Assembly: GCF_008329965.1 (NCBI RefSeq)
Contig: NZ_CP036150.1
Coordinates: 2,480,001-2,544,000, forward strand
Direction of reading: 5' to 3'
Source of the DNA: Oceanispirochaeta crateris
Lineage (GTDB): Bacteria > Spirochaetota > Spirochaetia > DSM-2461
Length of the DNA stretch: 64,000 bases
A program made the position numbers and the translations under genes. The notes under the pieces were generated by a model. The model was not told the DNA's origin, did no database searches, and saw only the letters and a list, made by a program, of their open reading frames with translations. This document shows, one piece after another, positions 1-64,000 of this stretch (its first letter is position 1; the number at the start of each line of letters is the position of its first letter).

Positions 1-2994
1 CCTTTGCTCAATATCTTTCAAACGTCCACTTAGAGGGTTCAACTCGTTTTTGAGCATATCAATACTCTTTTGCAGAGTCTCGACTGTGATTGCGTATTCA
101 TCCACCTGTTCTACAGTCTTATCCACCAGAATCGCTTTGCTTTCCATTCTGAGAAACCGGGAATCAAGGGCATGATGCTGATCTTCCAGTTCTTTCACCC
201 GGCTTTGATACTGCTGCAGCATATCGTGGAGAGAACTGACCTGATCCAGTTTAAGATCAACCGATTTGGAAAGGCTGACCATGCTTCTGATTTTATCTTC
301 CAGCTCTTCTACTTTCTGCTTCTCTTCCATAAAACGGTTTATCTGATCCAAGATACCCTGATACTGATCCTGAACCCTATCAAAACCGGCCTGATAATCT
401 TTAAGTCGATCCATATTTGAATCCACTTTTTGAAGATCTCCTTTCAACTCCAGAATATTCCTGGAGAGAGTCTCTTTCAGGCGATCCGCTTTCTCAAAAA
501 TATGAGTCTGGGCAATAAAATCCTGCTGTTTCCGTTCGATTTCTTCCAGATTCGAAGTGAGATGACGGGTGTCTTCCTCTACCCTGGTCACAAGCTTTTT
601 CTGGTAAGCATCCATTTTTTCCCGTGCGTCGCTGACACCCTGGCGCATCTCACGGATCTTCAATTCTGCATCATTTTGTGACTCTCTGAGCTTCTTCTGA
701 AAATCCAGCATAAACAGATTGTAATCGCTGTTAAAACGCTCCAATGTCGATTCAGATTTATCCTTCAGATCAGTCTGAAGCTGATAAACCTTCTCACTCA
801 TGGCAGCCAGATCCTGTTTGAGATCCGCTCTTTCTTCATTGCTTGAGAGTATCAATTCTTCTTTTTGAGATTTAAAATCATCTCTAATTTCATTCAGATC
901 GGAGGTGATACTGGTCTTAAAATCATCATATGACTCACGAATTTGTGCTTCATCATCTTTGATTTGCTGCAGTATTTTCTGTTGCCAACTGGTCACATCG
1001 GATTGAATGGTCTCAGACTGAATGGAGAATTCCCGCCGAGATTGATCCAGATCACTCATAAGAAGATTTAACTTCTGATTGATATCTTTTTCAGAAACTT
1101 CGACCCGTTCATTCAAACCCATGCTGAGCCGTTCCAACTCACGGACCATGAAGTCCATAGATTCATCACGCATGGTGGAGACTTTATTTTGAAGGTCTTC
1201 CCTATAGCTGATAATGAGGGAATTCCCTTCATCCACCCTTGAATCCAGAGACTCTCGAAAAGACACAACCTGAGTCTGAAATTTCTCAAACTGTTGAGAA
1301 ACCCGGGTCTGAAGTTCCCCCAGACGCTTGTTCAGCTCTGCAGAACAGCTGCGTTCCATTTCCACCCTGTCCCGGTTCTGCTGATCCGCAAGATCTGTGA
1401 TTTGCCTATCTAGATTCTCCTGCCAGTCTCTCAGGCTATTTTGGATGCTGTCATCCCGCTTCTTGAGGTCTGTAAAAAAGTCATCTTCGAAGACCTGAAG
1501 TTGAGCAGAAACATTATCATAGGCTCTGCTTTTCAGCTCATCCAGTCCTTGCTCCAGTTCATTCATAGCCATTCTGATCTTTTCTGCCCGTTCATCCGTA
1601 TCCCGCTCTTCGTCTGAGCGGAGATTCTTCATCTTAAGATCAAAAGCAGAAAATTCACTCATGACCCTCTCAGAAACCTCATTCATACTCATGCGGAGGG
1701 AGGATTCCAGAGTATCCATATCGTTCATAAACTGTTCCAGTTTATTGAACCGTGGAAAGAATCCGCTTTCGTACTCTTTAAGTTTCTTTTCAATGGCCTT
1801 CAATGCCTCAATTTGGAGTGTCTCAGCTGTCTCTTCTATGCGTCCTGTGAATGTGTCGGTAAACTCCTGTAATTGGGCATCAACATTTGATTTATGGGCT
1901 CCCAATCGACTGTCCAGCCTCTCCAGTTCCTGCTCAACTTCATCTTTTTGCCTGACCATACCGGTACGGGTTGCAGAGAAGTCTTGCATCATGGATTCCA
2001 GCTCATCTTTCATGGCCTTCAAAGTACTCTGCTGCTCCCCTGTCGCAGCAGCTAAATGATCGTTAAAGCGAAGGATCTGTTCATCCGAACGGTTCTTCCA
2101 GAGAGTATGATTCTCGTCCAGACTTTCCATTCCATTATTCAATTCTTCAGACAGATTCTGGAAGCGGCGCTCTAAGCGCTGCATTTCATTATTCCAACCA
2201 GCAGAAAGAGATTCTGTATGTGATGACAGTAGTTCTTTTAGATGTAGAAAAGAATCAGACTCTAAGGCGACACCTTCGGAGGCGACTTTTTCCAACCGGG
2301 CCAGATAATTGTCTTCGACACTCGTCCATTGAGCAGTGAAGGCATCCAGTTTTTCCTTACCGATTCTATCCCGGCTTTCCAACAGCTCATCAACATGTCC
2401 CCGAAACTGGTCCAACTTCTCTCCCGAGGCTTCCAAATTATTCAGGAACTGTTTGTATACTGTTGACATTTCGCCATGAAAGGACTTTTGGAGCTCTTCC
2501 AGTGCCTGGGCATTTTCTTTTCTAAAGGACTCATGCAAAGAAGTCATTCCGGCTGTCAGGTCTTCTGTTTTTTCTAATAATTTATTCAGGCGGACACCAA
2601 CGGAATCAACATATTCTGATTCTTTTTTGATACGGACAAGATTCTCATCCACATTCTTTGTCAAAGTATCCAGCTCTTCCAGCCGTCCTGAGACATCCCC
2701 CAAGCGGTCTTTATAACTCTCAAGTTCTTCCGATCTGTTTTGAGATTCTTCATTGGCCTGAAGGATACGCTTAAGAATTTCTCTATTCGTCTTTTCCTGG
2801 ACCTCTATGTCAATGTTCAAATCATGGATCTCTGTCTTCTTGTCCTTAACAAGCTTATCCAGCTCATCCTTCACTTTATCAGCATACTTCCGGACTTTTT
2901 CCAGAGAACGATTGTTCTTATCAAACTGCCTATTTAGAAAGAGGACAAGAAAAACGATGGCAAGAACTATTATATCTCCAGTATTAAAAAGCAT
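1..2994 (-). CDS. SpiroCoCo-type giant coiled-coil protein (partial, C-terminus outside window)
   Basis: The frame is open for 998 codons from an ATG at 2994 to the window edge, so the C-terminus is missing. The N-terminus has one hydrophobic segment (about residues 5-20, VLAIVFLVLFL), followed by almost uninterrupted Glu/Lys/Gln/Leu-rich heptad sequence with very few Gly or Pro. This is the layout of the spirochaete-specific SpiroCoCo family: a short membrane anchor plus a very long cytoplasmic coiled coil. Function is not established; a structural or scaffolding role is inferred. The start is supported by a GAGAGGA-type ribosome site inside the end of the upstream HAD gene, 3 bp away, so the two are probably co-transcribed. 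Many small plus-strand frames here are shadows of this gene. Confidence 0.85.
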   Translation of the reverse strand, partial: MLFNTGDIIVLAIVFLVLFLNRQFDKNNRSLEKVRKYADKVKDELDKLVKDKKTEIHDLNIDIEVQEKTNREILKRILQANEESQNRSEELESYKDRLGDVSGRLEELDTLTKNVDENLVRIKKESEYVDSVGVRLNKLLEKTEDLTAGMTSLHESFRKENAQALEELQKSFHGEMSTVYKQFLNNLEASGEKLDQFRGHVDELLESRDRIGKEKLDAFTAQWTSVEDNYLARLEKVASEGVALESDSFLHLKELLSSHTESLSAGWNNEMQRLERRFQNLSEELNNGMESLDENHTLWKNRSDEQILRFNDHLAAATGEQQSTLKAMKDELESMMQDFSATRTGMVRQKDEVEQELERLDSRLGAHKSNVDAQLQEFTDTFTGRIEETAETLQIEALKAIEKKLKEYESGFFPRFNKLEQFMNDMDTLESSLRMSMNEVSERVMSEFSAFDLKMKNLRSDEERDTDERAEKIRMAMNELEQGLDELKSRAYDNVSAQLQVFEDDFFTDLKKRDDSIQNSLRDWQENLDRQITDLADQQNRDRVEMERSCSAELNKRLGELQTRVSQQFEKFQTQVVSFRESLDSRVDEGNSLIISYREDLQNKVSTMRDESMDFMVRELERLSMGLNERVEVSEKDINQKLNLLMSDLDQSRREFSIQSETIQSDVTSWQQKILQQIKDDEAQIRESYDDFKTSITSDLNEIRDDFKSQKEELILSSNEERADLKQDLAAMSEKVYQLQTDLKDKSESTLERFNSDYNLFMLDFQKKLRESQNDAELKIREMRQGVSDAREKMDAYQKKLVTRVEEDTRHLTSNLEEIERKQQDFIAQTHIFEKADRLKETLSRNILELKGDLQKVDSNMDRLKDYQAGFDRVQDQYQGILDQINRFMEEKQKVEELEDKIRSMVSLSKSVDLKLDQVSSLHDMLQQYQSRVKELEDQHHALDSRFLRMESKAILVDKTVEQVDEYAITVETLQKSIDMLKNELNPLSGRLKDIEQR

Positions 2995-2997
2995 GGA

Positions 2998-3663
2998 TTA
3001 ATCCTCTCTCAAAAGGAATTCGATATTTTTGACAAAGCTCTTGAAGTTACGGATTGTAAGATCTGCTTCGGGAACATTTTTACCTTGCCACTGAACATAA
3101 ACTGTTTTCATACCTGCAGCGGAGGCTCCTTTCACATCATACTCATAACTGTTGCCCACATAAAGGACTTCCTCCGGGCGGCATCCAAGTTTCTCTGCCA
3201 GAGTGTAAAAAGGGGCAGTATGGGGTTTTAAATAGCCTGTGTCTTCACTAGACATAGTCACGTCCCAATGCCCCTCCACTCTAAAGTAATTTAATTTATT
3301 TCCTACGGGAAAGTCGGAAAGTACCCCTAGGAGGAATCCCCTGGATTTCAATTCTTCCAGAGCCTTTTGAAGTCCCGAATACGGCCTTACCCGTTTGAAT
3401 ATATTTTCCCACTTTTTATAGATGATCTTTTCTACAATGGATGCCGCTTCTTCAGCGGTAACTCCCAGCCGTTTGGCCATCAATTCAGACTGAGTGACTC
3501 TGAAATCACTGATATTCTCGATTTCTCGTAAGTCTTTCCTGACTCTTGAGAAATTCATCACAAGAGAGAGGTGACTCAGGAGGAAAGGAAATGAAAAGAA
3601 CTTCATTCTCCAGTTAGGGTACAGGGTACCGTCAATATCAAAGGCAACAGCTTTTACAGCCAT
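2998..3663 (-). CDS. HAD-superfamily hydrolase (phosphatase)
   Basis: This 221-residue protein has all four HAD motifs: the nucleophile motif DIDGT (Asp9, Asp11), Ser116 in LSDFP (motif II), Lys146 in GYLKPH (motif III), and VGNSYEYD ending in Asp176 (motif IV). Between motifs I and II lies a mostly helical C1 cap of about 100 residues, as in phosphoglycolate phosphatase-like HADs. The substrate cannot be read from sequence; a small phosphorylated metabolite is the usual case. It lies 3 bp upstream of the SpiroCoCo gene and has its own plausible promoter (3699-3727). The ATG at 3663 has only a weak ribosome site. Confidence 0.88.
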   Translation of the reverse strand: MAVKAVAFDIDGTLYPNWRMKFFSFPFLLSHLSLVMNFSRVRKDLREIENISDFRVTQSELMAKRLGVTAEEAASIVEKIIYKKWENIFKRVRPYSGLQKALEELKSRGFLLGVLSDFPVGNKLNYFRVEGHWDVTMSSEDTGYLKPHTAPFYTLAEKLGCRPEEVLYVGNSYEYDVKGASAAGMKTVYVQWQGKNVPEADLTIRNFKSFVKNIEFLLRED

Positions 3664-3698
3664 ATATTCGTCTTACCGTCCATTTTTAATCTGTTTCT

Positions 3699-3727
3699 AC
3701 ACTACAGGAATGACAGCGAATTGGCAA
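3699..3727 (-). promoter_or_regulatory. Putative sigma70 promoter for HAD-SpiroCoCo genes
   Basis: On the minus strand, a TTGCCA -35 box (3727-3722) and a TAGTGT -10 box (3704-3699) are separated by 17 bp. They lie about 35 bp upstream of the HAD start, in the only gap between the tonB-like gene and the HAD gene. Similarity to consensus is moderate. Confidence 0.5.
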
Positions 3728-3762
3728 GCTGTTTCTATGGGAGGAAATAGTTCAATATCAGC

Positions 3763-4698
3763 TTATTGAAAACGGTATGTGAATCGTCCTTTGATTTCGC
3801 CATTGCTGGAATTCGAAAAAGTCGCGCTTCGAAACCCGGCAAGAACAGAATCATCAATCCTGGAGTCACCTGAGGATTTATCCACTTTTGACATGATGAG
3901 CTCTGCCGATCCGGAGATTGTAAAACTGATCACCACAGGATTTAAATTTCCACCGAATTTATAATCCGCATTGCTGGCATCGTACCCGGCTTCTTTTAGA
4001 TAAGCCCAGATGGATTTAATATCATCAATGTTGGGAGTTTCTGTATAAACCCAGTCTCCATTGATATTCGTATAGTACTTCTGAATCAGTTCCTGTCTTG
4101 TCAAACCTATCTGAAAAGACTCTTTAGTCATACTTTCACTTCCATACAAGGAGGAGGAAATGATTTGAGGCAAAGGCATATACAGAGAGATATCCGTAGA
4201 CAAAGACCGTCCGATGACACCCTCTTCCGCCTCAAACTGATATTCATAGGAGTTTCCCTCGTCCTCACCCGAAATAATGACAGCTTGGGGTTTCTGTGGA
4301 ATAACAGGTGGAGTTGCGGGGGTGTTCACCACAGGTTCCGCAGGAATTGGAATGGGAGTGGGTGTTGGTTTCTCTACTATTTTTTCAGGTTGAACAGGAG
4401 GAAGAGTATTCTCAGAAGGCTCGGAGACCACAGTCTCCGGAACTGGTGGCAGTATATCCTCGGGAGTGACAACTTCTTCTGGCACCTCCTCCGGAACATC
4501 TTCCGGCATAAGGGGAAGATCTTCGCCCTCCGGTTCTCCAAGCTTTACAAGGATGGGACCGGAAAAATCACTGAGTTCTTCGATGAAGAAGTAATCGTAG
4601 AGAATAAAAGATCCCAACACGAGTAAGTGGAAGAGGATGGCAAAGAGAACACTGAGAAGTGTTCTCTTTTTCTGCTGCTTAACCTGATAAGGCGTCAT
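3763..4698 (-). CDS. TonB-like energy transducer
   Basis: This protein of about 311 residues has the TonB layout: a short cytoplasmic basic tail, one membrane segment (about residues 15-37, LLSVLFAILFHLLVLGSFIL), a long Pro/Glu/Val-rich periplasmic linker (about 60-150), and a C-terminal domain ending in GRFTYRF, like the last strand of TonB/TolA C-domains. It would couple the proton-motive force harvested by ExbB-ExbD to outer-membrane proteins. The start is placed at the ATG at 4698, which overlaps the exbD stop by one base and has a GAGG site 7 bp upstream; a TTG one codon earlier is the alternative. No TonB-dependent receptor lies nearby, so the client is unknown. A TolA-like role is possible. 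Confidence 0.8.
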   Translation of the reverse strand: MTPYQVKQQKKRTLLSVLFAILFHLLVLGSFILYDYFFIEELSDFSGPILVKLGEPEGEDLPLMPEDVPEEVPEEVVTPEDILPPVPETVVSEPSENTLPPVQPEKIVEKPTPTPIPIPAEPVVNTPATPPVIPQKPQAVIISGEDEGNSYEYQFEAEEGVIGRSLSTDISLYMPLPQIISSSLYGSESMTKESFQIGLTRQELIQKYYTNINGDWVYTETPNIDDIKSIWAYLKEAGYDASNADYKFGGNLNPVVISFTISGSAELIMSKVDKSSGDSRIDDSVLAGFRSATFSNSSNGEIKGRFTYRFQ

Positions 4699-5114
4699 CA
4701 AGCATCCTCAGCTTTCTCTCTGGTCACAAGATTAACACCCTCGAATCCCTGCCGACGCAAAATATCCAGGACCTGAATCATCATTTGATAGGGAATTTCA
4801 CCATCACCATCAAACACAACTACAGGTTCCTCCATATGACTCTGCTCTATCACGGAGATCAGGGTCTCTTCCAAGGTCAGGATTGTACAGCTTTCCTTGT
4901 TGACATAAATCTCATCACTGGACAAGACAGTCAAGCGAAGTTCTGTAATTTCTACATTCTCCGAAGTAGACGATTCTGGAAGATCCAGAGTGATACCCGG
5001 TGCCGTATTGAACACACTTGAGATCATGAAAAAAATAACAAGCTGAAACACAACATCAATCAGAGGTGTGAGATCAACATTGATATGCGGCTTGAGACGA
5101 CGCTCTAGTATCAT
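4698..5114 (-). CDS. exbD: ExbD/TolR biopolymer transport protein
   Basis: This 138-residue protein has a single N-terminal membrane helix (about residues 15-37) with the family's essential aspartate in the motif PLIDVVFQ (Asp20), followed by a periplasmic ExbD/TolR domain. It forms the proton channel with ExbB and drives TonB. Its start overlaps the exbB stop as ATGA, which indicates translational coupling, and the tonB-like gene overlaps its own stop. ExbD and TolR cannot be separated by sequence alone. The TonB-like partner downstream and the absence of TolB and Pal favour ExbD. Confidence 0.93.
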   Translation of the reverse strand: MILERRLKPHINVDLTPLIDVVFQLVIFFMISSVFNTAPGITLDLPESSTSENVEITELRLTVLSSDEIYVNKESCTILTLEETLISVIEQSHMEEPVVVFDGDGEIPYQMMIQVLDILRRQGFEGVNLVTREKAEDA

Positions 5115-5743
5115 AACTCGTCTCCTGTCCTCTCCTTCTTTTGTCCTTTGAGGAGCAGGATCATTTCATTGACCTGATTCTCCATCTGGATGAGAATATT
5201 CTCGACCTTCTTGACGAGATAGTTATAGAAGATAACAGCTGGAATAGAGACGATTAGACCGGCAGCTGTCGTCAGCAGAGCTTCAGAAATACCTCTTGCC
5301 AGAACAGAAGGATCTGCAAAAGAAGTGCCTCCTCCCAAAATTCCGAAGGCCTTGATGTTCCCAGTGACAGTCCCCAGCAACCCGAGAAGGGGGGATATAT
5401 GAGCAATCGTTCCCAAAGGGGTCAAGAACCGTTCCAATTGGGGGATTTCCTGCCTTGCCGCATCCCGAAGCACCTCTTTCTGAACGACCTCAACCTGATC
5501 ACGGTGTGCTATTCCAACCTTCATCAGCCCGGTCAGGGGTGAAACATTGCTATCACAGATGGAAAGAGCTTCGTCAAAATGATTCTTCTCAATGGCTCCT
5601 TTGATCCGAAGGAACAACTTATCTTCATCCACTTTAATCCGTTTGAAATACAACATCCTTTCGATGATTATTGCGGCTGCAAAAACAGACAACAGCATTA
5701 TAATCCAAAGGATAACGCCACCTTTCTGAAATATATCCAGCAT
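5111..5743 (-). CDS. exbB: ExbB/TolQ/MotA-family proton channel protein
   Basis: This 210-residue protein has three membrane helices: about 9-29, 108-130 (LGTIAHISPLLGLLGTVTG) and 153-175. Helices two and three carry the conserved MotA/TolQ/ExbB Gly-Thr-Val and Thr-Ala-Ala-Gly motifs. It forms the pentameric scaffold around ExbD in the inner membrane. The start ATG has a strong AAGGAG site 7 bp upstream. It begins an exbB-exbD-tonB module with 4-bp and 1-bp overlaps, 31 bp downstream of the secreted gene at 5775-7100, within the longer ptsI-der operon. Confidence 0.93.
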   Translation of the reverse strand: MLDIFQKGGVILWIIMLLSVFAAAIIIERMLYFKRIKVDEDKLFLRIKGAIEKNHFDEALSICDSNVSPLTGLMKVGIAHRDQVEVVQKEVLRDAARQEIPQLERFLTPLGTIAHISPLLGLLGTVTGNIKAFGILGGGTSFADPSVLARGISEALLTTAAGLIVSIPAVIFYNYLVKKVENILIQMENQVNEMILLLKGQKKERTGDEL

Positions 5744-5774
5744 AATAGAACTCCTTAAATCAGTGTCAGAATAC

Positions 5775-7100
5775 TCATTCTATAGAATCAGGCTTCCAGG
5801 GTGAAACAAAGCCTTTTGAAGCTTTTACCTTACTCAAATGCACAAAACTTTGAGGATACCTGTACTTGAGGTTGTCAAGAGAAGAGATATCACCTGTTTC
5901 AAGAACCTCAAGTTGAAAATCTCCATTTTCATCAAACCAGGGAAAAAACAGAGCAATATGATAATACTGCCAGAGAACAGGATCCTTACCATAAAGCGAA
6001 TTAACAGCACCCAGGTAAAAATAACCCGGCTCCTTCACCGCCTGAAGATACAGCAGAGACTTCAATTTTTCAAGTTCATAGCCAATATTCTCTTTATACT
6101 CAAAAAAGGGAACATTGCGCAGATCCATATCTAGCAATCCTGCTTCCGGACTTCCAGGTTCAGATTCTCTTAAGAACCGTGCCAGATTCCGGCTCCAATC
6201 CAAACCGAAATAGGGATCACGATCCAGATGAGCCATGCTCCAGGGGTTATCCATCCGGCTCTCTGTTTCCGATGGAGCCTTCAGTGATTCAATATTCAGG
6301 GCAGACTCGGCACCCCGGCTTATAAGAATCCCATCGGCAACCCATTTGGCAAAACCGGAACAATTCACGGCTCCTGCCTGACCGGAAATCGGTTCCCCAC
6401 TCTCTATCAAAACAAAACGACCAAGATGGTCTTGCGCCCCATCGTCCGATTCATATAGAAAATCCACATCTTCGCCAATACGGCGGGCAAGACTGGCAAC
6501 CTGCTCCCATTCCGGATAGCTTGCATCTGTAAAGATCTCCTCCCATTGGATCATATCCTTTGTCAGATGCATAACTCGGGCAAATGAGCTGACAGATAAA
6601 TCTTCAATAGAGACAGGCAGAACAATGCCATTGTATATAGTCACTCCGTAGAGAGACATTTCCAGGGAGGTTCTGCTCTCATCGAGGGGCATGAGGCGAA
6701 TGAAGGACATTTCATCATTCTGGAGGAAGATCTTGATTTGCAGAAAGTCTCCTGATCTCAAATCTCTCTTAATAATATAGTTGCCCCTCCCCCAAACCGG
6801 GTATTTATAGCTCAACTCATTCTTAAAAAGCAGATAAAAAGAATCTTCAGACTTCCGCAACTCAAATTCTACAGCGACAGGAGACAGAACCTGAGAATGA
6901 ATCTCTTTCTGCCTGGTCAATAGAGAATAAAAAGGTGCATTTATAGCATCAGCCATGGCTGAACGAACTTCAACGTTCTCATAGAAGGACGCAGCAGAGG
7001 CCAAGCGCTCCTCAAAGGGATAAGATGACTGAGAAAAAAGGCTCATTGCCGGATAACAAAAGGCAATAACAATGAAACATCCGACAGATTTAAAGTTCAT
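5775..7100 (-). CDS. Secreted protein with NlpC/P60-like cysteine motif, function unknown
   Basis: This 441-residue protein begins with a signal peptide (hydrophobic 5-22, probable cleavage near residue 23). The middle has a Cys-Ser-Gly-Phe motif (Cys247 in VNCSGFAKW), and a His follows 134 residues later in YHIALFF (His381). A Cys in N/D-C-S-G and a His before a hydrophobic strand are hallmarks of NlpC/P60 papain-fold amidases. The rest of the chain is not recognisable, and the Cys-His spacing is longer than the usual 50-60 residues. A cell-wall-related amidase is therefore an inference. The gene sits 26 bp from der and 31 bp from exbB, and its ATG has a GGGAG site. It could also be a periplasmic partner of the ExbBD-TonB system. 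Confidence 0.6.
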   Translation of the reverse strand: MNFKSVGCFIVIAFCYPAMSLFSQSSYPFEERLASAASFYENVEVRSAMADAINAPFYSLLTRQKEIHSQVLSPVAVEFELRKSEDSFYLLFKNELSYKYPVWGRGNYIIKRDLRSGDFLQIKIFLQNDEMSFIRLMPLDESRTSLEMSLYGVTIYNGIVLPVSIEDLSVSSFARVMHLTKDMIQWEEIFTDASYPEWEQVASLARRIGEDVDFLYESDDGAQDHLGRFVLIESGEPISGQAGAVNCSGFAKWVADGILISRGAESALNIESLKAPSETESRMDNPWSMAHLDRDPYFGLDWSRNLARFLRESEPGSPEAGLLDMDLRNVPFFEYKENIGYELEKLKSLLYLQAVKEPGYFYLGAVNSLYGKDPVLWQYYHIALFFPWFDENGDFQLEVLETGDISSLDNLKYRYPQSFVHLSKVKASKGFVSPWKPDSIE

Positions 7101-7126
7101 TAACGACTCCCGGCATTCATTTATGA

Positions 7127-8473
7127 TCAGGAACGTTCCTTTAACTCCATATTTATAGGAATTTTGGACATACCGAATTCTTTGCGGATCTGATTCATAA
7201 CATACCTCTTATAAGAATCGGGAAAACCCTTCTCTCTATTAACAAAGAGTACAAATTTTACGGGATGGGCAGTCACCTGAGTCAGGTAAAGGAGTTTATA
7301 CCTCTTATTTTTGACTGATGGAATTGGATTATAGTCCATCCAATACCGCAAAGATTCATTCAATTGACTGGTTTCTACCCTTTTTGTGAGCTGCCTATAC
7401 ACCTTCTCGGTCTCGTCCAGAAGTTTATCTAAACCAGTCCCCTTCAAGCCGGAAATAGCCATAACCGGAGCAAACCCCAGGATTGGAAAAAGGAACCGAA
7501 CCTTCTCAACAGCTTTATCCCAGAACTCTTTGGTGCCGTCTGTTGTATCCCACTTATTCAGAACCAAAATAACACCCTTACCCTGGTTAACGATCTGCTG
7601 GGTGATTTTTTTATCCTGCTCTGTTAATCCTTCCTGTATATCGATCAGGAGGAATATGATATCTGACTCGTCGATGGTATGAAACGCCCTGTTGACTGAA
7701 TAGTATTCCACATCTTCAACAACTTTCTTCTTTCTTCTGATCCCAGCCGTATCCAGAACCTTAAATTCCCTGTTTTTGTACAGGAATCGTCCTTCAATCA
7801 CATCTCGTGTCGTCCCGGCAATGGGAGAGACAATGGAGTTTTCTTTTCCGGTGAGCTGATTTGTCAGGGTTGATTTACCTGTATTGGGTTTTCCAAGGAT
7901 GGCGATGCTTATATGAGGATCTTTTTCCGATTCTACGGCACCGTTAAAGAGAGAGAAATCGATCATTGATACGATTTTATCCTGAAGACCTTCCATATTT
8001 CGGCCATGGGTGGCAGAGATTCCAATGATATGCTCAAACCCAAGGGAATACAAATTCCAGATTTCGTTTTCCTTGTCCGGATGGTCTATTTTATTCACAA
8101 CAAGGAGAACCTTATCCTGGTAGGATCTTAGATTCTCAATGAATGTTTCATCTTCGCTAGTGATGTCATTAACATCCATAATAAACAAAATGAGATCACC
8201 CTGCTCCAGCATTTTGAGTGATTTTTGGGCAACCAGTTCATCAAAACTGTCATCTCTTTCCAGTTTGAATCCCCCGGTATCCATAAGCAGGACTTCCTGA
8301 TCCCTGACAAAACACCGTTCCTGGATGGTGTCTCTTGTCACACCCGGTGTTGGATCCGTGATGGCTTTTCTTTTTTTTATAATTCTATTAAACAGCGTCG
8401 ATTTTCCGACATTGGGTCTTCCGGCGATAACGACTATTGGTAAGCGGTTTTCCCTAACCTGTGATAAACTCAA
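7127..8473 (-). CDS. der: Ribosome-assembly GTPase Der (EngA)
   Basis: Der matures the 50S subunit. The protein has two tandem G domains with intact motifs: GRPNVGKST, DTGG and NKID in the first; GKPNTGKST, DTAG and NKWD in the second. A C-terminal KH-like domain ends the chain. The length is about 448 residues with the start chosen here. The TTG at 8473 is preferred because GGAGG lies 6 bp upstream and it begins close to the first G domain. An ATG twelve codons earlier (8509) gives a longer overlap with ptsI and lacks a better ribosome site. The 20-bp overlap with ptsI points to coupled translation. Confidence 0.95.
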   Translation of the reverse strand: MSLSQVRENRLPIVVIAGRPNVGKSTLFNRIIKKRKAITDPTPGVTRDTIQERCFVRDQEVLLMDTGGFKLERDDSFDELVAQKSLKMLEQGDLILFIMDVNDITSEDETFIENLRSYQDKVLLVVNKIDHPDKENEIWNLYSLGFEHIIGISATHGRNMEGLQDKIVSMIDFSLFNGAVESEKDPHISIAILGKPNTGKSTLTNQLTGKENSIVSPIAGTTRDVIEGRFLYKNREFKVLDTAGIRRKKKVVEDVEYYSVNRAFHTIDESDIIFLLIDIQEGLTEQDKKITQQIVNQGKGVILVLNKWDTTDGTKEFWDKAVEKVRFLFPILGFAPVMAISGLKGTGLDKLLDETEKVYRQLTKRVETSQLNESLRYWMDYNPIPSVKNKRYKLLYLTQVTAHPVKFVLFVNREKGFPDSYKRYVMNQIRKEFGMSKIPINMELKERS

Positions 8474-10196
8474 ATTTTTCCTCCATCCACTCTCGGACAT
8501 AATGGTCAATATCTTTGAAACTCTTCATATCCATCAGGGTACCGAGAAACTCCTCAGCTTCCAATATGGTGGTGGAACGTATAATACGCTTAATTTCGGG
8601 GATACTGAAGGAACTCATACTCAGTTCATCCAACCCCAGGCCCATTAATATGACTGCAGCCATCGGATCACCCGCCATTTCACCGCACATGCCCACAGGA
8701 ATACCCGCATCATGTGCATTATCCACAACAATTTTGATCAATCTGAGCACTGCCGGATGGAAAGGCTCATACATACTGGTAATCTTCTCATTACCTCGGT
8801 CAACGGCGATAGTATATTGAATTAGATCATTCGTACCGATGGAAAAAAAATCCGCTCTCCTAGCCAGGATATCCGATGTTAAGGCCGCAGAAGGAACTTC
8901 AATCATGCATCCTACAGGTATTTCATCTGCAAAAGCAATACCTTCCGAGCGCAGTTCTCTCTTTACACCCTTTAAAATTTTAAGGGCTTTTTCAAATTCT
9001 TCAATCCCGCTGATCATGGGAAACATGATCCTCACAGGCCCAGCCGCAGAAGCCCGGAGAATGGCTCTCAACTGGATTCTAAACACATCGGTTCTCTCCA
9101 GACAGAACCGAATTGCACGCCAACCCAAAAGAGGATTCTTCTCATCTCTCTGGGCAATTTCATTGATCAGTTTGTCTCCACCAACATCCAGAGTCCTGAT
9201 GGTTACTGGTAAGCCGTTCATGCCCTTCACAACTTTTATATAGGCAGAATACTGAAGCTCCTCATCCATTTCCTGCCCTGATTGCATAACAAGAAATTCC
9301 GTTCGGAACAAACCGATTCCTGATGCATTATAAGCATGAACCGAATCCAATTCTTCTGCTACTTCAATGTTAGCCTTCAAGTGTATGAGCTTGCCGTCTC
9401 TGGTCTCTGAAGGAAGATTACTGAGATTAAATAGCTCAGATTCCCGCTTCAGGTATTCTTTTTTTTTCTTTTTATATTTAAGAAGGGTTTCTTTATCCGG
9501 ATTCACATAGACGATGCCTTTGAGGGCATCTATGATTAGAATATCCCCATCCGCGACTTCTTTAGTAATATGACGAAGCCCGAGTATGGCTGGAATCCCG
9601 AAAGAACGGGCCAGAATAGCAGTATGGGACGTTCGACCACCTGCATCCATGACAATCCCCTTGACCAGCCATTTATTCATAAGCAAAGTATCCGAAGGAA
9701 GGAGGTCGGGAGTAACAATGATGACTTCGCTAGAAAGATCGGCCAGAGAAATTCTCTTTCTCATAAGGAGATTATTGATGATCCTCTTGGATACATCATT
9801 AATATCCATGGAACGTTCCCTCAGATACTGATCTCCCGAAGCATTCAATTTTTGGATGTAATCCTGAATGACACTTTGAGCAACCCACTCTATATTGAAC
9901 AGGTCTTTTTTCAGTCGTTCAAACACCTGATCCTTAAACATAGGGTCATGGAGCATCAGAATATGTGAGTCAAGGAATCGAGCTTCTTCCTGACTGTGTT
10001 CATCGGTGATTTTCTTTTTTAAATCAGTCAGCTCTTCTGATGCTTCCTGAATAGCTTTATGGTATCGAGTCAGCTCGCCCTCTATATCCTCTTCTTTAAT
10101 CGAATAACAGGGGATAGAAAAGCTGTCTTCATTGTAAAGAAATGCCGTTGAGATAACGATGCCAGGTGACGCTGAAATTCCATGGAATTCTTTCAT
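8454..10196 (-). CDS. ptsI: Phosphoenolpyruvate-protein phosphotransferase (PTS enzyme I)
   Basis: Enzyme I moves phosphate from PEP to HPr. The protein has the N-terminal HPr-binding/phosphohistidine region with active-site His191 in GGRTSHTA, and the PEP-binding TIM barrel with the RTEFL, IEVPSA and GTNDLIQY motifs and the C-terminal active-site Cys in VGMCGEMAGD. It is about 580 residues, typical for the family. The start is placed at the ATG at 10196, which gives the usual short N-terminus before HGISASPG. An upstream in-frame TTG (10232) is actually the -35 box of the promoter. No HPr or PTS permease lies in the window, so the role may be regulatory, as in many spirochaetes. Confidence 0.95.
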   Translation of the reverse strand: MKEFHGISASPGIVISTAFLYNEDSFSIPCYSIKEEDIEGELTRYHKAIQEASEELTDLKKKITDEHSQEEARFLDSHILMLHDPMFKDQVFERLKKDLFNIEWVAQSVIQDYIQKLNASGDQYLRERSMDINDVSKRIINNLLMRKRISLADLSSEVIIVTPDLLPSDTLLMNKWLVKGIVMDAGGRTSHTAILARSFGIPAILGLRHITKEVADGDILIIDALKGIVYVNPDKETLLKYKKKKKEYLKRESELFNLSNLPSETRDGKLIHLKANIEVAEELDSVHAYNASGIGLFRTEFLVMQSGQEMDEELQYSAYIKVVKGMNGLPVTIRTLDVGGDKLINEIAQRDEKNPLLGWRAIRFCLERTDVFRIQLRAILRASAAGPVRIMFPMISGIEEFEKALKILKGVKRELRSEGIAFADEIPVGCMIEVPSAALTSDILARRADFFSIGTNDLIQYTIAVDRGNEKITSMYEPFHPAVLRLIKIVVDNAHDAGIPVGMCGEMAGDPMAAVILMGLGLDELSMSSFSIPEIKRIIRSTTILEAEEFLGTLMDMKSFKDIDHYVREWMEEKFEFITG

Positions 10197-10203
10197 TATT
10201 TCT

Positions 10204-10232
10204 ATAATACGCAACTTTCTATAGTTAGTCAA
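10204..10232 (-). promoter_or_regulatory. Strong sigma70 promoter of the ptsI operon
   Basis: On the minus strand, TTGACT (10232-10227) and TATTAT (10209-10204) are separated by exactly 17 bp. The expected transcription start is within about 0-3 bases of the ptsI ATG at 10196, so the mRNA would be leaderless or nearly so. No good Shine-Dalgarno sequence precedes the ATG, which fits this reading. Confidence 0.65.
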
Positions 10233-10257
10233 ACTTACGGATATCCCTCTTTTTTAC

Positions 10258-10286
10258 TTGGCATAGCTGTGTAATAATCCGATAAT
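10258..10286 (+). promoter_or_regulatory. Putative promoter for the GerMN-domain gene
   Basis: On the plus strand, TTGGCA (10258-10263) and GATAAT (10281-10286) are 17 bp apart, just upstream of the ATG at 10295, which has AAAGGG before it. The predicted transcript start would fall inside the ribosome site. Either the real -10 is the TAATAA a few bases upstream, or the promoter lies elsewhere. Confidence 0.35.
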
Positions 10287-10294
10287 CAAAGGGT

Positions 10295-11128
10295 ATGAGC
10301 AAGAATCAGAAACCTGTGAATAAATATAAAAAAATGAATCCATCCTCTACTTCTGCTACCAACAGGCGAGGAACCAAGCAAACCTTTCAAACCGGCAAAA
10401 ACACCTTAAAAAATCATCCACAAAAGTCACAAAGCGATAAGGTTCAAATGTCTCAGATAGTGGTACTAATCCTTTTATCTGTCATCTGCCTGATACTTTT
10501 AGGGCTTGTTTTCTATTTCTTTCAACCTGGTAAATCCCAGCTATGGCAAATCCCCAACAATAACAGTGGAAGTGCAACGATAAAACGTTTGGAACCGGCA
10601 GAAGCTGAATCAGAAACGGCGCTGCCTCCGATCACTGAAGTCCCCAAAGAATCGGCAGAAGAAAAGAAAGCTCCAAGCGAGACAGAAACCATACCGACAA
10701 GGGAAGCCCGGATATATTTTGTGAAAGTAAACACCGAAGGACAAATTTCCTTAAAAAGCGTTTCGAGGAACATAGACTTCAGTAGTTTTCCCCTGACACA
10801 GACTATAAACTCTCTCATTGACGGTCCTGCAAGCGATGAACTCAACAAAGGATCTTTGACACTCATACCTGAAGGGACAAGGCTCTTATCAGCCCGGGTG
10901 GAATCGGGAACAGCCTACTTAAATTTTAATGAAGCGTTCCGCTTTAACCCTCTGGGAAGAGAGGGATACCTCGCTCAATTAAAACAGATTGTCTATACAT
11001 CGACGGAGTTCCCGAGCATTAAAAATGTTCAGATTCTTATTGAAGGCGTAATTAAAGAGTATCTTGGGGGGGAAGGATTCTACATCGGAAAACCCTTGAG
11101 TCGTGATTCCTTTCAGAACAATTCTTAA
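10295..11128 (+). CDS. Membrane-anchored GerMN-domain protein
   Basis: This 277-residue protein has a basic cytoplasmic N-terminus (1-50), one membrane helix (about 53-76), an acidic/Pro linker, and a C-terminal GerMN domain (about 140-265; TINSLIDGPAS, YLNFNEAF, QIVYTSTEFP). GerMN domains occur in Bacillus GerM and in many non-sporulating bacteria, mostly as envelope proteins of uncertain function. No sporulation genes are present, so a spore role is not implied. The gene diverges from ptsI and converges on tlyA, with only 10 bp between the stops. Confidence 0.85.
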   Translation: MSKNQKPVNKYKKMNPSSTSATNRRGTKQTFQTGKNTLKNHPQKSQSDKVQMSQIVVLILLSVICLILLGLVFYFFQPGKSQLWQIPNNNSGSATIKRLEPAEAESETALPPITEVPKESAEEKKAPSETETIPTREARIYFVKVNTEGQISLKSVSRNIDFSSFPLTQTINSLIDGPASDELNKGSLTLIPEGTRLLSARVESGTAYLNFNEAFRFNPLGREGYLAQLKQIVYTSTEFPSIKNVQILIEGVIKEYLGGEGFYIGKPLSRDSFQNNS

Positions 11129-11138
11129 AAATCATAGA

Positions 11139-11930
11139 TCAGACAGTTTTGTGGATTTTGAATTCCTCTTTGAGGCTGGAAATGATTTGCTCCAGGTCTA
11201 CAAGCTCAGATTCTTTCCCTGAGACATCAAAAAGAAGTTCCTGATTCCCCTTACGGCCTGTAACAGGAGACAGAGCCGCCTTTGTGACAAAAGCCCCCTC
11301 ATCGGACATTTCCCGAATAACCATCTCCGTAATATCAATGATCTCCTGAGGATTTCTTACGATCCCGTCAAAATCTTCATCCGGATCTTTAACCTCAAAC
11401 TGCGGTTTCATTAGTGCAATCAAGCGGGAATCTTCGGTCAATCCCAGAATATGGGATGCTGCTGATCGAAGTGACCTGAAAGAGAGATCCGCCACAGCCC
11501 AACTTGGTCTTGGATCAAGAGAATCCACACTCATAATGTTGGTTCTTTCCATGACGATTACCGCAGGATTCGTTCTCAAAGAATAATCCAGTTGATTATA
11601 TCCTACATCTACGGCATACACAGACAGGGCGCCTTTTTGTAGAAGACAATCCGTAAACCCTCCGGTAGAACTTCCGGCATCGAGGATTCTCCTGCCCCTT
11701 ACAGGAAGCGACCAAAGGTCCAAGACTTTCTCAAGTTTGAAGCCCCCCCGAGAAACGTATTTCTTCTTTTTAAGACAAACCTCTACATCCTCTGGGACCA
11801 GAGACTTCGGATCTCTGATGGTCTCACCCAAAACAGCGACTTCACCGCACAAAATCGCAGCATAGAGTTCTTTTTCAGAATATTGGGGAAAATCTTTTTG
11901 AATTTTAGCGAAAATCCTAATCTTTTTCAT
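11139..11930 (-). CDS. tlyA: TlyA-family rRNA 2'-O-methyltransferase
   Basis: This 263-residue protein has an N-terminal S4 RNA-binding domain (about 1-60, ending KYVSRGGFKLE) and an FtsJ/RrmJ-type methyltransferase domain with the SAM-binding loop DAGSSTGGF (about 84-92). TlyA enzymes methylate 23S rRNA, and often 16S rRNA, cytidines. In mycobacteria loss of TlyA causes capreomycin resistance. In Brachyspira this family was first named a haemolysin, and the label persists. The ATG overlaps the ymdB stop as ATGA. It is the last gene of the rny-ymdB-tlyA operon. Confidence 0.93.
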   Translation of the reverse strand: MKKIRIFAKIQKDFPQYSEKELYAAILCGEVAVLGETIRDPKSLVPEDVEVCLKKKKYVSRGGFKLEKVLDLWSLPVRGRRILDAGSSTGGFTDCLLQKGALSVYAVDVGYNQLDYSLRTNPAVIVMERTNIMSVDSLDPRPSWAVADLSFRSLRSAASHILGLTEDSRLIALMKPQFEVKDPDEDFDGIVRNPQEIIDITEMVIREMSDEGAFVTKAALSPVTGRKGNQELLFDVSGKESELVDLEQIISSLKEEFKIHKTV

Positions 11931-12718
11931 GACCCGGGAACTTGGCGGATTCGGTCAATTCGGGTTGTTTTTCCATCCTGTATGACAACAGAGATTCCAC
12001 ACACAAGGGCCTCATTGTCTAGGACTTCCATTTTCAGGGGAAGTTGGGAAATACTCCTCTGAATGCTTTGCTGCGGATTTGACCCAATAACACTATCACT
12101 GGGTCCCACCATACCAATATCGGTGATGTAACCTGTACCACCTGGAAGGATTCTTTCATCGGCAGTCTGAATATGAGTATGGGTTCCGAAGAGCAGACTC
12201 AGCTGACCATCGAGGTAACAGGCCAGTGCTTCTTTTTCCATGGGGTCTTCAGCATGAAAATCAAGAATAAACGCATCAGCTTTACCATGGAGTTGCTGCA
12301 GCAGTTTCTTACCCGTCTGAAAGGGACATAATCCATTGAACCCCATGCGGGATCTTCCCAAAAGATTCAGGACGGCAATTTTCTGCTTTTTCTTTTCAAT
12401 AATGCAAAATCCATGTCCGGGGACACCGGAGGGATAGTTAGCGGGCCTGAGAAGACGCTCTTCACTATCCAGTAGATCAAGAATCTCTTTCCTCTGCCAG
12501 ATATGATTCCCGCTGGTAATCACATCCGCACCTGATGTGAACAGAGTCTGCACATCTTCGGGCATCATTCCGAACCCGGAAGCAGCATTTTCACCATTGA
12601 CAATAACCAGATCTGCTCTGGTCTCTTTAATGAGTTTTTTAAGTCCAAAGAAAAGCGCCCTGCTTCCAGGAGTTCCAACGACATCTCCTAGAATAAGGGC
12701 GCATAATTCACTCGCCAA
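11927..12718 (-). CDS. ymdB: YmdB-family metallophosphoesterase
   Basis: This 263-residue protein has the motifs of the YmdB/DR1281 calcineurin-like family: LGDVVG at the N-terminus, NGENAASGFG, TSGNHIW, DFHAE and GTHTHIQTAD (metal ligands). Family members hydrolyse 2',3'-cyclic nucleotides. In Bacillus the gene is likewise placed directly after rny, and the two products cooperate in RNA decay. Translation starts at a TTG (12718), with AGGAAG about 7-9 bp upstream and no in-frame ATG nearby. It lies 10 bp after rny and overlaps tlyA by 4 bp. Confidence 0.93.
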   Translation of the reverse strand: MASELCALILGDVVGTPGSRALFFGLKKLIKETRADLVIVNGENAASGFGMMPEDVQTLFTSGADVITSGNHIWQRKEILDLLDSEERLLRPANYPSGVPGHGFCIIEKKKQKIAVLNLLGRSRMGFNGLCPFQTGKKLLQQLHGKADAFILDFHAEDPMEKEALACYLDGQLSLLFGTHTHIQTADERILPGGTGYITDIGMVGPSDSVIGSNPQQSIQRSISQLPLKMEVLDNEALVCGISVVIQDGKTTRIDRIRQVPGS

Positions 12719-12728
12719 AATTCACTTC

Positions 12729-14258
12729 CTATCGTGCGTATTCAACGGCCCGTGTTTCGCGAATGATGGTGACCCGGATACGTCCGGGGTATTTCAATTC
12801 ATTTTCAATTTGCTTGGCAATATCTTTTGCCAAGATTTGAGCCTTTGAATCGTCAATTTTATCATTGTTTACCATGATTCGAAGTTCTCGTCCTGCTTGA
12901 ATAGCAAATACTTTTTCAACACCTTCAAAACTCATGGCAATCTTTTCAAGATTTTCCAACCGCTTGATATAGTTATCTAAAGTTTCACGTCTAGCACCAG
13001 GCCTTGCTGCCGAAATAGCATCCGCTACCTGCACAAGGATACCTTCTACAGAATTGATCTCTACATCGTTATGGTGAGCTGCCACGGCGTTCACAATACG
13101 GGGATCTTCATTCATACGCTTACAGAGTTCAGCACCCAGTTCCGCATGATTTACATCTCCATCTGTTTCAAGGCCCTTACCAATGTCATGGAGCAAAGCT
13201 CCCCTCTTGGCAATTTCAGCATCAGCACCAATTTCTGCGGCGATCATACCTGCAATAACGGCAACTTCCTTGGAATGGGACAGTACATTCTGCCCATAAC
13301 TAGTTCTGAAATGCAGTCTTCCCAATGCCCGAATACCTTCCGGTCTGACATTATGGATTCCCAAATCAAAGAGAACTTTTTCGCCCTCTTCATATATGGT
13401 CTGACTGATCTCCTTGGTGACCTTCTGAACGACTTCTTCAATCCTGGCAGGATGTATTCTTCCGTCAGCGATCAAACGTTCCAGCGCAATTTTCGCAATC
13501 ACTTTTCTGATTGGATCAAAACACGAAATCACCACCGCTTCTGGAGTATCATCAATGATAATATCCACACCGGTAAGTGTTTCCAAAGTTCTAATGTTAC
13601 GCCCTTCACGGCCAATTATCCGCCCTTTCATTTCATCATTGGGAAGACTAACGGAAGTAACAGTGATTTCTGTACTAACATCGGTAGCCAGCCTCTGAAT
13701 CGTTGTGACTATGACGTCACGGGCCTTCTTTTCTGCAGTGAGATTTGCTTCTTGTTCAATCTTATTAATCAGTGCCTGGGCATCATGTTTTGCCTCATTT
13801 TCCAGACTCTGTATGATTAATTTCTTCGCCTCGTCTTTGGTTAAACCTGAAATTCGTTCTAATTCAGTCTGCCAGCGGACTTCTTCCTCTGCGACTTTTT
13901 CTTCTCTATTGGCAAGAATCGCTTCTTGTTCATTAAGTAACGCTTGATTACGTTCAAGCATGGCAGTCTTGTTATCAAGATTATCTTCTTTCTGCTGCAC
14001 TCGTCTTTCATATTTCTGAACATCATTCCGTCTATCCCGGTTTTCTTTTTCCAGCTGACGACGTTCTTTCATTATCTGATTCTGTGCTTCCAGTAAGATA
14101 GATTTCTTTTCCTGTTCTGCCTCTTTAACTGCGTCCTGTTTTACTCTTAACGATTTCTGTTCTGAAGAAGAAAGTTGATATCTGGCATAAAGCCATCGTA
14201 TTGTCCAACCTATTACTATTCCAACGAGGGGAAGAGCTATCTTATATACAAGATCCAT
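12729..14258 (-). CDS. rny: Ribonuclease Y
   Basis: RNase Y is the membrane-bound endonuclease that starts mRNA decay. This 509-residue protein has the family architecture: one N-terminal membrane helix (about 5-24), a charged coiled coil (about 30-190), a KH domain with [10 protein letters not shown] (about 215), and an HD domain with the metal-binding HDIGKG motif (about 360). Length is typical (about 510-520). The ATG has an AGGGGG ribosome site, and a consensus promoter lies upstream. It is the first gene of rny-ymdB-tlyA. Confidence 0.96.
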
Positions 14259-14287
14259 ATTTCCCCCTAATTTTACAAGATATTATG

Positions 14288-14315
14288 ATTATATAAGTAA
14301 AGACCTATTTGTCAA
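14288..14315 (-). promoter_or_regulatory. Consensus sigma70 promoter of the rny operon
   Basis: On the minus strand, a perfect TTGACA (14315-14310) and a perfect TATAAT (14293-14288) are 16 bp apart. The expected start is near 14281, giving a leader of about 20 nt with an AGGGGG site before the rny ATG at 14258. Confidence 0.8.
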
Positions 14316-14376
14316 GTCAAAGAATCTCTGCAAAATTTTATAAATCAACACCGGATTACATCAGATTTCACCAGAA

Positions 14377-17300
14377 TCAGAACAGTTCATTCAAAAGAGA
14401 ATGGCTTGAATCCTTGTATCCTAGAAAGAGATAATCATATCCCTGATCACTGACCAATGGCATCAAAACCCAACAATTAAAGAGTCTAAAATCAACGTGG
14501 GCAAAGCTTCCATTTACAGAAGGATGTTCCTTATTCTTAATATAAACAATGGAGCCATCCTGGGTCAGCCGACTGAGAGTGTCTGAGATTTCAGTATCTG
14601 AAAGACTATCTACACCATCCTCATTTATACCAATGGAAAGAACGGGTTCAAGACCATCAGTATTTTTTTGCATGAGAATACCACTAAGCGCTTTATATTC
14701 ACGGGTTAAATCCCTTAAAGACTTGAGTAAACCGAGTGAGCCAGATCTATAGTGAGCTCTAAACCGGTCAAAATCTAAGCCATTGGCAGTCATTTCAATG
14801 CTGGAAACTTCATCTCGGATTGAAAAATCGTCTGAAACCGTATCATCATCTTCCATTTGGGGAAGGAGATCTTCTGCTAGATTTTGTACTAGGCTATCCA
14901 TACCCATCATAAAAGACTCGGCTGTAATTCTGCCTTCTTCAGACACGTCATCCTCAACAATGTGATGATCAGACTTATCTTCCAAATCAAACCCGGCTTT
15001 GCTTAAATATTCAGAAAAGTCAATTTTTACCAGCTCTTCGACTTCGTCCAGCTCGTCTAATTCTTCTAGCTCCTCGACTTCGTCCAGCTCTTCGACTTCA
15101 TCCAGCTCGTCTAATTCTTCTAGCTCCTCGACTTCGTCCAGCTCTTCGACTTCATCCAGCTCGTCTAATTCGTCCAGCTCGTCTATTTCATCCAGCTCGT
15201 CTATTTCTTCCAGCTCGTCTAATTCTTCTAGCTCTTCGACTTTACCCAGCTCTTCGACTCCGTCCAGCTCTTCTATTTGAGCATTTGCAATCTTATCCAG
15301 AGGGTTTTTATCATTTTTATCTTCATCGATCATATCATCATCCCCTCTCTGATGAGTTTCAAGGTCAGCAATCATAGTATTCGTATTCAAATTATGATTA
15401 TTCTGAGGCATGGAAACTCCGTAGTATTCTTTCGTATCGATCGTATCCAGTTCAATATTTTCATCATCATATAGATTCATGTCTTGAATCTCTTCGGTCA
15501 GAGCATTAAAGCCTTCTACAGAATCCACAAGATCAACGTTCTCCATCTCTTGCTTCTTAGTATTAATGCTCTCATGGTTGATGTGATACCCATCTGTTAA
15601 ATCCAGTCCAAAAAGGGACAGATTTTCATTAAGATTCAACTCAATTAAATCTTCTACCTGCTCTTCATCATCATAAGCAATTGGAAGTTTTTCGAGTTCT
15701 TCCGCATTCTCATCTTCAATTGGTAAAGCCTTTATTTCATCAACGACCTTCAGTTCTTCCAAAGCTGAATCTTTGTCTGAGGCTAAGGAATCTTCATTGA
15801 GGAATTTATTGTATCGTATTTCAAGTTTCCTAGATATTTTATCAACATCCATAGATTCGATGAGACCTCGCAGAACAAAGCTGCCTTTTACATCATCTAG
15901 ATCGATAAGGAAAGATTCATCCAAGTCAGTATTTTGTAATTCAACATCTGATGCTTCAATTTCATCCAGATCTTCCACACCATCTACATCATTGAAGTCA
16001 TCCAGCTCTTCAATTTCAACGGGTTTATCAAGAGATTCTCCGTCCTCTAGGTCCTCAACTTCGCCTAGCTCCTCCACATCATCGAAGTCATCAAGCTCTT
16101 CAACTTCAACGGCTTCACCAAGAGATTCACCGTCCTCTAGGTCTTCAACTTCGCCTAGCTCTTCTACATCATCGAAGTCATCAAGCTCTTCAACTTCAAC
16201 GGGTTCACCAAGAGATTCACCGTCCTCTAGATCTTCAACTTCGTCCAGCTCTTCTACATCATCGAAGTCATCCAGCTCTTCAACTTCAATGGGTTCACCA
16301 AGAGATTCACCGTCCTCTAGGTCTTCAACTTCGTCAAGCTCTTCTACATCATCGAAATCATCCAGCTCTTCAACTTCAACGGGTTCACCAAGAGATTCAC
16401 CGTCCTCTAGGTCTTCAACTTCGTCAAGCTCTTCCACATCATCGAAATCATCCAGCTCTTCAACTTCAACGCTTTGATTCTTATTTTTATAAGGCTGTGC
16501 AACATTTTGTCTAACGCTCTGAATATCTGCATTTTCAACGGTAAAGTGTGCATTGCTGAGGGCTGACTTGATCATTTTTTCAAGTTCACTGACTGTAAAC
16601 CGCGGCTCTTCTTTCTGTTCATCCTTCTTACTGACAAGAAATCTAATGATTTCATCCCAGCTTTTATCCAGGAGTGTATCGATCTCATCCTTTCTATTTT
16701 TTTTGAACTTATCAGAGAGGCTCTTCAGGATCTCTTTACGAACTTCATCCTTACGTGATTTCAGCTCAATTTCATATCGTTCCCAATTAAGCTCTTCTTC
16801 AGCTTCTAGTAAATCCCTCAGGAAAGTCATTTGAAATTTCTTAATTTTTTTCTTTAGAATAAGCTCTTGATTCTGCTTAATATTCAATATCAAGAAGGCT
16901 ATTAGGAACAGAGTTATAAACATGGATAAGAGCAAAAGAGCTCTGTATTCATTAGATAGAACCAAATCATCACCGGGAATGACTGAAAGAGAAATAGAAC
17001 CCTCTTCATCTACAAGCTGCAGTAAATAGAACTCTTTCCCTTCTCCATCCGCTAATTTCTGAATGAGGTCTGATTTTCCGGCCTGTCCTCGGAATTGGGT
17101 TATGCTATCTTTTAGAAGATTGTATTGATCATTGGTTAGATTATAAATGAGGATGTCCCGATCATGAATCTGAACTCTATTCACATCAGAGATTCCACCC
17201 TGATTGTATAGGAAATTCTGAAGACCATTTAATGAGAATTCCATAACCACTGTACCCTTAAACAGGGCATATTGATCAATAGCTGGGAAAGAATACAGAA

Positions 17301-17817
17301 TCCTGTTTTTATCTCTATCATAAACATAAGATGGTTCAGAATCTTTTGTTTCTATAAAATGAATGGGAGCCGAAGAATCTGAACTTTCCTTCCACAATTT
17401 ATATAGTATGCGAGAGTTATCTCTTTGTTTGATATCATCTTCATGTGTACTGTAAAGAATATTCAATTCTCTATCATCAATGATTCTTATATACTGAAAC
17501 CCGTATAATTCTTCAGACATTCTGCCAAACAAGTTAGCCCTGTCAATGATATCCTCACGACTTTGGCTGGGATCATAGACATTCTTCAAGTATGCTAAAT
17601 CAAGGATAGCACGAATTCTTTCAATATTTGAATCATGATATTTATTTATTAAACTGTTGTTCTGTTCAAGATGCGACTTTTGTCCCTCAATAACTCGCTG
17701 ACTAAAATACTGAGTTTCAATCTCTGAAAAAGCACCTGTAAAGGCAAAATAGCCTAAGGTGCTTATCAGAAGTAATGAGGAGGCTAAAGCTGTTAGAATC
17801 TTATAAATTAATCGCAT
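14377..17817 (-). CDS. Large membrane protein: sensor-like domain, acidic tandem repeats, GAF-like C-terminus
   Basis: I do not recognise this 1146-residue protein as a named family. It has a first membrane helix (about 7-27), an extracytoplasmic region of about 260 residues resembling Cache-type sensors (FQYIRIIDD, YSFPAIDQYALFKGTVVMEFS), and a second helix (about 292-313). A basic, helical cytoplasmic part (315-430) follows. Then come two very acidic blocks: five perfect-length 30-residue repeats plus a partial sixth (450-612), and an ELDEL/VEELDE low-complexity block (about 848-930). The C-terminal 130 residues look like a GAF-type domain (LRDLTREYKALSG, FLGYKDSS). It ends 118 bp before the rny gene and begins just after the rplQ terminators. 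A sensory or scaffolding role is inference. The start ATG lacks a strong ribosome site. Confidence 0.8.
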   Translation of the reverse strand: MRLIYKILTALASSLLLISTLGYFAFTGAFSEIETQYFSQRVIEGQKSHLEQNNSLINKYHDSNIERIRAILDLAYLKNVYDPSQSREDIIDRANLFGRMSEELYGFQYIRIIDDRELNILYSTHEDDIKQRDNSRILYKLWKESSDSSAPIHFIETKDSEPSYVYDRDKNRILYSFPAIDQYALFKGTVVMEFSLNGLQNFLYNQGGISDVNRVQIHDRDILIYNLTNDQYNLLKDSITQFRGQAGKSDLIQKLADGEGKEFYLLQLVDEEGSISLSVIPGDDLVLSNEYRALLLLSMFITLFLIAFLILNIKQNQELILKKKIKKFQMTFLRDLLEAEEELNWERYEIELKSRKDEVRKEILKSLSDKFKKNRKDEIDTLLDKSWDEIIRFLVSKKDEQKEEPRFTVSELEKMIKSALSNAHFTVENADIQSVRQNVAQPYKNKNQSVEVEELDDFDDVEELDEVEDLEDGESLGEPVEVEELDDFDDVEELDEVEDLEDGESLGEPIEVEELDDFDDVEELDEVEDLEDGESLGEPVEVEELDDFDDVEELGEVEDLEDGESLGEAVEVEELDDFDDVEELGEVEDLEDGESLDKPVEIEELDDFNDVDGVEDLDEIEASDVELQNTDLDESFLIDLDDVKGSFVLRGLIESMDVDKISRKLEIRYNKFLNEDSLASDKDSALEELKVVDEIKALPIEDENAEELEKLPIAYDDEEQVEDLIELNLNENLSLFGLDLTDGYHINHESINTKKQEMENVDLVDSVEGFNALTEEIQDMNLYDDENIELDTIDTKEYYGVSMPQNNHNLNTNTMIADLETHQRGDDDMIDEDKNDKNPLDKIANAQIEELDGVEELGKVEELEELDELEEIDELDEIDELDELDELDEVEELDEVEELEELDELDEVEELDEVEELEELDELDEVEELVKIDFSEYLSKAGFDLEDKSDHHIVEDDVSEEGRITAESFMMGMDSLVQNLAEDLLPQMEDDDTVSDDFSIRDEVSSIEMTANGLDFDRFRAHYRSGSLGLLKSLRDLTREYKALSGILMQKNTDGLEPVLSIGINEDGVDSLSDTEISDTLSRLTQDGSIVYIKNKEHPSVNGSFAHVDFRLFNCWVLMPLVSDQGYDYLFLGYKDSSHSLLNELF
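15027..15280 (-). repeat. Acidic low-complexity repeat block (includes a 54-bp tandem duplication)
   Basis: This stretch encodes about 85 residues composed of ELDEL, VEELDE and EELEEL units inside the large membrane protein. Within it an 18-codon (54-bp) unit occurs twice in tandem, nearly identical at the DNA level (about 15050-15157). The opposite strand is accordingly Ser-rich and open in another frame, which is an artefact. Confidence 0.85.
15985..16470 (-). repeat. 90-bp tandem repeats (5 full copies plus a partial copy)
   Basis: Units of exactly 90 bp run from 16470 down to 16021, followed by a truncated sixth copy. Each encodes 30 residues beginning VEVEELDDFDDVEEL and ending ESLGEP. 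Copies 1-3 are nearly identical. Copies 4 and 5 share a Gly substitution (VEELGE), and copy 6 degenerates. The near-identity of the DNA suggests recent expansion by slippage or unequal recombination. Confidence 0.95.
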
Positions 17818-17830
17818 TCAATTTTTTACC

Positions 17831-17877
17831 AAAAAAATAAGGAAGATATCACTCCCAATGGAGAGAAACCTTCCTTA
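17831..17877 (-). terminator. Intrinsic terminator of the alpha operon (distal)
   Basis: On the minus strand an 8-bp perfect stem (TAAGGAAG/CTTCCTTA, 17877-17870 with 17845-17838) encloses a smaller CTCC/GGGAG hairpin. It is followed by seven Ts (17837-17831). It lies about 100 bp after rplQ and 14 bp before the next minus-strand start codon, so it ends the ribosomal supercluster or attenuates entry into the next gene. Confidence 0.8.
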
Positions 17878-17945
17878 CTAATATCGAAACGAATTTAACT
17901 TTACATTAGAGATTCGTGAAAACTTATTCACAGATCTCTTTAAGT

Positions 17946-17968
17946 ATATAAAATCCTCTTACAGGATT
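17946..17968 (-). terminator. Possible proximal terminator after rplQ
   Basis: Immediately after the rplQ stop, a 6-bp stem AATCCT/AGGATT (loop of 5) is followed by a T-rich tract (TTTATAT). It is weaker than the downstream terminator at 17831-17877. Together they form a tandem pair. Confidence 0.45.
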
Positions 17969-17975
17969 CTTATGT

Positions 17976-18356
17976 TTAGTCCTTTTCTACTTTACTTTCA
18001 GCTTTTTCAACAAGTTCAAGAAGAACCATTTCAGCTGCATCACCCTGCCTAAAACCCATTTTGAGGATTCTTGTATATCCACCAGGTCTTTCTGTGAACC
18101 GTGGCGCAATTTCAGTAAACAGTTTGTTCAAAACATCCTTATTGCTGATATTTTTTGCAATGATTCTACGGTTATGAACAGAGTCTTCCTTAGCTCGTGT
18201 AATCATTTTTTCAGCTGTTTTTCTGATTTCAAGTGCTTTCGTTTTAGTAGTCTGGATTCTCTCATGTTTAAAGAGAGAAGTGACCATGTTTCTACGAAGA
18301 GCTCTTCTATGACTGGCTTTACGGCCAAGCCTATTAAAACCTATTCGGTTATGCAT
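17976..18356 (-). CDS. rplQ: 50S ribosomal protein L17
   Basis: This 126-residue protein has the L17 N-terminus ([21 protein letters not shown]) and the [10 protein letters not shown] motif near the C-terminus. It surrounds the exit region of the 50S subunit. It is the last gene of the alpha operon, 2 bp after rpoA, the usual order rpoA-rplQ, and is followed by two terminator-like hairpins. Confidence 0.97.
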
Positions 18357-18358
18357 GA

Positions 18359-19399
18359 CTATTCTTCCTTATTATTTTCAAGTTTAATTGTTTTCTTCAA
18401 AACACTATAATCAACCATACCTAATGAGAGGTTCCATTCTTTCAGCTTCTCTTTGATTTCCATCAAAGATTTTTTACCAAAGTTCCTGGTTTTTGCTATA
18501 TCCTCTTCAGTTCTTCTGGTCAAATCACCAATCGTCTTGATGTTTGCATTTTTGAGACAATTACTTGAACGTACTGATAATTCCAGTTCTTCAACTGGTG
18601 TATCCAAGAGAGCTTTTACCCGTTCCTCTTCTTCGTCAACTTCATCATCTCCAACCACATCATCTTCATCAAAATTGATAAAAATTGTGAAGTGATCTTT
18701 TGCTATTTTAGCCGACTCAGCCAAGGCATCTTCGGGTGAAATTGTGCCATCAGTCCAGATTTCAAGAATCAGCTTATCATAGTCAGATCTCTGACCGACT
18801 CTTGTATTCTCTACTTCATACCGAACTTTTCTGATGGGTGAAAAGATTGAATCGACGGGAATAGTCCCGACAACATCAACATATTTCTCATTCAGCTCAG
18901 ATGGAACATAACCTCTTCCAAGATCAATTTGAATTTCAAACTCGAGATCAGCATCTTCCATCAAAGTACAAATTTTAAGGTCTTTATTGGTTACAATAAT
19001 GCCATCTTTTTCAAGATCAGCACCTGTCATTTCACCAACACCTTTCCACTCAACAAGAATTGTCTTCTCTTCAATGTCTTCAGGAAGGCTTAATTGCAGA
19101 GATTTTAAATTGCTTATTAATTCGGGTGTATCTTCAACGACTTCAGGAATTGATTCAAATTCACTGGTTATAACATGTGCATTACCATCTTTATTATAAC
19201 TGGTAACCCGCACAGCAGTTATAGCATATCCCTGGATAGAAGAAAGCAAAATTCGACGTAATGAATTACCGATTGTTGCTCCATATCCTCTTTCAAAAGG
19301 GTAAGCCATAAACTTTCCATAACCAGATTCTTGTTCACCATGTTCAAAGGTGATTCCTTTTGGTCGTTTAAATCCCTTCAATAGGTTTTTACGTGCCAT
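18359..19399 (-). CDS. rpoA: RNA polymerase alpha subunit
   Basis: This 346-residue protein has the alpha N-terminal dimerisation domain ([17 protein letters not shown], about 38-54) and the C-terminal UP-element/activator-binding domain ([15 protein letters not shown], about 268-282). A short acidic linker ([16 protein letters not shown]) joins the domains. It nucleates assembly of core polymerase with RpoB and RpoC, both encoded in the same cluster. A strong hairpin (19424-19461) lies just upstream of its ribosome site. rpsD, which usually precedes rpoA, is absent. Confidence 0.98.
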
Positions 19400-19423
19400 T
19401 TATGCTCCTTACTACAAATAAGC

Positions 19424-19461
19424 GAACAACCGGTTTGAAGAATCAAACCGGTTTATTGTTC
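19424..19461 (-). promoter_or_regulatory. Strong hairpin in the rpsK-rpoA gap
   Basis: A perfect 11-bp inverted repeat (AACCGGTTTGA at 19428-19438, TCAAACCGGTT at 19443-19453) has a 4-nt loop. A further GAAC/GTTC pairing (19424-19427 with 19458-19461) extends it. There is no T-run, so it is not a classic terminator. It lies about 10 bp upstream of the rpoA ribosome site, where rpsD would normally be. It may be an RNA-processing, stability or translational-control element. Confidence 0.7.
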
Positions 19462-19477
19462 AACCTGCTTTTAGGTA

Positions 19478-19858
19478 TTATACTCTTCTGCTCTTTTTAG
19501 GACGGCATCCATTATGAGGTATTGGAGTAATATCTCTGATGGATTTTACCCTAAGGCCAAGTCCACCAAGTGATCTGATAGCAGATTCCCGTCCTACACC
19601 AGGACCTTTAACGAATACATTAACTTCCTGCAAGCCAAAATCCAAGGCTCTGTTAGCAGCTGTTTCTGCTGTTGTTTGGGCAGCATATGGAGTAGATTTC
19701 TTTGCGCCCTTGAAACCAAGAGAACCAGCGCTACTCCAGGAAACAGCATTTCCCTTCAAGTCAGTGATTGTTACAATTGTATTATTGAAAGTTGCCTGAA
19801 TATAGACATTACCCTCATATAAATTCTTTTTTTCTTTTTTCTTCTTAGTCTTAGCCAA
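19478..19858 (-). CDS. rpsK: 30S ribosomal protein S11
   Basis: This 126-residue protein has the S11 core ([39 protein letters not shown]) and the conserved C-terminal [13 protein letters not shown]. It sits on the platform of the 30S subunit. It follows rpsM by 21 bp and precedes rpoA directly because rpsD is missing here, the known arrangement in Treponema and Borrelia. Confidence 0.98.
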
Positions 19859-19879
19859 TTTTTAAACCCTCCAACCGCT

Positions 19880-20245
19880 CTATTTCTTTTTCTTAGCGAC
19901 GGTCTTGACCTTACCCTTACGGGTTCGGGCATTAGTTTTGGTCCTCTGTCCATTAACGGGCAGACCTCTTCTATGGCGAAGACCCCGGTAACATCCAATA
20001 TCCATCAGACGCTTAATATTCAAAGCAACTTCAGATCTCAAACGACCTTCTACTTTATATTCACTTTCAATTAACTTTCTCAGTTCATTTACTTCTTCAC
20101 CTGAGAGTTCATTGATTCTTTTTTCTGGATCTACACCTGTTTTTGCACAGATTTCTTTAGCAGAGGTTCTACCTATACCGAAGATATATGTCAATGCAAT
20201 ATCTGTATGCTTGTTGGGCAGATCAATACCTGCAATACGAGCCAC
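19880..20245 (-). CDS. rpsM: 30S ribosomal protein S13
   Basis: This 121-residue protein starts [11 protein letters not shown] and ends in the basic tail [12 protein letters not shown] typical of S13, with the [14 protein letters not shown] motif. It contacts the 50S subunit and P-site tRNA from the head of the 30S subunit. It lies 11 bp after rpmJ at the start of the alpha operon. Confidence 0.98.
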
Positions 20246-20256
20246 TTATGGACCTC

Positions 20257-20370
20257 CTACTTCTGTCTCTGTTTGTGCTTAGGATTCTCACATATGATTC
20301 TCAGGACACCACGTCTCCTGATTACCTTACATTTATCACAAATAGGTTTAACACTTGCTCTAACCTTCAT
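20257..20370 (-). CDS. rpmJ: 50S ribosomal protein L36 (zinc-binding form)
   Basis: This 37-residue protein reads [20 protein letters not shown] at its N-terminus and has the zinc ribbon ligands Cys11, Cys14, Cys27 and His32. This is the zinc-containing (C+) type. It lies between secY (10 bp) and rpsM (11 bp), its usual place, and has a GAGG-type site in the short gap after secY. Confidence 0.96.
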
Positions 20371-20380
20371 AATATACCTC

Positions 20381-21712
20381 TTATAGGTTCCTTGTTTTTA
20401 GTTTTCCTCGTTTCACGAGACCATCATGGTGATGCATCTTAAGATGACCCTCAATCTGGCTCATTGTATCAAGGTCAACACCGACCATAATCAACAACGA
20501 AGTACCTCCCATCAAGTAGGCAACCTGTTGTGGAAAACCAAACAGGTTAATGATTAGGGAAGGAATCAAAGCTATCAATGCCAAGAACATTGAACCGGGG
20601 AGTACTATACGGTTGAGTATTTTTGTTAAATACCCTTCCATGTTCTCAGACCGGATTCCCGGGATTGAACCGCCATTCTCTCTTATTTGCCGAGCAATTT
20701 CAATAGGATTCATAGAAACCTGTGTATAAAAGTAGGCAAAAAAGACAATTAACAGCGTATATAAAACCAGATAAGGTGCACCATTCGGCCTAAGCCAACT
20801 GGCAACCTGTGACCAGGCTTTACTACTGCTTCCTAGTGTCCCAGCTATCTGAAGGGGGAATGTCAGAATAGAGGAAGCAAAGATAACGGGGATTACACCG
20901 CTGGGGTTGATCTTAATTGGAATGTAGGTGTTCTGTGCACCATAAATCCTCCGACCAACGATTCTCTTTGCATAATTCACAGGGATTTTTCTTTGCCCCT
21001 GCTGTTCGTAAATCACCAGCATAATGATACCAACGAACATCAAAAGAGCGAAAATTACAAATACAGGGTTCAGATTTCCGCTACGGATTTCTTTACCCAA
21101 GACAGTGAATGCACCAGGCATCCTGGCTACAATACCAGCAAAAATAAGCAATGAAATACCATTACCTATTCCTTTGGAGTTAATTTGTTCACCAATCCAC
21201 ATCAGGAACATGGTACCTGTTGTTACAGTTAACATGGCAACAACGGTATACTTCCACCCTAACATGGAGGGTATGATAGCATCAGGAATTCTACTGGCAT
21301 ATACGGTTACAGCATAAGACTGAATGATACAAACAATCACGGTTCCGTAACGGATAAGCTTCTGAACTTTCTTTTTTCCGCCATCTTCCTCGGATATTTT
21401 CTTTAACCGTGGAAATACGAGCAACAAAAGCTGCATTATGATGGACATGGAAATATATGGCATTATACCAAGCATAAATATGGAGAAGTTTTTGAAAGCT
21501 CCTCCAGCAAAAAAGTCCAAATATTCTGTAATACCCATTGCAGAACCACTTGATGCCTGGTTCAGAAAATAGAGTCTGAGTGCAGATGCATCAATTCCCG
21601 GAATGGGCAGGATTGCGCCTAGTCTGAATACAATCAGCATTCCCAGAGTAAAAAAGATCTTAGATCTGAGCTCTTTTACTTTAAACATGTCGTAGAGTGG
21701 ATTACCAGCCAT
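20381..21712 (-). CDS. secY: Preprotein translocase subunit SecY
   Basis: SecY is the channel subunit of the SecYEG translocon. This 443-residue protein has ten predicted membrane helices, the plug region after helix 1, and the cytoplasmic loop with [12 protein letters not shown]. It belongs to the spc operon, 10 bp after rplO. adk, map and infA, which often separate secY from rpmJ, are absent. SecE is encoded in the same supercluster (44082-44261). Confidence 0.98.
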
Positions 21713-21722
21713 AAATTACCAA

Positions 21723-22184
21723 CTATTCCTGATTTGAATTTTTTACTACTTTTCCACCGGCTTTTTCAATTTTAGCAACTGCACCAGCGGAAACTTTTTC
21801 AATTTGAACATCGAGCTTTTTGCTCAGTTCTCCGTCACCAAGTATTTTAATACTCTTCTCAGATTTCTTAATCAGGCCTTTTTCCACCAAAGTTTCCAGA
21901 GAAACAACTTCACCGTCACTGTAATTGTTTTCCAAAAGGATAAGATTTACAGGAACATAAGTTTTCTTGAACATGTAGTTCGAGAAACCTCTTGCTGCTA
22001 CTCTTCTGTACAAAGGCATCTGTCCACCCTCAAATCCAGGACGAACATTTCCGCCTGATCGGGATTTCTGACCTTTATGACCTTTACCGGAAGTTTTTCC
22101 AGTACCGGCACCATGTCCTCTACCGAGGACTTTCTTTTTTCTATTAGCACCCTGAGGGGCTTTAAGTTCGAAAACACTGCTCAT
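21723..22184 (-). CDS. rplO: 50S ribosomal protein L15
   Basis: This 153-residue protein has the glycine-rich N-terminus RGHGAGTGKTSGKGHKGQKSR and the GFEGGQMPLYRR motif of L15. The C-terminus carries the usual KVVKNS-like end. It overlaps the rpmD stop by one base and precedes secY. Confidence 0.98.
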   Translation of the reverse strand: MSSVFELKAPQGANRKKKVLGRGHGAGTGKTSGKGHKGQKSRSGGNVRPGFEGGQMPLYRRVAARGFSNYMFKKTYVPVNLILLENNYSDGEVVSLETLVEKGLIKKSEKSIKILGDGELSKKLDVQIEKVSAGAVAKIEKAGGKVVKNSNQE

Positions 22185-22369
22185 TATTTCATCTCCTCTA
22201 CTTCAACGAGGTGTGAAATTGATGCGATCATGCCAAGTACAGAGGGATTAACCTCTTTCTCAACGACAGAATTAAGCTTACCAAGACCAAGAGCCTTAGC
22301 AGTTTTCTTCTGTTGTGGTTTTCGACCAATTGTACTGCGTACAAGTTTAACACGAATCTTCTTAGCCAT
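22184..22369 (-). CDS. rpmD: 50S ribosomal protein L30
   Basis: L30 of about 61 residues, beginning MAKKIRVKLVRSTIG, with LGKLNSVVEKEVNPSVLGMI. I place the start at the ATG at 22369, which has GGGGT about 5 bp upstream, rather than at an in-frame GTG four codons earlier that overlaps the end of rpsE. It sits between rpsE and rplO as in other spc operons. Confidence 0.94.
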   Translation of the reverse strand: MAKKIRVKLVRSTIGRKPQQKKTAKALGLGKLNSVVEKEVNPSVLGMIASISHLVEVEEMK

Positions 22370-22371
22370 AT

Positions 22372-22878
22372 TTAACCCCACAGTTCGCTTATGTTCTTAC
22401 CTCGGCCGTTTGCAACAGCTTTAGCTTCGAACAGACTATCCAGACCGTTGAAAACGCTCTTTACGATATTCATGGTATTCTTGGAACCAAGAGACTTGGA
22501 TAGAATATCATGAATGCCTGCCGCTTCCATAACCGCACGAACTGGTCCACCGGCAATAATACCAGTACCAGGTGCAGCTGGTTTCAGAAGTACAGAAGCA
22601 CTCTTAAACTCACCCAGGATTTCATGGGGAATTGTATTCTTCTTGAGGGGAATAGTCCTAAGGTTACCCTTGGCCTTTTCAACACTCTTTCTGATTGCTT
22701 CAGCTACATCATTAGCTTTACCGAATCCATAACCGACACGGCCTTTTCCATCACCGACAACCATCAGTGCAGAAAAAGACATTTTTCGTCCACCCTTTAC
22801 GGCTTTAGAAACACGATTCAGTCTGATGAGTTTTTCGGTAAATTCTTTTTCTTCTCTGCTTCTTTCTTTAAACGCCAT
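22372..22878 (-). CDS. rpsE: 30S ribosomal protein S5
   Basis: This 168-residue protein has the S5 double-stranded RNA-binding-like N-domain ([21 protein letters not shown]) and the C-domain with the [19 protein letters not shown] motif. It helps mRNA unwinding and decoding fidelity. It follows rplR by 10 bp. Confidence 0.98.
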
Positions 22879-22888
22879 AGTTTACCTC

Positions 22889-23248
22889 TTAAAACTGAAT
22901 GCCTTCGGCTCTGGCTGCTTCAGCAATTGCCTTAACAATACCATGGTACATTAAACCATTTCGGTCAAATACAATAGTATTGATTCCGGCAGCTTTCATT
23001 CTTTCGCCGATAACCTTACCGAGTTGAGCTCCGCCTTCCACGTTAACCTTTACAGCTGTAAGATCCTTTTCCAAAGTAGAGGCACTGACGATGGTATGAC
23101 CCTTAACGTCATCAATTACCTGGAGACTAAGATTCTTGTTGCTTTTGTAAACAGTCAGTCTGGGTCTTTCAGCGGTGCCGGAAATTTTCTTCCGTACATG
23201 TTTTTTTCTCTGCAGCCGTTTTGCCTGCTTTTGTTTAATTCTATCCAT
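22889..23248 (-). CDS. rplR: 50S ribosomal protein L18
   Basis: This 119-residue protein has the L18 signature (RPRLTVYKSNKNLSLQVIDD, VFDRNGLMYHGIVKAIAEAAREGI-like end). It binds 5S rRNA with L5 and L25. It lies 10 bp after rplF and 10 bp before rpsE. Confidence 0.98.
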   Translation of the reverse strand: MDRIKQKQAKRLQRKKHVRKKISGTAERPRLTVYKSNKNLSLQVIDDVKGHTIVSASTLEKDLTAVKVNVEGGAQLGKVIGERMKAAGINTIVFDRNGLMYHGIVKAIAEAARAEGIQF

Positions 23249-23258
23249 AATTTACAAC

Positions 23259-23795
23259 CTATTTAACACCAGACTTACCGACTTTACGTCTGACATGTTC
23301 TGTTTCGTATTTAATCCCCTTACCTTTATAAGGTTCGGGAGGTCTAAGTCCACGGATTTCACTGGCAACAAGCCCGACAAGTTCCTTGGAAATACCAGAA
23401 ACTGTAACCTTACTACCCTCTACTGCAACGCTGATTCCCTCGGGAATAACGTATTCAATCTGAGTTGAAAATCCCAGGTTCATAAGAAGGCTTTTGCCTT
23501 TTACTTCTGCCCGGTAACCAACTCCATTGATAATAAGAGCTTTAGAAAAACCTGCTGAAACACCTTCTACCATGTTTGAAAGCAGTCTTCTATAGAGTCC
23601 ATGCATGGACCTGGCTCTTTTACTTTCATCTTTTCTACTGACAATAGCTTCATCACCCTTGATCTCAAAGCTGACTTCAGGCTCGAAGGGCTGAGTCAAA
23701 GAACCCTTTGCCCCTTTAACTGTCAGTATATTGTCTTGAACAGCAACAGTAACACCCTTGGGTACTGATACTGGTTTTAAACCGATACGAGACAT
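23259..23795 (-). CDS. rplF: 50S ribosomal protein L6
   Basis: This 178-residue protein has two L6 repeats, an N-terminus MSRIGLKPVSVPKGV, and the C-terminal signature RPPEPYKGKGIKYETEHVRRK. It lies near the sarcin-ricin loop on the 50S subunit. It follows rpsH by 12 bp. Confidence 0.98.
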   Translation of the reverse strand: MSRIGLKPVSVPKGVTVAVQDNILTVKGAKGSLTQPFEPEVSFEIKGDEAIVSRKDESKRARSMHGLYRRLLSNMVEGVSAGFSKALIINGVGYRAEVKGKSLLMNLGFSTQIEYVIPEGISVAVEGSKVTVSGISKELVGLVASEIRGLRPPEPYKGKGIKYETEHVRRKVGKSGVK

Positions 23796-23807
23796 TAATT
23801 CTCCCCC

Positions 23808-24206
23808 TTACCAGACCTTACAGATGATCTCTCCACCAACTTTATTGACAGAGGCCTTTTTACCAGTTGTCACTCCAGTTGAAGTAGAAATAATCACTGT
23901 ACCGAATCCATTTAATACACGGGGCATATCCTTGTAACCTGTATAAACCCGTCTACCAGGTGTCGATACAGACTGGATTCCATGAATAATTGGATTTTCT
24001 TGATCATCATATTTCAAAAAGACACGAATGACACTAACATCATCCTGGGTCACTTTCTTGAAATTCTTGACAAAACCTTCATTCTTCAGAATTTTGATAA
24101 TTTCCAGCTTGAGCTTGGAAGGTACTATATCTACCTTCTCAAATTTAGCCCTGCTGGCATTTCTAATCTTTGTGAGCATATCCGCTACAGGATCTGAAAC
24201 ACTCAT
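23808..24206 (-). CDS. rpsH: 30S ribosomal protein S8
   Basis: This 132-residue protein starts [17 protein letters not shown] and has the C-terminal [12 protein letters not shown] motif (STS is the S8 hallmark) ending GGEIICKVW. It binds the central domain of 16S rRNA and, in E. coli, represses the spc operon. Whether that holds here cannot be read from sequence. Confidence 0.98.
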
Positions 24207-24215
24207 AATACTCTC

Positions 24216-24401
24216 CTACCAGCTTGATTTCGTAACGCCGGGAATCATACCTTCGTTAGCAAGTTTTCGAAAACAGATTCTACACATCTCGAATTTTCTC
24301 ATGTATCCACGAGGTCTTCCACAAATACGACATCTGTTGTATTCGCGAGTACTGAATTTCTGCTTTCTATTACACTTAACGATCATTGACTTCTTAGCCA
24401 T
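24216..24401 (-). CDS. rpsN: 30S ribosomal protein S14 type Z
   Basis: This 61-residue short form of S14 carries a zinc ribbon, CRIC followed by CRIC about 12 residues later (type Z, like Thermus and Bacillus RpsN1), and ends [12 protein letters not shown]. The start is the ATG at 24401 with AGGAG 7 bp upstream; an adjacent TTG is less well spaced. Confidence 0.96.
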
Positions 24402-24431
24402 CAATCAACTCCTATCGTTAGGCCCAAAGGC

Positions 24432-24983
24432 CTATTTCCTGAAAGGCATACCGAACTTAGCAAGAAGAGTTCTTGCCTCGTTATCAGTTTTAGCCGTAGT
24501 TACAATGGCTACGTTCAGACCATTAATCTGTTCAATCTTATCGTAGTCAATTTCCGGAAAAATGATCTGCTCAGTAATTCCCAGAGAATAATTACCTCTA
24601 CCGTCAAAAGCCTTGGGATTAACTCCTCTAAAGTCTTTTACACGGGGCAGAGAAATATTGATCAGACGGTCGAGAAACTCATACATCTTAACTCCTCTCA
24701 GAGTTACTTTTGCACCAATTTCCTGGCCTTCACGAACCTTAAAGTTCGCAATTGATTTTCGAGCCTTGGTTTTCATGACTTTCTGACCGGTGATCAGTGT
24801 CAATTCTTCCACTGCAGATTCAAGTAGCTTTTTGTTGGTAATTGCCTCACCAACTCCCATGCTGACTACAATCTTTTCAATCTTGGGAATCTGCATTTTG
24901 GACTTATAGCCAAACTCAGAAAACAACTCCTGAGCGATTGTATCTGTATAAACAGTTTTTAATCTTGGTTTAGTTGCCGCCAT
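24432..24983 (-). CDS. rplE: 50S ribosomal protein L5
   Basis: L5 of about 183 residues, starting MAATKPRLK, with the [13 protein letters not shown] motif, the [15 protein letters not shown] loop that touches 5S rRNA and the P-site tRNA, and FGMPFRK at the end. The ATG overlaps the rplX stop by one base and has GGGGAAG 7 bp upstream. A longer frame starting at 25010 lies inside rplX and is unlikely. Confidence 0.96.
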
Positions 24984-25300
24984 TATAGAGCTTCCCCGCA
25001 TTTCTTGCAAATTCTAACTTTACTATCTCCGTCAATTTTAACGCCGACCCTGGTAGGACCGCATTTTTTACAGAGAACCTGTACATTTGAGAGATCAATG
25101 GCAGCCTCAATTTCAATGATATTGCCTTTTTCGCCCTGGGCTTTAGGTTTTACGGTTTTTTTAACCATATTCAAACCCTCAATAATCGCCCGGCCGTTCT
25201 CCCTTTGGATCTTAAGTACGCGACCAATCTTACCACTGTCTTTTCCAGCAATAATTTTAACCTGATCGCCCTTTTTAATCTTATATTTTACATCAGCCAT
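24983..25300 (-). CDS. rplX: 50S ribosomal protein L24
   Basis: This 105-residue protein has an N-terminal KOW motif ([20 protein letters not shown]) and the [12 protein letters not shown] segment. It carries a C-terminal CKKCG pair twice ([20 protein letters not shown]), a small zinc-ribbon-like end found in many bacterial L24 proteins. It starts 50S assembly. Confidence 0.97.
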
Positions 25301-25313
25301 TTATCATACTCCC

Positions 25314-25682
25314 CTAAAGAACTTCAGGTGCCAGGGATACTATTTTCATAAAATCTGCATCTCTGAGTTCTCTTGCAACGGGTCCGAAAATACGCTTTCC
25401 AACAGGAGCACTGTTAGCATCTACAATAACACAGGCATTGTCGTCAAATCTGATGTAAGTTCCATCAGGTCTTCGGTACTCTTTGTGTGTTCTTACAATA
25501 ACAGCCTTCTTAACATCTCCCTTTTTAATAGGAGCATTGGGAAGTGCGTCTTTAACGGCTACCACAATAATATCACCAACACTGGCATATTTTCTTTTAC
25601 TTCCGCCAAGAACCTTGATACACATAACCTTTTTAGCACCAGAGTTATCGGCAACATTCAAATATGTATTATCCTGAATCAT
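25314..25682 (-). CDS. rplN: 50S ribosomal protein L14
   Basis: This 122-residue protein begins [20 protein letters not shown] and has the conserved [18 protein letters not shown] and [10 protein letters not shown] motifs. It is at the interface that binds silencing factor RsfS. It follows rpsQ by 15 bp. Confidence 0.98.
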
Positions 25683-25697
25683 TTATACCCTCCGGTG

Positions 25698-25961
25698 TTA
25701 TTTGGCTCTCTCAAGTATTTCCTGAAGAGACCAGCATTTATCTTTACTAATAGGTCTGCACTCTTGAATGCGGACTGTGTCACCAACATGAGCACCATTC
25801 TTTTCATCATGTGCCTTATATTTTACCGTACGTGTAACATACTTTTTGTACAAGGGATGAAGTTTCTTTGTTGTTATCTTAACAACAATTGTCTTATCCA
25901 TTTTATCACTCGTAACAACACCGGTAAAAACTTTATTTCCAGTATTTGAAGCTTTTTCCAT
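25698..25961 (-). CDS. rpsQ: 30S ribosomal protein S17
   Basis: S17 of about 87 residues with an OB fold ([55 protein letters not shown]). The ATG at 25961 is chosen; the GTG just before it overlaps the rpmC stop and sits closer to the AAAGG site. Confidence 0.96.
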
Positions 25962-25963
25962 CA

Positions 25964-26164
25964 CTATACCTTTCTGATTCCGAGATCAAACTCGTTAATC
26001 ATTGTGTTCAATCGGGCAATGCTTCTTCTCAGATTTCTTTTATCCATCCGATTTTCCACGTGACCCAGAACCATATCAAATCTCATCTTCTGCAGTTTTT
26101 TACTTAGATCATCCTTTTTGGCGATCAGCTCATCAACTGACAGGTCATTGAAACGTTCTTTCAT
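25964..26164 (-). CDS. rpmC: 50S ribosomal protein L29
   Basis: This 66-residue, mostly helical L29 has the [26 protein letters not shown] region typical of the family. It sits at the polypeptide exit, where trigger factor and SRP dock. It lies 2 bp after rplP. Confidence 0.97.
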
Positions 26165-26166
26165 GA

Positions 26167-26583
26167 CTATTTCGCCTCCTTATAGACGAACTTTGTTTTA
26201 ATAGGTAGTTTGCTGCCGGCAAGGGTCATAGCTTTTTGTGCCAGATCTCTATCGACTCCACCAATTTCAAACATAACTGTTCCAGGTTTTACTTCAGCAA
26301 CCCATTTCTCTGGATTACCTTTACCTTTACCCATTCGAGTTTCAGCAGGTTTCTTGGTATAGGGGATATCCGGAAAGATTCTTATCCAGACTTTTCCGCC
26401 TCTCTTGATATGACGAGTCATCGCCACACGAGCTGCTTCAATCTGTCTAGCAGTGATCCACTTATTATCCATCGCAACCAGTCCACATTCACCGAAGGCA
26501 ATAGTGTTCCCTCTGGTGGCGTTCCCTTTTAAAGGTCCGCCTCTCATTCGTTTTCTATATTTCGTTTTCTTTGGACTCAGCAT
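26167..26583 (-). CDS. rplP: 50S ribosomal protein L16
   Basis: This 138-residue protein begins [16 protein letters not shown] and has the [12 protein letters not shown] and [15 protein letters not shown] motifs. It organises the A-site tRNA elbow region. It lies 3 bp after rpsC. Confidence 0.98.
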
Positions 26584-26586
26584 CTG

Positions 26587-27288
26587 TTAGCTCCTTGAAG
26601 CCTTGTCTCTCTGGTTTCTACTTACCAGAAGTCCGGCATCATCTTTTTGTTCATGACCGTAAACTTCGCCTTTAAAAACCCAGACTTTGATACCGATAAC
26701 ACCAAAGGTTGTATTTGCTTCTGCAAAACCATAATCAATATCAGCTCTCAGTGTATGAAGAGGAATACGTCCCTCTTTCACTTCCTGAGTTCTGGCCATT
26801 TCAGCACCACCGAGTCTTCCGGAAACTTTAATTTTGATTCCTTTAACTCCAGCTTTCATTGAGTTTGATGCAGTCATCTTAAGAACTCTTCTAAAAGCAA
26901 CACGGCCTTTCAACTGACGGGCAATATTCAGGGCAATAATCTGTGCATCAGCTTCTGGCTTCTTCACTTCTTTGATTTTCACCTGAATCTTCTTGTCAGT
27001 CATCTTCTGCAGTCTCTGACCGATCTTTTCGATATTGGCACCTTTGGTTCCAATAATCACACCAGGTCTTGCAGTGTAGATCATCATGGTAATTCGCTGT
27101 GGCTGCCTAATGATTTCAATATCACCAATTTCAGCACCTCGAGCTTCGGGACTGTCCATAAGGGCTTTCCGAAGAGCCAGATCTTCATGCAATGAATCAG
27201 CATAATCTCTGGGGTCAACATACCATTTTGACTTCCAAGTTTTATTAATACCCAGTCTGAGACCGTAAGGATTTACTTTCTGTCCCAT
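26587..27288 (-). CDS. rpsC: 30S ribosomal protein S3
   Basis: This 233-residue protein begins MGQKVNPYGLRLGI, has a KH domain (RPGVIIGTKGANIEKI) and a C-domain with RLGGAEMARTQEVKEGRIPLHTLRADIDYG. It helps unwind mRNA at the entry channel. It follows rplV directly with no gap. Confidence 0.98.
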   Translation of the reverse strand: MGQKVNPYGLRLGINKTWKSKWYVDPRDYADSLHEDLALRKALMDSPEARGAEIGDIEIIRQPQRITMMIYTARPGVIIGTKGANIEKIGQRLQKMTDKKIQVKIKEVKKPEADAQIIALNIARQLKGRVAFRRVLKMTASNSMKAGVKGIKIKVSGRLGGAEMARTQEVKEGRIPLHTLRADIDYGFAEANTTFGVIGIKVWVFKGEVYGHEQKDDAGLLVSRNQRDKASRS

Positions 27289-27651
27289 TTATTCCCCCGT
27301 ACTTCCTAATTCATCTACTACTACAGAAATATGTGAAGATCTCTTAAGCAGTCTATCTGCTCTTCCCCTGGAACGAGGCCACATTCTTTTTTGAATGGGT
27401 CCGTTATCTACAAACAGTTCTTTGATATAAAGGGCATCTTCATCAAGCATATTATTCTGATGCAGTGCATTAGCGGCTGCAGACAAAACAACTTTCTTTA
27501 ATAATTTTGCACCTTTATTCGGCAGATTCTCAAGAATCGCAACTGCCTCAGAATAAGGTTTCCTTCTAATATTATCAGCAATAGGTCTGATTTTAGTGGG
27601 AGACATTGGCAAATTCTTAGCTATGGCTTTGTAACCTTTCTTTGCTTCCAT
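27289..27651 (-). CDS. rplV: 50S ribosomal protein L22
   Basis: L22 of about 120 residues; MSPTKIRPIADNIRRKPYSEA and the C-terminal MWPRSRGRADRLLKRSSHI loop lie in the exit tunnel. I take the ATG at 27651 as the start; a GTG directly before it abuts the ribosome site. Confidence 0.96.
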   Translation of the reverse strand: MEAKKGYKAIAKNLPMSPTKIRPIADNIRRKPYSEAVAILENLPNKGAKLLKKVVLSAAANALHQNNMLDEDALYIKELFVDNGPIQKRMWPRSRGRADRLLKRSSHISVVVDELGSTGE

Positions 27652-27658
27652 CACTCAC

Positions 27659-27940
27659 CTACCTTTTCGATTTCTTATCGGAACCAGCATGTCCTCTGAA
27701 CACTCTGGTTGGAGAAAACTCACCAAGTTTATGACCAACAAGATTTTCTGTTACATATACAGGAATCCATGTTTTGCCATTGTAAACCGAAACTGTCAAA
27801 CCGACCATTTCAGGAATAATCGTGGAAGTTCTACTGAAAGTCTTAACCATAGACTTTTTGGAACCTGATTTATTCTGTTCAATAACCTTTTTGTACAAGC
27901 TTTTGGCAATAAACGGTCCCTTTTTAATTGATCTAGACAC
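27659..27940 (-). CDS. rpsS: 30S ribosomal protein S19
   Basis: This 93-residue protein starts [18 protein letters not shown] and has [28 protein letters not shown], the S19 core, ending [11 protein letters not shown]. It is in the 30S head near the A site. It follows rplB by 9 bp. Confidence 0.98.
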
Positions 27941-27949
27941 GTTTTACTC

Positions 27950-28774
27950 CTATTTCCTTCTCTTAACAATAAAATTGTCAGAGTTCTTGTGTTTCTTTCT
28001 TGTCTTGAAACCTTTGGTTGGTTTTCCCCAGGGGGAAACAGGATGACGTCCACCGGATGTCTTACCTTCACCACCACCATGGGGGTGATCAACCGGGTTC
28101 ATAACAACCCCTCTTACCTTAGGTCTCTTGCCCATCCATCTGGAACGACCGGCTTTACCGACTTTCACATTCATGTGATCTTCGTTACCGACTTCACCAA
28201 TGGTAGCAATACATTTGTTCAGGACAAGTCGCATTTCACCAGAAGGCATCTTAAGTGTTACATAATCGCCTTCTTTAGCTGCAATAAGAGCTCCACCACC
28301 GGCGGTTCTTACCATCTGCGCACCACGACCGAGCTGTAATTCAACACAGTGAACAACACGACCTACAGGAATATTTTCCAAAGGAAGAGCATTACCAACT
28401 TCAATGGGTGAATTAGGTCCGCTCAAAAGAACAGTTCCTACTTCAACACCCTTTGGTGCTATGATATAGCGTTTCTCTCCATCTGCATAATGTAACAGAG
28501 CGATGTTAGCAGATCTGTTCGGATCGTATTCGATCTGAGCAACCTTTGCAGGAATATCAATTTTATTCCTTCTGAAATCGATCTCTCTGTACTTTCTCTT
28601 ATGACCACCACCACGGCGGCGAACACTAATCCGACCTCCAGCTCCACGACCGGCTTTTGAAGATTTACCGGAAGAGAGTGATTTCTCAGGCTGACTTCGA
28701 GTAATACCCTCAAAGGTCAAGCTCTGTCTAAATCTCTGGGACGGTGTTCTAGGATTATACTTTTTTATACCCAC
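27950..28774 (-). CDS. rplB: 50S ribosomal protein L2
   Basis: This 274-residue protein has the L2 core and the conserved C-terminal motif [31 protein letters not shown], whose histidine is close to the peptidyl transferase centre. Length is typical. It follows rplW by 15 bp. Confidence 0.98.
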
Positions 28775-28789
28775 AGAATTACTCCTACC

Positions 28790-29104
28790 TTACACGCCTT
28801 CAAAAGCATCGATTTTCTCACCTTCGGCAAGTGTCACAATTGCTTTTTTCCAGGACGCAGTCTTACCATAACCTCTTTTGAAGCTGGCAGCTGAAATAGG
28901 AACATTCGCTTTCTTCTTTCCACGAACATTCACAATATTACAGCTGACTGGATTCACAGAAAAAATACTTTTTACTGCTTCAATCACCTGGATCTTATTT
29001 GCTTTCTTATCAACCTTGAAGACATACTTCTTACATTCTCCATCACGAAGAACATTCGATTTTTCTGTCAATACAGGTTCTATAACTACTTTATAGGCAT
29101 CCAT
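28790..29104 (-). CDS. rplW: 50S ribosomal protein L23
   Basis: L23 of about 104 residues starting MDAYKVVIEPVLTEKS, with the family's long basic strand (RGKKKANVPISAASFKRGYG). The ATG at 29104 is chosen since GAGG lies 6 bp upstream; an ATG four codons earlier overlaps the rplD stop region. It sits at the exit port and binds trigger factor. Confidence 0.96.
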   Translation of the reverse strand: MDAYKVVIEPVLTEKSNVLRDGECKKYVFKVDKKANKIQVIEAVKSIFSVNPVSCNIVNVRGKKKANVPISAASFKRGYGKTASWKKAIVTLAEGEKIDAFEGV

Positions 29105-29112
29105 ACTCAACC

Positions 29113-29739
29113 TCATCTACCATAAAATTCGTTCAGCTTTGAAACGGCGCCTTCCAACATCAGAACATTCTTTCCATAAAAAAGAGTATGTGCACTCAAT
29201 CTGTTATAGGAAAGGAATCTAACATTAGGAAGATTACGACCGGCCTGTCTGATCAACTTATCATCATCCTTAAGGACAACAACAGTTTTCTCATCATTTA
29301 CCAAAGCTTTCAGAATGGCTTTAAAATCTTTGGTCTTTCCGGTTTCTACCGTAAAATCTTCAACAATCTTGAATTTATTCTCATCCTGGGCTTTCAGGCT
29401 CAGTATGGATTTCATAGCCAACTGTTTTACTTTCTTTGGAAGAACATAGCTGTAGTCTCTCGGTTTAGGACCGAATACGATACTACCACCAACCCAGACA
29501 GGAGATCTTCTACGACCGGCTCTCGCACGACCTGTTCCTTTCTGTCTCCAGGGTTTTGCTGTTGTTCCTCTTACTTCACTTCGGGTGAGTGTGCTGGCTG
29601 TCCCAACTCTTTTGTTAGCAAGCTCGTTTTTGATAGCATTGTAAATTGAACCATCACTAACTTCGCGAGCGAATACTGAATCTTCAAGAGTTATTGTCCG
29701 CAGCTCTTTTCCATCAATTGAAAAGACTTTTCTGTCCAT
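29113..29739 (-). CDS. rplD: 50S ribosomal protein L4
   Basis: This 208-residue protein has the tunnel-loop motif PWRQKGTGRARAGRRRSPVW typical of L4. In E. coli L4 represses the S10 operon through its leader. Here a hairpin followed by four Ts precedes rpsJ, but no L4 site can be assigned from sequence. Confidence 0.98.
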   Translation of the reverse strand: MDRKVFSIDGKELRTITLEDSVFAREVSDGSIYNAIKNELANKRVGTASTLTRSEVRGTTAKPWRQKGTGRARAGRRRSPVWVGGSIVFGPKPRDYSYVLPKKVKQLAMKSILSLKAQDENKFKIVEDFTVETGKTKDFKAILKALVNDEKTVVVLKDDDKLIRQAGRNLPNVRFLSYNRLSAHTLFYGKNVLMLEGAVSKLNEFYGR

Positions 29740-29748
29740 AATAATCCT

Positions 29749-30369
29749 CTATTTCTTCTTGGCTTTGCGTACTAAAACAACACTGTCTTTCGTACCGGGT
29801 ACAGCACCCTTGACCAATACAACATTCTTTTCAGCATCTACTTTAACTACTTCCAGATTCTGAACAGTTTTCCGTTCACCACCCATACGTCCGGCCATTT
29901 TAGTACCCTTAATAACTTTTGAAGGGTAAGCTGCCATACCGGTTGAACCGTTGGCTCTGTGGAATTTTGAACCGTGTGTTGCACGTCCACCACTAAAATT
30001 ATGCCGTTTCATAACACCCTGGAAACCTTTTCCTTTGGATGTACCAATAACGTCTACGTAGGAAAATTCTTCTATCAATTCTACACCGAAAGAATCGCCA
30101 ACATTACATTCTTTCTCAAAGTCACGCAGTTCCATTACATGTTTCTTAGGGGTAGTATCATTCTTAAACTGTCCCGCATAAGGTTTGCTAACATGGCTGG
30201 ATTTCATTTCTACAGACCCAAGAACTACCGCGCTATAGCCGTCGCCTTCAACAGTTCTATTGGCTACAACAACATTAGGCTCTACTTTAATAACGGTAAC
30301 AGGAGTTAATATTCCTTCAGAATCAAACACCTGGGTCATTCCAGCTTTCTTGCCAATTAAACCAATCAT
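29749..30369 (-). CDS. rplC: 50S ribosomal protein L3
   Basis: This 206-residue protein starts MIGLIGKKAGMTQVFDSEG and has the GKGFQGVMKRHNFSGG loop and the GSTGMAAYPSKVIKGTKMAG region (Gln is present at the PrmB-modified position in the FQG loop). It is the second gene of the S10 set, 21 bp after rpsJ. Confidence 0.98.
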   Translation of the reverse strand: MIGLIGKKAGMTQVFDSEGILTPVTVIKVEPNVVVANRTVEGDGYSAVVLGSVEMKSSHVSKPYAGQFKNDTTPKKHVMELRDFEKECNVGDSFGVELIEEFSYVDVIGTSKGKGFQGVMKRHNFSGGRATHGSKFHRANGSTGMAAYPSKVIKGTKMAGRMGGERKTVQNLEVVKVDAEKNVVLVKGAVPGTKDSVVLVRKAKKK

Positions 30370-30390
30370 CTAATACCTCAACATTCTTAC

Positions 30391-30699
30391 TTACTGTTTA
30401 ATCTCTACATCCACTCCAGCAGGTAGCTCGAGCTTCATAAGAGCATCCATAACAGCAGAGGTTGGCTCTAAAATATCTATAAGTCTTTTATGAGTTCTCA
30501 TTTCGAACTGCTCTCTAGACTTCTTATTTACAAAAGTTGACTTCAATACAGTAAATTTATTAATCCTTGTAGGCAGAGGGATCGGTCCAGAAACTTTACT
30601 TCCCTGTTTCTGAACGGCCTGTACTATGGCCTTCGCACTCTGGTCAATCAACTCAACGTCAAAACCTCTTAATCTGACGCGTATCCGTTCCTTACCCAT
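30391..30699 (-). CDS. rpsJ: 30S ribosomal protein S10
   Basis: This 102-residue protein begins [19 protein letters not shown] and has [14 protein letters not shown] and the C-terminal [11 protein letters not shown] motif. It also pairs with NusB in antitermination (NusE). GGAGG precedes its ATG, and a strong hairpin (30711-30741) occupies the 57-bp gap to tuf. It opens the S10 gene block. Confidence 0.98.
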
Positions 30700-30710
30700 T
30701 AGTCCTCCAG

Positions 30711-30741
30711 AAAATCGCCCTGCGGTAAATTAACAGGGCGA
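30711..30741 (-). promoter_or_regulatory. Hairpin with U4 tail between tuf and rpsJ (attenuator-like)
   Basis: An 8-bp perfect stem (TCGCCCTG/CAGGGCGA, 30741-30734 with 30722-30715) with an 11-nt loop is followed by TTTT (30714-30711). It sits 11 bases before the rpsJ ATG and just upstream of GGAGG. The short U-tract suggests partial termination or a translational regulatory element ahead of the S10 genes. Confidence 0.6.
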
Positions 30742-30756
30742 CACTTACAATTACTC

Positions 30757-31944
30757 TTATGTTAAAATCTCAATGATCTGACCTGAAGCAACAGTTCTTC
30801 CACCTTCACGGATTGAGAATCTGAGTCCATTATCCATAGCAATGGCGTGAATCAGTTCAGCACTAATTTCAGTGTTATCACCAGGCATTACCATCTGCTT
30901 ATCTTCTGGAAGAGTTACAGTTCCGGTAATATCGGTTGTTCTGAAATAGAACTGGGGTCTGTATCCAGAAAAGAAAGGATTGTGACGTCCACCCTCTTCT
31001 TTGGTCAGACAGTACAGGGTTGCTTTGAACTTTGTGTGGGGAGAAATTGAACCGGGTTTACAAAGAACCTGTCCTCTCTGAACTTCGTTCTTATCAATAC
31101 CACGAAGAAGTGTACCGATATTATCACCAGCCTGACCTTCATCCAGCAGTTTGTTGAACATTTCTACACCAGTACAAGTGGTTGTTTTGCTGTCTTTGAT
31201 ACCAACGATCTCAATCTGATCTCCAACATGAAGTACACCCTTTTCAATACGACCAGTTACAACAGTACCACGCCCGGAAATTGAAAATACGTCTTCAATA
31301 GGCATCAAGAATGGCTGATCTACAGCTCTGTCAGGAATCGGGAAATAGCTGTCCATTGCATCCAGAAGTTCCTGAATACTAGCAGTCTTTTCACCGTCTT
31401 CAATGTTTGACATAGCTTCGAAAGCTGATCCTTTGATAATTGGTGTATCGTCTCCGGGGAAACCATACTCATCCAGAAGCTCACGAACTTCCATCTCAAC
31501 AAGGTCAACCAATTCAGGGTCAGCCAAGTCCAATTTGTTCATGAATACGATCAGTTTAGGAACACCAACCTGTCTAGCCAGAAGGATGTGCTCTCTAGTC
31601 TGGGGCTCAGGTCCGGAGTCAGCAGCAACGAGAAGGACAGCTCCGTCCATCTGTGCAGCACCGGTAATCATGTTCTTGATGTAGTCAGCATGACCTGGAC
31701 AGTCAACATGAGCATAGTGACGAGTGTCTGTTTCATACTCAACGTGTCTAGTGTTGATAGTAATACCACGCTCTCTTTCTTCGGGCGCATTATCAATATC
31801 TTCATAACTCATGACCTTACTACCACTTTTTACTGAACAATACATTGAGATTGCAGCTGTAAGAGTAGTTTTCCCGTGGTCAACATGACCAATAGTACCG
31901 ACATTAATATGCGGTTTGCTTCGTTGAAATTTTTCCTTAGCCAT
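30757..31944 (-). CDS. tuf: Elongation factor Tu
   Basis: This 395-residue GTPase has G motifs [18 protein letters not shown] and NKLD, and domains 2 and 3 with the [10 protein letters not shown] region. It brings aminoacyl-tRNA to the ribosome. A strong AGGAGG lies 5 bp upstream of the ATG. fusA, which often sits between rpsG and tuf, is missing. A 367-bp gap with terminators and a probable promoter lies upstream instead. Only one tuf copy is seen in this window. Confidence 0.98.
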
Positions 31945-31965
31945 TTCTACCTCCTAGGCTCTTTT

Positions 31966-32009
31966 AAAAAAAACGCTCTCTTCGGATGTCCCTAAGCGGG
32001 CATCAGCGT
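31966..32009 (-). terminator. Terminator-like hairpin in the tuf leader
   Basis: On the minus strand, GATGCCC pairs with GGG-A-CATC (one bulged base, 5-nt loop). The hairpin is flanked by an outer ACGCT/AGCGT stem and followed by a run of Ts (31972-31966). It ends 22 bases before the tuf ATG and just before AGGAGG. Depending on the transcription start, it is either an attenuator or a second insulating terminator. Confidence 0.65.
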
Positions 32010-32010
32010 G

Positions 32011-32040
32011 ATACTAGCAAAAACAGCTATTACACGACAA
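32011..32040 (-). promoter_or_regulatory. Putative tuf promoter (extended -10)
   Basis: On the minus strand, TTGTCG (32040-32035) and TAGTAT (32016-32011) are 18 bp apart, and TGC directly before the -10 gives an extended -10 element. The predicted start near 32004 coincides with the first base of the inner hairpin of the leader structure. The -35 match is weak. Confidence 0.45.
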
Positions 32041-32244
32041 CATCCAAACAACAGAAAAGATCTATTTATGACGGATTTTTACACTAAAAGAACAGAACTA
32101 AGGAGAAAGTACCTTATATGTCGGCACAACAACTCTTCCATCCACCTATCTGACAAATACAAACGGTTTGGAACACAGGAAGACAAGCAGCTCAATGCTG
32201 ATCGTCGCACATAACCTCTGTCACAGTAGCGGCCTTCCTTTCTT

Positions 32245-32266
32245 AAAAAAATCGGAAGGCATTCCG
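32245..32266 (-). terminator. Intrinsic terminator after rpsG
   Basis: On the minus strand, CGGAA (32266-32262) pairs with TTCCG (32257-32253) around a 4-nt loop and is followed by ATTTTTTT (32252-32245). It probably ends the rpsL-rpsG transcript. Confidence 0.7.
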
Positions 32267-32272
32267 TCGAGG

Positions 32273-32298
32273 GGTTTGCTGCTTTAAAACAGCAAACC
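32273..32298 (-). repeat. 9-bp perfect inverted repeat after rpsG
   Basis: GGTTTGCTG and CAGCAAACC surround an 8-nt A/T-rich loop, 14 bp downstream of the rpsG stop and just upstream of the intrinsic terminator. There is no T-run. It may protect the 3' end of the message or act with the terminator. Confidence 0.75.
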
Positions 32299-32311
32299 TA
32301 TTATTTCAAAC

Positions 32312-32782
32312 TCACCACTTATAGTGTGAGAATGCCTTATTGGCCTCAGCCATTCTATGAGTATCTTCTTTCTTCTTGAAAGCTGTACCTGTAGAATTGG
32401 ATGCATCCATGATTTCCGCACTAAGCTTCTCGCTCATGCTTCTACCACTTCTATTTCTTGCTGCAGCAATCAACCATCTCATAGCCAGAGCTTCTCTTCT
32501 GGACTCCCGAATTTCAACAGGAACCTGATAAGTAGAACCACCAACACGTCTGGACTTAACCTCAACAGCAGGTCTAATGTTTTCTAAAGCTTTCAGAAAT
32601 GTCTGAAGCTCATCTTCACTACCCTTTTCTTTAACAATACTCAATGCGCCATAAATACAGGCAGCACTTGTAGATTTTTTTCCATCAAGCATCATGCGCT
32701 TAATAAATTTTTCCAGCGTTGTATTATTATATTTTGAATCTGGCATTACCGGTCGTACCGGCGCCTCTCGTCTTCTCGCCAT
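32312..32782 (-). CDS. rpsG: 30S ribosomal protein S7
   Basis: This 156-residue protein has the S7 motifs [21 protein letters not shown] and [14 protein letters not shown], ending [11 protein letters not shown]. It nucleates folding of the 30S head and touches E-site tRNA. It lies 11 bp after rpsL, the expected str order, and is followed by the terminator rather than fusA. Confidence 0.98.
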
Positions 32783-32793
32783 AATCCCCTACC

Positions 32794-33168
32794 TTAAGCC
32801 TTCGGTTTCTTAGTACCATACTTGGATCTGGATTTCTTTCTTCCATCTACACCAAGAGTATCTTTTGTACCACGAATAATTTTATACCGCACACCGGGAA
32901 GGTCTTTTACCTTTCCGCCACGTAGAACAACTACGGAGTGCTCCTGTAGATTGTGTCCAATCCCAGGAATATATGCAGTCACTTCCACACCATTGGTCAA
33001 TCTGACCCTGGCTACTTTACGAAGTGCCGAGTTAGGTTTCTTAGGAGTTATGGTCATAACCCTCGTACAAACTCCCCTTTTCTGGGGACAAGCCTGAAGT
33101 GCGGGAGCTTTATTCTTTTTCTCTAAAGACTTCCGACCGTTTCGGACTAATTGATTTATTGTAGGCAT
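32794..33168 (-). CDS. rpsL: 30S ribosomal protein S12
   Basis: This 124-residue protein has [13 protein letters not shown] at its start and [17 protein letters not shown], with Lys43 (the streptomycin-sensitive residue), and [24 protein letters not shown]. It controls decoding accuracy. A consensus-like promoter with an inverted repeat lies upstream (33213-33242), so rpsL can be transcribed apart from rpoC. Confidence 0.98.
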
Positions 33169-33212
33169 TTATACTACATTCTCCCATTAACTAATTGAAT
33201 TAAATGCATAGC

Positions 33213-33242
33213 GACTCTAACAATTCTAAAACTTAGAGTCAA
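33213..33242 (-). promoter_or_regulatory. rpsL promoter overlapping an 8-bp inverted repeat
   Basis: On the minus strand, TTGACT (33242-33237) and TAGAGT (33219-33214) are 17 bp apart. The boxes lie inside a perfect inverted repeat GACTCTAA (33240-33233) / TTAGAGTC (33220-33213), which centres on the spacer. Such a dyad could be an operator, or the repeat may be coincidental. Confidence 0.6.
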
Positions 33243-33271
33243 GCACAATTAAGATATATATGGAATTTTCT

Positions 33272-33293
33272 CAAAAAAGCGATACACTTCGCT
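33272..33293 (-). terminator. Intrinsic terminator between rpoC and rpsL
   Basis: On the minus strand, AGCGA (33293-33289) pairs with TCGCT (33282-33278) around a 6-nt loop, followed by TTTTTT. It lies about 165 bp after the rpoC stop and just before the rpsL promoter, so it separates the rpoBC and rpsLG transcripts. The rest of the 289-bp gap has no gene. Confidence 0.6.
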
Positions 33294-33457
33294 GTTTTAA
33301 AAAAATCGTTATCGAAAAGACCAGCATAATCTTCCCGGTAAAAACCACAGGCATCACTGCCATTTTTTATACAATCACAGCCCTTTTTAGTTGTGAAAAA
33401 ACAATGTTTAGGATTTAAACTTGCCTTTTCAACAATTTAAAAGGGTGCAAAAGCTAT

Positions 33458-36400
33458 TTAAGATTCAGTTTTTTCATCGTAAGACTCATCAAAAGGCTCA
33501 CGGTTCAGACTTGCCAGTTCCTGCTCTTTTTTCCTGTTCTCAAGTATTTGAGCAACATGAGAATCAAGATCTTGACTGTCCTTGTTAAACAATTTCATAT
33601 TTCTATATTTCTTCATACCCGTACCGGCAGGAATAATATGTCCAATAACAACATTTTCCTTCAGACCCCTGAGATGGTCAACCTCACCAGCGATGGCGGC
33701 ATTGGTCAAGACTCTGGTTGTCTCCTGGAATGATGCAGCAGAGATCCAGGAATCGATATTCAAAGAGGCTCTAGTGATTCCCAGCAAGAGTGGTCTTGCC
33801 ACGGCTGATTCTCCACCTTCTCTCTTAACTCTTTCGTTTTCCCTTCGGAAATTATACTTATCGATCTGCTGACCATAGATAAAATGGGTATCACCAACAT
33901 CGATGATTTCGATCTTCCTCATCATCTGACGAATAATAACACCAATATGCTTATCATTGATATTTACACCCTGCATTCTATAAACTTCCTGAACTTCATC
34001 CACAAGGAACTGCTGCAGAGCATTTTCTCCGAGGATATCCAGAATATCATGAGGATCTTTGGCACCTTCACACAAAGGTTCACCCGCTTCTACAAGGTCA
34101 CCATCTCTAACAAGCAGATGTTTTCCCATGGGTACGAGATGTTTGAACTCATTCCCCCAGGGATCAACAACGGTCAGAACACGTTTACCCTTGACGATTC
34201 CATCGAATCTGACCTTTCCATCGATACCGGACATAACAGTGGCTTCTCTTGGCTTTCTGGCTTCAAACAGTTCACCAACACGAGGCAGACCACCGGTAAT
34301 ATCCTGAGTTTTAGTGGATTCTTTAAGCATCTTAGCCAGAGTTCTACCGGCTTTGACTTCCAAACCATCAACAACATTCAGGTAAGCATTTCCAGGAAGG
34401 TAGTAACTTCCCACTTCTTCTCCATCAGCATTTTCCATAATGATTCTTGGCTGAAGGGATTCAAGGGAAAACTCGGTAATTTTCTTTTCTATGTTACCGG
34501 TATCTTCATTTACTTCCTCACGCAAAGTTGTACCGATGATAATGTCTTCAAATCGGACTTTACCATCCTGTTCGGCAATGATTGGATCACTAAAGGGGTC
34601 AAAGTATGCCAAGGCATCTTCTGCAGGAACGACCTGACCAAGAGCAACCTGAACAGTTGAACCATTTCTAATCTCAAGTTTCTGATCCTGAGCGATGAGA
34701 AGGAGCTGTTTACCCACAATAGTTGTAAAGGCAATTTCATCAGCTAGGACTTCCTCACCTTTTACCTTGAGGATGGGTTCACCCTTAATGACTTTCTGAC
34801 CATCTTCAACCAGGACCTCTACATCTTTCTTAAGATCAAAAGATTCGAGGACTTTAGCAACAATGATGGAACCCTTTCTTGTAAAAAGCTTTGTACCGTT
34901 GTCCATATCGACATGAGTACCATTGATTTCACGAACGAGTACGGGATAACGAAGAGAAACTCTATTATCCTCGGCAATTGTACTGGCCGTACCACCAACA
35001 TGGAAGGTTCTCATGGTCAACTGTGTACCAGGCTGTCCAATAGACTGAGCGGCTATAATCCCTACAGCTTCTCCTATGTTGACGGTTTTCTTAGTTGAAA
35101 GGTCTCTGCCGTAACACTTTCGACAGACACCATGTTTGGCCTCACAGGTAAGCACGGTACGAACCTTAACGCTTTCAACACCAACTTCTTCGATGGCTCT
35201 GGCAATTTCATCCGTAATTTCTTCGTTTACATCGATGATAACTTCACCGGTGATAGGATGTTTTACCCGTTCCAGGGTAAAACGTCCCTGAATTCTGTCA
35301 GCCAAGGATTCAACAACATCCTCACCGTCTTTCAGAGCATGTGTTTCTATACCGTTGATGGTACCACAGTCTTCTTCGTTAACAACCATATCCTGAGCAA
35401 TATCGACAAGACGTCTTGTCAGATACCCGGCATCGGCGGTCTTAAGCGCCGTATCGGCCAATCCTTTTCGGGCACCATTGGTAGAGATAAAGAACTCGAT
35501 AACCGACAGACCTTCTTTAAAGTTAGAACGGATAGGCAGTTCGATAATATCACCTGAAGGCTTAGCCATAAGACCACGCATACCGGCTAACTGACGAATC
35601 TGGTTTCTGGAACCTCTCGCTCCGGAATCCGCCATCATAAAAACATTATTAAAACCGCCCTGATCCGTCTTCAGACGCTCCATCATGACATTGGTCAGCT
35701 CTTCATTTGTCTTACTCCAAACTTCTACAACACGGTTGTAGCGTTCTTCTTGAGTAATATGACCGGATAGATACTGGTTCTGGATTTTCAGAACTTCATC
35801 ATTTGCTGCATCAATCAGATCTTTCTTATTATCTGGAATGATGATGTCATCCATACCGATGGATGCACCAAATTTTGTGGCAAACTTGTAACCCGTATCT
35901 TTGATGATATCCAACATGCATACAGTTGTATAAGAACCGTGTTTTTCATGAGTCTTCTCGATTAATTCACGAATCTGCTTATCTCCCAGGGTATGGTTAA
36001 CATATCCAACTTCGGGAGGAAGCAACTCATTAAAGATAACGCGTCCCGGGGTTGTTTCTACAAACTCACCATTTAAGCGCACCTTCACCATAGCCTGATA
36101 AGCCACAGATCTTGAATCTAGAGCCATAAGGATCTCATCTGACCCTGAAAAATAGCGTCCTTCACCCTTGGCACCAGGTCTATTCTTAGTCAGATGATAC
36201 AAACCGAGGACCATGTCCTGTGACGGAAAGACAACTGGCTGTCCGTTGGCGGGGTTCATAAGGTTAGTATCGGAAAGCATAAGGGTCCAACATTCAATCT
36301 GAGCCGCATGAGTCAGAGGAACATGAACAGCCATCTGGTCTCCATCGAAGTCAGCATTAAAGGCATGACAAACAAGGGGATGAAGACGAATAGCCTTTCC

Positions 36401-37696
36401 TTCGACCAGAACGGGTTCAAAAGCCTGTATACCCAACCTATGGAGTGTAGGAGCACGGTTTAAAAGAACGGGATGCTCTTTTACTACCTCATCCAGCACG
36501 GCCCATACTTCGGGTGTTTCCTGCTCGACAAGAGTTTTTGCTTTTTTGATATTGTAAACAATGTCCTTGTCTACAAGTTTTTTCATTATAAAAGGTTTGT
36601 ACAATTCAAGAGCCATCTTAGAGGGCAGACCACATTGATGGAGTTTCAAATTAGGCCCTACTACAATTACAGAACGTCCGGAATAGTCAACACGCTTCCC
36701 TAAGAGGTTCTGTCGGAAACGGCCTTGTTTACCCTTTAGCAGGTCTGACAAAGATTTAAGAGGCCTATTTGAGGCTCCCTTAACGACTTTTTTCTTCTTA
36801 GAGTTGTCAAACAATGCATCAACCGCTTCCTGAAGCATCCGTTTTTCATTCCGGATGATAATATCAGGAGCATTTAAAGCCATCAGCCTTTTAAGACGAT
36901 TATTTCTATTGATGACTCTTCTATAAAGATCATTGAGGTCTGATGTGGCAAAGCGCCCCCCATCCAACTGAACCATGGGTCTTAATTCTGGTGGAATTAC
37001 GGGAATGACATCCAGAATCATCCACTCTGATCTATTACCTGAATCCCTGAAGTTTTCTACAATTTCAATTCTTTTCAGGAGTCGTTTGTCGGCTTTGGGA
37101 CCTTTTTCGACCATTTTTGCCCGAAGTTCTACAGAAAGAGCATCCAGATCCAGACCTTCCAACAAGCTTCTGACAGCTTCGGCACCAATTCCGGCTGTGA
37201 AAGACATACCGTATCGATCCTGAGCTTCCATGAATTCTTCTTCAGAAAGGAGTTGCATTTTTTTGAGGTCAGTATCACCGGCCTCTACGACAACATATTT
37301 TTCGTAATAGAGAATGGACCTCAAGGCTGCAATGGACAGATCAAGAAGCAATCCCATACGGGAAGGCACTGAGCGGTAATACCAAATATGAGAAACAGGA
37401 GAAGCCAATTCAATATGGCCCATTCTCTCACGACGTACTTTGAAGTGCGTTACTTCAACACCACATCGGTCACAAATGACACCCTTATACCGGATGGATT
37501 TGAACTTACCGCAGTAGCATTCCCACTCTTTTGTTGTACCGAAGATTCTTTCACAGAACAATCCGTCTTTTTCTGGACGGAGAGTTCTATAATTGATTGT
37601 TTCGGGTTTCTTGACTTCACCATATGACCAGGCTCTGATCTGTTCAGGCGATGCCAATTTTATTTGTAGACTATCAAAATCCTGTATTTCTTTCAC
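33458..37696 (-). CDS. rpoC: RNA polymerase beta' subunit
   Basis: This 1412-residue protein has the N-terminal zinc ribbon (CYCG and CDRCG, about 60-85), the catalytic [12 protein letters not shown] motif with the three magnesium aspartates, the trigger-loop region, and the second zinc site ([13 protein letters not shown]). It lies 17 bp after rpoB. No large lineage-specific insert is apparent. Confidence 0.98.
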
Positions 37697-37713
37697 TTAA
37701 AGTCCCCTCCTGC

Positions 37714-40700
37714 CTAGAAACGGCTGCCCTGTCTGTTTATCAGTTCCTCATCACGTTCTGTGAAGGGGATCTGCTTGCCTTTGGTGTCATAGATTCTGAC
37801 ATCAAGAGCCAGTCCGCGCAATTCCTGTACGAGAACATTAAAGGATTCGGGAATACCGGCAGCGGTAGTCGCGTCTCCCTTGACAATGCTTTCATAAATC
37901 TTGGCTCTACCGTTCATATCATCCGACTTGATTGTCATAAGTTCCTGGAGTGTATTGGCAGCACCATAGGCTTCAAGAGCCCAAACTTCCATTTCTCCCA
38001 GTCTTTGACCACCAAACTGAGCCTTACCACCCAAGGGCTGCTGTGTTACCAGCGAATAAGGTCCTGTTGAACGAGCATGCATCTTATCATCTACAAGGTG
38101 ATGCAGTTTCAGATAGTACATATATCCGACAAATACATCATTCTCAAAAGGTACACCCGTATATCCGTCATACAACTTGATTTTAGCAGAACCAGATATC
38201 CCAGATTTAACGAGTTCGGCAGAGATATCTTCTGTTGAAGCAGAGTTAAAAACGGCTGTTTCATACATTTTACCCAATCTTGCACCAGCCATACCGAGCA
38301 TGGTTTCCATGATCTGACCAATGTTCATACGAGAAGGTACACCAAGAGGATTTAAACAGACCTCCAAAGGAGTTCCATCTTCCATATAAGGCATGTCTTC
38401 TTCTGGCAGAACACGGGCAATAACACCCTTATTACCATGGCGTCCAGCCATCTTATCCCCTTCTTTGAGCTTTCGCTTCGTGGCGATAAGAACCTTAACG
38501 ACTTCGTCGACTCCCGGAGATAGATCATCTCCTTCGGAACGTTTAAGGCGCTGAATATCAATAACTGTACCTTCTACTCCATGGGGCAGCTTAAGAGAGG
38601 TATCACGAACCTCTTTCGCTTTTTCACCAAATATAGAATTGAGCAGTTTGAACTCAGGTGTTGTTTCAGTTTCGGATTTTGGTGTGACTTTACCAACCAA
38701 AATGTAACTTGACTTAACCTTTGCTCCCACTCGGATAATACCTTCTTCGTCCAACTGCTCGAGAGCTTTTTCGGAAGTATTGGGAATATCCCTTGTCAGT
38801 TTTTCGGGGCCGAGCTTGGTTTCCCGAACTTCTGTTACGAATTCTTTTATATGAATGGAAGTATAGTAGTCATCTTTGACAACTTTTTCTGAAATAAGAA
38901 CAGCATCCTCATAGTTGTATCCATTCCAGGGAACGAATCCTACCAGCAGGTTCCGACCCAGAGAAAGTTCTCCATTTTTCGTTGAAGGACCATCGGCCAG
39001 AACATCCCCTGCTTTTATCTTCTCGCCCAACTTCACAATTGGCTTTTGATTAAAACAGGTATCCTGGTTTGTTCTCTGATACTTGATCATGGGATACACA
39101 TCATTCACTTCACTCTCAGGATCATCCGGCTTGATTATGACTTCTTGAGAGGTAACTTTTACAACTACCCCGCTTTTTTTGGCCTTAATACAAACACCGG
39201 AGTCGTAAGCCGCCTTTTTTTCCATCCCGGTTCCGACAAGTGGAGCCTCGGGGAAAAGAAGGGGAACAGCCTGTCGCTGCATGTTACATCCCATGAGTGC
39301 ACGGTTAGCATCATCATGCTCCAGAAATGGAATAAGAGATGCAGCAGTTGAAATAATCTGCCGCGGCGAGACATCCATATATTTGATGTCGTTATGATTC
39401 TTAATCGTATAGTCACCGGACTTTCTAACGGCGACCATGTCTTCGACGAATCCGCCGTTTTCATCCAAAGCCGCACTTGCCTGGGCAATGAAGTATTTCT
39501 CTTCATCCATGGCTGACAAATATTCAACTTCTTTTGTTACACGCCCGTCAATAACCTTTCTAAAAGGAGTTTCAAGAAAACCATAGTCGTTGACCCTGGT
39601 AAAGTTTGCCAATGAAACAATCAAACCGATATTCGGACCTTCCGGTGTTTCAATGGGGCACATACGACCATAGTGGGTGTAGTGTACATCACGAACCTCA
39701 AAACCGGCTCTATCTCTGGAAAGACCACCAGGCCCGAGAGCATTGAGTCGGCGTTTATGAGTCAGCTCGGAAAGAGGGTTTACCTGGTCCATAAACTGTG
39801 AGAGCTGGGAAGAACCGAAAAATTCCTTAACGGCGGCAACAATTGGTTTTATGGAAACAAGATCCTGAGGCTTCAGGGACTCAATTTCCTTCAAAGACAT
39901 TCTTTCTTTAGCGATTCTTTCCATTCTGGAAAAAGCCGTCTTGAGAGAATTGGATAGAAGCTCACCAACGGAACGTATTCTTCTGTTTCCTAGATGGTCA
40001 ATATCATCAATGGAAGCATCTCCGTCATAAACCTTAATGAGATATCCCATGGTATTAACAATATCCTCTCTAGTAAGAACATGAACATCTTCCGGATTCT
40101 CATAATCAAATTTCTTATTAAGCTTGTAGCGACCTACGCGTCCAAGATCATACCGTCTATTGGAGAAGAACATGGAAACAAGATCTTTTTCAGCACTATC
40201 AACGGTGATAGGTTCTCCGGGCATCAACACAGAGTAGATGGAAGACAAAGCATCTTCTTTCGTCGGTTCATCCTGATCCGGATCATCCTGATTATACTTT
40301 GCTTCTTCTCTTTCGAAACAATTGAGAATCAAAGAGGAGTTCAAAGACTCAGGATGCTTGAAATCGATAACTTCTATAGTCTTGATTTTGGAGTGAACAA
40401 GCTCATCCGTGTCATGGGGATGAATTTTTTCACCAGCCCTATAGATTTTCTTCTTTACTCCGTCAACTTCTGTATACACAGCACGGCCAAAGACCATTCC
40501 AACGAGGGACTTATCCCCGTCTCTCTTATTATTGACTTTGACTTTTTTGATCTTATAAAACTGATCAATTATTTTTTCACGGGTGTCCAATCCTAAGGCT
40601 CTTAGGAAGAGGGAACCGAGTATTCTTTTCTTTCTATCAATTTTGGTGAACACCAACTCTTTCTTGGGGTCAATTTCAAATTCAAGCCATGACCCGCGAT

Positions 40701-41211
40701 AGGGTATAATCCTTGATGAATAAATACCCTTTTCTACAGAAAAGATAACACCTGGTGACCGGTGAATCTGTGAAACGACGACTCTTTCGGCGCCGTTGAT
40801 GATAAAAGTACCTCTATCGGTCATAAGAGGAATATCACCCATATATATTTCTTTCTGTCGGATCTCTCCGGTAGACTGGAAAATAAGATTAATACGGGCC
40901 TTAATGGGAACGGCATAAGACAGCCCCTTCTTCTTACACTCGGCTTCGGTCATCTTTACACCATTATAATCCAGATTATAATAGTCATAATCGAGAACCA
41001 ATTCGCCATTGGCACTCTCGATGGGGAAGGTAGCCTGAAAAACTTCTTCCAGTCCCTGGCTGACCATTGTATGATCACCCCTAAGGGCATTGGTTTGTAG
41101 AAATTTTTCATATGAAGAGAGCTGAATATCTATTAATCCAGGCAAATCTATTGCTTCTTCATACTTATTACCGATATAGCTCCGGCTTTCTAACTTTTCC
41201 CTTTCAAACAC
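37714..41211 (-). CDS. rpoB: RNA polymerase beta subunit
   Basis: This 1165-residue protein has the full beta architecture. The rifampicin pocket reads [31 protein letters not shown] in two segments around 467-496. The residues equivalent to E. coli Asp516 and His526 are conserved, but Asn490 occupies the Ser531 position. That change is the accepted cause of natural rifampicin resistance in spirochaetes. The catalytic lysines in [11 protein letters not shown] are present. The gene begins 91 bp after rplL, across a strong hairpin. Confidence 0.98.
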
Positions 41212-41234
41212 TCAAAACCCCCTGATATGCACTA

Positions 41235-41264
41235 AACCACAAGGGAACAATGCCCCTTGTGGTT
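41235..41264 (-). promoter_or_regulatory. 11-bp hairpin in the rplL-rpoB gap
   Basis: A perfect 11-bp stem (AACCACAAGGG/CCCTTGTGGTT, 41264-41254 with 41245-41235) with an 8-nt loop fills the gap just before rpoB. There is no T-run. In E. coli the same gap holds an attenuator and an RNase III processing site that lower rpoBC relative to rplJL. A similar role is plausible here. Confidence 0.65.
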
Positions 41265-41302
41265 AAATGAGAAAAAATCAACTCTATATACTAAGAATAG
41301 AA

Positions 41303-41677
41303 TTATTTAATTTCAACAGTTGCGCCGGCACCTTCCAGCTGTTCTTTAATCTTGGCAGCATCTTCTTTGGAAACAGCTTCTTTAACAACACCATCAGTGC
41401 CTTCAACCATTTCTTTAGCTTCTTTCAGACCAAGACCTGTAATTCCTCTAACTTCTTTGATAACGCCAATTTTCTTACCGTCAGCAAATCCCTTAAGGAT
41501 AACGTCAAATTCAGACTGCTCTTCAGCTGCCTCAGCAGCAGCGGCAGGACCTGCAGCAGCTACGGCTACTGGTGCAGCAGCTGTAACTCCAAATTTTTCT
41601 TCCATAGCTTTTACAAGCTCGGAAACTTCTAATACGGACATGCTAGCAATTGCGTCCAAAATTTCTTCAGTTGTCAT
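41303..41677 (-). CDS. rplL: 50S ribosomal protein L7/L12
   Basis: This 124-residue protein has the N-terminal dimerisation helix, an Ala/Pro-rich hinge (about 35-50) and the C-terminal factor-binding domain ([30 protein letters not shown]). It is present in several copies per ribosome and recruits translation factors. It has an AAGGAG site and follows rplJ across a 99-bp gap with an inverted repeat. Confidence 0.98.
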
Positions 41678-41708
41678 ATTATCTTCTCCTTATACTTTAA
41701 TTTTTTGT

Positions 41709-41750
41709 TGCAACGATAGCAATAACAACTACCAGAAGACTAACGTTGCA
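41709..41750 (-). repeat. Inverted repeat in the rplJ-rplL gap
   Basis: TGCAACG (41750-41744) pairs with CGTTGCA (41715-41709), with a mismatch and three more pairs inside and a loop of about 20 nt. It may be a leader structure controlling rplL, which is made in excess of rplJ. No T-run follows. Confidence 0.45.
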
Positions 41751-41776
41751 CTATATAAGATCCCCTAAAGGATAAC

Positions 41777-42307
41777 TTATTCTGTTCCTTTCTGCTCTGC
41801 AACGGCTGCGAGAGTCCGTACAAGCTTTGTGGTAACGCCATTAAGGACGAGAGCCACATTCTGAACGGGAGCCTGCATAGTTCCCATCAACTTAGCAATA
41901 AGTTCAACACGTGTGGGCAATTTAGAGAACGCCACAACACCGTCTAAATCAAAGAGACTTCCATCAAGAAATCCACCTTTCATAACAACGGGACTGTCTT
42001 TTGCAAAATCAAGAAGAGTCTTTGCAACGGGACCTGCTTCGTCATGAGCCAAAGCTACAGCTGTAGGTCCAACAAGCAAATCATTAACACCCTCGTTTCC
42101 AAGATCCTTCATGGCAATTTTTGCCAGGTTATTCTTTATTACATGATATTCGGCGTTTTGAGCTCTCAGTTTAGTTCTCAGTTCTGTAACCTGCTCTACA
42201 GTCAGACCTCTATAATCTGTAAAGAAGAAGCTGTCTACGTTTTCAAACTGATCTCTTAAAGCTTTAACGGCGTCTATTTTGCTCTGTTGTACTTTTTTTT
42301 CTGCCAT
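41777..42307 (-). CDS. rplJ: 50S ribosomal protein L10
   Basis: This 176-residue protein has the L10 N-domain (FFTDYRGLTVEQVTELR, NNLAKIAMKD) and the C-terminal helix that binds L7/L12 dimers. It forms the base of the stalk. There are only 3 bp between rplA and rplJ, so there is no separate L10 leader. Confidence 0.98.
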   Translation of the reverse strand: MAEKKVQQSKIDAVKALRDQFENVDSFFFTDYRGLTVEQVTELRTKLRAQNAEYHVIKNNLAKIAMKDLGNEGVNDLLVGPTAVALAHDEAGPVAKTLLDFAKDSPVVMKGGFLDGSLFDLDGVVAFSKLPTRVELIAKLMGTMQAPVQNVALVLNGVTTKLVRTLAAVAEQKGTE

Positions 42308-42310
42308 CTT

Positions 42311-42985
42311 TTACTCCTTTACCACGATCTTGACGCCAGGTCCCATTGTGGAAGACAGAGCGACGGACTTTACAAAATCGCCTTTTACATCACTGGGTCT
42401 TTTCTTTTTCAGGTCGCCCAGAAAAATATCGACATTTTCTTTAATGCTGGAGGCATCCATAGAAACTTTACCAACAGCAAGATGGACAACACCTGTTTTG
42501 TCAGCACGATATTCAACACGGCCCTGCTTCAACTCAGCAAGAGCACCCTTAATATCCATTGTAACAGTTCTTGTTTTGGGGTTAGGCATCAAACCTCTAC
42601 GACCCAAAACAGGACCAAGCTTACCAACTTCACGCATCATATCGGGAGTTGCAACACAGATATCAAAATCAAGCCAGCCATCTTTAATTTTGGCAACAAG
42701 ATCATCATCACCAACGTAAGCGGCACCGGCTTCAAGAGCTTCTTTAGCTTTGTCACCCTTAGCAAATACCAGAATCTTCTTCTCAGCTGTAAACTGATGA
42801 GGAAGACTGACAGTATCACGAACTGAATGGCTTTTCTTAATATTCAATTTAACCGCGCATTCTACAGTTTCATCAAATTTTGCAAATGCTGCTTCTTTTA
42901 CCAGATCAATAGCTTCACTACATTCATAGATTCGGCCTTCTTCGACTTTGGCTGCAGCTGCTCTATAATTTTTACCTTTTTTCAC
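42311..42985 (-). CDS. rplA: 50S ribosomal protein L1
   Basis: This 224-residue protein has the L1 signature ([21 protein letters not shown]) in domain II and typical length. It forms the mobile L1 stalk and in E. coli represses rplK-rplA through the rplK leader. It lies 5 bp after rplK. Confidence 0.98.
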
Positions 42986-42990
42986 CAGCT

Positions 42991-43422
42991 TTAACCCTCC
43001 ACCTTAATACCCATTGAACGGGCAGTTCCGGAAATAATACTGATAGCAGCATCCATGTCATTTGCATTCAGATCTTCCATCTTAGTCTTGGCAATCTCCT
43101 GAACCTGTGCCCTGGTTACTGTCGCAACCTTAACAATATGAGGCTCTGCAGAACCCTTACTAATCTTAGCCGCTTTCTTTAAAAGAACCGCCGCTGGAGG
43201 AGTCTTGGTAACAAAAGTAAAACTTCTGTCTGCAAATACTGTAATAACTACAGGAATAGTGAGTCCCGGCTCGTAACTCTTTGTTCGGTCATTAAACTGC
43301 TGAACGAACTGAGGAGCAGGAACACCATGAGGACCGAGGGCCGGTCCTACCGGAGGTGCTGGAGTTGCTTTACCCGCAGGCACCTGAAGCTTAATATAAG
43401 CTGTAACCTTCTTCTTGGCCAT
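42991..43422 (-). CDS. rplK: 50S ribosomal protein L11
   Basis: This 143-residue protein starts [19 protein letters not shown], has [20 protein letters not shown], and a C-domain that binds 23S rRNA helix 43/44. It is needed for GTPase-centre function and the stringent response. It follows nusG across an 80-bp gap that holds a terminator-like hairpin. Confidence 0.98.
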
Positions 43423-43448
43423 TAAAATCTCCTTGTGGTATTAACATC

Positions 43449-43502
43449 CCTTCTCAAAGAAAGGACTCCCATCTATTTAAAAAACAGCGCTATACGCTAT
43501 TC
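43449..43502 (-). terminator. Terminator-like hairpin(s) between nusG and rplK
   Basis: Directly after the nusG stop, a 7-bp stem with one wobble (AATAGCG/CGCTGTT, 5-nt loop, 43502-43483) runs into a T-run of which TTTT remains unpaired. A second, weaker CCTT/AAGG hairpin (43464-43449) follows, near the rplK ribosome site. Together they may allow partial termination and L1-type leader control. Confidence 0.45.
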
Positions 43503-44057
43503 CTAGATCTTTTCAACCTGAGAGAAGTCGACCTCAACAGGAGTACTCCTGCCGAAAATACCAACCATGACTCTCAGTTTACCTTTTTCCTGATTCACTT
43601 CTTCGATATTACCTGAAAATGACTCAAAAGGCCCTTCTATAACACGGACTTCTTCACCCACAGCAAAATCTTGCTTGGACTGATAACGGCGCTCTGCCTT
43701 AATCGCCCCTGTTTTCTGAAGAATAGACTTGGCCTCATCCTGACTGATGGGCTGAGGTTTTGACCCGGAAGCGTAGCCGACAAACCCTACAACGCTTTGA
43801 ATCTTTTTAATTTGAGTACAGACATTTTTCCATCCCCTATCGGGGAGATCCATTTCCAAAAGGACGTAACCTGGTAGAAATTTCTTTGACACAGTGCGTT
43901 TCTTGCCATTGCGAACTTCTACGACATCCTCGGCAGGAACCTTTACATCAAGCACCGCACCAGAAAGAGATCCATCCTCCATATAGAGCCGGATATACTT
44001 TTCCACCTTATTCTCATACCCTGAATAGGTATGAAGCACGTACCATCCCTTTGCCAT
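43503..44057 (-). CDS. nusG: Transcription elongation/antitermination factor NusG
   Basis: This 184-residue protein has the NGN domain (WYVLHTYSGYENKVEKYI, FLPGYVLLEMDL) and a C-terminal KOW domain (GEEVRVIEGPFESFSGNIEEV). It contacts RNA polymerase and couples it to Rho or the ribosome via S10. It lies 24 bp after secE. There is no large domain-II insert of the kind seen in some bacteria. Confidence 0.98.
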   Translation of the reverse strand: MAKGWYVLHTYSGYENKVEKYIRLYMEDGSLSGAVLDVKVPAEDVVEVRNGKKRTVSKKFLPGYVLLEMDLPDRGWKNVCTQIKKIQSVVGFVGYASGSKPQPISQDEAKSILQKTGAIKAERRYQSKQDFAVGEEVRVIEGPFESFSGNIEEVNQEKGKLRVMVGIFGRSTPVEVDFSQVEKI

Positions 44058-44081
44058 TACACATCCTTGCCGCTGGGGGCA

Positions 44082-44261
44082 TTAGAAAATAAAGAAAAGC
44101 CCTTTTAAAAGAACAAAATCAACCACACCAAAAAAGACAGCGAACAAGGCTGTAGAAACAAGCACAACTCTAGTTGACGAAGCAACAGACTCTCTACCCG
44201 GCCAAACTACCTTTTTCAGCTCTCCATAACTTTCTAAAAAAAAAGCCTTCATCTTATTCAT
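44082..44261 (-). CDS. secE: Preprotein translocase subunit SecE
   Basis: SecE of about 59 residues: an amphipathic helix with SYGELKKVVWPGRES followed by one membrane helix (about 30-52). The ATG at 44261 is chosen because GGGAG lies 6 bp upstream; a TTG 18 codons earlier gives an N-terminal extension without family support. It completes SecYEG with secY in the same cluster and precedes nusG as usual. Confidence 0.93.
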   Translation of the reverse strand: MNKMKAFFLESYGELKKVVWPGRESVASSTRVVLVSTALFAVFFGVVDFVLLKGLFFIF

Positions 44262-44312
44262 AACAAGCTCCCGATGGTAATAGACAGCCGAATTCACCGC
44301 TGCCTCTTTAGA

Positions 44313-44339
44313 CAAACAAACTCCGACAAGAAGCCGGAG
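44313..44339 (-). terminator. Hairpin with U-rich tail between tRNA-Trp and secE
   Basis: On the minus strand, CTCCGGC (44339-44333) pairs with GTCGGAG (44327-44321), seven pairs with one G-U, around a 5-nt loop, then TTTGTTTG. It may partially terminate transcription after the tRNA-rpmG-tRNA part and lower secE-nusG expression. Confidence 0.5.
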
Positions 44340-44369
44340 GTCAGTCTAAACAGAAAAAAATTAAAAAAA

Positions 44370-44443
44370 CAGGCCAGGTAGGACTCGAACCTACAACATC
44401 CGGTTTTGGAGACCGGCGCTCTAGCCATTAGAGCTACTGGCCT
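44370..44443 (-). tRNA. tRNA-Trp (CCA anticodon)
   Basis: The minus strand folds into a full cloverleaf: acceptor AGGCCAG/CTGGCCT, D-arm with AGCTC...GAGC, anticodon arm with CCA in the loop TCTCCAAAA, and T-arm with GGTTCGAGTCC. The 3' CCA is not encoded. It lies between rpmG and secE, the usual tRNA-Trp-secE-nusG arrangement. Confidence 0.97.
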
Positions 44444-44455
44444 GTGTTAAAAAAC

Positions 44456-44632
44456 TTATTTAATTTTGGTCTCTTTATGTTCTGTAGACCCTTTACACCA
44501 CTTGCAATACTTCTTAAGTTCCAGCTTTCCCTGAATATTTCTTCTGTTCTTTGAAGTAGTATAATTTTTTCTCTTGCAAGTCGTACACTGAAGAGCAATC
44601 AGTTCTACTGCCCCTTTTTTTGCTTTTGCCAT
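44456..44632 (-). CDS. rpmG: 50S ribosomal protein L33 (zinc-binding form)
   Basis: This 58-residue protein starts [16 protein letters not shown] and has two CxxC pairs (Cys16/Cys19 and Cys43/Cys46) forming a zinc ribbon, with [19 protein letters not shown] in between. It lies between two tRNA genes. Its stop is 12 bp from tRNA-Trp. Confidence 0.96.
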
Positions 44633-44699
44633 TATTAAAATCTCCCGTACATTACTGAATAAACAGGCTCACATACTGTCTCTTGTAAAAAAAGAATAA

Positions 44700-44772
44700 A
44701 GCCTCCGACCGGATTTGAACCGGTGACCCCAACCTTACCATGGTCGTACTCTACCGACTGAGCTACAGAGGC
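44700..44772 (-). tRNA. tRNA-Thr (GGT anticodon)
   Basis: The minus strand folds into a cloverleaf: acceptor GCCTCTG/CGGAGGC, D-arm AGCTCAGTCGGTAGAGT, anticodon stem CGACC/GGTTG with the loop ATGGTAA (anticodon GGT, reads ACC/ACT), and T-arm ACCGG/CCGGT with TTCAAAT. CCA is not encoded. It is the first gene of the supercluster. Confidence 0.97.
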
Positions 44773-44792
44773 ATGTTGCGAATTGCTCATGT

Positions 44793-44821
44793 AAACTACC
44801 AAAATGCTTTTCCTTTGTCAA
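44793..44821 (-). promoter_or_regulatory. Promoter for tRNA-Thr-rpmG-tRNA-Trp-secE-nusG
   Basis: On the minus strand, a perfect TTGACA (44821-44816) and TAGTTT (44798-44793) are 17 bp apart, 21 bp upstream of the tRNA-Thr 5' end. It is the best entry point for the whole tRNA/ribosomal cluster. Confidence 0.75.
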
Positions 44822-44884
44822 CTGCTTTACCCAAAAAATAGCATATAAATACACTTGCCAAATATATCCCTATACTGAATAAAT

Positions 44885-46267
44885 TTATTCGGATACAGGA
44901 TAATCCCGGTAAAATGAGACAACACTTTCACAAGCCCTTCTATATCGCCTGTACTTTATATCATAGATATCAGAGAATTCCTTCCGCGGATGAATTTCAT
45001 GCTTGATCTTCACCAGATCCTCCGAAGCCTCAGAAACGCTATTGTAGATTCCAAGCGCAGTAGCAGCCAAACAGGCACAACCCAAGAGCTCCGCATCTTC
45101 AATCTCTGGAATGAGCATCGTCTTCCCTGTGATATCCGCCTTCATTTGATTCCACACAGGACTCTTGGCCTGTCCGCCGGAAACCCTTAGTTCATGAACA
45201 GGCAAGTCTAATTCTTCAAAAATCTCCAGACTTCTCCTGACGGCAAAGCCGATAGCTTCCATCACAGAACGACCAAGTTCAAATTTGCCTTGACCAGGCT
45301 CGAGGCCGGAAAACAGACCTTTTTTAAATTCCCAAAGATTCTCGCCCTTCATACTTGGAAAGAAGAAAGGATGCCCCTGGCTGGCAGGAACAGCATTAAC
45401 CCCATCCATGGTTTCCTTATAATTATTCTTTTCCTGACCTGTCAATTGACGATACCATTCAAAAAGGCTTCCTGTTGAGGAAAGAATGGCGGAAATATTC
45501 ACAAGCCCTTTTACAGCATGAGGGAGCTCTCGAACACGGCTATCCCCTATGGCGGCAGAGGCACAATAGTTGATCCCTTCAGAAGTACCCGCTCTATCAC
45601 AGATCCGACCGGGTTTCATGGCTCCCGAGCCGATAAGAGAGGCAATGAAGTCAGACCCGCAGGCGACGACCGGAATACCAGGTTTAAGGCTCGTTTTTAG
45701 AAAAGCATTCTCTGAGACGGGAGCAACCACGCTTCCCATATGTACAATTTCAGGAAATGCGGACTTCCTGAAATGAAACCGCTCAAGTTCTGAATCGGAC
45801 CAAATGTAGGGAATATATCCCTCTTGTGGAGCGACCATGACTGACCGTCCAGTCAATTGAGTATACAGAATTTCTGGACAAGAGAGAAAAAGATCTGATT
45901 TTTCATACAATTGCGGCTCGTTCTCTCTCAACCAATTTATTTTTGATAGATAGTAGGAAGAGCTGTGAATCGAAGAATCTCCCAAATCACTATTCCACAT
46001 CAAAGCCGGAGAAAGAGGCTTCCCCTGTGCATTGGCAGCCACCATGGTAGGTCCATTGCCACTGATGGCCACAACACTGACCTTTGAGGCACCCAAAGTC
46101 TCAAGGATTTCCAGAAACCCCTGGCTCCACAGTTCTGTAGAAAATGAAAAATCTCCCTTGAGAGACTCCAAAGGAAACCTCACCCTGTGATAAGAGAAGA
46201 GATAACCTTCTTTGGTAATGAGACCGCCCTTCATAGAGGACGTCCCGATATCAACAGCCAGAATCAA
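44885..46267 (-). CDS. FGGY-family carbohydrate kinase (xylulokinase-like)
   Basis: This 460-residue protein has the FGGY fold: an N-terminal ATPase domain with DIGTSSMKGG and the catalytic-type Asp in ACGSDFIASLIGSG, and a C-terminal domain with LRVSGGQAKSPVWNQMKADITGK (the adenine-binding signature). Substrate is not fixed by sequence; xylulose, gluconate or glycerol kinases are all in this family. The TTG start at 46267 has GAGGTGA upstream. It lies 20 bp after the PRPP synthetase, so they are likely one operon, hinting at pentose-phosphate supply. Confidence 0.85.
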   Translation of the reverse strand: MILAVDIGTSSMKGGLITKEGYLFSYHRVRFPLESLKGDFSFSTELWSQGFLEILETLGASKVSVVAISGNGPTMVAANAQGKPLSPALMWNSDLGDSSIHSSSYYLSKINWLRENEPQLYEKSDLFLSCPEILYTQLTGRSVMVAPQEGYIPYIWSDSELERFHFRKSAFPEIVHMGSVVAPVSENAFLKTSLKPGIPVVACGSDFIASLIGSGAMKPGRICDRAGTSEGINYCASAAIGDSRVRELPHAVKGLVNISAILSSTGSLFEWYRQLTGQEKNNYKETMDGVNAVPASQGHPFFFPSMKGENLWEFKKGLFSGLEPGQGKFELGRSVMEAIGFAVRRSLEIFEELDLPVHELRVSGGQAKSPVWNQMKADITGKTMLIPEIEDAELLGCACLAATALGIYNSVSEASEDLVKIKHEIHPRKEFSDIYDIKYRRYRRACESVVSFYRDYPVSE

Positions 46268-46287
46268 GGGTCACCTCATTGGAGATA

Positions 46288-47523
46288 TTATTTTTTCTTC
46301 AACATCCTTTGGATCATCTTGCTATTATCCAAAAGAGGAGATACAGAACGATTATGATGCACTCTAGAGATAGAACGGGCAAAAAGGTTGGAAACACTAG
46401 CCGAAAAAAACCATTCCTTAGAGAGGATTTCTTCCGGAAGAGTCACAGCATTTGTTCCCACTATATAATCAAAATAGCCCTCTTTATACGCCTCGTCAAA
46501 ATGCTCAACAGCAGAGCCGGAAAACATGGGTAGAGAGACAGAGCAAATGATTTTCTTCGCACCCAACTCCCTGATAAGCTTCATGGCCTTGATCAGAGTC
46601 CCACCGGTTCCCAACATGTCATCAGCCATAAAAACGGTTTTACCATCAACATCTCCCAATAGACGGGCAGAAGTAATGTTCGAATCTGCAGCACTCCGGG
46701 TTAGCTTGGAATAGTCTCTTTCCTTATAAAGGAGAGCAAGAGGCTTCTTGAGGGAGTTTGCATAAAATTTATTCCGCTCGATGGCTCCAGTATCGGGAGA
46801 CACAACAACGAGATCCTCTTCCATCATATTGATCTTACCGCTCAACTGACGGAGGATCTGGTAGGATGCATGAAGGTTCTCAAGGGAAAGCTTATGAAAA
46901 CAATGAGAAATTTCTTTGGAATGGATATCCAGAGTAATGATTCTTTCCACGCCCATGTTTTCAAACATCCGTCCCAGAGTTGAGGCGGTCAGGCCTTCAC
47001 GGCCTTTGGACTTATGCTGTCTGCTATAGGGATAGGTGGGGAGAACAAGACTGACCCTACGGGCTCCCGATTGCATGGCCGCATCGATTGTAACAAAAAG
47101 ACTCATTAAATGATCATTAACTGAGCAGACAACCTTCTCATCCGAACCTGCATACCGGATGGGTGTGTTATTGGCCATATCCTGAACAATGTAAATATCC
47201 GCCCCCCTGATGGAGCGCAGAATTTCAGTTTTGATTTCACCATTGGCAAACTTGGTCACCTTACAGGGAATTTTAAAAGAAGGGCTGCGGTAACTAAGGG
47301 AGTCTCCTACAGCGGAAACCCTATGGGAAATGACATCACTTGCAAAATTGGACTGCTTACCTACTTCCTCTCTATCCATATTATAGAGACGGGAAATATA
47401 GCTGACTTTTTTTTCGAACCGTGTCCTGTAAATCGTCTTTAAATGGGAGGTGATTTCATCGGCAAACTGCTCCCCTCCTGGGCAGGCGATCACACCAAGA
47501 GACGTTGGTTTGGAAAAACTCAT
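46288..47523 (-). CDS. prs: Ribose-phosphate pyrophosphokinase (PRPP synthetase), long form
   Basis: PRPP synthetase makes 5-phosphoribosyl 1-diphosphate from ribose 5-phosphate and ATP. The N-domain has FANGEIKTEI and VRG-like IRGADIYIVQD, the middle has LVLPTYPYSRQ (catalytic flexible-loop region), and the PRPP-binding loop reads FMADDMLGTGGT. At 411 residues it is about 90 longer than the common form. An insertion of about 50 residues follows the first N-terminal strand (about 30-85), and there is a C-terminal extension. ATG with AAGGAT upstream. It diverges from the BMP transporter. Confidence 0.9.
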   Translation of the reverse strand: MSFSKPTSLGVIACPGGEQFADEITSHLKTIYRTRFEKKVSYISRLYNMDREEVGKQSNFASDVISHRVSAVGDSLSYRSPSFKIPCKVTKFANGEIKTEILRSIRGADIYIVQDMANNTPIRYAGSDEKVVCSVNDHLMSLFVTIDAAMQSGARRVSLVLPTYPYSRQHKSKGREGLTASTLGRMFENMGVERIITLDIHSKEISHCFHKLSLENLHASYQILRQLSGKINMMEEDLVVVSPDTGAIERNKFYANSLKKPLALLYKERDYSKLTRSAADSNITSARLLGDVDGKTVFMADDMLGTGGTLIKAMKLIRELGAKKIICSVSLPMFSGSAVEHFDEAYKEGYFDYIVGTNAVTLPEEILSKEWFFSASVSNLFARSISRVHHNRSVSPLLDNSKMIQRMLKKK

Positions 47524-47633
47524 CTGTTATCCTTAATAATTTTTGAACTTCGTCTCAAAGATATCACGCTCTATCATGAGGGGTCAATATTCATCTTCTA
47601 TTGATTCACCTTGAAATGTGGTTCTTTCAGGGG

Positions 47634-47662
47634 TTTACCAGCCCTGTAGATTACACCATAAT
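47634..47662 (+). promoter_or_regulatory. Putative promoter of the BMP transporter operon
   Basis: TTTACC (47634-47639) and CATAAT (47657-47662) are 17 bp apart. A start near 47669 would give a leader of about 70 nt, part of which forms the hairpin at 47696-47721. The -35 match is partial. Confidence 0.4.
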
Positions 47663-47695
47663 TTGCTCGAGGCTCTCTAAGCCCATTGATAAATC

Positions 47696-47721
47696 ACGGA
47701 GCTCCTTGCAAAAGGGTCCGT
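47696..47721 (+). promoter_or_regulatory. Leader hairpin before the BMP lipoprotein gene
   Basis: ACGGA (47696-47700) pairs with TCCGT (47717-47721), and an inner CCTT/AAGG stem closes a GCAA-type loop. It lies directly upstream of the AAGGAG ribosome site. A smaller GGCT/AGCC hairpin precedes it. The structure could control translation, but I do not recognise a known riboswitch class in it. Confidence 0.45.
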
Positions 47722-47739
47722 TATTTAAGGAGTTTTATA

Positions 47740-48783
47740 ATGACCAATTTTTCAAAAAACATCGCCAGCGCCTTAGTGCTGGTTTTGATGATCGTGATAC
47801 TGGGTTCCTGTGCCCCGAAAAAAGAGACTTCAGCGAATTCATCCTCCGAATCCCTCTCGTTGGCAGTCTTCGTCCCGGGAGTCCTTTCGGGAAGTCCGAC
47901 ATATGAGATGATGGATGCTGGAGTGAGAAAAGCAGCAGCAGAAAAAGGGATTCCTGTTAAAACAGTGGAAGGTGGATTCAACCAGGCCGAATGGAAATCA
48001 AAGGTTCTGGCTCTTGCTTCTGAAAAAAAGTATGATTTGATCATCACATCCAATCCCTCCATGCCCGAAATTTGCAGAGAGATTAAAAATGTATATCCCG
48101 ACCAGGATTTTTTGATCCTCGAAGGAAGTAGCATAGAGAATGATACAGTTTCTACATTCCTCTTCAGCCACCTTGAATTGTCCTACCTCATGGGATATTT
48201 TGCCGGCTTGGCCACAAGATCGAATGAATTAAGCGGCGCCAACAATGAACTGAAAGCCGGTCTCATCGCCGGTCAGGAATATCCTGAAATGATGCAGAGG
48301 ATAAAACCCGGATTCATTCAGGGACTGAAAGCTGCGGCGGGAGAGGAAGCCGAACTTGATTTCAGGGTGATTGGAAACTGGTACGATGCGGCCAAGGCCT
48401 CTGACCTGGCATCCAGTATGTACGATGATGGAGTTGATATTATCCTGACTATCGCTGGAGGCGCCAACCAGGGCGTTGTTACCGCAGCAAAAGAGAAAGG
48501 AAAATACGTTTTATGGTATGATACAAATGGTTATAGCATAGCACCGGGGGTCATCCTTGGAAGCGGTGTCATCAGAGAAGACAAAGCCGCCTATGAACAA
48601 ACACTTCTCCGATTGGAGGGAAATCTGGAACCAGGATCATCCGTTTATGCAGGGGTCAATGAAGGGTATCTGGATTTCATAGACGATGATCCTCTCTACA
48701 TAGAGCATGTGCCGGAAGCCCTGAGGAATTCCATGGCTCAGGAAAACAAGAAACTGAGACAGGGAACTCTCCTTTTCCGCTAA
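47740..48783 (+). CDS. BMP-family ABC transporter substrate-binding lipoprotein
   Basis: This 347-residue lipoprotein has a signal peptide and lipobox LGSC (Cys24). The remainder is a BMP/PnrA-type periplasmic-binding fold (LSLAVFVPGVLSGSPTYEMMDAG, YDLIITSNPSMPE, SYLMGYFAGLATR, DIILTIAGGANQGVV). BMP proteins bind purine nucleosides or related ligands in spirochaetes (PnrA/TmpC of Treponema). The sequence is divergent, so the ligand is uncertain. The ATG at 47740 with AAGGAG is preferred over an upstream ATG that adds 18 residues before the signal peptide. It starts a four-gene importer operon. Confidence 0.85.
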   Translation: MTNFSKNIASALVLVLMIVILGSCAPKKETSANSSSESLSLAVFVPGVLSGSPTYEMMDAGVRKAAAEKGIPVKTVEGGFNQAEWKSKVLALASEKKYDLIITSNPSMPEICREIKNVYPDQDFLILEGSSIENDTVSTFLFSHLELSYLMGYFAGLATRSNELSGANNELKAGLIAGQEYPEMMQRIKPGFIQGLKAAAGEEAELDFRVIGNWYDAAKASDLASSMYDDGVDIILTIAGGANQGVVTAAKEKGKYVLWYDTNGYSIAPGVILGSGVIREDKAAYEQTLLRLEGNLEPGSSVYAGVNEGYLDFIDDDPLYIEHVPEALRNSMAQENKKLRQGTLLFR

Positions 48784-48811
48784 AACGGGAGGATACAAAG
48801 GAGAAAGCCCC

Positions 48812-50335
48812 TTGTCAGAGATCCAACAACCGGTCCTAACCATTAAGAACGTCACGCATCGTTTTTCAGGAAACAATATCACGGCCTGCCAGAACATCAC
48901 GCTACAGGCCTACAAGGGTGAGATTTTGGCACTGATGGGTGAAAACGGTGCAGGAAAATCGACTCTGATGTTTCTCCTGTCCGGGTTTTTGACTCCCAGC
49001 GAAGGAAGCCTGTCTGTTGCGGCGGGCTCCTCTCTCAGGGACAGAAGAGAATTTACAGGCATGATTCATCAAAAACCATTGCTGGCTGGCAACCTCACTG
49101 TTTTTGAAAACATCATTCTGGAACAAAGAGGAAAATCACAAAACCTGTTTATCAACCCCAAAATCCTGAAAAAGAGCATATCTGAAATACAACAGAACTA
49201 TGACCTGCCCCTTGATCTGGACATGAAAGGCATGGACCTGACGGCTCCCCAGATACAAAGAGCCGAACTCATCAGAGCCTTATGGAAGAAAAAATCCTTA
49301 ATCATCCTGGATGAGCCGACGGCCAGCCTATCTGACAAACAAATAGCCAGGCTCTTTACCCTAATGAAGCAACTCAAGGATGAAGGAAAAACAATTATTT
49401 TCATCACTCATAAGATTCATGAGGCAGTTGTCACTGCAGACAGGATGGCCATTCTGAGAAGAGGGCGGCTCATGGCTGTAGGAGAGACCAGAGACTTTGA
49501 TGCCTCAGAAATTTCTCGCCTGATGATTGGTGAAGATTCAATACACCAGACCGCTCCTGCACAAACCAAAACAGAAGTCAGCCCCTCCAAGGGAAAGGTT
49601 GTATTGGAATTATCAGGAGTGGATGTGACAGAATTGGGAACCCGCCGCTTGAAAGGGCTCTCACTAAGCCTGAGAGCAGGGGAAATTCTTGGTATCAGCG
49701 GGATCAGAGAGAATGGCTTAACTCATCTCGAAGACCTACTCAGCGGTATGATACAACCTTCAAAAGGGGAAATTCTGATCAATGGCCGCAATAGAATGCC
49801 TTTGACCCCCTACCGGCTCAGACGCTGGAAAATCTCATATATTCCGGCAGACCGTCTCCACAGGGGCGCTGATCCGAGTTCATCCCTGGCAGAGAATCTA
49901 TCCGTTCTAAAAAGAGAGATTTCTGGAGGATTTAAAAGCTATCGAAAGAACTTCATCCTCTGGTCTAAAAAATATATTAAGGACCATAATATTAAGGGCA
50001 GTGCCGAGCAGCGGGTAGGAACACTTTCTGGAGGAAATATTCAAAAAATGATTGTCGCCAGAGAATTGGGAGAGTTGCCCCGGCTGTTAATCGTTTCGGA
50101 ACCGAGCTGGGGACTGGACTTCAAAAGCAGGGAAGAACTCCACGAACAGCTCATTAAAGCCAGAAACAATGGAACCGCCGTTCTTCTTCTCACCACAGAC
50201 CTGGATGAGATGCTCCAGTTGAGTGATCGCGCCTGCGTCCTGACCGAAGGGATTCTCAGTGAAATCTCGAAGAATGACAAAGAATGGAATAGAACCTATG
50301 TAGGAGAGATCATGACAGGGGCCGATAAAGTATGA
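48812..50335 (+). CDS. Dual-domain ABC transporter ATPase (BMP/sugar type)
   Basis: This 507-residue ATPase has two nucleotide-binding domains. The first has an intact Walker A (GENGAGKST) and Walker B (LIILDEPTASLS) but a degenerate signature (LTAPQIQ). The second has a degenerate Walker A (GIRENGLTH, without the Lys) but an intact LSGG signature and an altered Walker B (LLIVSEPSWGLD). This pairing of one catalytic and one degenerate site is common in the RbsA/MglA-type ATPases of this class. The start is TTG at 48812 with AAAGGAG upstream. It lies 28 bp after the BMP lipoprotein. Confidence 0.9.
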   Translation: MSEIQQPVLTIKNVTHRFSGNNITACQNITLQAYKGEILALMGENGAGKSTLMFLLSGFLTPSEGSLSVAAGSSLRDRREFTGMIHQKPLLAGNLTVFENIILEQRGKSQNLFINPKILKKSISEIQQNYDLPLDLDMKGMDLTAPQIQRAELIRALWKKKSLIILDEPTASLSDKQIARLFTLMKQLKDEGKTIIFITHKIHEAVVTADRMAILRRGRLMAVGETRDFDASEISRLMIGEDSIHQTAPAQTKTEVSPSKGKVVLELSGVDVTELGTRRLKGLSLSLRAGEILGISGIRENGLTHLEDLLSGMIQPSKGEILINGRNRMPLTPYRLRRWKISYIPADRLHRGADPSSSLAENLSVLKREISGGFKSYRKNFILWSKKYIKDHNIKGSAEQRVGTLSGGNIQKMIVARELGELPRLLIVSEPSWGLDFKSREELHEQLIKARNNGTAVLLLTTDLDEMLQLSDRACVLTEGILSEISKNDKEWNRTYVGEIMTGADKV

Positions 50336-51360
50336 ACAAAGTAAAGATTCCCCCCAGCCTCCCGGTCTTAGCCCTCTGCCTCGTCATGGCTCTCGTGGTG
50401 ATTTCCTTATTCAGCACATCCCCCATGGAGACCATGTATTATTTCATCCCCGCTGTTCTAACCAACCCCCTTTATCTGGGAGAGATGCTCAACATGGTCA
50501 TACTTCTGAGTCTTACCGGCCTGGGAATCACTTTGGCATTTAGTGCGGGATCATTTAATCTTGGTGGAGAAGGCCAACTCTACATGGGGGCTCTCTGTTC
50601 TGTTCTGGCGGCCCGATACCTCCCCCATCTTCCTGGGATTCCCGGCCTGCTAGTGATCACTCTCTGCGGAGTGGCCGGAGGAGCTTTGATGGCTCTCATC
50701 TCGGGGCTTATGAAGGCCTTATGGCAAGTCGATGACCTGATTAGCACATTCCTCCTTTCGGCAGGAGTGACCAAGGTCATCGATTACCTCATTGCCGGTC
50801 CCCTGAGCGATCCTGACAGCTACCTTATGACAACTGCCGCTCTGCCTGAAAAGTTCAGATTGACATCCCTCCTCCCTCCCAGCCCGTTTAACCTGAGCTT
50901 TCTCCTGCCTTTATTCCTCCTCCCCCTGTTTTATTACCTCCTGAATCACACAAGGTGGGGGTATGAATTGAAAATGACAGGAAGCAGCAATAGCTTTGCC
51001 AGATTTGGCGGACTGAATACGGGTCTGTATGAAACAATCCCCTTGACCATTAGCGGTGCCCTCCATGGCCTTGCAGGCTCTCTGGTTCTCACAGGGACTT
51101 ATTATGCGGGGATTCAGGGATTAACCTCCGGACTGGGATGGAATGGGATTGCCGTTGCCCTGATCGCTGGACGGAAGATTCCCGGTTTGATCCCGGCAGC
51201 CCTCTTTTTTGCCTGGATCAGCCAGGGAGCCAAAGTGGCTGTTCTTCAATCGGATTTAACTCTGGAGCTGGGAGCCATCATTCAGGGAATACTCTTCCTC
51301 TTAATCTCATCTCAGGTTCTGAGACTCCGTTCAAAATCATCCATGGAAAAAGCCCTATGA
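50332..51360 (+). CDS. ABC transporter permease (BMP type), first
   Basis: This 342-residue protein has about eight to ten membrane helices and the BPD_transp_2 family look (FSAGSFNLGGEGQLYMGALC near 64-83, TSGLGWNGIAVALIAGRK near 264-281). It overlaps the ATPase stop as ATGA. It would form the membrane pore with the next permease. Confidence 0.88.
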   Translation: MNKVKIPPSLPVLALCLVMALVVISLFSTSPMETMYYFIPAVLTNPLYLGEMLNMVILLSLTGLGITLAFSAGSFNLGGEGQLYMGALCSVLAARYLPHLPGIPGLLVITLCGVAGGALMALISGLMKALWQVDDLISTFLLSAGVTKVIDYLIAGPLSDPDSYLMTTAALPEKFRLTSLLPPSPFNLSFLLPLFLLPLFYYLLNHTRWGYELKMTGSSNSFARFGGLNTGLYETIPLTISGALHGLAGSLVLTGTYYAGIQGLTSGLGWNGIAVALIAGRKIPGLIPAALFFAWISQGAKVAVLQSDLTLELGAIIQGILFLLISSQVLRLRSKSSMEKAL

Positions 51361-52193
51361 TCATGAATATTCTTGGTAGCGCATCTCCCTTGATTCTGGC
51401 TGCTCTAGGAGGACTATTGACCGAAAGAGCAGGAATTTTAAACATCGCTTTAGAAGGAATGATCCTCAGCGGTGCCTTCACATCTCTCCTTGTCACAAGC
51501 CTCAGCGGAAGCCCCGGGCTTGGCATACTGGCGGCAATTTTAACCGGTACGATTGTGGCCGGAATTTTCAATTTCAGCAGTTTTACCCTCAAAGGGAATC
51601 CTTTTATCAGCGGATTGGGCATCAACATCCTCGTTCCCGCCCTCATTGCCTCCATTACACAAAAGCTCTATGGGAACCAGGGAATCATTAGACCGGCACA
51701 AATCAGGGCCCTTCCCCGGCCGGGCGGTTTGGATCTTTTTATATGGATAGCCTTAGGGGTCCTCATACTCTTGATGGTCCTTTTTTATAGGACAAGATCC
51801 GGCCTCATCATACGCAGCTGCGGCGATCATCCGGATCTTCTAAAGAGTAGAGGAGTAGACCCTCTTAGAGTGAAAAGGCTGATGGTTCTTTTGTCGGGAA
51901 TGCTCTGCGGAGTGTCTGGATCGGCCATATCCCTCCGTTTAGGTGTTTTTGTCCCGGGAATGTCGGCAGGCAAAGGCTGGATCGCTCTTGTAGCCATTTA
52001 CCTGGGATACAGAAAGATCCCGGGAATTGCCCTGGCCTGTCTCTTTTTTGCTCTAGCCGAATGGGGAACCAACAGAGCCCAGGGATTTCTGGGAGTTCCC
52101 CCCAGTCTGATCCTCAGCTTTCCCTACTTTCTGACCCTGGCTGGCTTACTGCTCTTTTCCATAAGGAGAAACAGAACACATCCATCGGAGTAA
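51357..52193 (+). CDS. ABC transporter permease (BMP type), second
   Basis: This 278-residue second permease starts MIMNILGSASPLILAALGG, with the family's TERAGILNIALEGMIL motif and GMSAGKGWIALVAIYLG. Its ATG overlaps the first permease's stop as ATGA. A longer frame reaching back to 51138 only runs inside the previous gene and is rejected. It completes the lipoprotein-ATPase-permease-permease set, as in PnrA-E type nucleoside importers. Confidence 0.9.
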   Translation: MIMNILGSASPLILAALGGLLTERAGILNIALEGMILSGAFTSLLVTSLSGSPGLGILAAILTGTIVAGIFNFSSFTLKGNPFISGLGINILVPALIASITQKLYGNQGIIRPAQIRALPRPGGLDLFIWIALGVLILLMVLFYRTRSGLIIRSCGDHPDLLKSRGVDPLRVKRLMVLLSGMLCGVSGSAISLRLGVFVPGMSAGKGWIALVAIYLGYRKIPGIALACLFFALAEWGTNRAQGFLGVPPSLILSFPYFLTLAGLLLFSIRRNRTHPSE

Positions 52194-52364
52194 TTTTTTA
52201 GTCAGAAGTTTTTTAATTATTGATTAAAAGATTCTTTTTTTCTATTGCACCTGCTAGCTCTCCCCTATTAAACTGAACCGTCCAGTTTTCAGTTCTGGAT
52301 CTATCGTCTATATAGAAGAATCGTTATTTATCTATACAACAAAGAAATACAGGAGTTCTAATAT
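52194..52364 (+). other. Intergenic region before the Na/Pi cotransporter
   Basis: This 171-bp AT-rich gap has no gene. Several weak promoter-like pairs occur (for example TTGATT/TATTGC near 52220-52250 and TTCAGT/TATAGA near 52290-52320), and a small TCCAG/CTGGA hairpin is present. None is good enough to assign. A CAGGAG ribosome site 9 bp before the ATG at 52365 is clear. Confidence 0.5.
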
Positions 52365-54014
52365 ATGATCATTATCATAAATATCATGGAGATCGTAGGC
52401 GCATTGGGTGTCTTTCTCTTCGGAATGAAAATCATGAGTGAAGGGATACAGAAGGCAGCCGGTGACGGACTTCAGAGTGTTTTGAATCATATTACATCCA
52501 ATCGTTTTGTGGCTGTTCTCACGGGTTTTATGATCACAGCCATCGTCCAGTCATCCTCAGCCACAACGGTCATGGTTGTGAGTTTTGTTAATGCGGGACT
52601 TCTGAACCTCACCCAGTCCATCGGCATCATAATGGGAGCTAACATCGGGACAACGGTCACGGGATGGATCGTGTCCATCCTGGGATTCAAGTTCAAAATC
52701 AGTGCCTTAGCTCTCCCGATTATTGGTTTGGGACTCCCTTTTTACTTCTCCAAGTCCATGAAAAGAAAAGACTGGGGTGAGTTCATGATCGGTTTCGGAA
52801 TCTTATTTCTGGGACTGTCCTTCCTGAAGGAGACGATGCCCAAACTGGATGCCCAAATGGTATCTTTCCTGGGGCCCTACACAGGAAGGGGCACTCTTTC
52901 TCTTGTCATTTTTATTCTCGCAGGAGCTTTGATCACGATTATTGTACACTCCTCCAGCGCCTCCATGGCGATCACGCTAACCATGGCTTATAATGGTCTT
53001 TTACCACTGGATGCCGCCGCCGCCATGGTCATGGGATCCAATATTGGAACAACCATTGATGCCATGCTGGCCTCCATCGGTACTAATATAAATGCAAAAA
53101 GGGCGGCGAGAGTCCATATACTGTTCAACTGTGCCGGCGTATTTGTGATTGCCTTGTTTTTTAACCCCTTTCTGGCCCTGGTTAGAATCATCGTCCCAGG
53201 GGATGAAATTACAACAAATTTAGCCATGTTCCATACGCTTTTTAATATTCTGAATACGCTTATTTTTATCGGATTTGTTCCTCAGATAGCCAAACTTGTA
53301 GAGGCACTCATCCCCTCCGAAACAGTTGAAACCGGAATAGGGAAATACAAGCTGAACTACATCGATTCAACCATCCAGAATGTCCCTGAAATCAACATTA
53401 TTGAGGCTCAGAAAGAAGTGTCTCACATGACCAAAGTCGTAGAGGATATGTTCATCATTTATACAGAAGTCCTCAAGCATCCCAAGAAAAAGATGGGGGC
53501 CCAGGTCAAGGAAATCAAGGCTCTGGAGGACTTCAGTGACCAGATGCAGGAAGAGATTACAAAATTCTTGATTTCCTGCTCAGGAGACAGCCTGAATCAG
53601 AATGGACGGAATAATGTGAGCTCTATGATGAGGATCGTTAACGAACTCGAGAGCATAGGAGACAGCTGCTATAACCTCATACTCCTGTCTGAACGACGTT
53701 TTAAAAAGGACATTCCCCTCCATGATAAAGCCGTTGAAGAACTTCTACCAATCATCACACTGGTTCAAAAATTTCTCTTCTTCATTAAGTCCAGAATCAA
53801 TGAACATATGGACAAAGAGACACTCAAGGAAGCCTATGTGATGGAGAATAAAATGGAGTCCATTCAGAAGAACCTGAAAAAAGAAGTTCGTAAAAATCTG
53901 AAGAGCGGAGCTGATATTAAGGGCGAATTGCTGTATCTTGATATTGTCCGCCATCTCGAACAGATTGGAGATTACTGCCTAAATATTGCTCAGGCGCTTA
54001 GGATTTACAATTAG
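52365..54014 (+). CDS. Na/phosphate cotransporter family protein with PhoU-like C-terminus
   Basis: This 549-residue protein has two Na/Pi-cotransporter repeats with the QSSSATTVMVVSFV and HSSSASMAITLTMA motifs and paired GANIGTTVT/GSNIGTTIDA loops. It has about eight to nine membrane helices in the first 310 residues, then a helical PhoU-like regulatory domain (about 340-549). NptA-type proteins import inorganic phosphate with sodium. It follows the BMP operon by 171 bp and probably has its own transcript. Confidence 0.93.
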   Translation: MIIIINIMEIVGALGVFLFGMKIMSEGIQKAAGDGLQSVLNHITSNRFVAVLTGFMITAIVQSSSATTVMVVSFVNAGLLNLTQSIGIIMGANIGTTVTGWIVSILGFKFKISALALPIIGLGLPFYFSKSMKRKDWGEFMIGFGILFLGLSFLKETMPKLDAQMVSFLGPYTGRGTLSLVIFILAGALITIIVHSSSASMAITLTMAYNGLLPLDAAAAMVMGSNIGTTIDAMLASIGTNINAKRAARVHILFNCAGVFVIALFFNPFLALVRIIVPGDEITTNLAMFHTLFNILNTLIFIGFVPQIAKLVEALIPSETVETGIGKYKLNYIDSTIQNVPEINIIEAQKEVSHMTKVVEDMFIIYTEVLKHPKKKMGAQVKEIKALEDFSDQMQEEITKFLISCSGDSLNQNGRNNVSSMMRIVNELESIGDSCYNLILLSERRFKKDIPLHDKAVEELLPIITLVQKFLFFIKSRINEHMDKETLKEAYVMENKMESIQKNLKKEVRKNLKSGADIKGELLYLDIVRHLEQIGDYCLNIAQALRIYN

Positions 54015-54040
54015 AAAGTATCGCCTTTACAGGAGAAATT

Positions 54041-54379
54041 ATGCTGGTTGAAATTGAAAATGTCCGGCAGGTTCCCGGAGAAGATCACCGACGATGGTTT
54101 CTGGATGAAAATACAGATCTCATCGTTTGGTATGACTCTTCAGGTGAAAAAATTACAGGTTTCCAGCTCTGTTATGATAAAAAATCTGTACAGCGCTGCC
54201 TGACCTGGCATTGGAATGAAGCGGATAAAAAATCAATATTGAGTGCCGACGGCCGTTACAGCCGTAAAAGAATCATTCGTATTTTTGAACCCATATCAAA
54301 AGAACTTCCCAAAAATCTTTCAACTCTGGTCAGATCTGTCCTGTCTGGAGAGAATGAAAATCAGGATACAAATCAATGA
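54041..54379 (+). CDS. Small conserved-looking protein of unknown function
   Basis: I do not recognise this 112-residue soluble protein. It starts MLVEIENVRQVPGEDHRRWFLDENTDL, has several Trp residues and a predicted beta-rich first two-thirds (LIVWYDSSGEKITGFQLCYDKK), then a helical tail. It lacks signal peptide and membrane segments. GGAG lies 5 bp upstream of the ATG. Its stop overlaps the start of the FecR-domain gene, so the two are translated together and probably act together. Confidence 0.75.
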   Translation: MLVEIENVRQVPGEDHRRWFLDENTDLIVWYDSSGEKITGFQLCYDKKSVQRCLTWHWNEADKKSILSADGRYSRKRIIRIFEPISKELPKNLSTLVRSVLSGENENQDTNQ

Positions 54380-55626
54380 AATCTCTTGTTAAATCTTTTT
54401 TACTCGTCCTTGCAGGAGCCTTCTTTGCCGCAGGTCTCCTTTACGGCTATTCCATATTTTTTAAGACTGCAGGTCAGGATTTTCAGGATGAAGCCCTACG
54501 TTTTGTACCCATTGAGCCTGGAGATGCTGTCATATCCCGCATATCCGGAGAGGTTTATATCATCCGAGAAGAACAGATGATTGCTCCCAAACCGGGAGAC
54601 TCTGTCCGCGAGGGTGATGTGATCAAGGTAGTTGATGACTCCTGGTGCCAGGTCCATTTCATCGGCAAAGCTACCATGAACCTTCGGAGCAATACACTGA
54701 TTAAAATTCAGAAACTCCTCTCCAGTCCCCAGGATTCGGACATAAGAACCGAACTCCTAACAGGGTCTATGATCTATAAAGTCGATAAACTGGATGCCAC
54801 GGATAATCTGGAAGTCACGGCACAGGAGAAGATCTACCGCGTCGAAGGAACTGAGTTCATCGTAGAAGCCTACTCTGGCGGCAGTAGAGTGGCCGTTCGG
54901 GAAGGAAGCGTGGCTGTCCTCCAGAGTGGGGCATCCCAGGATGAAGAACTCCTGAAGACAGTGCCTTCGGGATTTACATTGGATCTAATGGAATGGAATA
55001 AAGAGAAACCTCTGCCTGAGATAGAAGAGTTGAGTCAGGAAGAAATCAGGATATTTGAAGAAGAGGGCCCCTCGGATCTGTTGCTCCAAAAAGAGTCATT
55101 GGTATATTTGGAAATCAGAACAGAACCTTCAGGAGCACAACTCTATCTGGATGGTCGTTTGACTGGACAAGGAACCTTGAAGGGTCTCTTCCCATCTGAG
55201 GGGACTCTGAGACTCCTTGCCAGAAAAAGAGGATTCCGCGATAACAATCTGAATATCAAACTCGAAGACCTGACAAGTTCGGTGCTAACCATGAAACTGG
55301 AGGTACTGGGTATAACAGAGAGCCTGGAAGAGGAGTCAAAAAACCCGCCACAGGAAACACTGGAACAGATTAAAGCAAAGTTTGAAAAGGAGTCGGCAGA
55401 CTTAAAATCAGGATTTTCACGAAAGATTGAAGAGAATGAACAAAAGCTGCAAAACCTGAACAGCCTCAGTATGGGCCTGCAAAGTGACATTTTAGAATTA
55501 CGCAATAAGAATACCAGCTTGGAAAGACAGAAAGAGGAACTGGCAGAGGAACTAGAAGAGAGCCTTTCTGAGAGTGAAAAGCTGAGAGCCCTCCTGATCC
55601 AAATACAGGAACTCTCGGATCAGTAA
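54376..55626 (+). CDS. FecR domain, PEGA domain and coiled-coil membrane protein
   Basis: This 416-residue protein has an N-terminal membrane anchor (about 7-28), a FecR-type domain outside the membrane (about 50-190: ISGEVYIIREEQMIAPKPGD, GKATMNLRSNT, EGTEFIVEAYSGGSRVAVREG), a PEGA domain (about 240-312: YLEIRTEPSGAQLYLDGRLTG), and a Glu/Lys/Leu coiled coil (about 325-416). FecR domains transmit signals or bind partners; PEGA domains often bind peptidoglycan or surface proteins. Its function is unknown. It is coupled to the preceding small gene. Confidence 0.85.
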   Translation: MKSLVKSFLLVLAGAFFAAGLLYGYSIFFKTAGQDFQDEALRFVPIEPGDAVISRISGEVYIIREEQMIAPKPGDSVREGDVIKVVDDSWCQVHFIGKATMNLRSNTLIKIQKLLSSPQDSDIRTELLTGSMIYKVDKLDATDNLEVTAQEKIYRVEGTEFIVEAYSGGSRVAVREGSVAVLQSGASQDEELLKTVPSGFTLDLMEWNKEKPLPEIEELSQEEIRIFEEEGPSDLLLQKESLVYLEIRTEPSGAQLYLDGRLTGQGTLKGLFPSEGTLRLLARKRGFRDNNLNIKLEDLTSSVLTMKLEVLGITESLEEESKNPPQETLEQIKAKFEKESADLKSGFSRKIEENEQKLQNLNSLSMGLQSDILELRNKNTSLERQKEELAEELEESLSESEKLRALLIQIQELSDQ

Positions 55627-55645
55627 GGCTCATTCTACCAAGGTC

Positions 55646-57016
55646 TTACTTGACCAGAAGGTTCAGTTTCTGCCCCATAAGGGATTCCAGAGACGCATCA
55701 ATCTTAGATTCTCTGTCTGATGCAATATCCATAAGGCTTTTCAGACGGCTGAGGGCCTCATCCAGGCAGAGATTGCCGCTTGTGCCTCTATAGGTTCTGG
55801 ATCGGATGGATTCATCCGGGTCCTGATCACCCAGTTTATCCAGATGTAGACCTACTTCTTTATAGGCATCACGGAAACTCATGCCCGAAGCGACAAGATC
55901 CAATGCGGCATCCGTAGCATAGATGTCCTTGGAAAAACCGGCTTTGAGACCTTCAATATTCACCTTTAGTTCCCGGAACGTCAGAGTCATCATCTTCAAT
56001 GAAATAGAAGTGATATCGCAGCCCTTAAGGAAGGGTTCCTTGGTTTCCTGAAAATCCCGGTTGTATCCGGAAGGGAGGGATCGCAGGATATTCCTGATTT
56101 GAGTTCCACAGGCACTGACCGTTCCCGCCTTGGCCCTCATCAATTCCAGGCCATCAGGGTTTTTCTTCTGGGGCATGATGCTTGAGCCCGTACACAACTG
56201 GGCCGGCAGGCTGAAATACCCGAACTCAGGCAGTGAAAAAAGGATCAGATCCTGGGCAATCTTACTCAGGGTGAGGGTAATCTGATCCAGGATATCCAGG
56301 ATCATCAGCTCCATCTTCCCCCGGCTGTTATTCACATATATGACGTTATTCTGAACCCGGGAAAATCCCATGAGTTCCGTTGTCATGTCTCTATTCAAAG
56401 GCAGAGGCACACCGTATCCGGCGGCAGCACCCAATGGGTTCTGGTCCAGGATTTCCCAGGCGGCGGAAAGGAGGCGGATAGAATCAATGAGTTCTTCTGC
56501 AAAACTTCCGGCCCAGAGGCCCACCGAGGAGGGCATGGCAATCTGCATATGGGTCCGCCCCGGCATGGGTGTTGCCTTGTGCAGTTCGGCCAGATCCAGG
56601 ATAGCCCGGACGAGGTCTCCTGTTTCTTTGATGATTCCCAGAACTCTGCTGCGGGAATAGACTCTGATGGCGGTGACCACCTGATCATTCCGACTACGTC
56701 CTGTGTGGATTTTCTTCCCCGCATCTCCCGCCAGCTCGACCAGGCGATTCTCAATGGCCGTATGGCCGTCCTCATCGGATCTTTTGATCTCAAAGGCCCC
56801 GGCGGCATGTTCTCCCAGAATCTGCTTGAGTCCCTCCTTGAGGGATTTCAGCTCTTCTTCGCTGAGGATGCCGATACTCTGAAGCATGGTGGCATGAGCC
56901 AGGCTGGCCACACAGTCCGAAGGGATGAGCTTCTGATCCAGAATGTAATCGATACCGACGGTGAACTCTTCTATAAGTGTGTTCAGATCATAATCTTTGG
57001 CCCAGAGTTTACTCAT
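55646..57016 (-). CDS. argH: Argininosuccinate lyase
   Basis: ArgH splits argininosuccinate into arginine and fumarate. This 456-residue protein has the family motifs: IHTGRSRNDQVVTAIR near 100 and the catalytic loop GSSIMPQKKNPDGLELMR (about 280-297, with the serine base). Length is typical. The ATG has CAGGAG upstream, and a TGC-TAATAT extended -10 lies near 57050. It stands alone; argG and other arginine genes are not in the window, and it converges on the FecR gene with 19 bp between stops. Confidence 0.96.
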   Translation of the reverse strand: MSKLWAKDYDLNTLIEEFTVGIDYILDQKLIPSDCVASLAHATMLQSIGILSEEELKSLKEGLKQILGEHAAGAFEIKRSDEDGHTAIENRLVELAGDAGKKIHTGRSRNDQVVTAIRVYSRSRVLGIIKETGDLVRAILDLAELHKATPMPGRTHMQIAMPSSVGLWAGSFAEELIDSIRLLSAAWEILDQNPLGAAAGYGVPLPLNRDMTTELMGFSRVQNNVIYVNNSRGKMELMILDILDQITLTLSKIAQDLILFSLPEFGYFSLPAQLCTGSSIMPQKKNPDGLELMRAKAGTVSACGTQIRNILRSLPSGYNRDFQETKEPFLKGCDITSISLKMMTLTFRELKVNIEGLKAGFSKDIYATDAALDLVASGMSFRDAYKEVGLHLDKLGDQDPDESIRSRTYRGTSGNLCLDEALSRLKSLMDIASDRESKIDASLESLMGQKLNLLVK

Positions 57017-57098
57017 GCTTTATCTCCTGTAAAAGGGGGAATTTGAGGGCTATATTAGCACATACAAAGAAGAACCGGAAGAGGAGTAATCCCCGGGG

Positions 57099-60026
57099 CT
57101 AGAAGGATTCATAGGCACCGGCATCGGCGGCACCTCCCTGAACTCTAGGACTCTTTGTTATATCGTAGGGAAAGGGCTCTGTCGTGTTTTCATCCTCATC
57201 GGCATCAGCCCAGTCCACAGGCAGGTAACTTTCATTTCCCACATTCACCATGGGTTGCCCGCTATCCACGGCATGAAGGTTATCATCCGAAGTTTTCCAA
57301 TAAGAATCGTCCCCCCGTGGTGCGCTGATTATTCCAGAAAATCCAGGATTTCCCTGAAAGAAGGGGCCCGCATCGGGGGTTGTAAAACTCCCGGCCCCGA
57401 TAGAGCTTCCCGTTAAGTCCAGAATTCCTGATACAACCTCCACATCCTTATATGTTGGAGCCGTGGTATTGTCCTGAAAGACTGAGTTCACAACGAGAGT
57501 CGTCCCGCTGTTCTCGCTGTATATGGTAGCAGAATCCACTGCCAGATTGTTCACAAAGGATGAAAAAACGATACTGCTGTCACTCTCATTGAGGTAAATG
57601 GATGAACCATCCTCTCCCGCCGAGCTTATCTCATTTCCGGTAAAAACCAAATTGCAGCCACTAAAAGGGCTATCTTGTATATAAAGCGCTCCTCCAGAAC
57701 CGGCACTGCCTGTGTTTGAATCAAAAATTGTATTGGCAATGAGGAGTGTCCCGCCATCCTGATAAATGGCCCCTCCGGCCATGGCCTGATTATGCTGAAA
57801 AACACAATTATACAGGTATAGGTTTTCTTTGCTGTTGATAGCCCCGCCGGAACCTGTTGCGGTAAATCCCCGATCAAGTATGATATTTTTGATAAAGACA
57901 TCGGCATCATTCCCACTGTCTCCATCATCTACCAGAAATATTTGATCCAGGTCGTTACCACTGAGAGTCGTCATATCATCTGACCCAGCCAGGTATAGAT
58001 CGGTCTCTATCTCAAGAGGATCGTAGAGTGTGGTTACACTAGCTCCACCAGAATAAACAATCGTATCCGTTGCTTCCCATGTATTTACGATATTAACGGC
58101 TTCCCGTATATTCAGCGAGGACCAGATTCCGTCCAGATATTCGGTACTGGTTTCCCCTATGATGAGATACTTCTCACCCAAGTAGGTATAATCCAGTTCC
58201 AGGGCTCCCATACTCCAACTCTCACTGCCATTCACCGAGCGGTCATTATTAAAAAGGTCTTTCTGCCAGGCAATGGACTGTTCTTCTCCCTTATAGGCCA
58301 GCTGAGGAGGTAGACACTGGGCGTAATAGTCGCTCTCATAGCTGGAATAATCCTTTATTTTAAAGGCTACATTTCCGCTAGCCCCGGCATAGCCCAAGGC
58401 ATTGATTTCCTCGGAGCTTGTCAATTCTGTCATGCCATCTTTGTAGTAGATGGGAATTCCATCCCCATCAGAGCTAAAATTATTATATTGCAGCAAGGCA
58501 GGCTGAGCTCCTGAAGATTCCTGAAAGCAGTAATTTGACGTCGAAAAAATCGAATTTGAAAAGAGATTATTGATAAACGTTCCGCCAGATTCATTGAGTT
58601 TTACTGCAGCGCCCTGTGAAGAAGCCCCCCCAAAAATTGAATTGTTATAATAGTATCCTCCGGGAGAACTGCCATCCAGCAGGAGTCCTATCCCGCTAAT
58701 AGGAGAGCTGCCATTGTCCGAAGAGATATAACAGGAGACGACCAGGGGGTTCCCGTTATCTCCCACCTGAAGTCCCACAGAATCGTTCCCGGCCTGTCCT
58801 ATGATAGTAGAACTGTAGAGAGATGGTGCGGAATAACTGATGAAGGCAGCGCTCCCACTGCTGGCGCTGTTCCCCATAAGACTAGAGAACTGAATCACAG
58901 GCGAGGCACCGTCTAAGATCGAAACGGCACAGGTATAAATGGGATCAGACGTACTGGCCTTCACGGTAACACCCTCCAGGAGGGAACTACTGCCCACACT
59001 ACCGCCGTTGTAGATCAGGGTTCCCAAGGGCTTATCGGAGGTACCCGAACTACCGCTTCCAGTAGATATCACAGTCATATAGGACGCATTTACCCGGGCA
59101 TCGGGACTCTCGTAATACCGGTCGGACCAGTCAGTGGTGCTATAACCACCGCGAATAGTCATATTTTCAGTGATTTCTAAATTTCCTGACAGGGTGTAGG
59201 ATCCGGCGGAGATCCGGATTTCATTCAGATTTTTAGCCAGGGCTACAGAATAAGCTTCTTCAATTGACGACAGCGGATTATTCTGTGATCCCGAGACACC
59301 GACATTCCCCGCCGTAGAAACATACACCCTCTTCTGGACATCAGTATTCACTTCAAATTTATAGATCTTTGATGTTCCCTCGGCAAAATCAACCTTTAGG
59401 AAGCCCCCACTAGCTGGATTAATATTAGGTGCAGCATCGCTGTATAAAGTGACACCATCGTAAGAAACAACGGCACCGGAAGGAGTCTCAAAAGTAGGTA
59501 TCAGTGATCCGATGGTCGTTTCAAATGGGAAATTCAGTATGATCTTGCTTCCACTGATATATCCATCGACCCGACTGCTGAGGGAGGCATTGAGATCAGA
59601 TCTGAAACTGAATCCCCACAGACTGGTATCGCCCAGATCACCAAAACCGGCAACAACTGTGTACTGTATGATACTGTTATCCGACCTGATAAGATCATAG
59701 CTAACGGGTGTCGTGAAATTTTGAGCTGTCACGCCGCTTTTCTGCCACACTCCATTGACCTGCAAGCCTTTGCCGTTCAGTTCAAATTGGGGAATCATGG
59801 AGCTCCGGTCTGTCCCCGATGGAAGGGAAATATAGACCGTTGTGCCTTCAATACTCGCCGCATACCGGCCGTCCAGGGATACATTCTCATCAGAATCAAA
59901 GGAAAATGCCACCAGAACCTGGTCTTCACTGCTTATCTCATCCAAATCCAATCCCGGCTGTCTGCACGATGCTGTTACCAAGAGGATTAATACGAGAATA
60001 AAAACAGCCTTGTCATAGATTTTCAT
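57099..60026 (-). CDS. Large lipoprotein with Ig-like repeats and parallel beta-helix
   Basis: This 975-residue lipoprotein has a signal peptide with lipobox TASC (Cys21). Two domains of about 95 residues (about 38-230) of the type FSFRSDLNASLSS...TTVYISLP...FTTPVSYDLIRSD follow. The rest is rich in Asn/Ser/Gly with repeated strand-turn units (IYNGGSVGSSSLLEGVTVKAS, GGAINSKENLYLYNCVFQHNQ), a right-handed beta-helix (pectin-lyase fold, NosD/adhesin-like). A surface-attached or periplasmic carbohydrate-binding or adhesion role is possible. It overlaps the preceding gene as ATGA. Confidence 0.85.
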   Translation of the reverse strand: MKIYDKAVFILVLILLVTASCRQPGLDLDEISSEDQVLVAFSFDSDENVSLDGRYAASIEGTTVYISLPSGTDRSSMIPQFELNGKGLQVNGVWQKSGVTAQNFTTPVSYDLIRSDNSIIQYTVVAGFGDLGDTSLWGFSFRSDLNASLSSRVDGYISGSKIILNFPFETTIGSLIPTFETPSGAVVSYDGVTLYSDAAPNINPASGGFLKVDFAEGTSKIYKFEVNTDVQKRVYVSTAGNVGVSGSQNNPLSSIEEAYSVALAKNLNEIRISAGSYTLSGNLEITENMTIRGGYSTTDWSDRYYESPDARVNASYMTVISTGSGSSGTSDKPLGTLIYNGGSVGSSSLLEGVTVKASTSDPIYTCAVSILDGASPVIQFSSLMGNSASSGSAAFISYSAPSLYSSTIIGQAGNDSVGLQVGDNGNPLVVSCYISSDNGSSPISGIGLLLDGSSPGGYYYNNSIFGGASSQGAAVKLNESGGTFINNLFSNSIFSTSNYCFQESSGAQPALLQYNNFSSDGDGIPIYYKDGMTELTSSEEINALGYAGASGNVAFKIKDYSSYESDYYAQCLPPQLAYKGEEQSIAWQKDLFNNDRSVNGSESWSMGALELDYTYLGEKYLIIGETSTEYLDGIWSSLNIREAVNIVNTWEATDTIVYSGGASVTTLYDPLEIETDLYLAGSDDMTTLSGNDLDQIFLVDDGDSGNDADVFIKNIILDRGFTATGSGGAINSKENLYLYNCVFQHNQAMAGGAIYQDGGTLLIANTIFDSNTGSAGSGGALYIQDSPFSGCNLVFTGNEISSAGEDGSSIYLNESDSSIVFSSFVNNLAVDSATIYSENSGTTLVVNSVFQDNTTAPTYKDVEVVSGILDLTGSSIGAGSFTTPDAGPFFQGNPGFSGIISAPRGDDSYWKTSDDNLHAVDSGQPMVNVGNESYLPVDWADADEDENTTEPFPYDITKSPRVQGGAADAGAYESF

Positions 60027-61453
60027 TGAAAATACCTCACAATCAGGCTTCCTCCGCTCATATCGGACGTATAAGCTGCGATCGTAGTATTGAGAACTCC
60101 CTGACTCACAGACTGCAAAACAGGAGTATCCGATGTATAATCTGAACCGATTGCCGACCAGATACCATTATCCCAGGTTTTGATACTCTGACCTGCTGCA
60201 ATGATGGGTCTGTTCTCATACCAATCAATGGAGAGGGTAAGTAGATCTCCAGCGTTGATGATCAGGGGTTGAATATAATTCAAATTGGTCCAGACTCCCG
60301 CGGAATCACTCCAATAAAGAGCCCGAACTTGGTAGTACCCAGCATCAGACAGCAGAGGAACTGCGGTGAAAACGACAGGAGCTTCCCTGTCTGTGTCATA
60401 AAACAAATCCAGAATGATCGAACTGTCTTCTTTATTCAGATTTCCACCATCCTGGGTCATTTCCCAGGAGTCTGAATCCAAATCATATTTAAAATAATGC
60501 AACACTCCCGGGTTCTCAACAAATGTACAAACCCCATAGAGCTCCATACCACCTGCCGAGACGGCTGCAAAATTTATGGCGTGAAAGGAAGATAAATCTG
60601 GACCAACCTGGGACCAGCTGCTCCCGTCGATGCTGGTCCACACCTTAGGAATCCTAGTGTCATATACATCTTCGATCCAGGAGGCAAACATACGATCATC
60701 CTCTTTCTTGAAGAGACGCAGATCCTGTGTCCCTGAGGTTCCTGTGGCGACACTATGGACTGAAGACCAGCTAGAAGAGTAAACCAAGGATTGGGCGAAG
60801 ATAGATCCACTGGTGTTTTCATACATAACCCAGGTATTCCATGACCAGGAAAGGGTATCAAAGGTCTGAACATCTGCGGGAGCCCCTATACCATACTCAT
60901 TCCAGTCACTGCTCACCGTGTCCAGGACATAAGCCCTGAGAGAAAGGCTACTGTCCCGACAAAAGACGAAGGGGTTCAGCCCCTGATGAAAGCCGGTTCG
61001 GATGTTATAAACACCACTGCCTGCACCCTGGACCGGACTGGTGACCAAATCCCTCCAGCCGGGCTGCAATAACAGCTCTACCCGGATTTGTCTGGTCAGC
61101 CCCGAGGCTGCAGTCAATGTGTAAGTGAGAGGGGTATCAAAATTCTGAGAGGTCTCCGCGCTTGCTTGAGCCTGCCCGTCTACTTCTACAGAAACGGCCT
61201 CAGTATCAAAACGGGGAATCCACTGGTACCCTGAAATATAAGTGTCGGGATATTCCAACAGGACTTCTGCATCATCCATCCGTCCTTCAACAGAATAGAG
61301 AAGACCCGGATTGTCTGTGGTATCCAGAGAAAATGAATTAAAATCGACGGCGGAGAGGTCTGAATCTTCCGGTCTGGCAGAAAAAGAGCACCCAGTCAAA
61401 AACAAGTACACTCCTGCAAGCGAAAGGATGTGGAATTTAATCCTGAGGTTCAT
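60023..61453 (-). CDS. Lipoprotein with Ig-like N-domain and repeat-rich body
   Basis: This 476-residue lipoprotein has signal peptide and lipobox LTGC (Cys22). Its first domain (about 30-130: FNSFSLDTTDNPGLLYSVEG, NFDTPLTYTLTAASG) resembles the two N-domains of the downstream large lipoprotein. The rest has repeats of Trp- and Ser-rich beta strands, perhaps a beta-propeller (DGSSWSQVGPDL, IKTWDNGIWSAIGSD). The ATG at 61453 with GGAG 7 bp upstream is chosen; a longer frame lacks a signal peptide. It overlaps the upstream gene by 17 bp. Confidence 0.82.
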   Translation of the reverse strand: MNLRIKFHILSLAGVYLFLTGCSFSARPEDSDLSAVDFNSFSLDTTDNPGLLYSVEGRMDDAEVLLEYPDTYISGYQWIPRFDTEAVSVEVDGQAQASAETSQNFDTPLTYTLTAASGLTRQIRVELLLQPGWRDLVTSPVQGAGSGVYNIRTGFHQGLNPFVFCRDSSLSLRAYVLDTVSSDWNEYGIGAPADVQTFDTLSWSWNTWVMYENTSGSIFAQSLVYSSSWSSVHSVATGTSGTQDLRLFKKEDDRMFASWIEDVYDTRIPKVWTSIDGSSWSQVGPDLSSFHAINFAAVSAGGMELYGVCTFVENPGVLHYFKYDLDSDSWEMTQDGGNLNKEDSSIILDLFYDTDREAPVVFTAVPLLSDAGYYQVRALYWSDSAGVWTNLNYIQPLIINAGDLLTLSIDWYENRPIIAAGQSIKTWDNGIWSAIGSDYTSDTPVLQSVSQGVLNTTIAAYTSDMSGGSLIVRYFQ

Positions 61454-61784
61454 ATTGATACTCCGCTTCCGGACCGGCATCATATCCAACCCGGACAGCC
61501 ACGGCTCTGATATAGGTAGATTCTGCAGCCAGATAAAGAGGTTCTTCATAGATCAGACCATGAAGTGATGTCGGCTGGGAACCATCAGTTGTATACCGTA
61601 TCTGGGCATACTCATCCTCACAGACTATGGACAGAAAGATTCCCGGATAGTCTTCTCCCGCATCGCTTTCAATGAATTCCGGCTGTTGAATAAAATAGGG
61701 ATAACGTTCCGCACAGGAAAAAAAGAGCATCATAAAAAGGGTCAGTACGGCTCTTATAATTCTGATTCTATACCTGAATAACAA
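61437..61784 (-). CDS. Small lipoprotein with chitobiase/hexosaminidase C-terminal-like domain
   Basis: This 115-residue lipoprotein has a signal peptide with lipobox FFSC (Cys24). Most of the mature part is a single Ig-like domain with the FN3/CHB_HEX_C signature IRYTTDGSQPTS...LYLAAESTYIRAVAV. The start is TTG at 61784 with GGAG 7 bp upstream. It is the first gene of a translationally coupled lipoprotein trio. Confidence 0.8.
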   Translation of the reverse strand: MLFRYRIRIIRAVLTLFMMLFFSCAERYPYFIQQPEFIESDAGEDYPGIFLSIVCEDEYAQIRYTTDGSQPTSLHGLIYEEPLYLAAESTYIRAVAVRVGYDAGPEAEYQYEPQD

Positions 61785-62104
61785 CTGCTTTCTCCATTGA
61801 TGACTATTTTTTACATTTATCGGCTCTCCTCCTTTTTAAATGAAGTCTCTTAGGTCCAAAATACTATTTTTGCACTATGAAAAGAAACGATCTCTTCCTT
61901 CAATACTAAGAAGACTCAGCCAACAATCAGAGAGAAAACAGTGTCTTTGCGTAACAAGGAAGGGTTAATCCCCCGTATAAATGCATAAGGCAATGATCAA
62001 GTTTTCCTCATCCTTTTAAGGATTCAAGCAGATAATAGGAAAAGAAGAAGGTCTCGCTGTCAAGATGAGCAGGAATTCTTCAATCCCTAGGAAGTGAGAA
62101 GGGC
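61785..62104. other. Intergenic region between divergent lipoprotein and sensor genes
   Basis: This 320-bp stretch separates divergent genes. It has no frame with a credible start and ribosome site. I see AGAAGGG one base before the sensor ATG at 62105 and AGGAAG about 10 bp upstream. A GGAGGAG sits on the minus strand near 61833 but is not followed by a frame. No clear promoter pair was found; both promoters should be here. Confidence 0.5.
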
Positions 62105-64000
62105 ATGCCTCAGAATTTACTACCCTATTTCAAAAAGAACCTGAAGAGTCTGGAGATTCTGATCTCCGACACAGAATCCCTGATTCACCATTCTGTAAAC
62201 AGAAACGGGTCCTCAGGCTCCGGACTGATTCAGTCTTTTTCAAGAATACACAACCTGTCCGGTTTTTTGAACTTGATGAACATAAGCCGTCTGAGCTTTT
62301 TGGGAGGCCTGTTTATAACTCAAAAAGCATCCACCAGAAAAACACTCTCTGGAACAGAACGATCTTTATTGCTGACACTGATGAAACAGATTCACCAGAT
62401 TTTTGACAGCATAAGCCTGGCAGAAGACTATGGAAGTTTCGTGACTCCTTCAAGGAAAATGATTTATCCCGGAGTTGAAAGAGTCAATGAAGAGGCTTTG
62501 AAATGGACCATCCTCAGATTCAGCAGAGAGGGAGTCCATCTCCCCGCCCATTTTCCACTAAGGCCCCTTTCAATGGAAAAAACAGCCGGTGGAGAGTGGG
62601 ATCTGACGGTTCCCGATCCTGTATTCCGACAAGCAGGTAGGGGCGAATACCTCTCAGTAGCCTATATTGATCTTGTCCTATGGAATGATCCTCTGACCTT
62701 AGTTGAGAATCTAAGAGAGTGGAAACAAAGAGGCATCCTCCAGTTTCACGGCCCTCTGGAACTCCCCTTAGAAGATGAGACCGATCCGCCGGCCCTCCCC
62801 TACTACTTGATTATAAAGACGACGGAACCCCCGGAAAGATTCTGGGAAAACCAGAGGATTCCCGTCAGAATGCTCACGACACTCTCAGGACCGGATCAAA
62901 AAATCAAACTCGTTGCTACAGCTGAACCTTCAGATAAGAAACTCGATTACAATCCGGATGAGAATCTGGAGCTGGATGAACAAACCCTTCTGTTTCATCC
63001 CGAGGATGTGACAGAGCTCGAGTTTCCTATCCCTCAACCCTCGGAAAAACTTCCGGGACCGGAGGACATTGATGAGCTGACAGAGTCCAATATGGAGCCT
63101 ATCGATCAGCGTAAAAATAATGAACCGGGAACAACAATCAAATATCCTATCGGGATCAAGATGATCATCATCACCTCCCTGATCATTGTTTTGGCTTTGA
63201 CCGGGATGATTGTCCTAGCCACATATTTTTTCCTCCAAGATAGCCAGGTTAGAATAGAAGAGAGCAACCTCAAAATATCAGAAACCATTGCCAGCCAGAT
63301 AGAAGAAAGCCTTATTGCCATTGGAAACAGTGCCTCCCTCCTGCTTTTGGGAGTAGGAAACAACGAAACTGCCGATGAAATCAATTACAAAAACTATTAC
63401 TTTAGAAGTGAAAGACACACACTTCTGGCGGGAATCCCCGAGGAAGACAGACTCTTTTTCAATGAAAATCTTATGGCCGAGCTGGATGTTTCAGAATCCT
63501 TCATACGCAGCGTTGTTGCCGACCATTCTGAGCAGATCCGTCTTGCCCAGGGGGGCACCCCTTCGGTCTTCAATGTCTCAACCTATTTTGGAATACCTGT
63601 TTTGGGGATCACTGTTCCCTACAAGCAGGAACAAGGAATCAAGACTCTTTTTATTCTGACCGATATCAGGAGTACTCTCCAAAGGGCAGTGCAGTCCCGT
63701 GGAATCACCAGCACCTTCATCGTTGATTCCGCAGGAAATCTTATTGCTCATCCGGATAAAACTATCCTTGTCTCAGCTGTGAACCTGGGAGACCTAACCA
63801 TCGTAAAAGAACTATTCTCTTCCGCTGTAAACACGGGACAGATTCGATACACCCAGGATGAGGAGACGTATTTCGGTTCCTACAAGAAGGTGTCCTTTGG
63901 CCGCCTGGGAATCATCACAACAGTTCCGGAACAGCTGGCTTTTGAAGCTATTTTTAGAATTCAACGCCGTAATATCCTCCTGATGATCATGTTTGTAGCC
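62105..64000 (+). CDS. Cache-domain membrane sensor, probable adenylate/guanylate cyclase (partial)
   Basis: The frame is open for 632 codons to the window edge. It has a long soluble N-terminal region (1 to about 345), then a membrane helix (about 350-373, within KYPIGIKMIIITSLIIVLAL), an extracytoplasmic Cache-like domain (about 380-615: ITSTFIVDSAGNLIAHPDKT, YFGSYKKVSFGRLGIITTVP), and the start of a second helix (NILLMIMFVA). The arrangement and the KYPIGIK motif resemble spirochaete adenylate/guanylate cyclases, but the output domain lies beyond the window, so cyclase is inference. An MCP or diguanylate cyclase is also possible. Confidence 0.75.
   Translation, partial: MPQNLLPYFKKNLKSLEILISDTESLIHHSVNRNGSSGSGLIQSFSRIHNLSGFLNLMNISRLSFLGGLFITQKASTRKTLSGTERSLLLTLMKQIHQIFDSISLAEDYGSFVTPSRKMIYPGVERVNEEALKWTILRFSREGVHLPAHFPLRPLSMEKTAGGEWDLTVPDPVFRQAGRGEYLSVAYIDLVLWNDPLTLVENLREWKQRGILQFHGPLELPLEDETDPPALPYYLIIKTTEPPERFWENQRIPVRMLTTLSGPDQKIKLVATAEPSDKKLDYNPDENLELDEQTLLFHPEDVTELEFPIPQPSEKLPGPEDIDELTESNMEPIDQRKNNEPGTTIKYPIGIKMIIITSLIIVLALTGMIVLATYFFLQDSQVRIEESNLKISETIASQIEESLIAIGNSASLLLLGVGNNETADEINYKNYYFRSERHTLLAGIPEEDRLFFNENLMAELDVSESFIRSVVADHSEQIRLAQGGTPSVFNVSTYFGIPVLGITVPYKQEQGIKTLFILTDIRSTLQRAVQSRGITSTFIVDSAGNLIAHPDKTILVSAVNLGDLTIVKELFSSAVNTGQIRYTQDEETYFGSYKKVSFGRLGIITTVPEQLAFEAIFRIQRRNILLMIMFVA

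Follow-up and report, generated by a model that had tools for sequence, protein, structure and literature searches.

The gene at positions 14377-17817 (minus strand) of the window, as we call the whole 64,000-nucleotide stretch of Oceanispirochaeta crateris DNA analysed here, is a single-copy member of a spirochaete-specific family, nearly all carriers of which also encode flagellin. In the list of open reading frames of the window the interval corresponds to exactly one frame, which encodes 1146 amino acids. We tentatively propose that the protein is a membrane sensor-scaffold linked to flagellar motility and equipped with a variable acidic tether, a reading that we prefer to the others considered below while holding it at somewhat less than even confidence. 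What had counted as a lone 'hypothetical protein' can thereby be placed in a conserved spirochaete family whose parts are defined and whose role can be tested.

Domain architecture and the acidic linker

The N-terminal part contains two transmembrane helices. The first (residues 3-26; 17740-17811, minus strand, as for all parts of the protein given below) is a helix in the predicted structure and hydrophobic in all relatives; the second (residues 289-312; 16882-16953) is indicated by the model as well as by the sequences of relatives. Between them, residues 30-291 (16945-17730) are predicted to form a dCache-type outside sensor domain. In this region the N-terminal model (pLDDT 79) aligns with dCache ligand-binding domains at Z scores of up to 12.8 (rmsd 4.4, 223 residues aligned), and Pfam dCache_1 matches seven of 25 relatives (best E 4.2e-9). 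A PDB search with the N-terminal profile returned only matches to acetylcholine-receptor transmembrane regions (E > 0.3), which were discarded as meaningless. The second helix is followed by a cytoplasmic segment (residues 316-402; 16612-16872) that is weakly modelled, helical and conserved, with Trp387 invariant in relatives. At the other end of the protein, residues 1008-1146 (14380-14796) are predicted to adopt a GAF fold: the C-terminal model (pLDDT 90.8) retrieved the GAF domain of Lcd1 in Foldseek (E 1.8e-4) and was superimposed on a GAF domain by VIA-align with Z 9.6 (rmsd 3.4, 113 residues aligned), and a PDB profile search matched the GAF domain of 3ci6 (E 0.002). At the sequence level the match to the GAF family is marginal (GAF_2, best E 0.024, in three of 24 relatives). 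Fold alone reveals neither ligand nor function, and ligand sensing by the dCache domain is putative. Searches of Pfam and NCBIfam yielded no model that names the protein and no MCP signalling, HisKA-HATPase, GGDEF or other enzyme output domain; with Pfam, the full-length protein gave no match. These results are in agreement with the sequence-only reading, which had described a membrane sensor-scaffold outside any named family, with a Cache-like outside domain and a GAF-like C-terminus.

Residues 426-1013 (14779-16542) constitute an acidic linker with a net charge of -206 and a hydrophobic-acidic-acidic period. TRF detected a 90-bp period at 15983-16471 (5.4 copies, 94% matches) and a 54-bp period at 15030-15275 (4.6 copies, 87% matches). 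Together with a comparison of the copies, this defines a first block of five near-identical 90-bp (30-aa) copies (residues 450-599; 16021-16470), which start at residues 450, 480, 510, 540 and 570 and share 100, 98.9, 94.4, 93.3 and 90.0% DNA identity with copy 1, respectively. A degenerate sixth copy (residues 600-629; 15931-16020) has 60% DNA and 37% amino acid identity, and a second block of the EELDEL/VEELDE type occupies residues 854-929 (15031-15258). Thus, both acidic tandem-repeat blocks, as well as the five repeats plus partial copy recognised earlier from the letters, are real. A plus-strand frame of 234 aa at 15773-16477 was rejected as the antisense of the repeats.

In all 25 relatives measured, the linker is 254-697 aa long and consists of 27-45% Asp/Glu and 3-9% Lys/Arg, with a pI of about 4.1. 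The repeat unit is specific for the lineage, comprising 30 aa in the window and 21, 33, 12 and 6 aa in L037, L051, L055 and L001, respectively, and even congeneric species differ in copy number. What relatives keep is the acidic composition, not the number or the sequence of the repeats. For 45 of 50 linkers, sequence identity peaks at a period divisible by three, and hydrophobic residues are autocorrelated at lag 3 (z up to 9) and depleted at lags 1, 2 and 4, so the unit of the linker is hydrophobic-acidic-acidic. The earlier expectation that repeats and linker length vary between genomes therefore holds, and it does so across genera. Since each lineage has its own repeat while charge and period, but not length and sequence, are kept, the five near-identical copies represent a recent expansion in O. 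crateris within a region that is kept acidic and periodic. The chain would stay unfolded, its charges holding the regularly spaced hydrophobic side chains in solvent, and may be suited to loose multivalent binding or tethering. Rapid repeat turnover at constant charge and three-residue period in dozens of lineages makes the linker a natural experiment.

Relatives that lack the GAF domain, i.e. Treponema-type and some other proteins, end in a 35-aa motif, (E/D)DGVFxI...(D/E)FKxLVDSVL. A model built from ten of these GAF-less ends only also matched upstream of the GAF domain in independent GAF-bearing relatives (L050, E 1.3e-12; L053, 2.5e-12; L093, 1.7e-11; L054, 1.2e-10; and further ones with E values as weak as 0.003). 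Among about 300 decoys, the top match had E 0.09. No other protein in 12 genomes carries the motif, and it was not found in the window's own family of genomes (f1). A second candidate motif just upstream of the GAF domain ('IDSLF...VELP') scored no better than decoys in the latter family and was dropped.

Distribution of the family and co-occurrence with flagellin

When the N-terminal 422 aa were searched against 61 related genomes, 41 of these proved to contain a single relative. Profile A1, built from 25 relatives, matched 205 of 395 Spirochaetia genomes, representing 95 of 133 genera, normally once per genome. One of these matches (L186 in G231) is false, being a regulator of the AraC type whose outside domain resembles dCache, and this leaves about 204 carriers; it is the only, and a weak, profile match in family f9 and comes from a non-flagellated genome. 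A match in a Ruminococcus MAG (L002), read as an RsmI-type methyltransferase, was dropped as a chance hit. In L053 (4586-4898; genome G055), an in-frame TAA splits the N-terminal domain of the relative, reflecting either a pseudogene or a sequencing error. Outside the class, an ORF scan of G395, G443 and G408 uncovered proteins that align with the profile over its entire length (positions 1-421 or 4-421; E 5e-20 to 6e-24) and in which acidic repeats of the EEIEEL/EDAEDL type come after the common N-terminal part. Two of these proteins continue to a GAF-like C-terminus as judged by eye, and in G408 the C-terminal domain was matched (E 4.6e-11) in a second frame beyond masked bases. Judging from these sequences, the family with the same layout reaches other classes of the phylum.

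Of the 395 Spirochaetia genomes, 282 have flagellin, as do 202 of the 205 carriers, the exceptions being two MAGs (81% and 57% complete) and the false G231. The gene is absent from the flagellin-negative members of f3, f4, f9, f18, f12/g17 and f10, which are the families of the flagellin-negative genomes as far as listed. Within f10 the sole carrier (G197) is also the sole flagellated genome, and in f12 the three carriers are flagellated g53 genomes, while all seven g17 genomes lack both gene and flagellin. Two genes served as controls. The locus neighbour ymdB is kept in non-flagellated lineages that lack the gene, and is missing from T. pallidum-like and many Treponema-type genomes that have it. 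trpA, which is as common as the gene (210 of 395 genomes), occurs in 46 of 113 non-flagellated genomes and is represented in every one of these lineages. The odds ratio with flagellin is 93 for the gene as compared to 2.0 for trpA. Mapped on the ymdB gene tree, the loss of flagella took place about three times, and the well-supported branches leave only one independent pair; with so few independent losses, an ancestry-aware test cannot reach significance. Eighty flagellated genomes lack the gene, mostly Borrelia-like ones (f20) along with f7, f15, f21, f22 and incomplete MAGs, so the gene is not needed for flagella as such and the relation is one-way. The pattern suggests a swimming-linked role.

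Locus and Treponema-type relatives

The gene is preceded by rplQ (17976-18356) and followed by rny (12729-14258), ymdB and tlyA, all on the minus strand; these names derive from reading the translations and, for ymdB, additionally from Pfam PF13277. The order rpoA-rplQ-gene-rny-ymdB-tlyA recurs in many genomes, and the usual place of the gene is between rplQ and rny. rplQ directly precedes the gene in 33 of the 49 loci read, and in the remaining 16, which include Treponema-type genomes and one locus cut by a contig end, the gene was not seen beside it. Many families have rplQ adjoining the gene and no rny there. Flagellar genes do not adjoin the gene. The sequence-only reading had proposed ribosomal or nucleic-acid-binding partners because of the location; this idea gains no support, given these 16 loci and a presence that tracks flagella and nothing ribosomal. 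A perfect 12/12 match to a sigma-70-type promoter (TTGACA-16-TATAAT; 14288-14315, minus strand) lies 30 bases upstream of rny, because of which transcription of rny probably needs no read-through from the ribosomal operon. Between rplQ and the gene, a weak hairpin that resembles a terminator and has a T run (17841-17856, minus strand), which is within chance expectation, could be an attenuator.

G099, which we identify as Treponema pallidum by gene order, carries a 679-aa relative at C1:645993 that adjoins a DUF2147-like signal-peptide gene and adk. Because the neighbouring TP0594 has been called a signal peptide protein (PMC12687308), the relative is, by our numbering, probably TP0593. A literature search under TP0593 or alternative tags returned no paper, and a search on Cache, acidic repeat and spirochaete matched only a T. 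pallidum typing paper. This copy has the shortest acidic stretch, with GAF domain and linker shrunken. In the Treponema-type relatives L055, L086, L091 and L084 the GAF domain is lost, and the genes adjoin RodZ-like, RimO-like or DacB-like genes. The ymdB gene (PF13277) is missing from G099 and many f25 (Treponema-type) genomes, and nearly all other Spirochaetia have it.

Proposed function, alternatives and known systems

According to our preferred reading, the dCache domain would sense either a small molecule or how things stand in the periplasm, the compartment of the flagella, and the signal would cross the two transmembrane helices to the conserved cytoplasmic helical segment. The long unstructured tail, with a hydrophobic residue at every third position among Asp/Glu, may serve as a variable-length tether and bring a C-terminal effector (the GAF domain, the DGVFxI...FKxLVDSVL peptide or the two together) to a membrane-located partner. 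Slippage of the repeats would keep altering the tail while selection maintains charge and period. Of these elements, the architecture, the family, the behaviour of the linker, the motif and the joint occurrence with flagellin are observed here; sensing, tethering, binding of a partner and the part played in motility are inferred. Since it co-occurs with flagella and has persisted in the reduced, T. pallidum-like genome, the protein is a candidate motility sensor of spirochaetes that has so far gone unnoticed. A more far-reaching version, which we regard as doubtful, holds that it is a phylum-wide signalling protein that is tied to periplasmic-flagella motility and lacks an enzyme output, in which a charged tether of tunable length (net charge about -200, a hydrophobic 'sticker' in every three residues) carries a docking motif or a GAF domain to a partner. 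If true, spirochaetes, the syphilis agent included, would possess a new motility factor and a kind of sensor for which no counterpart is known. The parts are known folds, but as far as the libraries searched show, no description exists of their combination, of the acidic linker with its period of three, of the motif or of the association with flagella.

Among the alternatives, the strongest, though in our view unlikely, is a general membrane scaffold or organiser of polarity or envelope, similar to MamJ, whose acidic tail gathers basic or cytoskeletal partners; the link to flagella would then reflect shared ancestry or lifestyle. Hypervariable acidic repeats between conserved ends have indeed been reported for the magnetosome chain protein MamJ, which has a central acidic repetitive domain with variable tandem repeats between functional ends (PMC3905215), and the small number of independent flagella losses as well as the RodZ-like neighbour in Treponema-type genomes would fit such a role. 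However, folded dCache and GAF domains point to sensing, and no complete non-flagellated genome carries the gene, while trpA and ymdB persist there. The dCache domain, typical of chemoreceptors, and the flagellated carriers are likewise compatible with a chemoreceptor-type protein, whose hidden or degenerate signalling segment (residues 316-402) contacts CheA/CheW arrays. This is improbable, as no MCP signalling match was obtained, the helical segment of about 90 residues is too short for a receptor hairpin and the gene is single-copy rather than part of a multi-copy family as is typical of receptors.

It is slightly less probable still that the acidic repeats are functionless products of neutral slippage between two functional domains. 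As would be expected in this case, each lineage has repeats of its own number, unit and sequence, and the T. pallidum-like copy has a reduced GAF domain and linker; throughout the phylum, however, the charge and the three-residue period survive the turnover. We give least credence to a regulator of RNase Y or of ribosome production, with basic ribosomal or RNA-binding proteins as the partners of its acidic tail. Although the recurrent gene order speaks for it, the gene lies away from rplQ in about a third of the loci read, many families keep rplQ next to the gene without rny, and rny has its own perfect promoter-like site. In addition, ymdB is kept where the gene is absent and lost in Treponema-type genomes that keep the gene.

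Acidic tandem repeats in a spirochaete are also known from the acidic repeat protein Arp (TP0433) of Treponema pallidum. Unit and locus of TP0433 are different, however, and the T. pallidum-like member of the present family is another gene. Similarity to MamJ concerns the layout alone, i.e. variable acidic tandem repeats between functional ends, and we claim no sequence relation; the repeats of MamJ are of the Glu-Pro type, and it has neither the dCache nor the GAF domain present here. The last 139 residues of our protein are modelled with the fold of GAF domains such as those of Lcd1, NreA and PtsP (pLDDT about 91, Z about 9), but their sequence similarity is marginal, they are linked to no enzyme, and the domain has been lost in Treponema-type and some other relatives. 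Finally, the ligand-binding domains of the dCache receptors Tlp3, PctA and DctB have the same fold, likewise placed between two transmembrane helices (VIA-align Z 10-13 over about 200-229 residues). Whereas these receptors have an MCP, kinase or cyclase output, the present protein has an acidic tail and a GAF domain instead.
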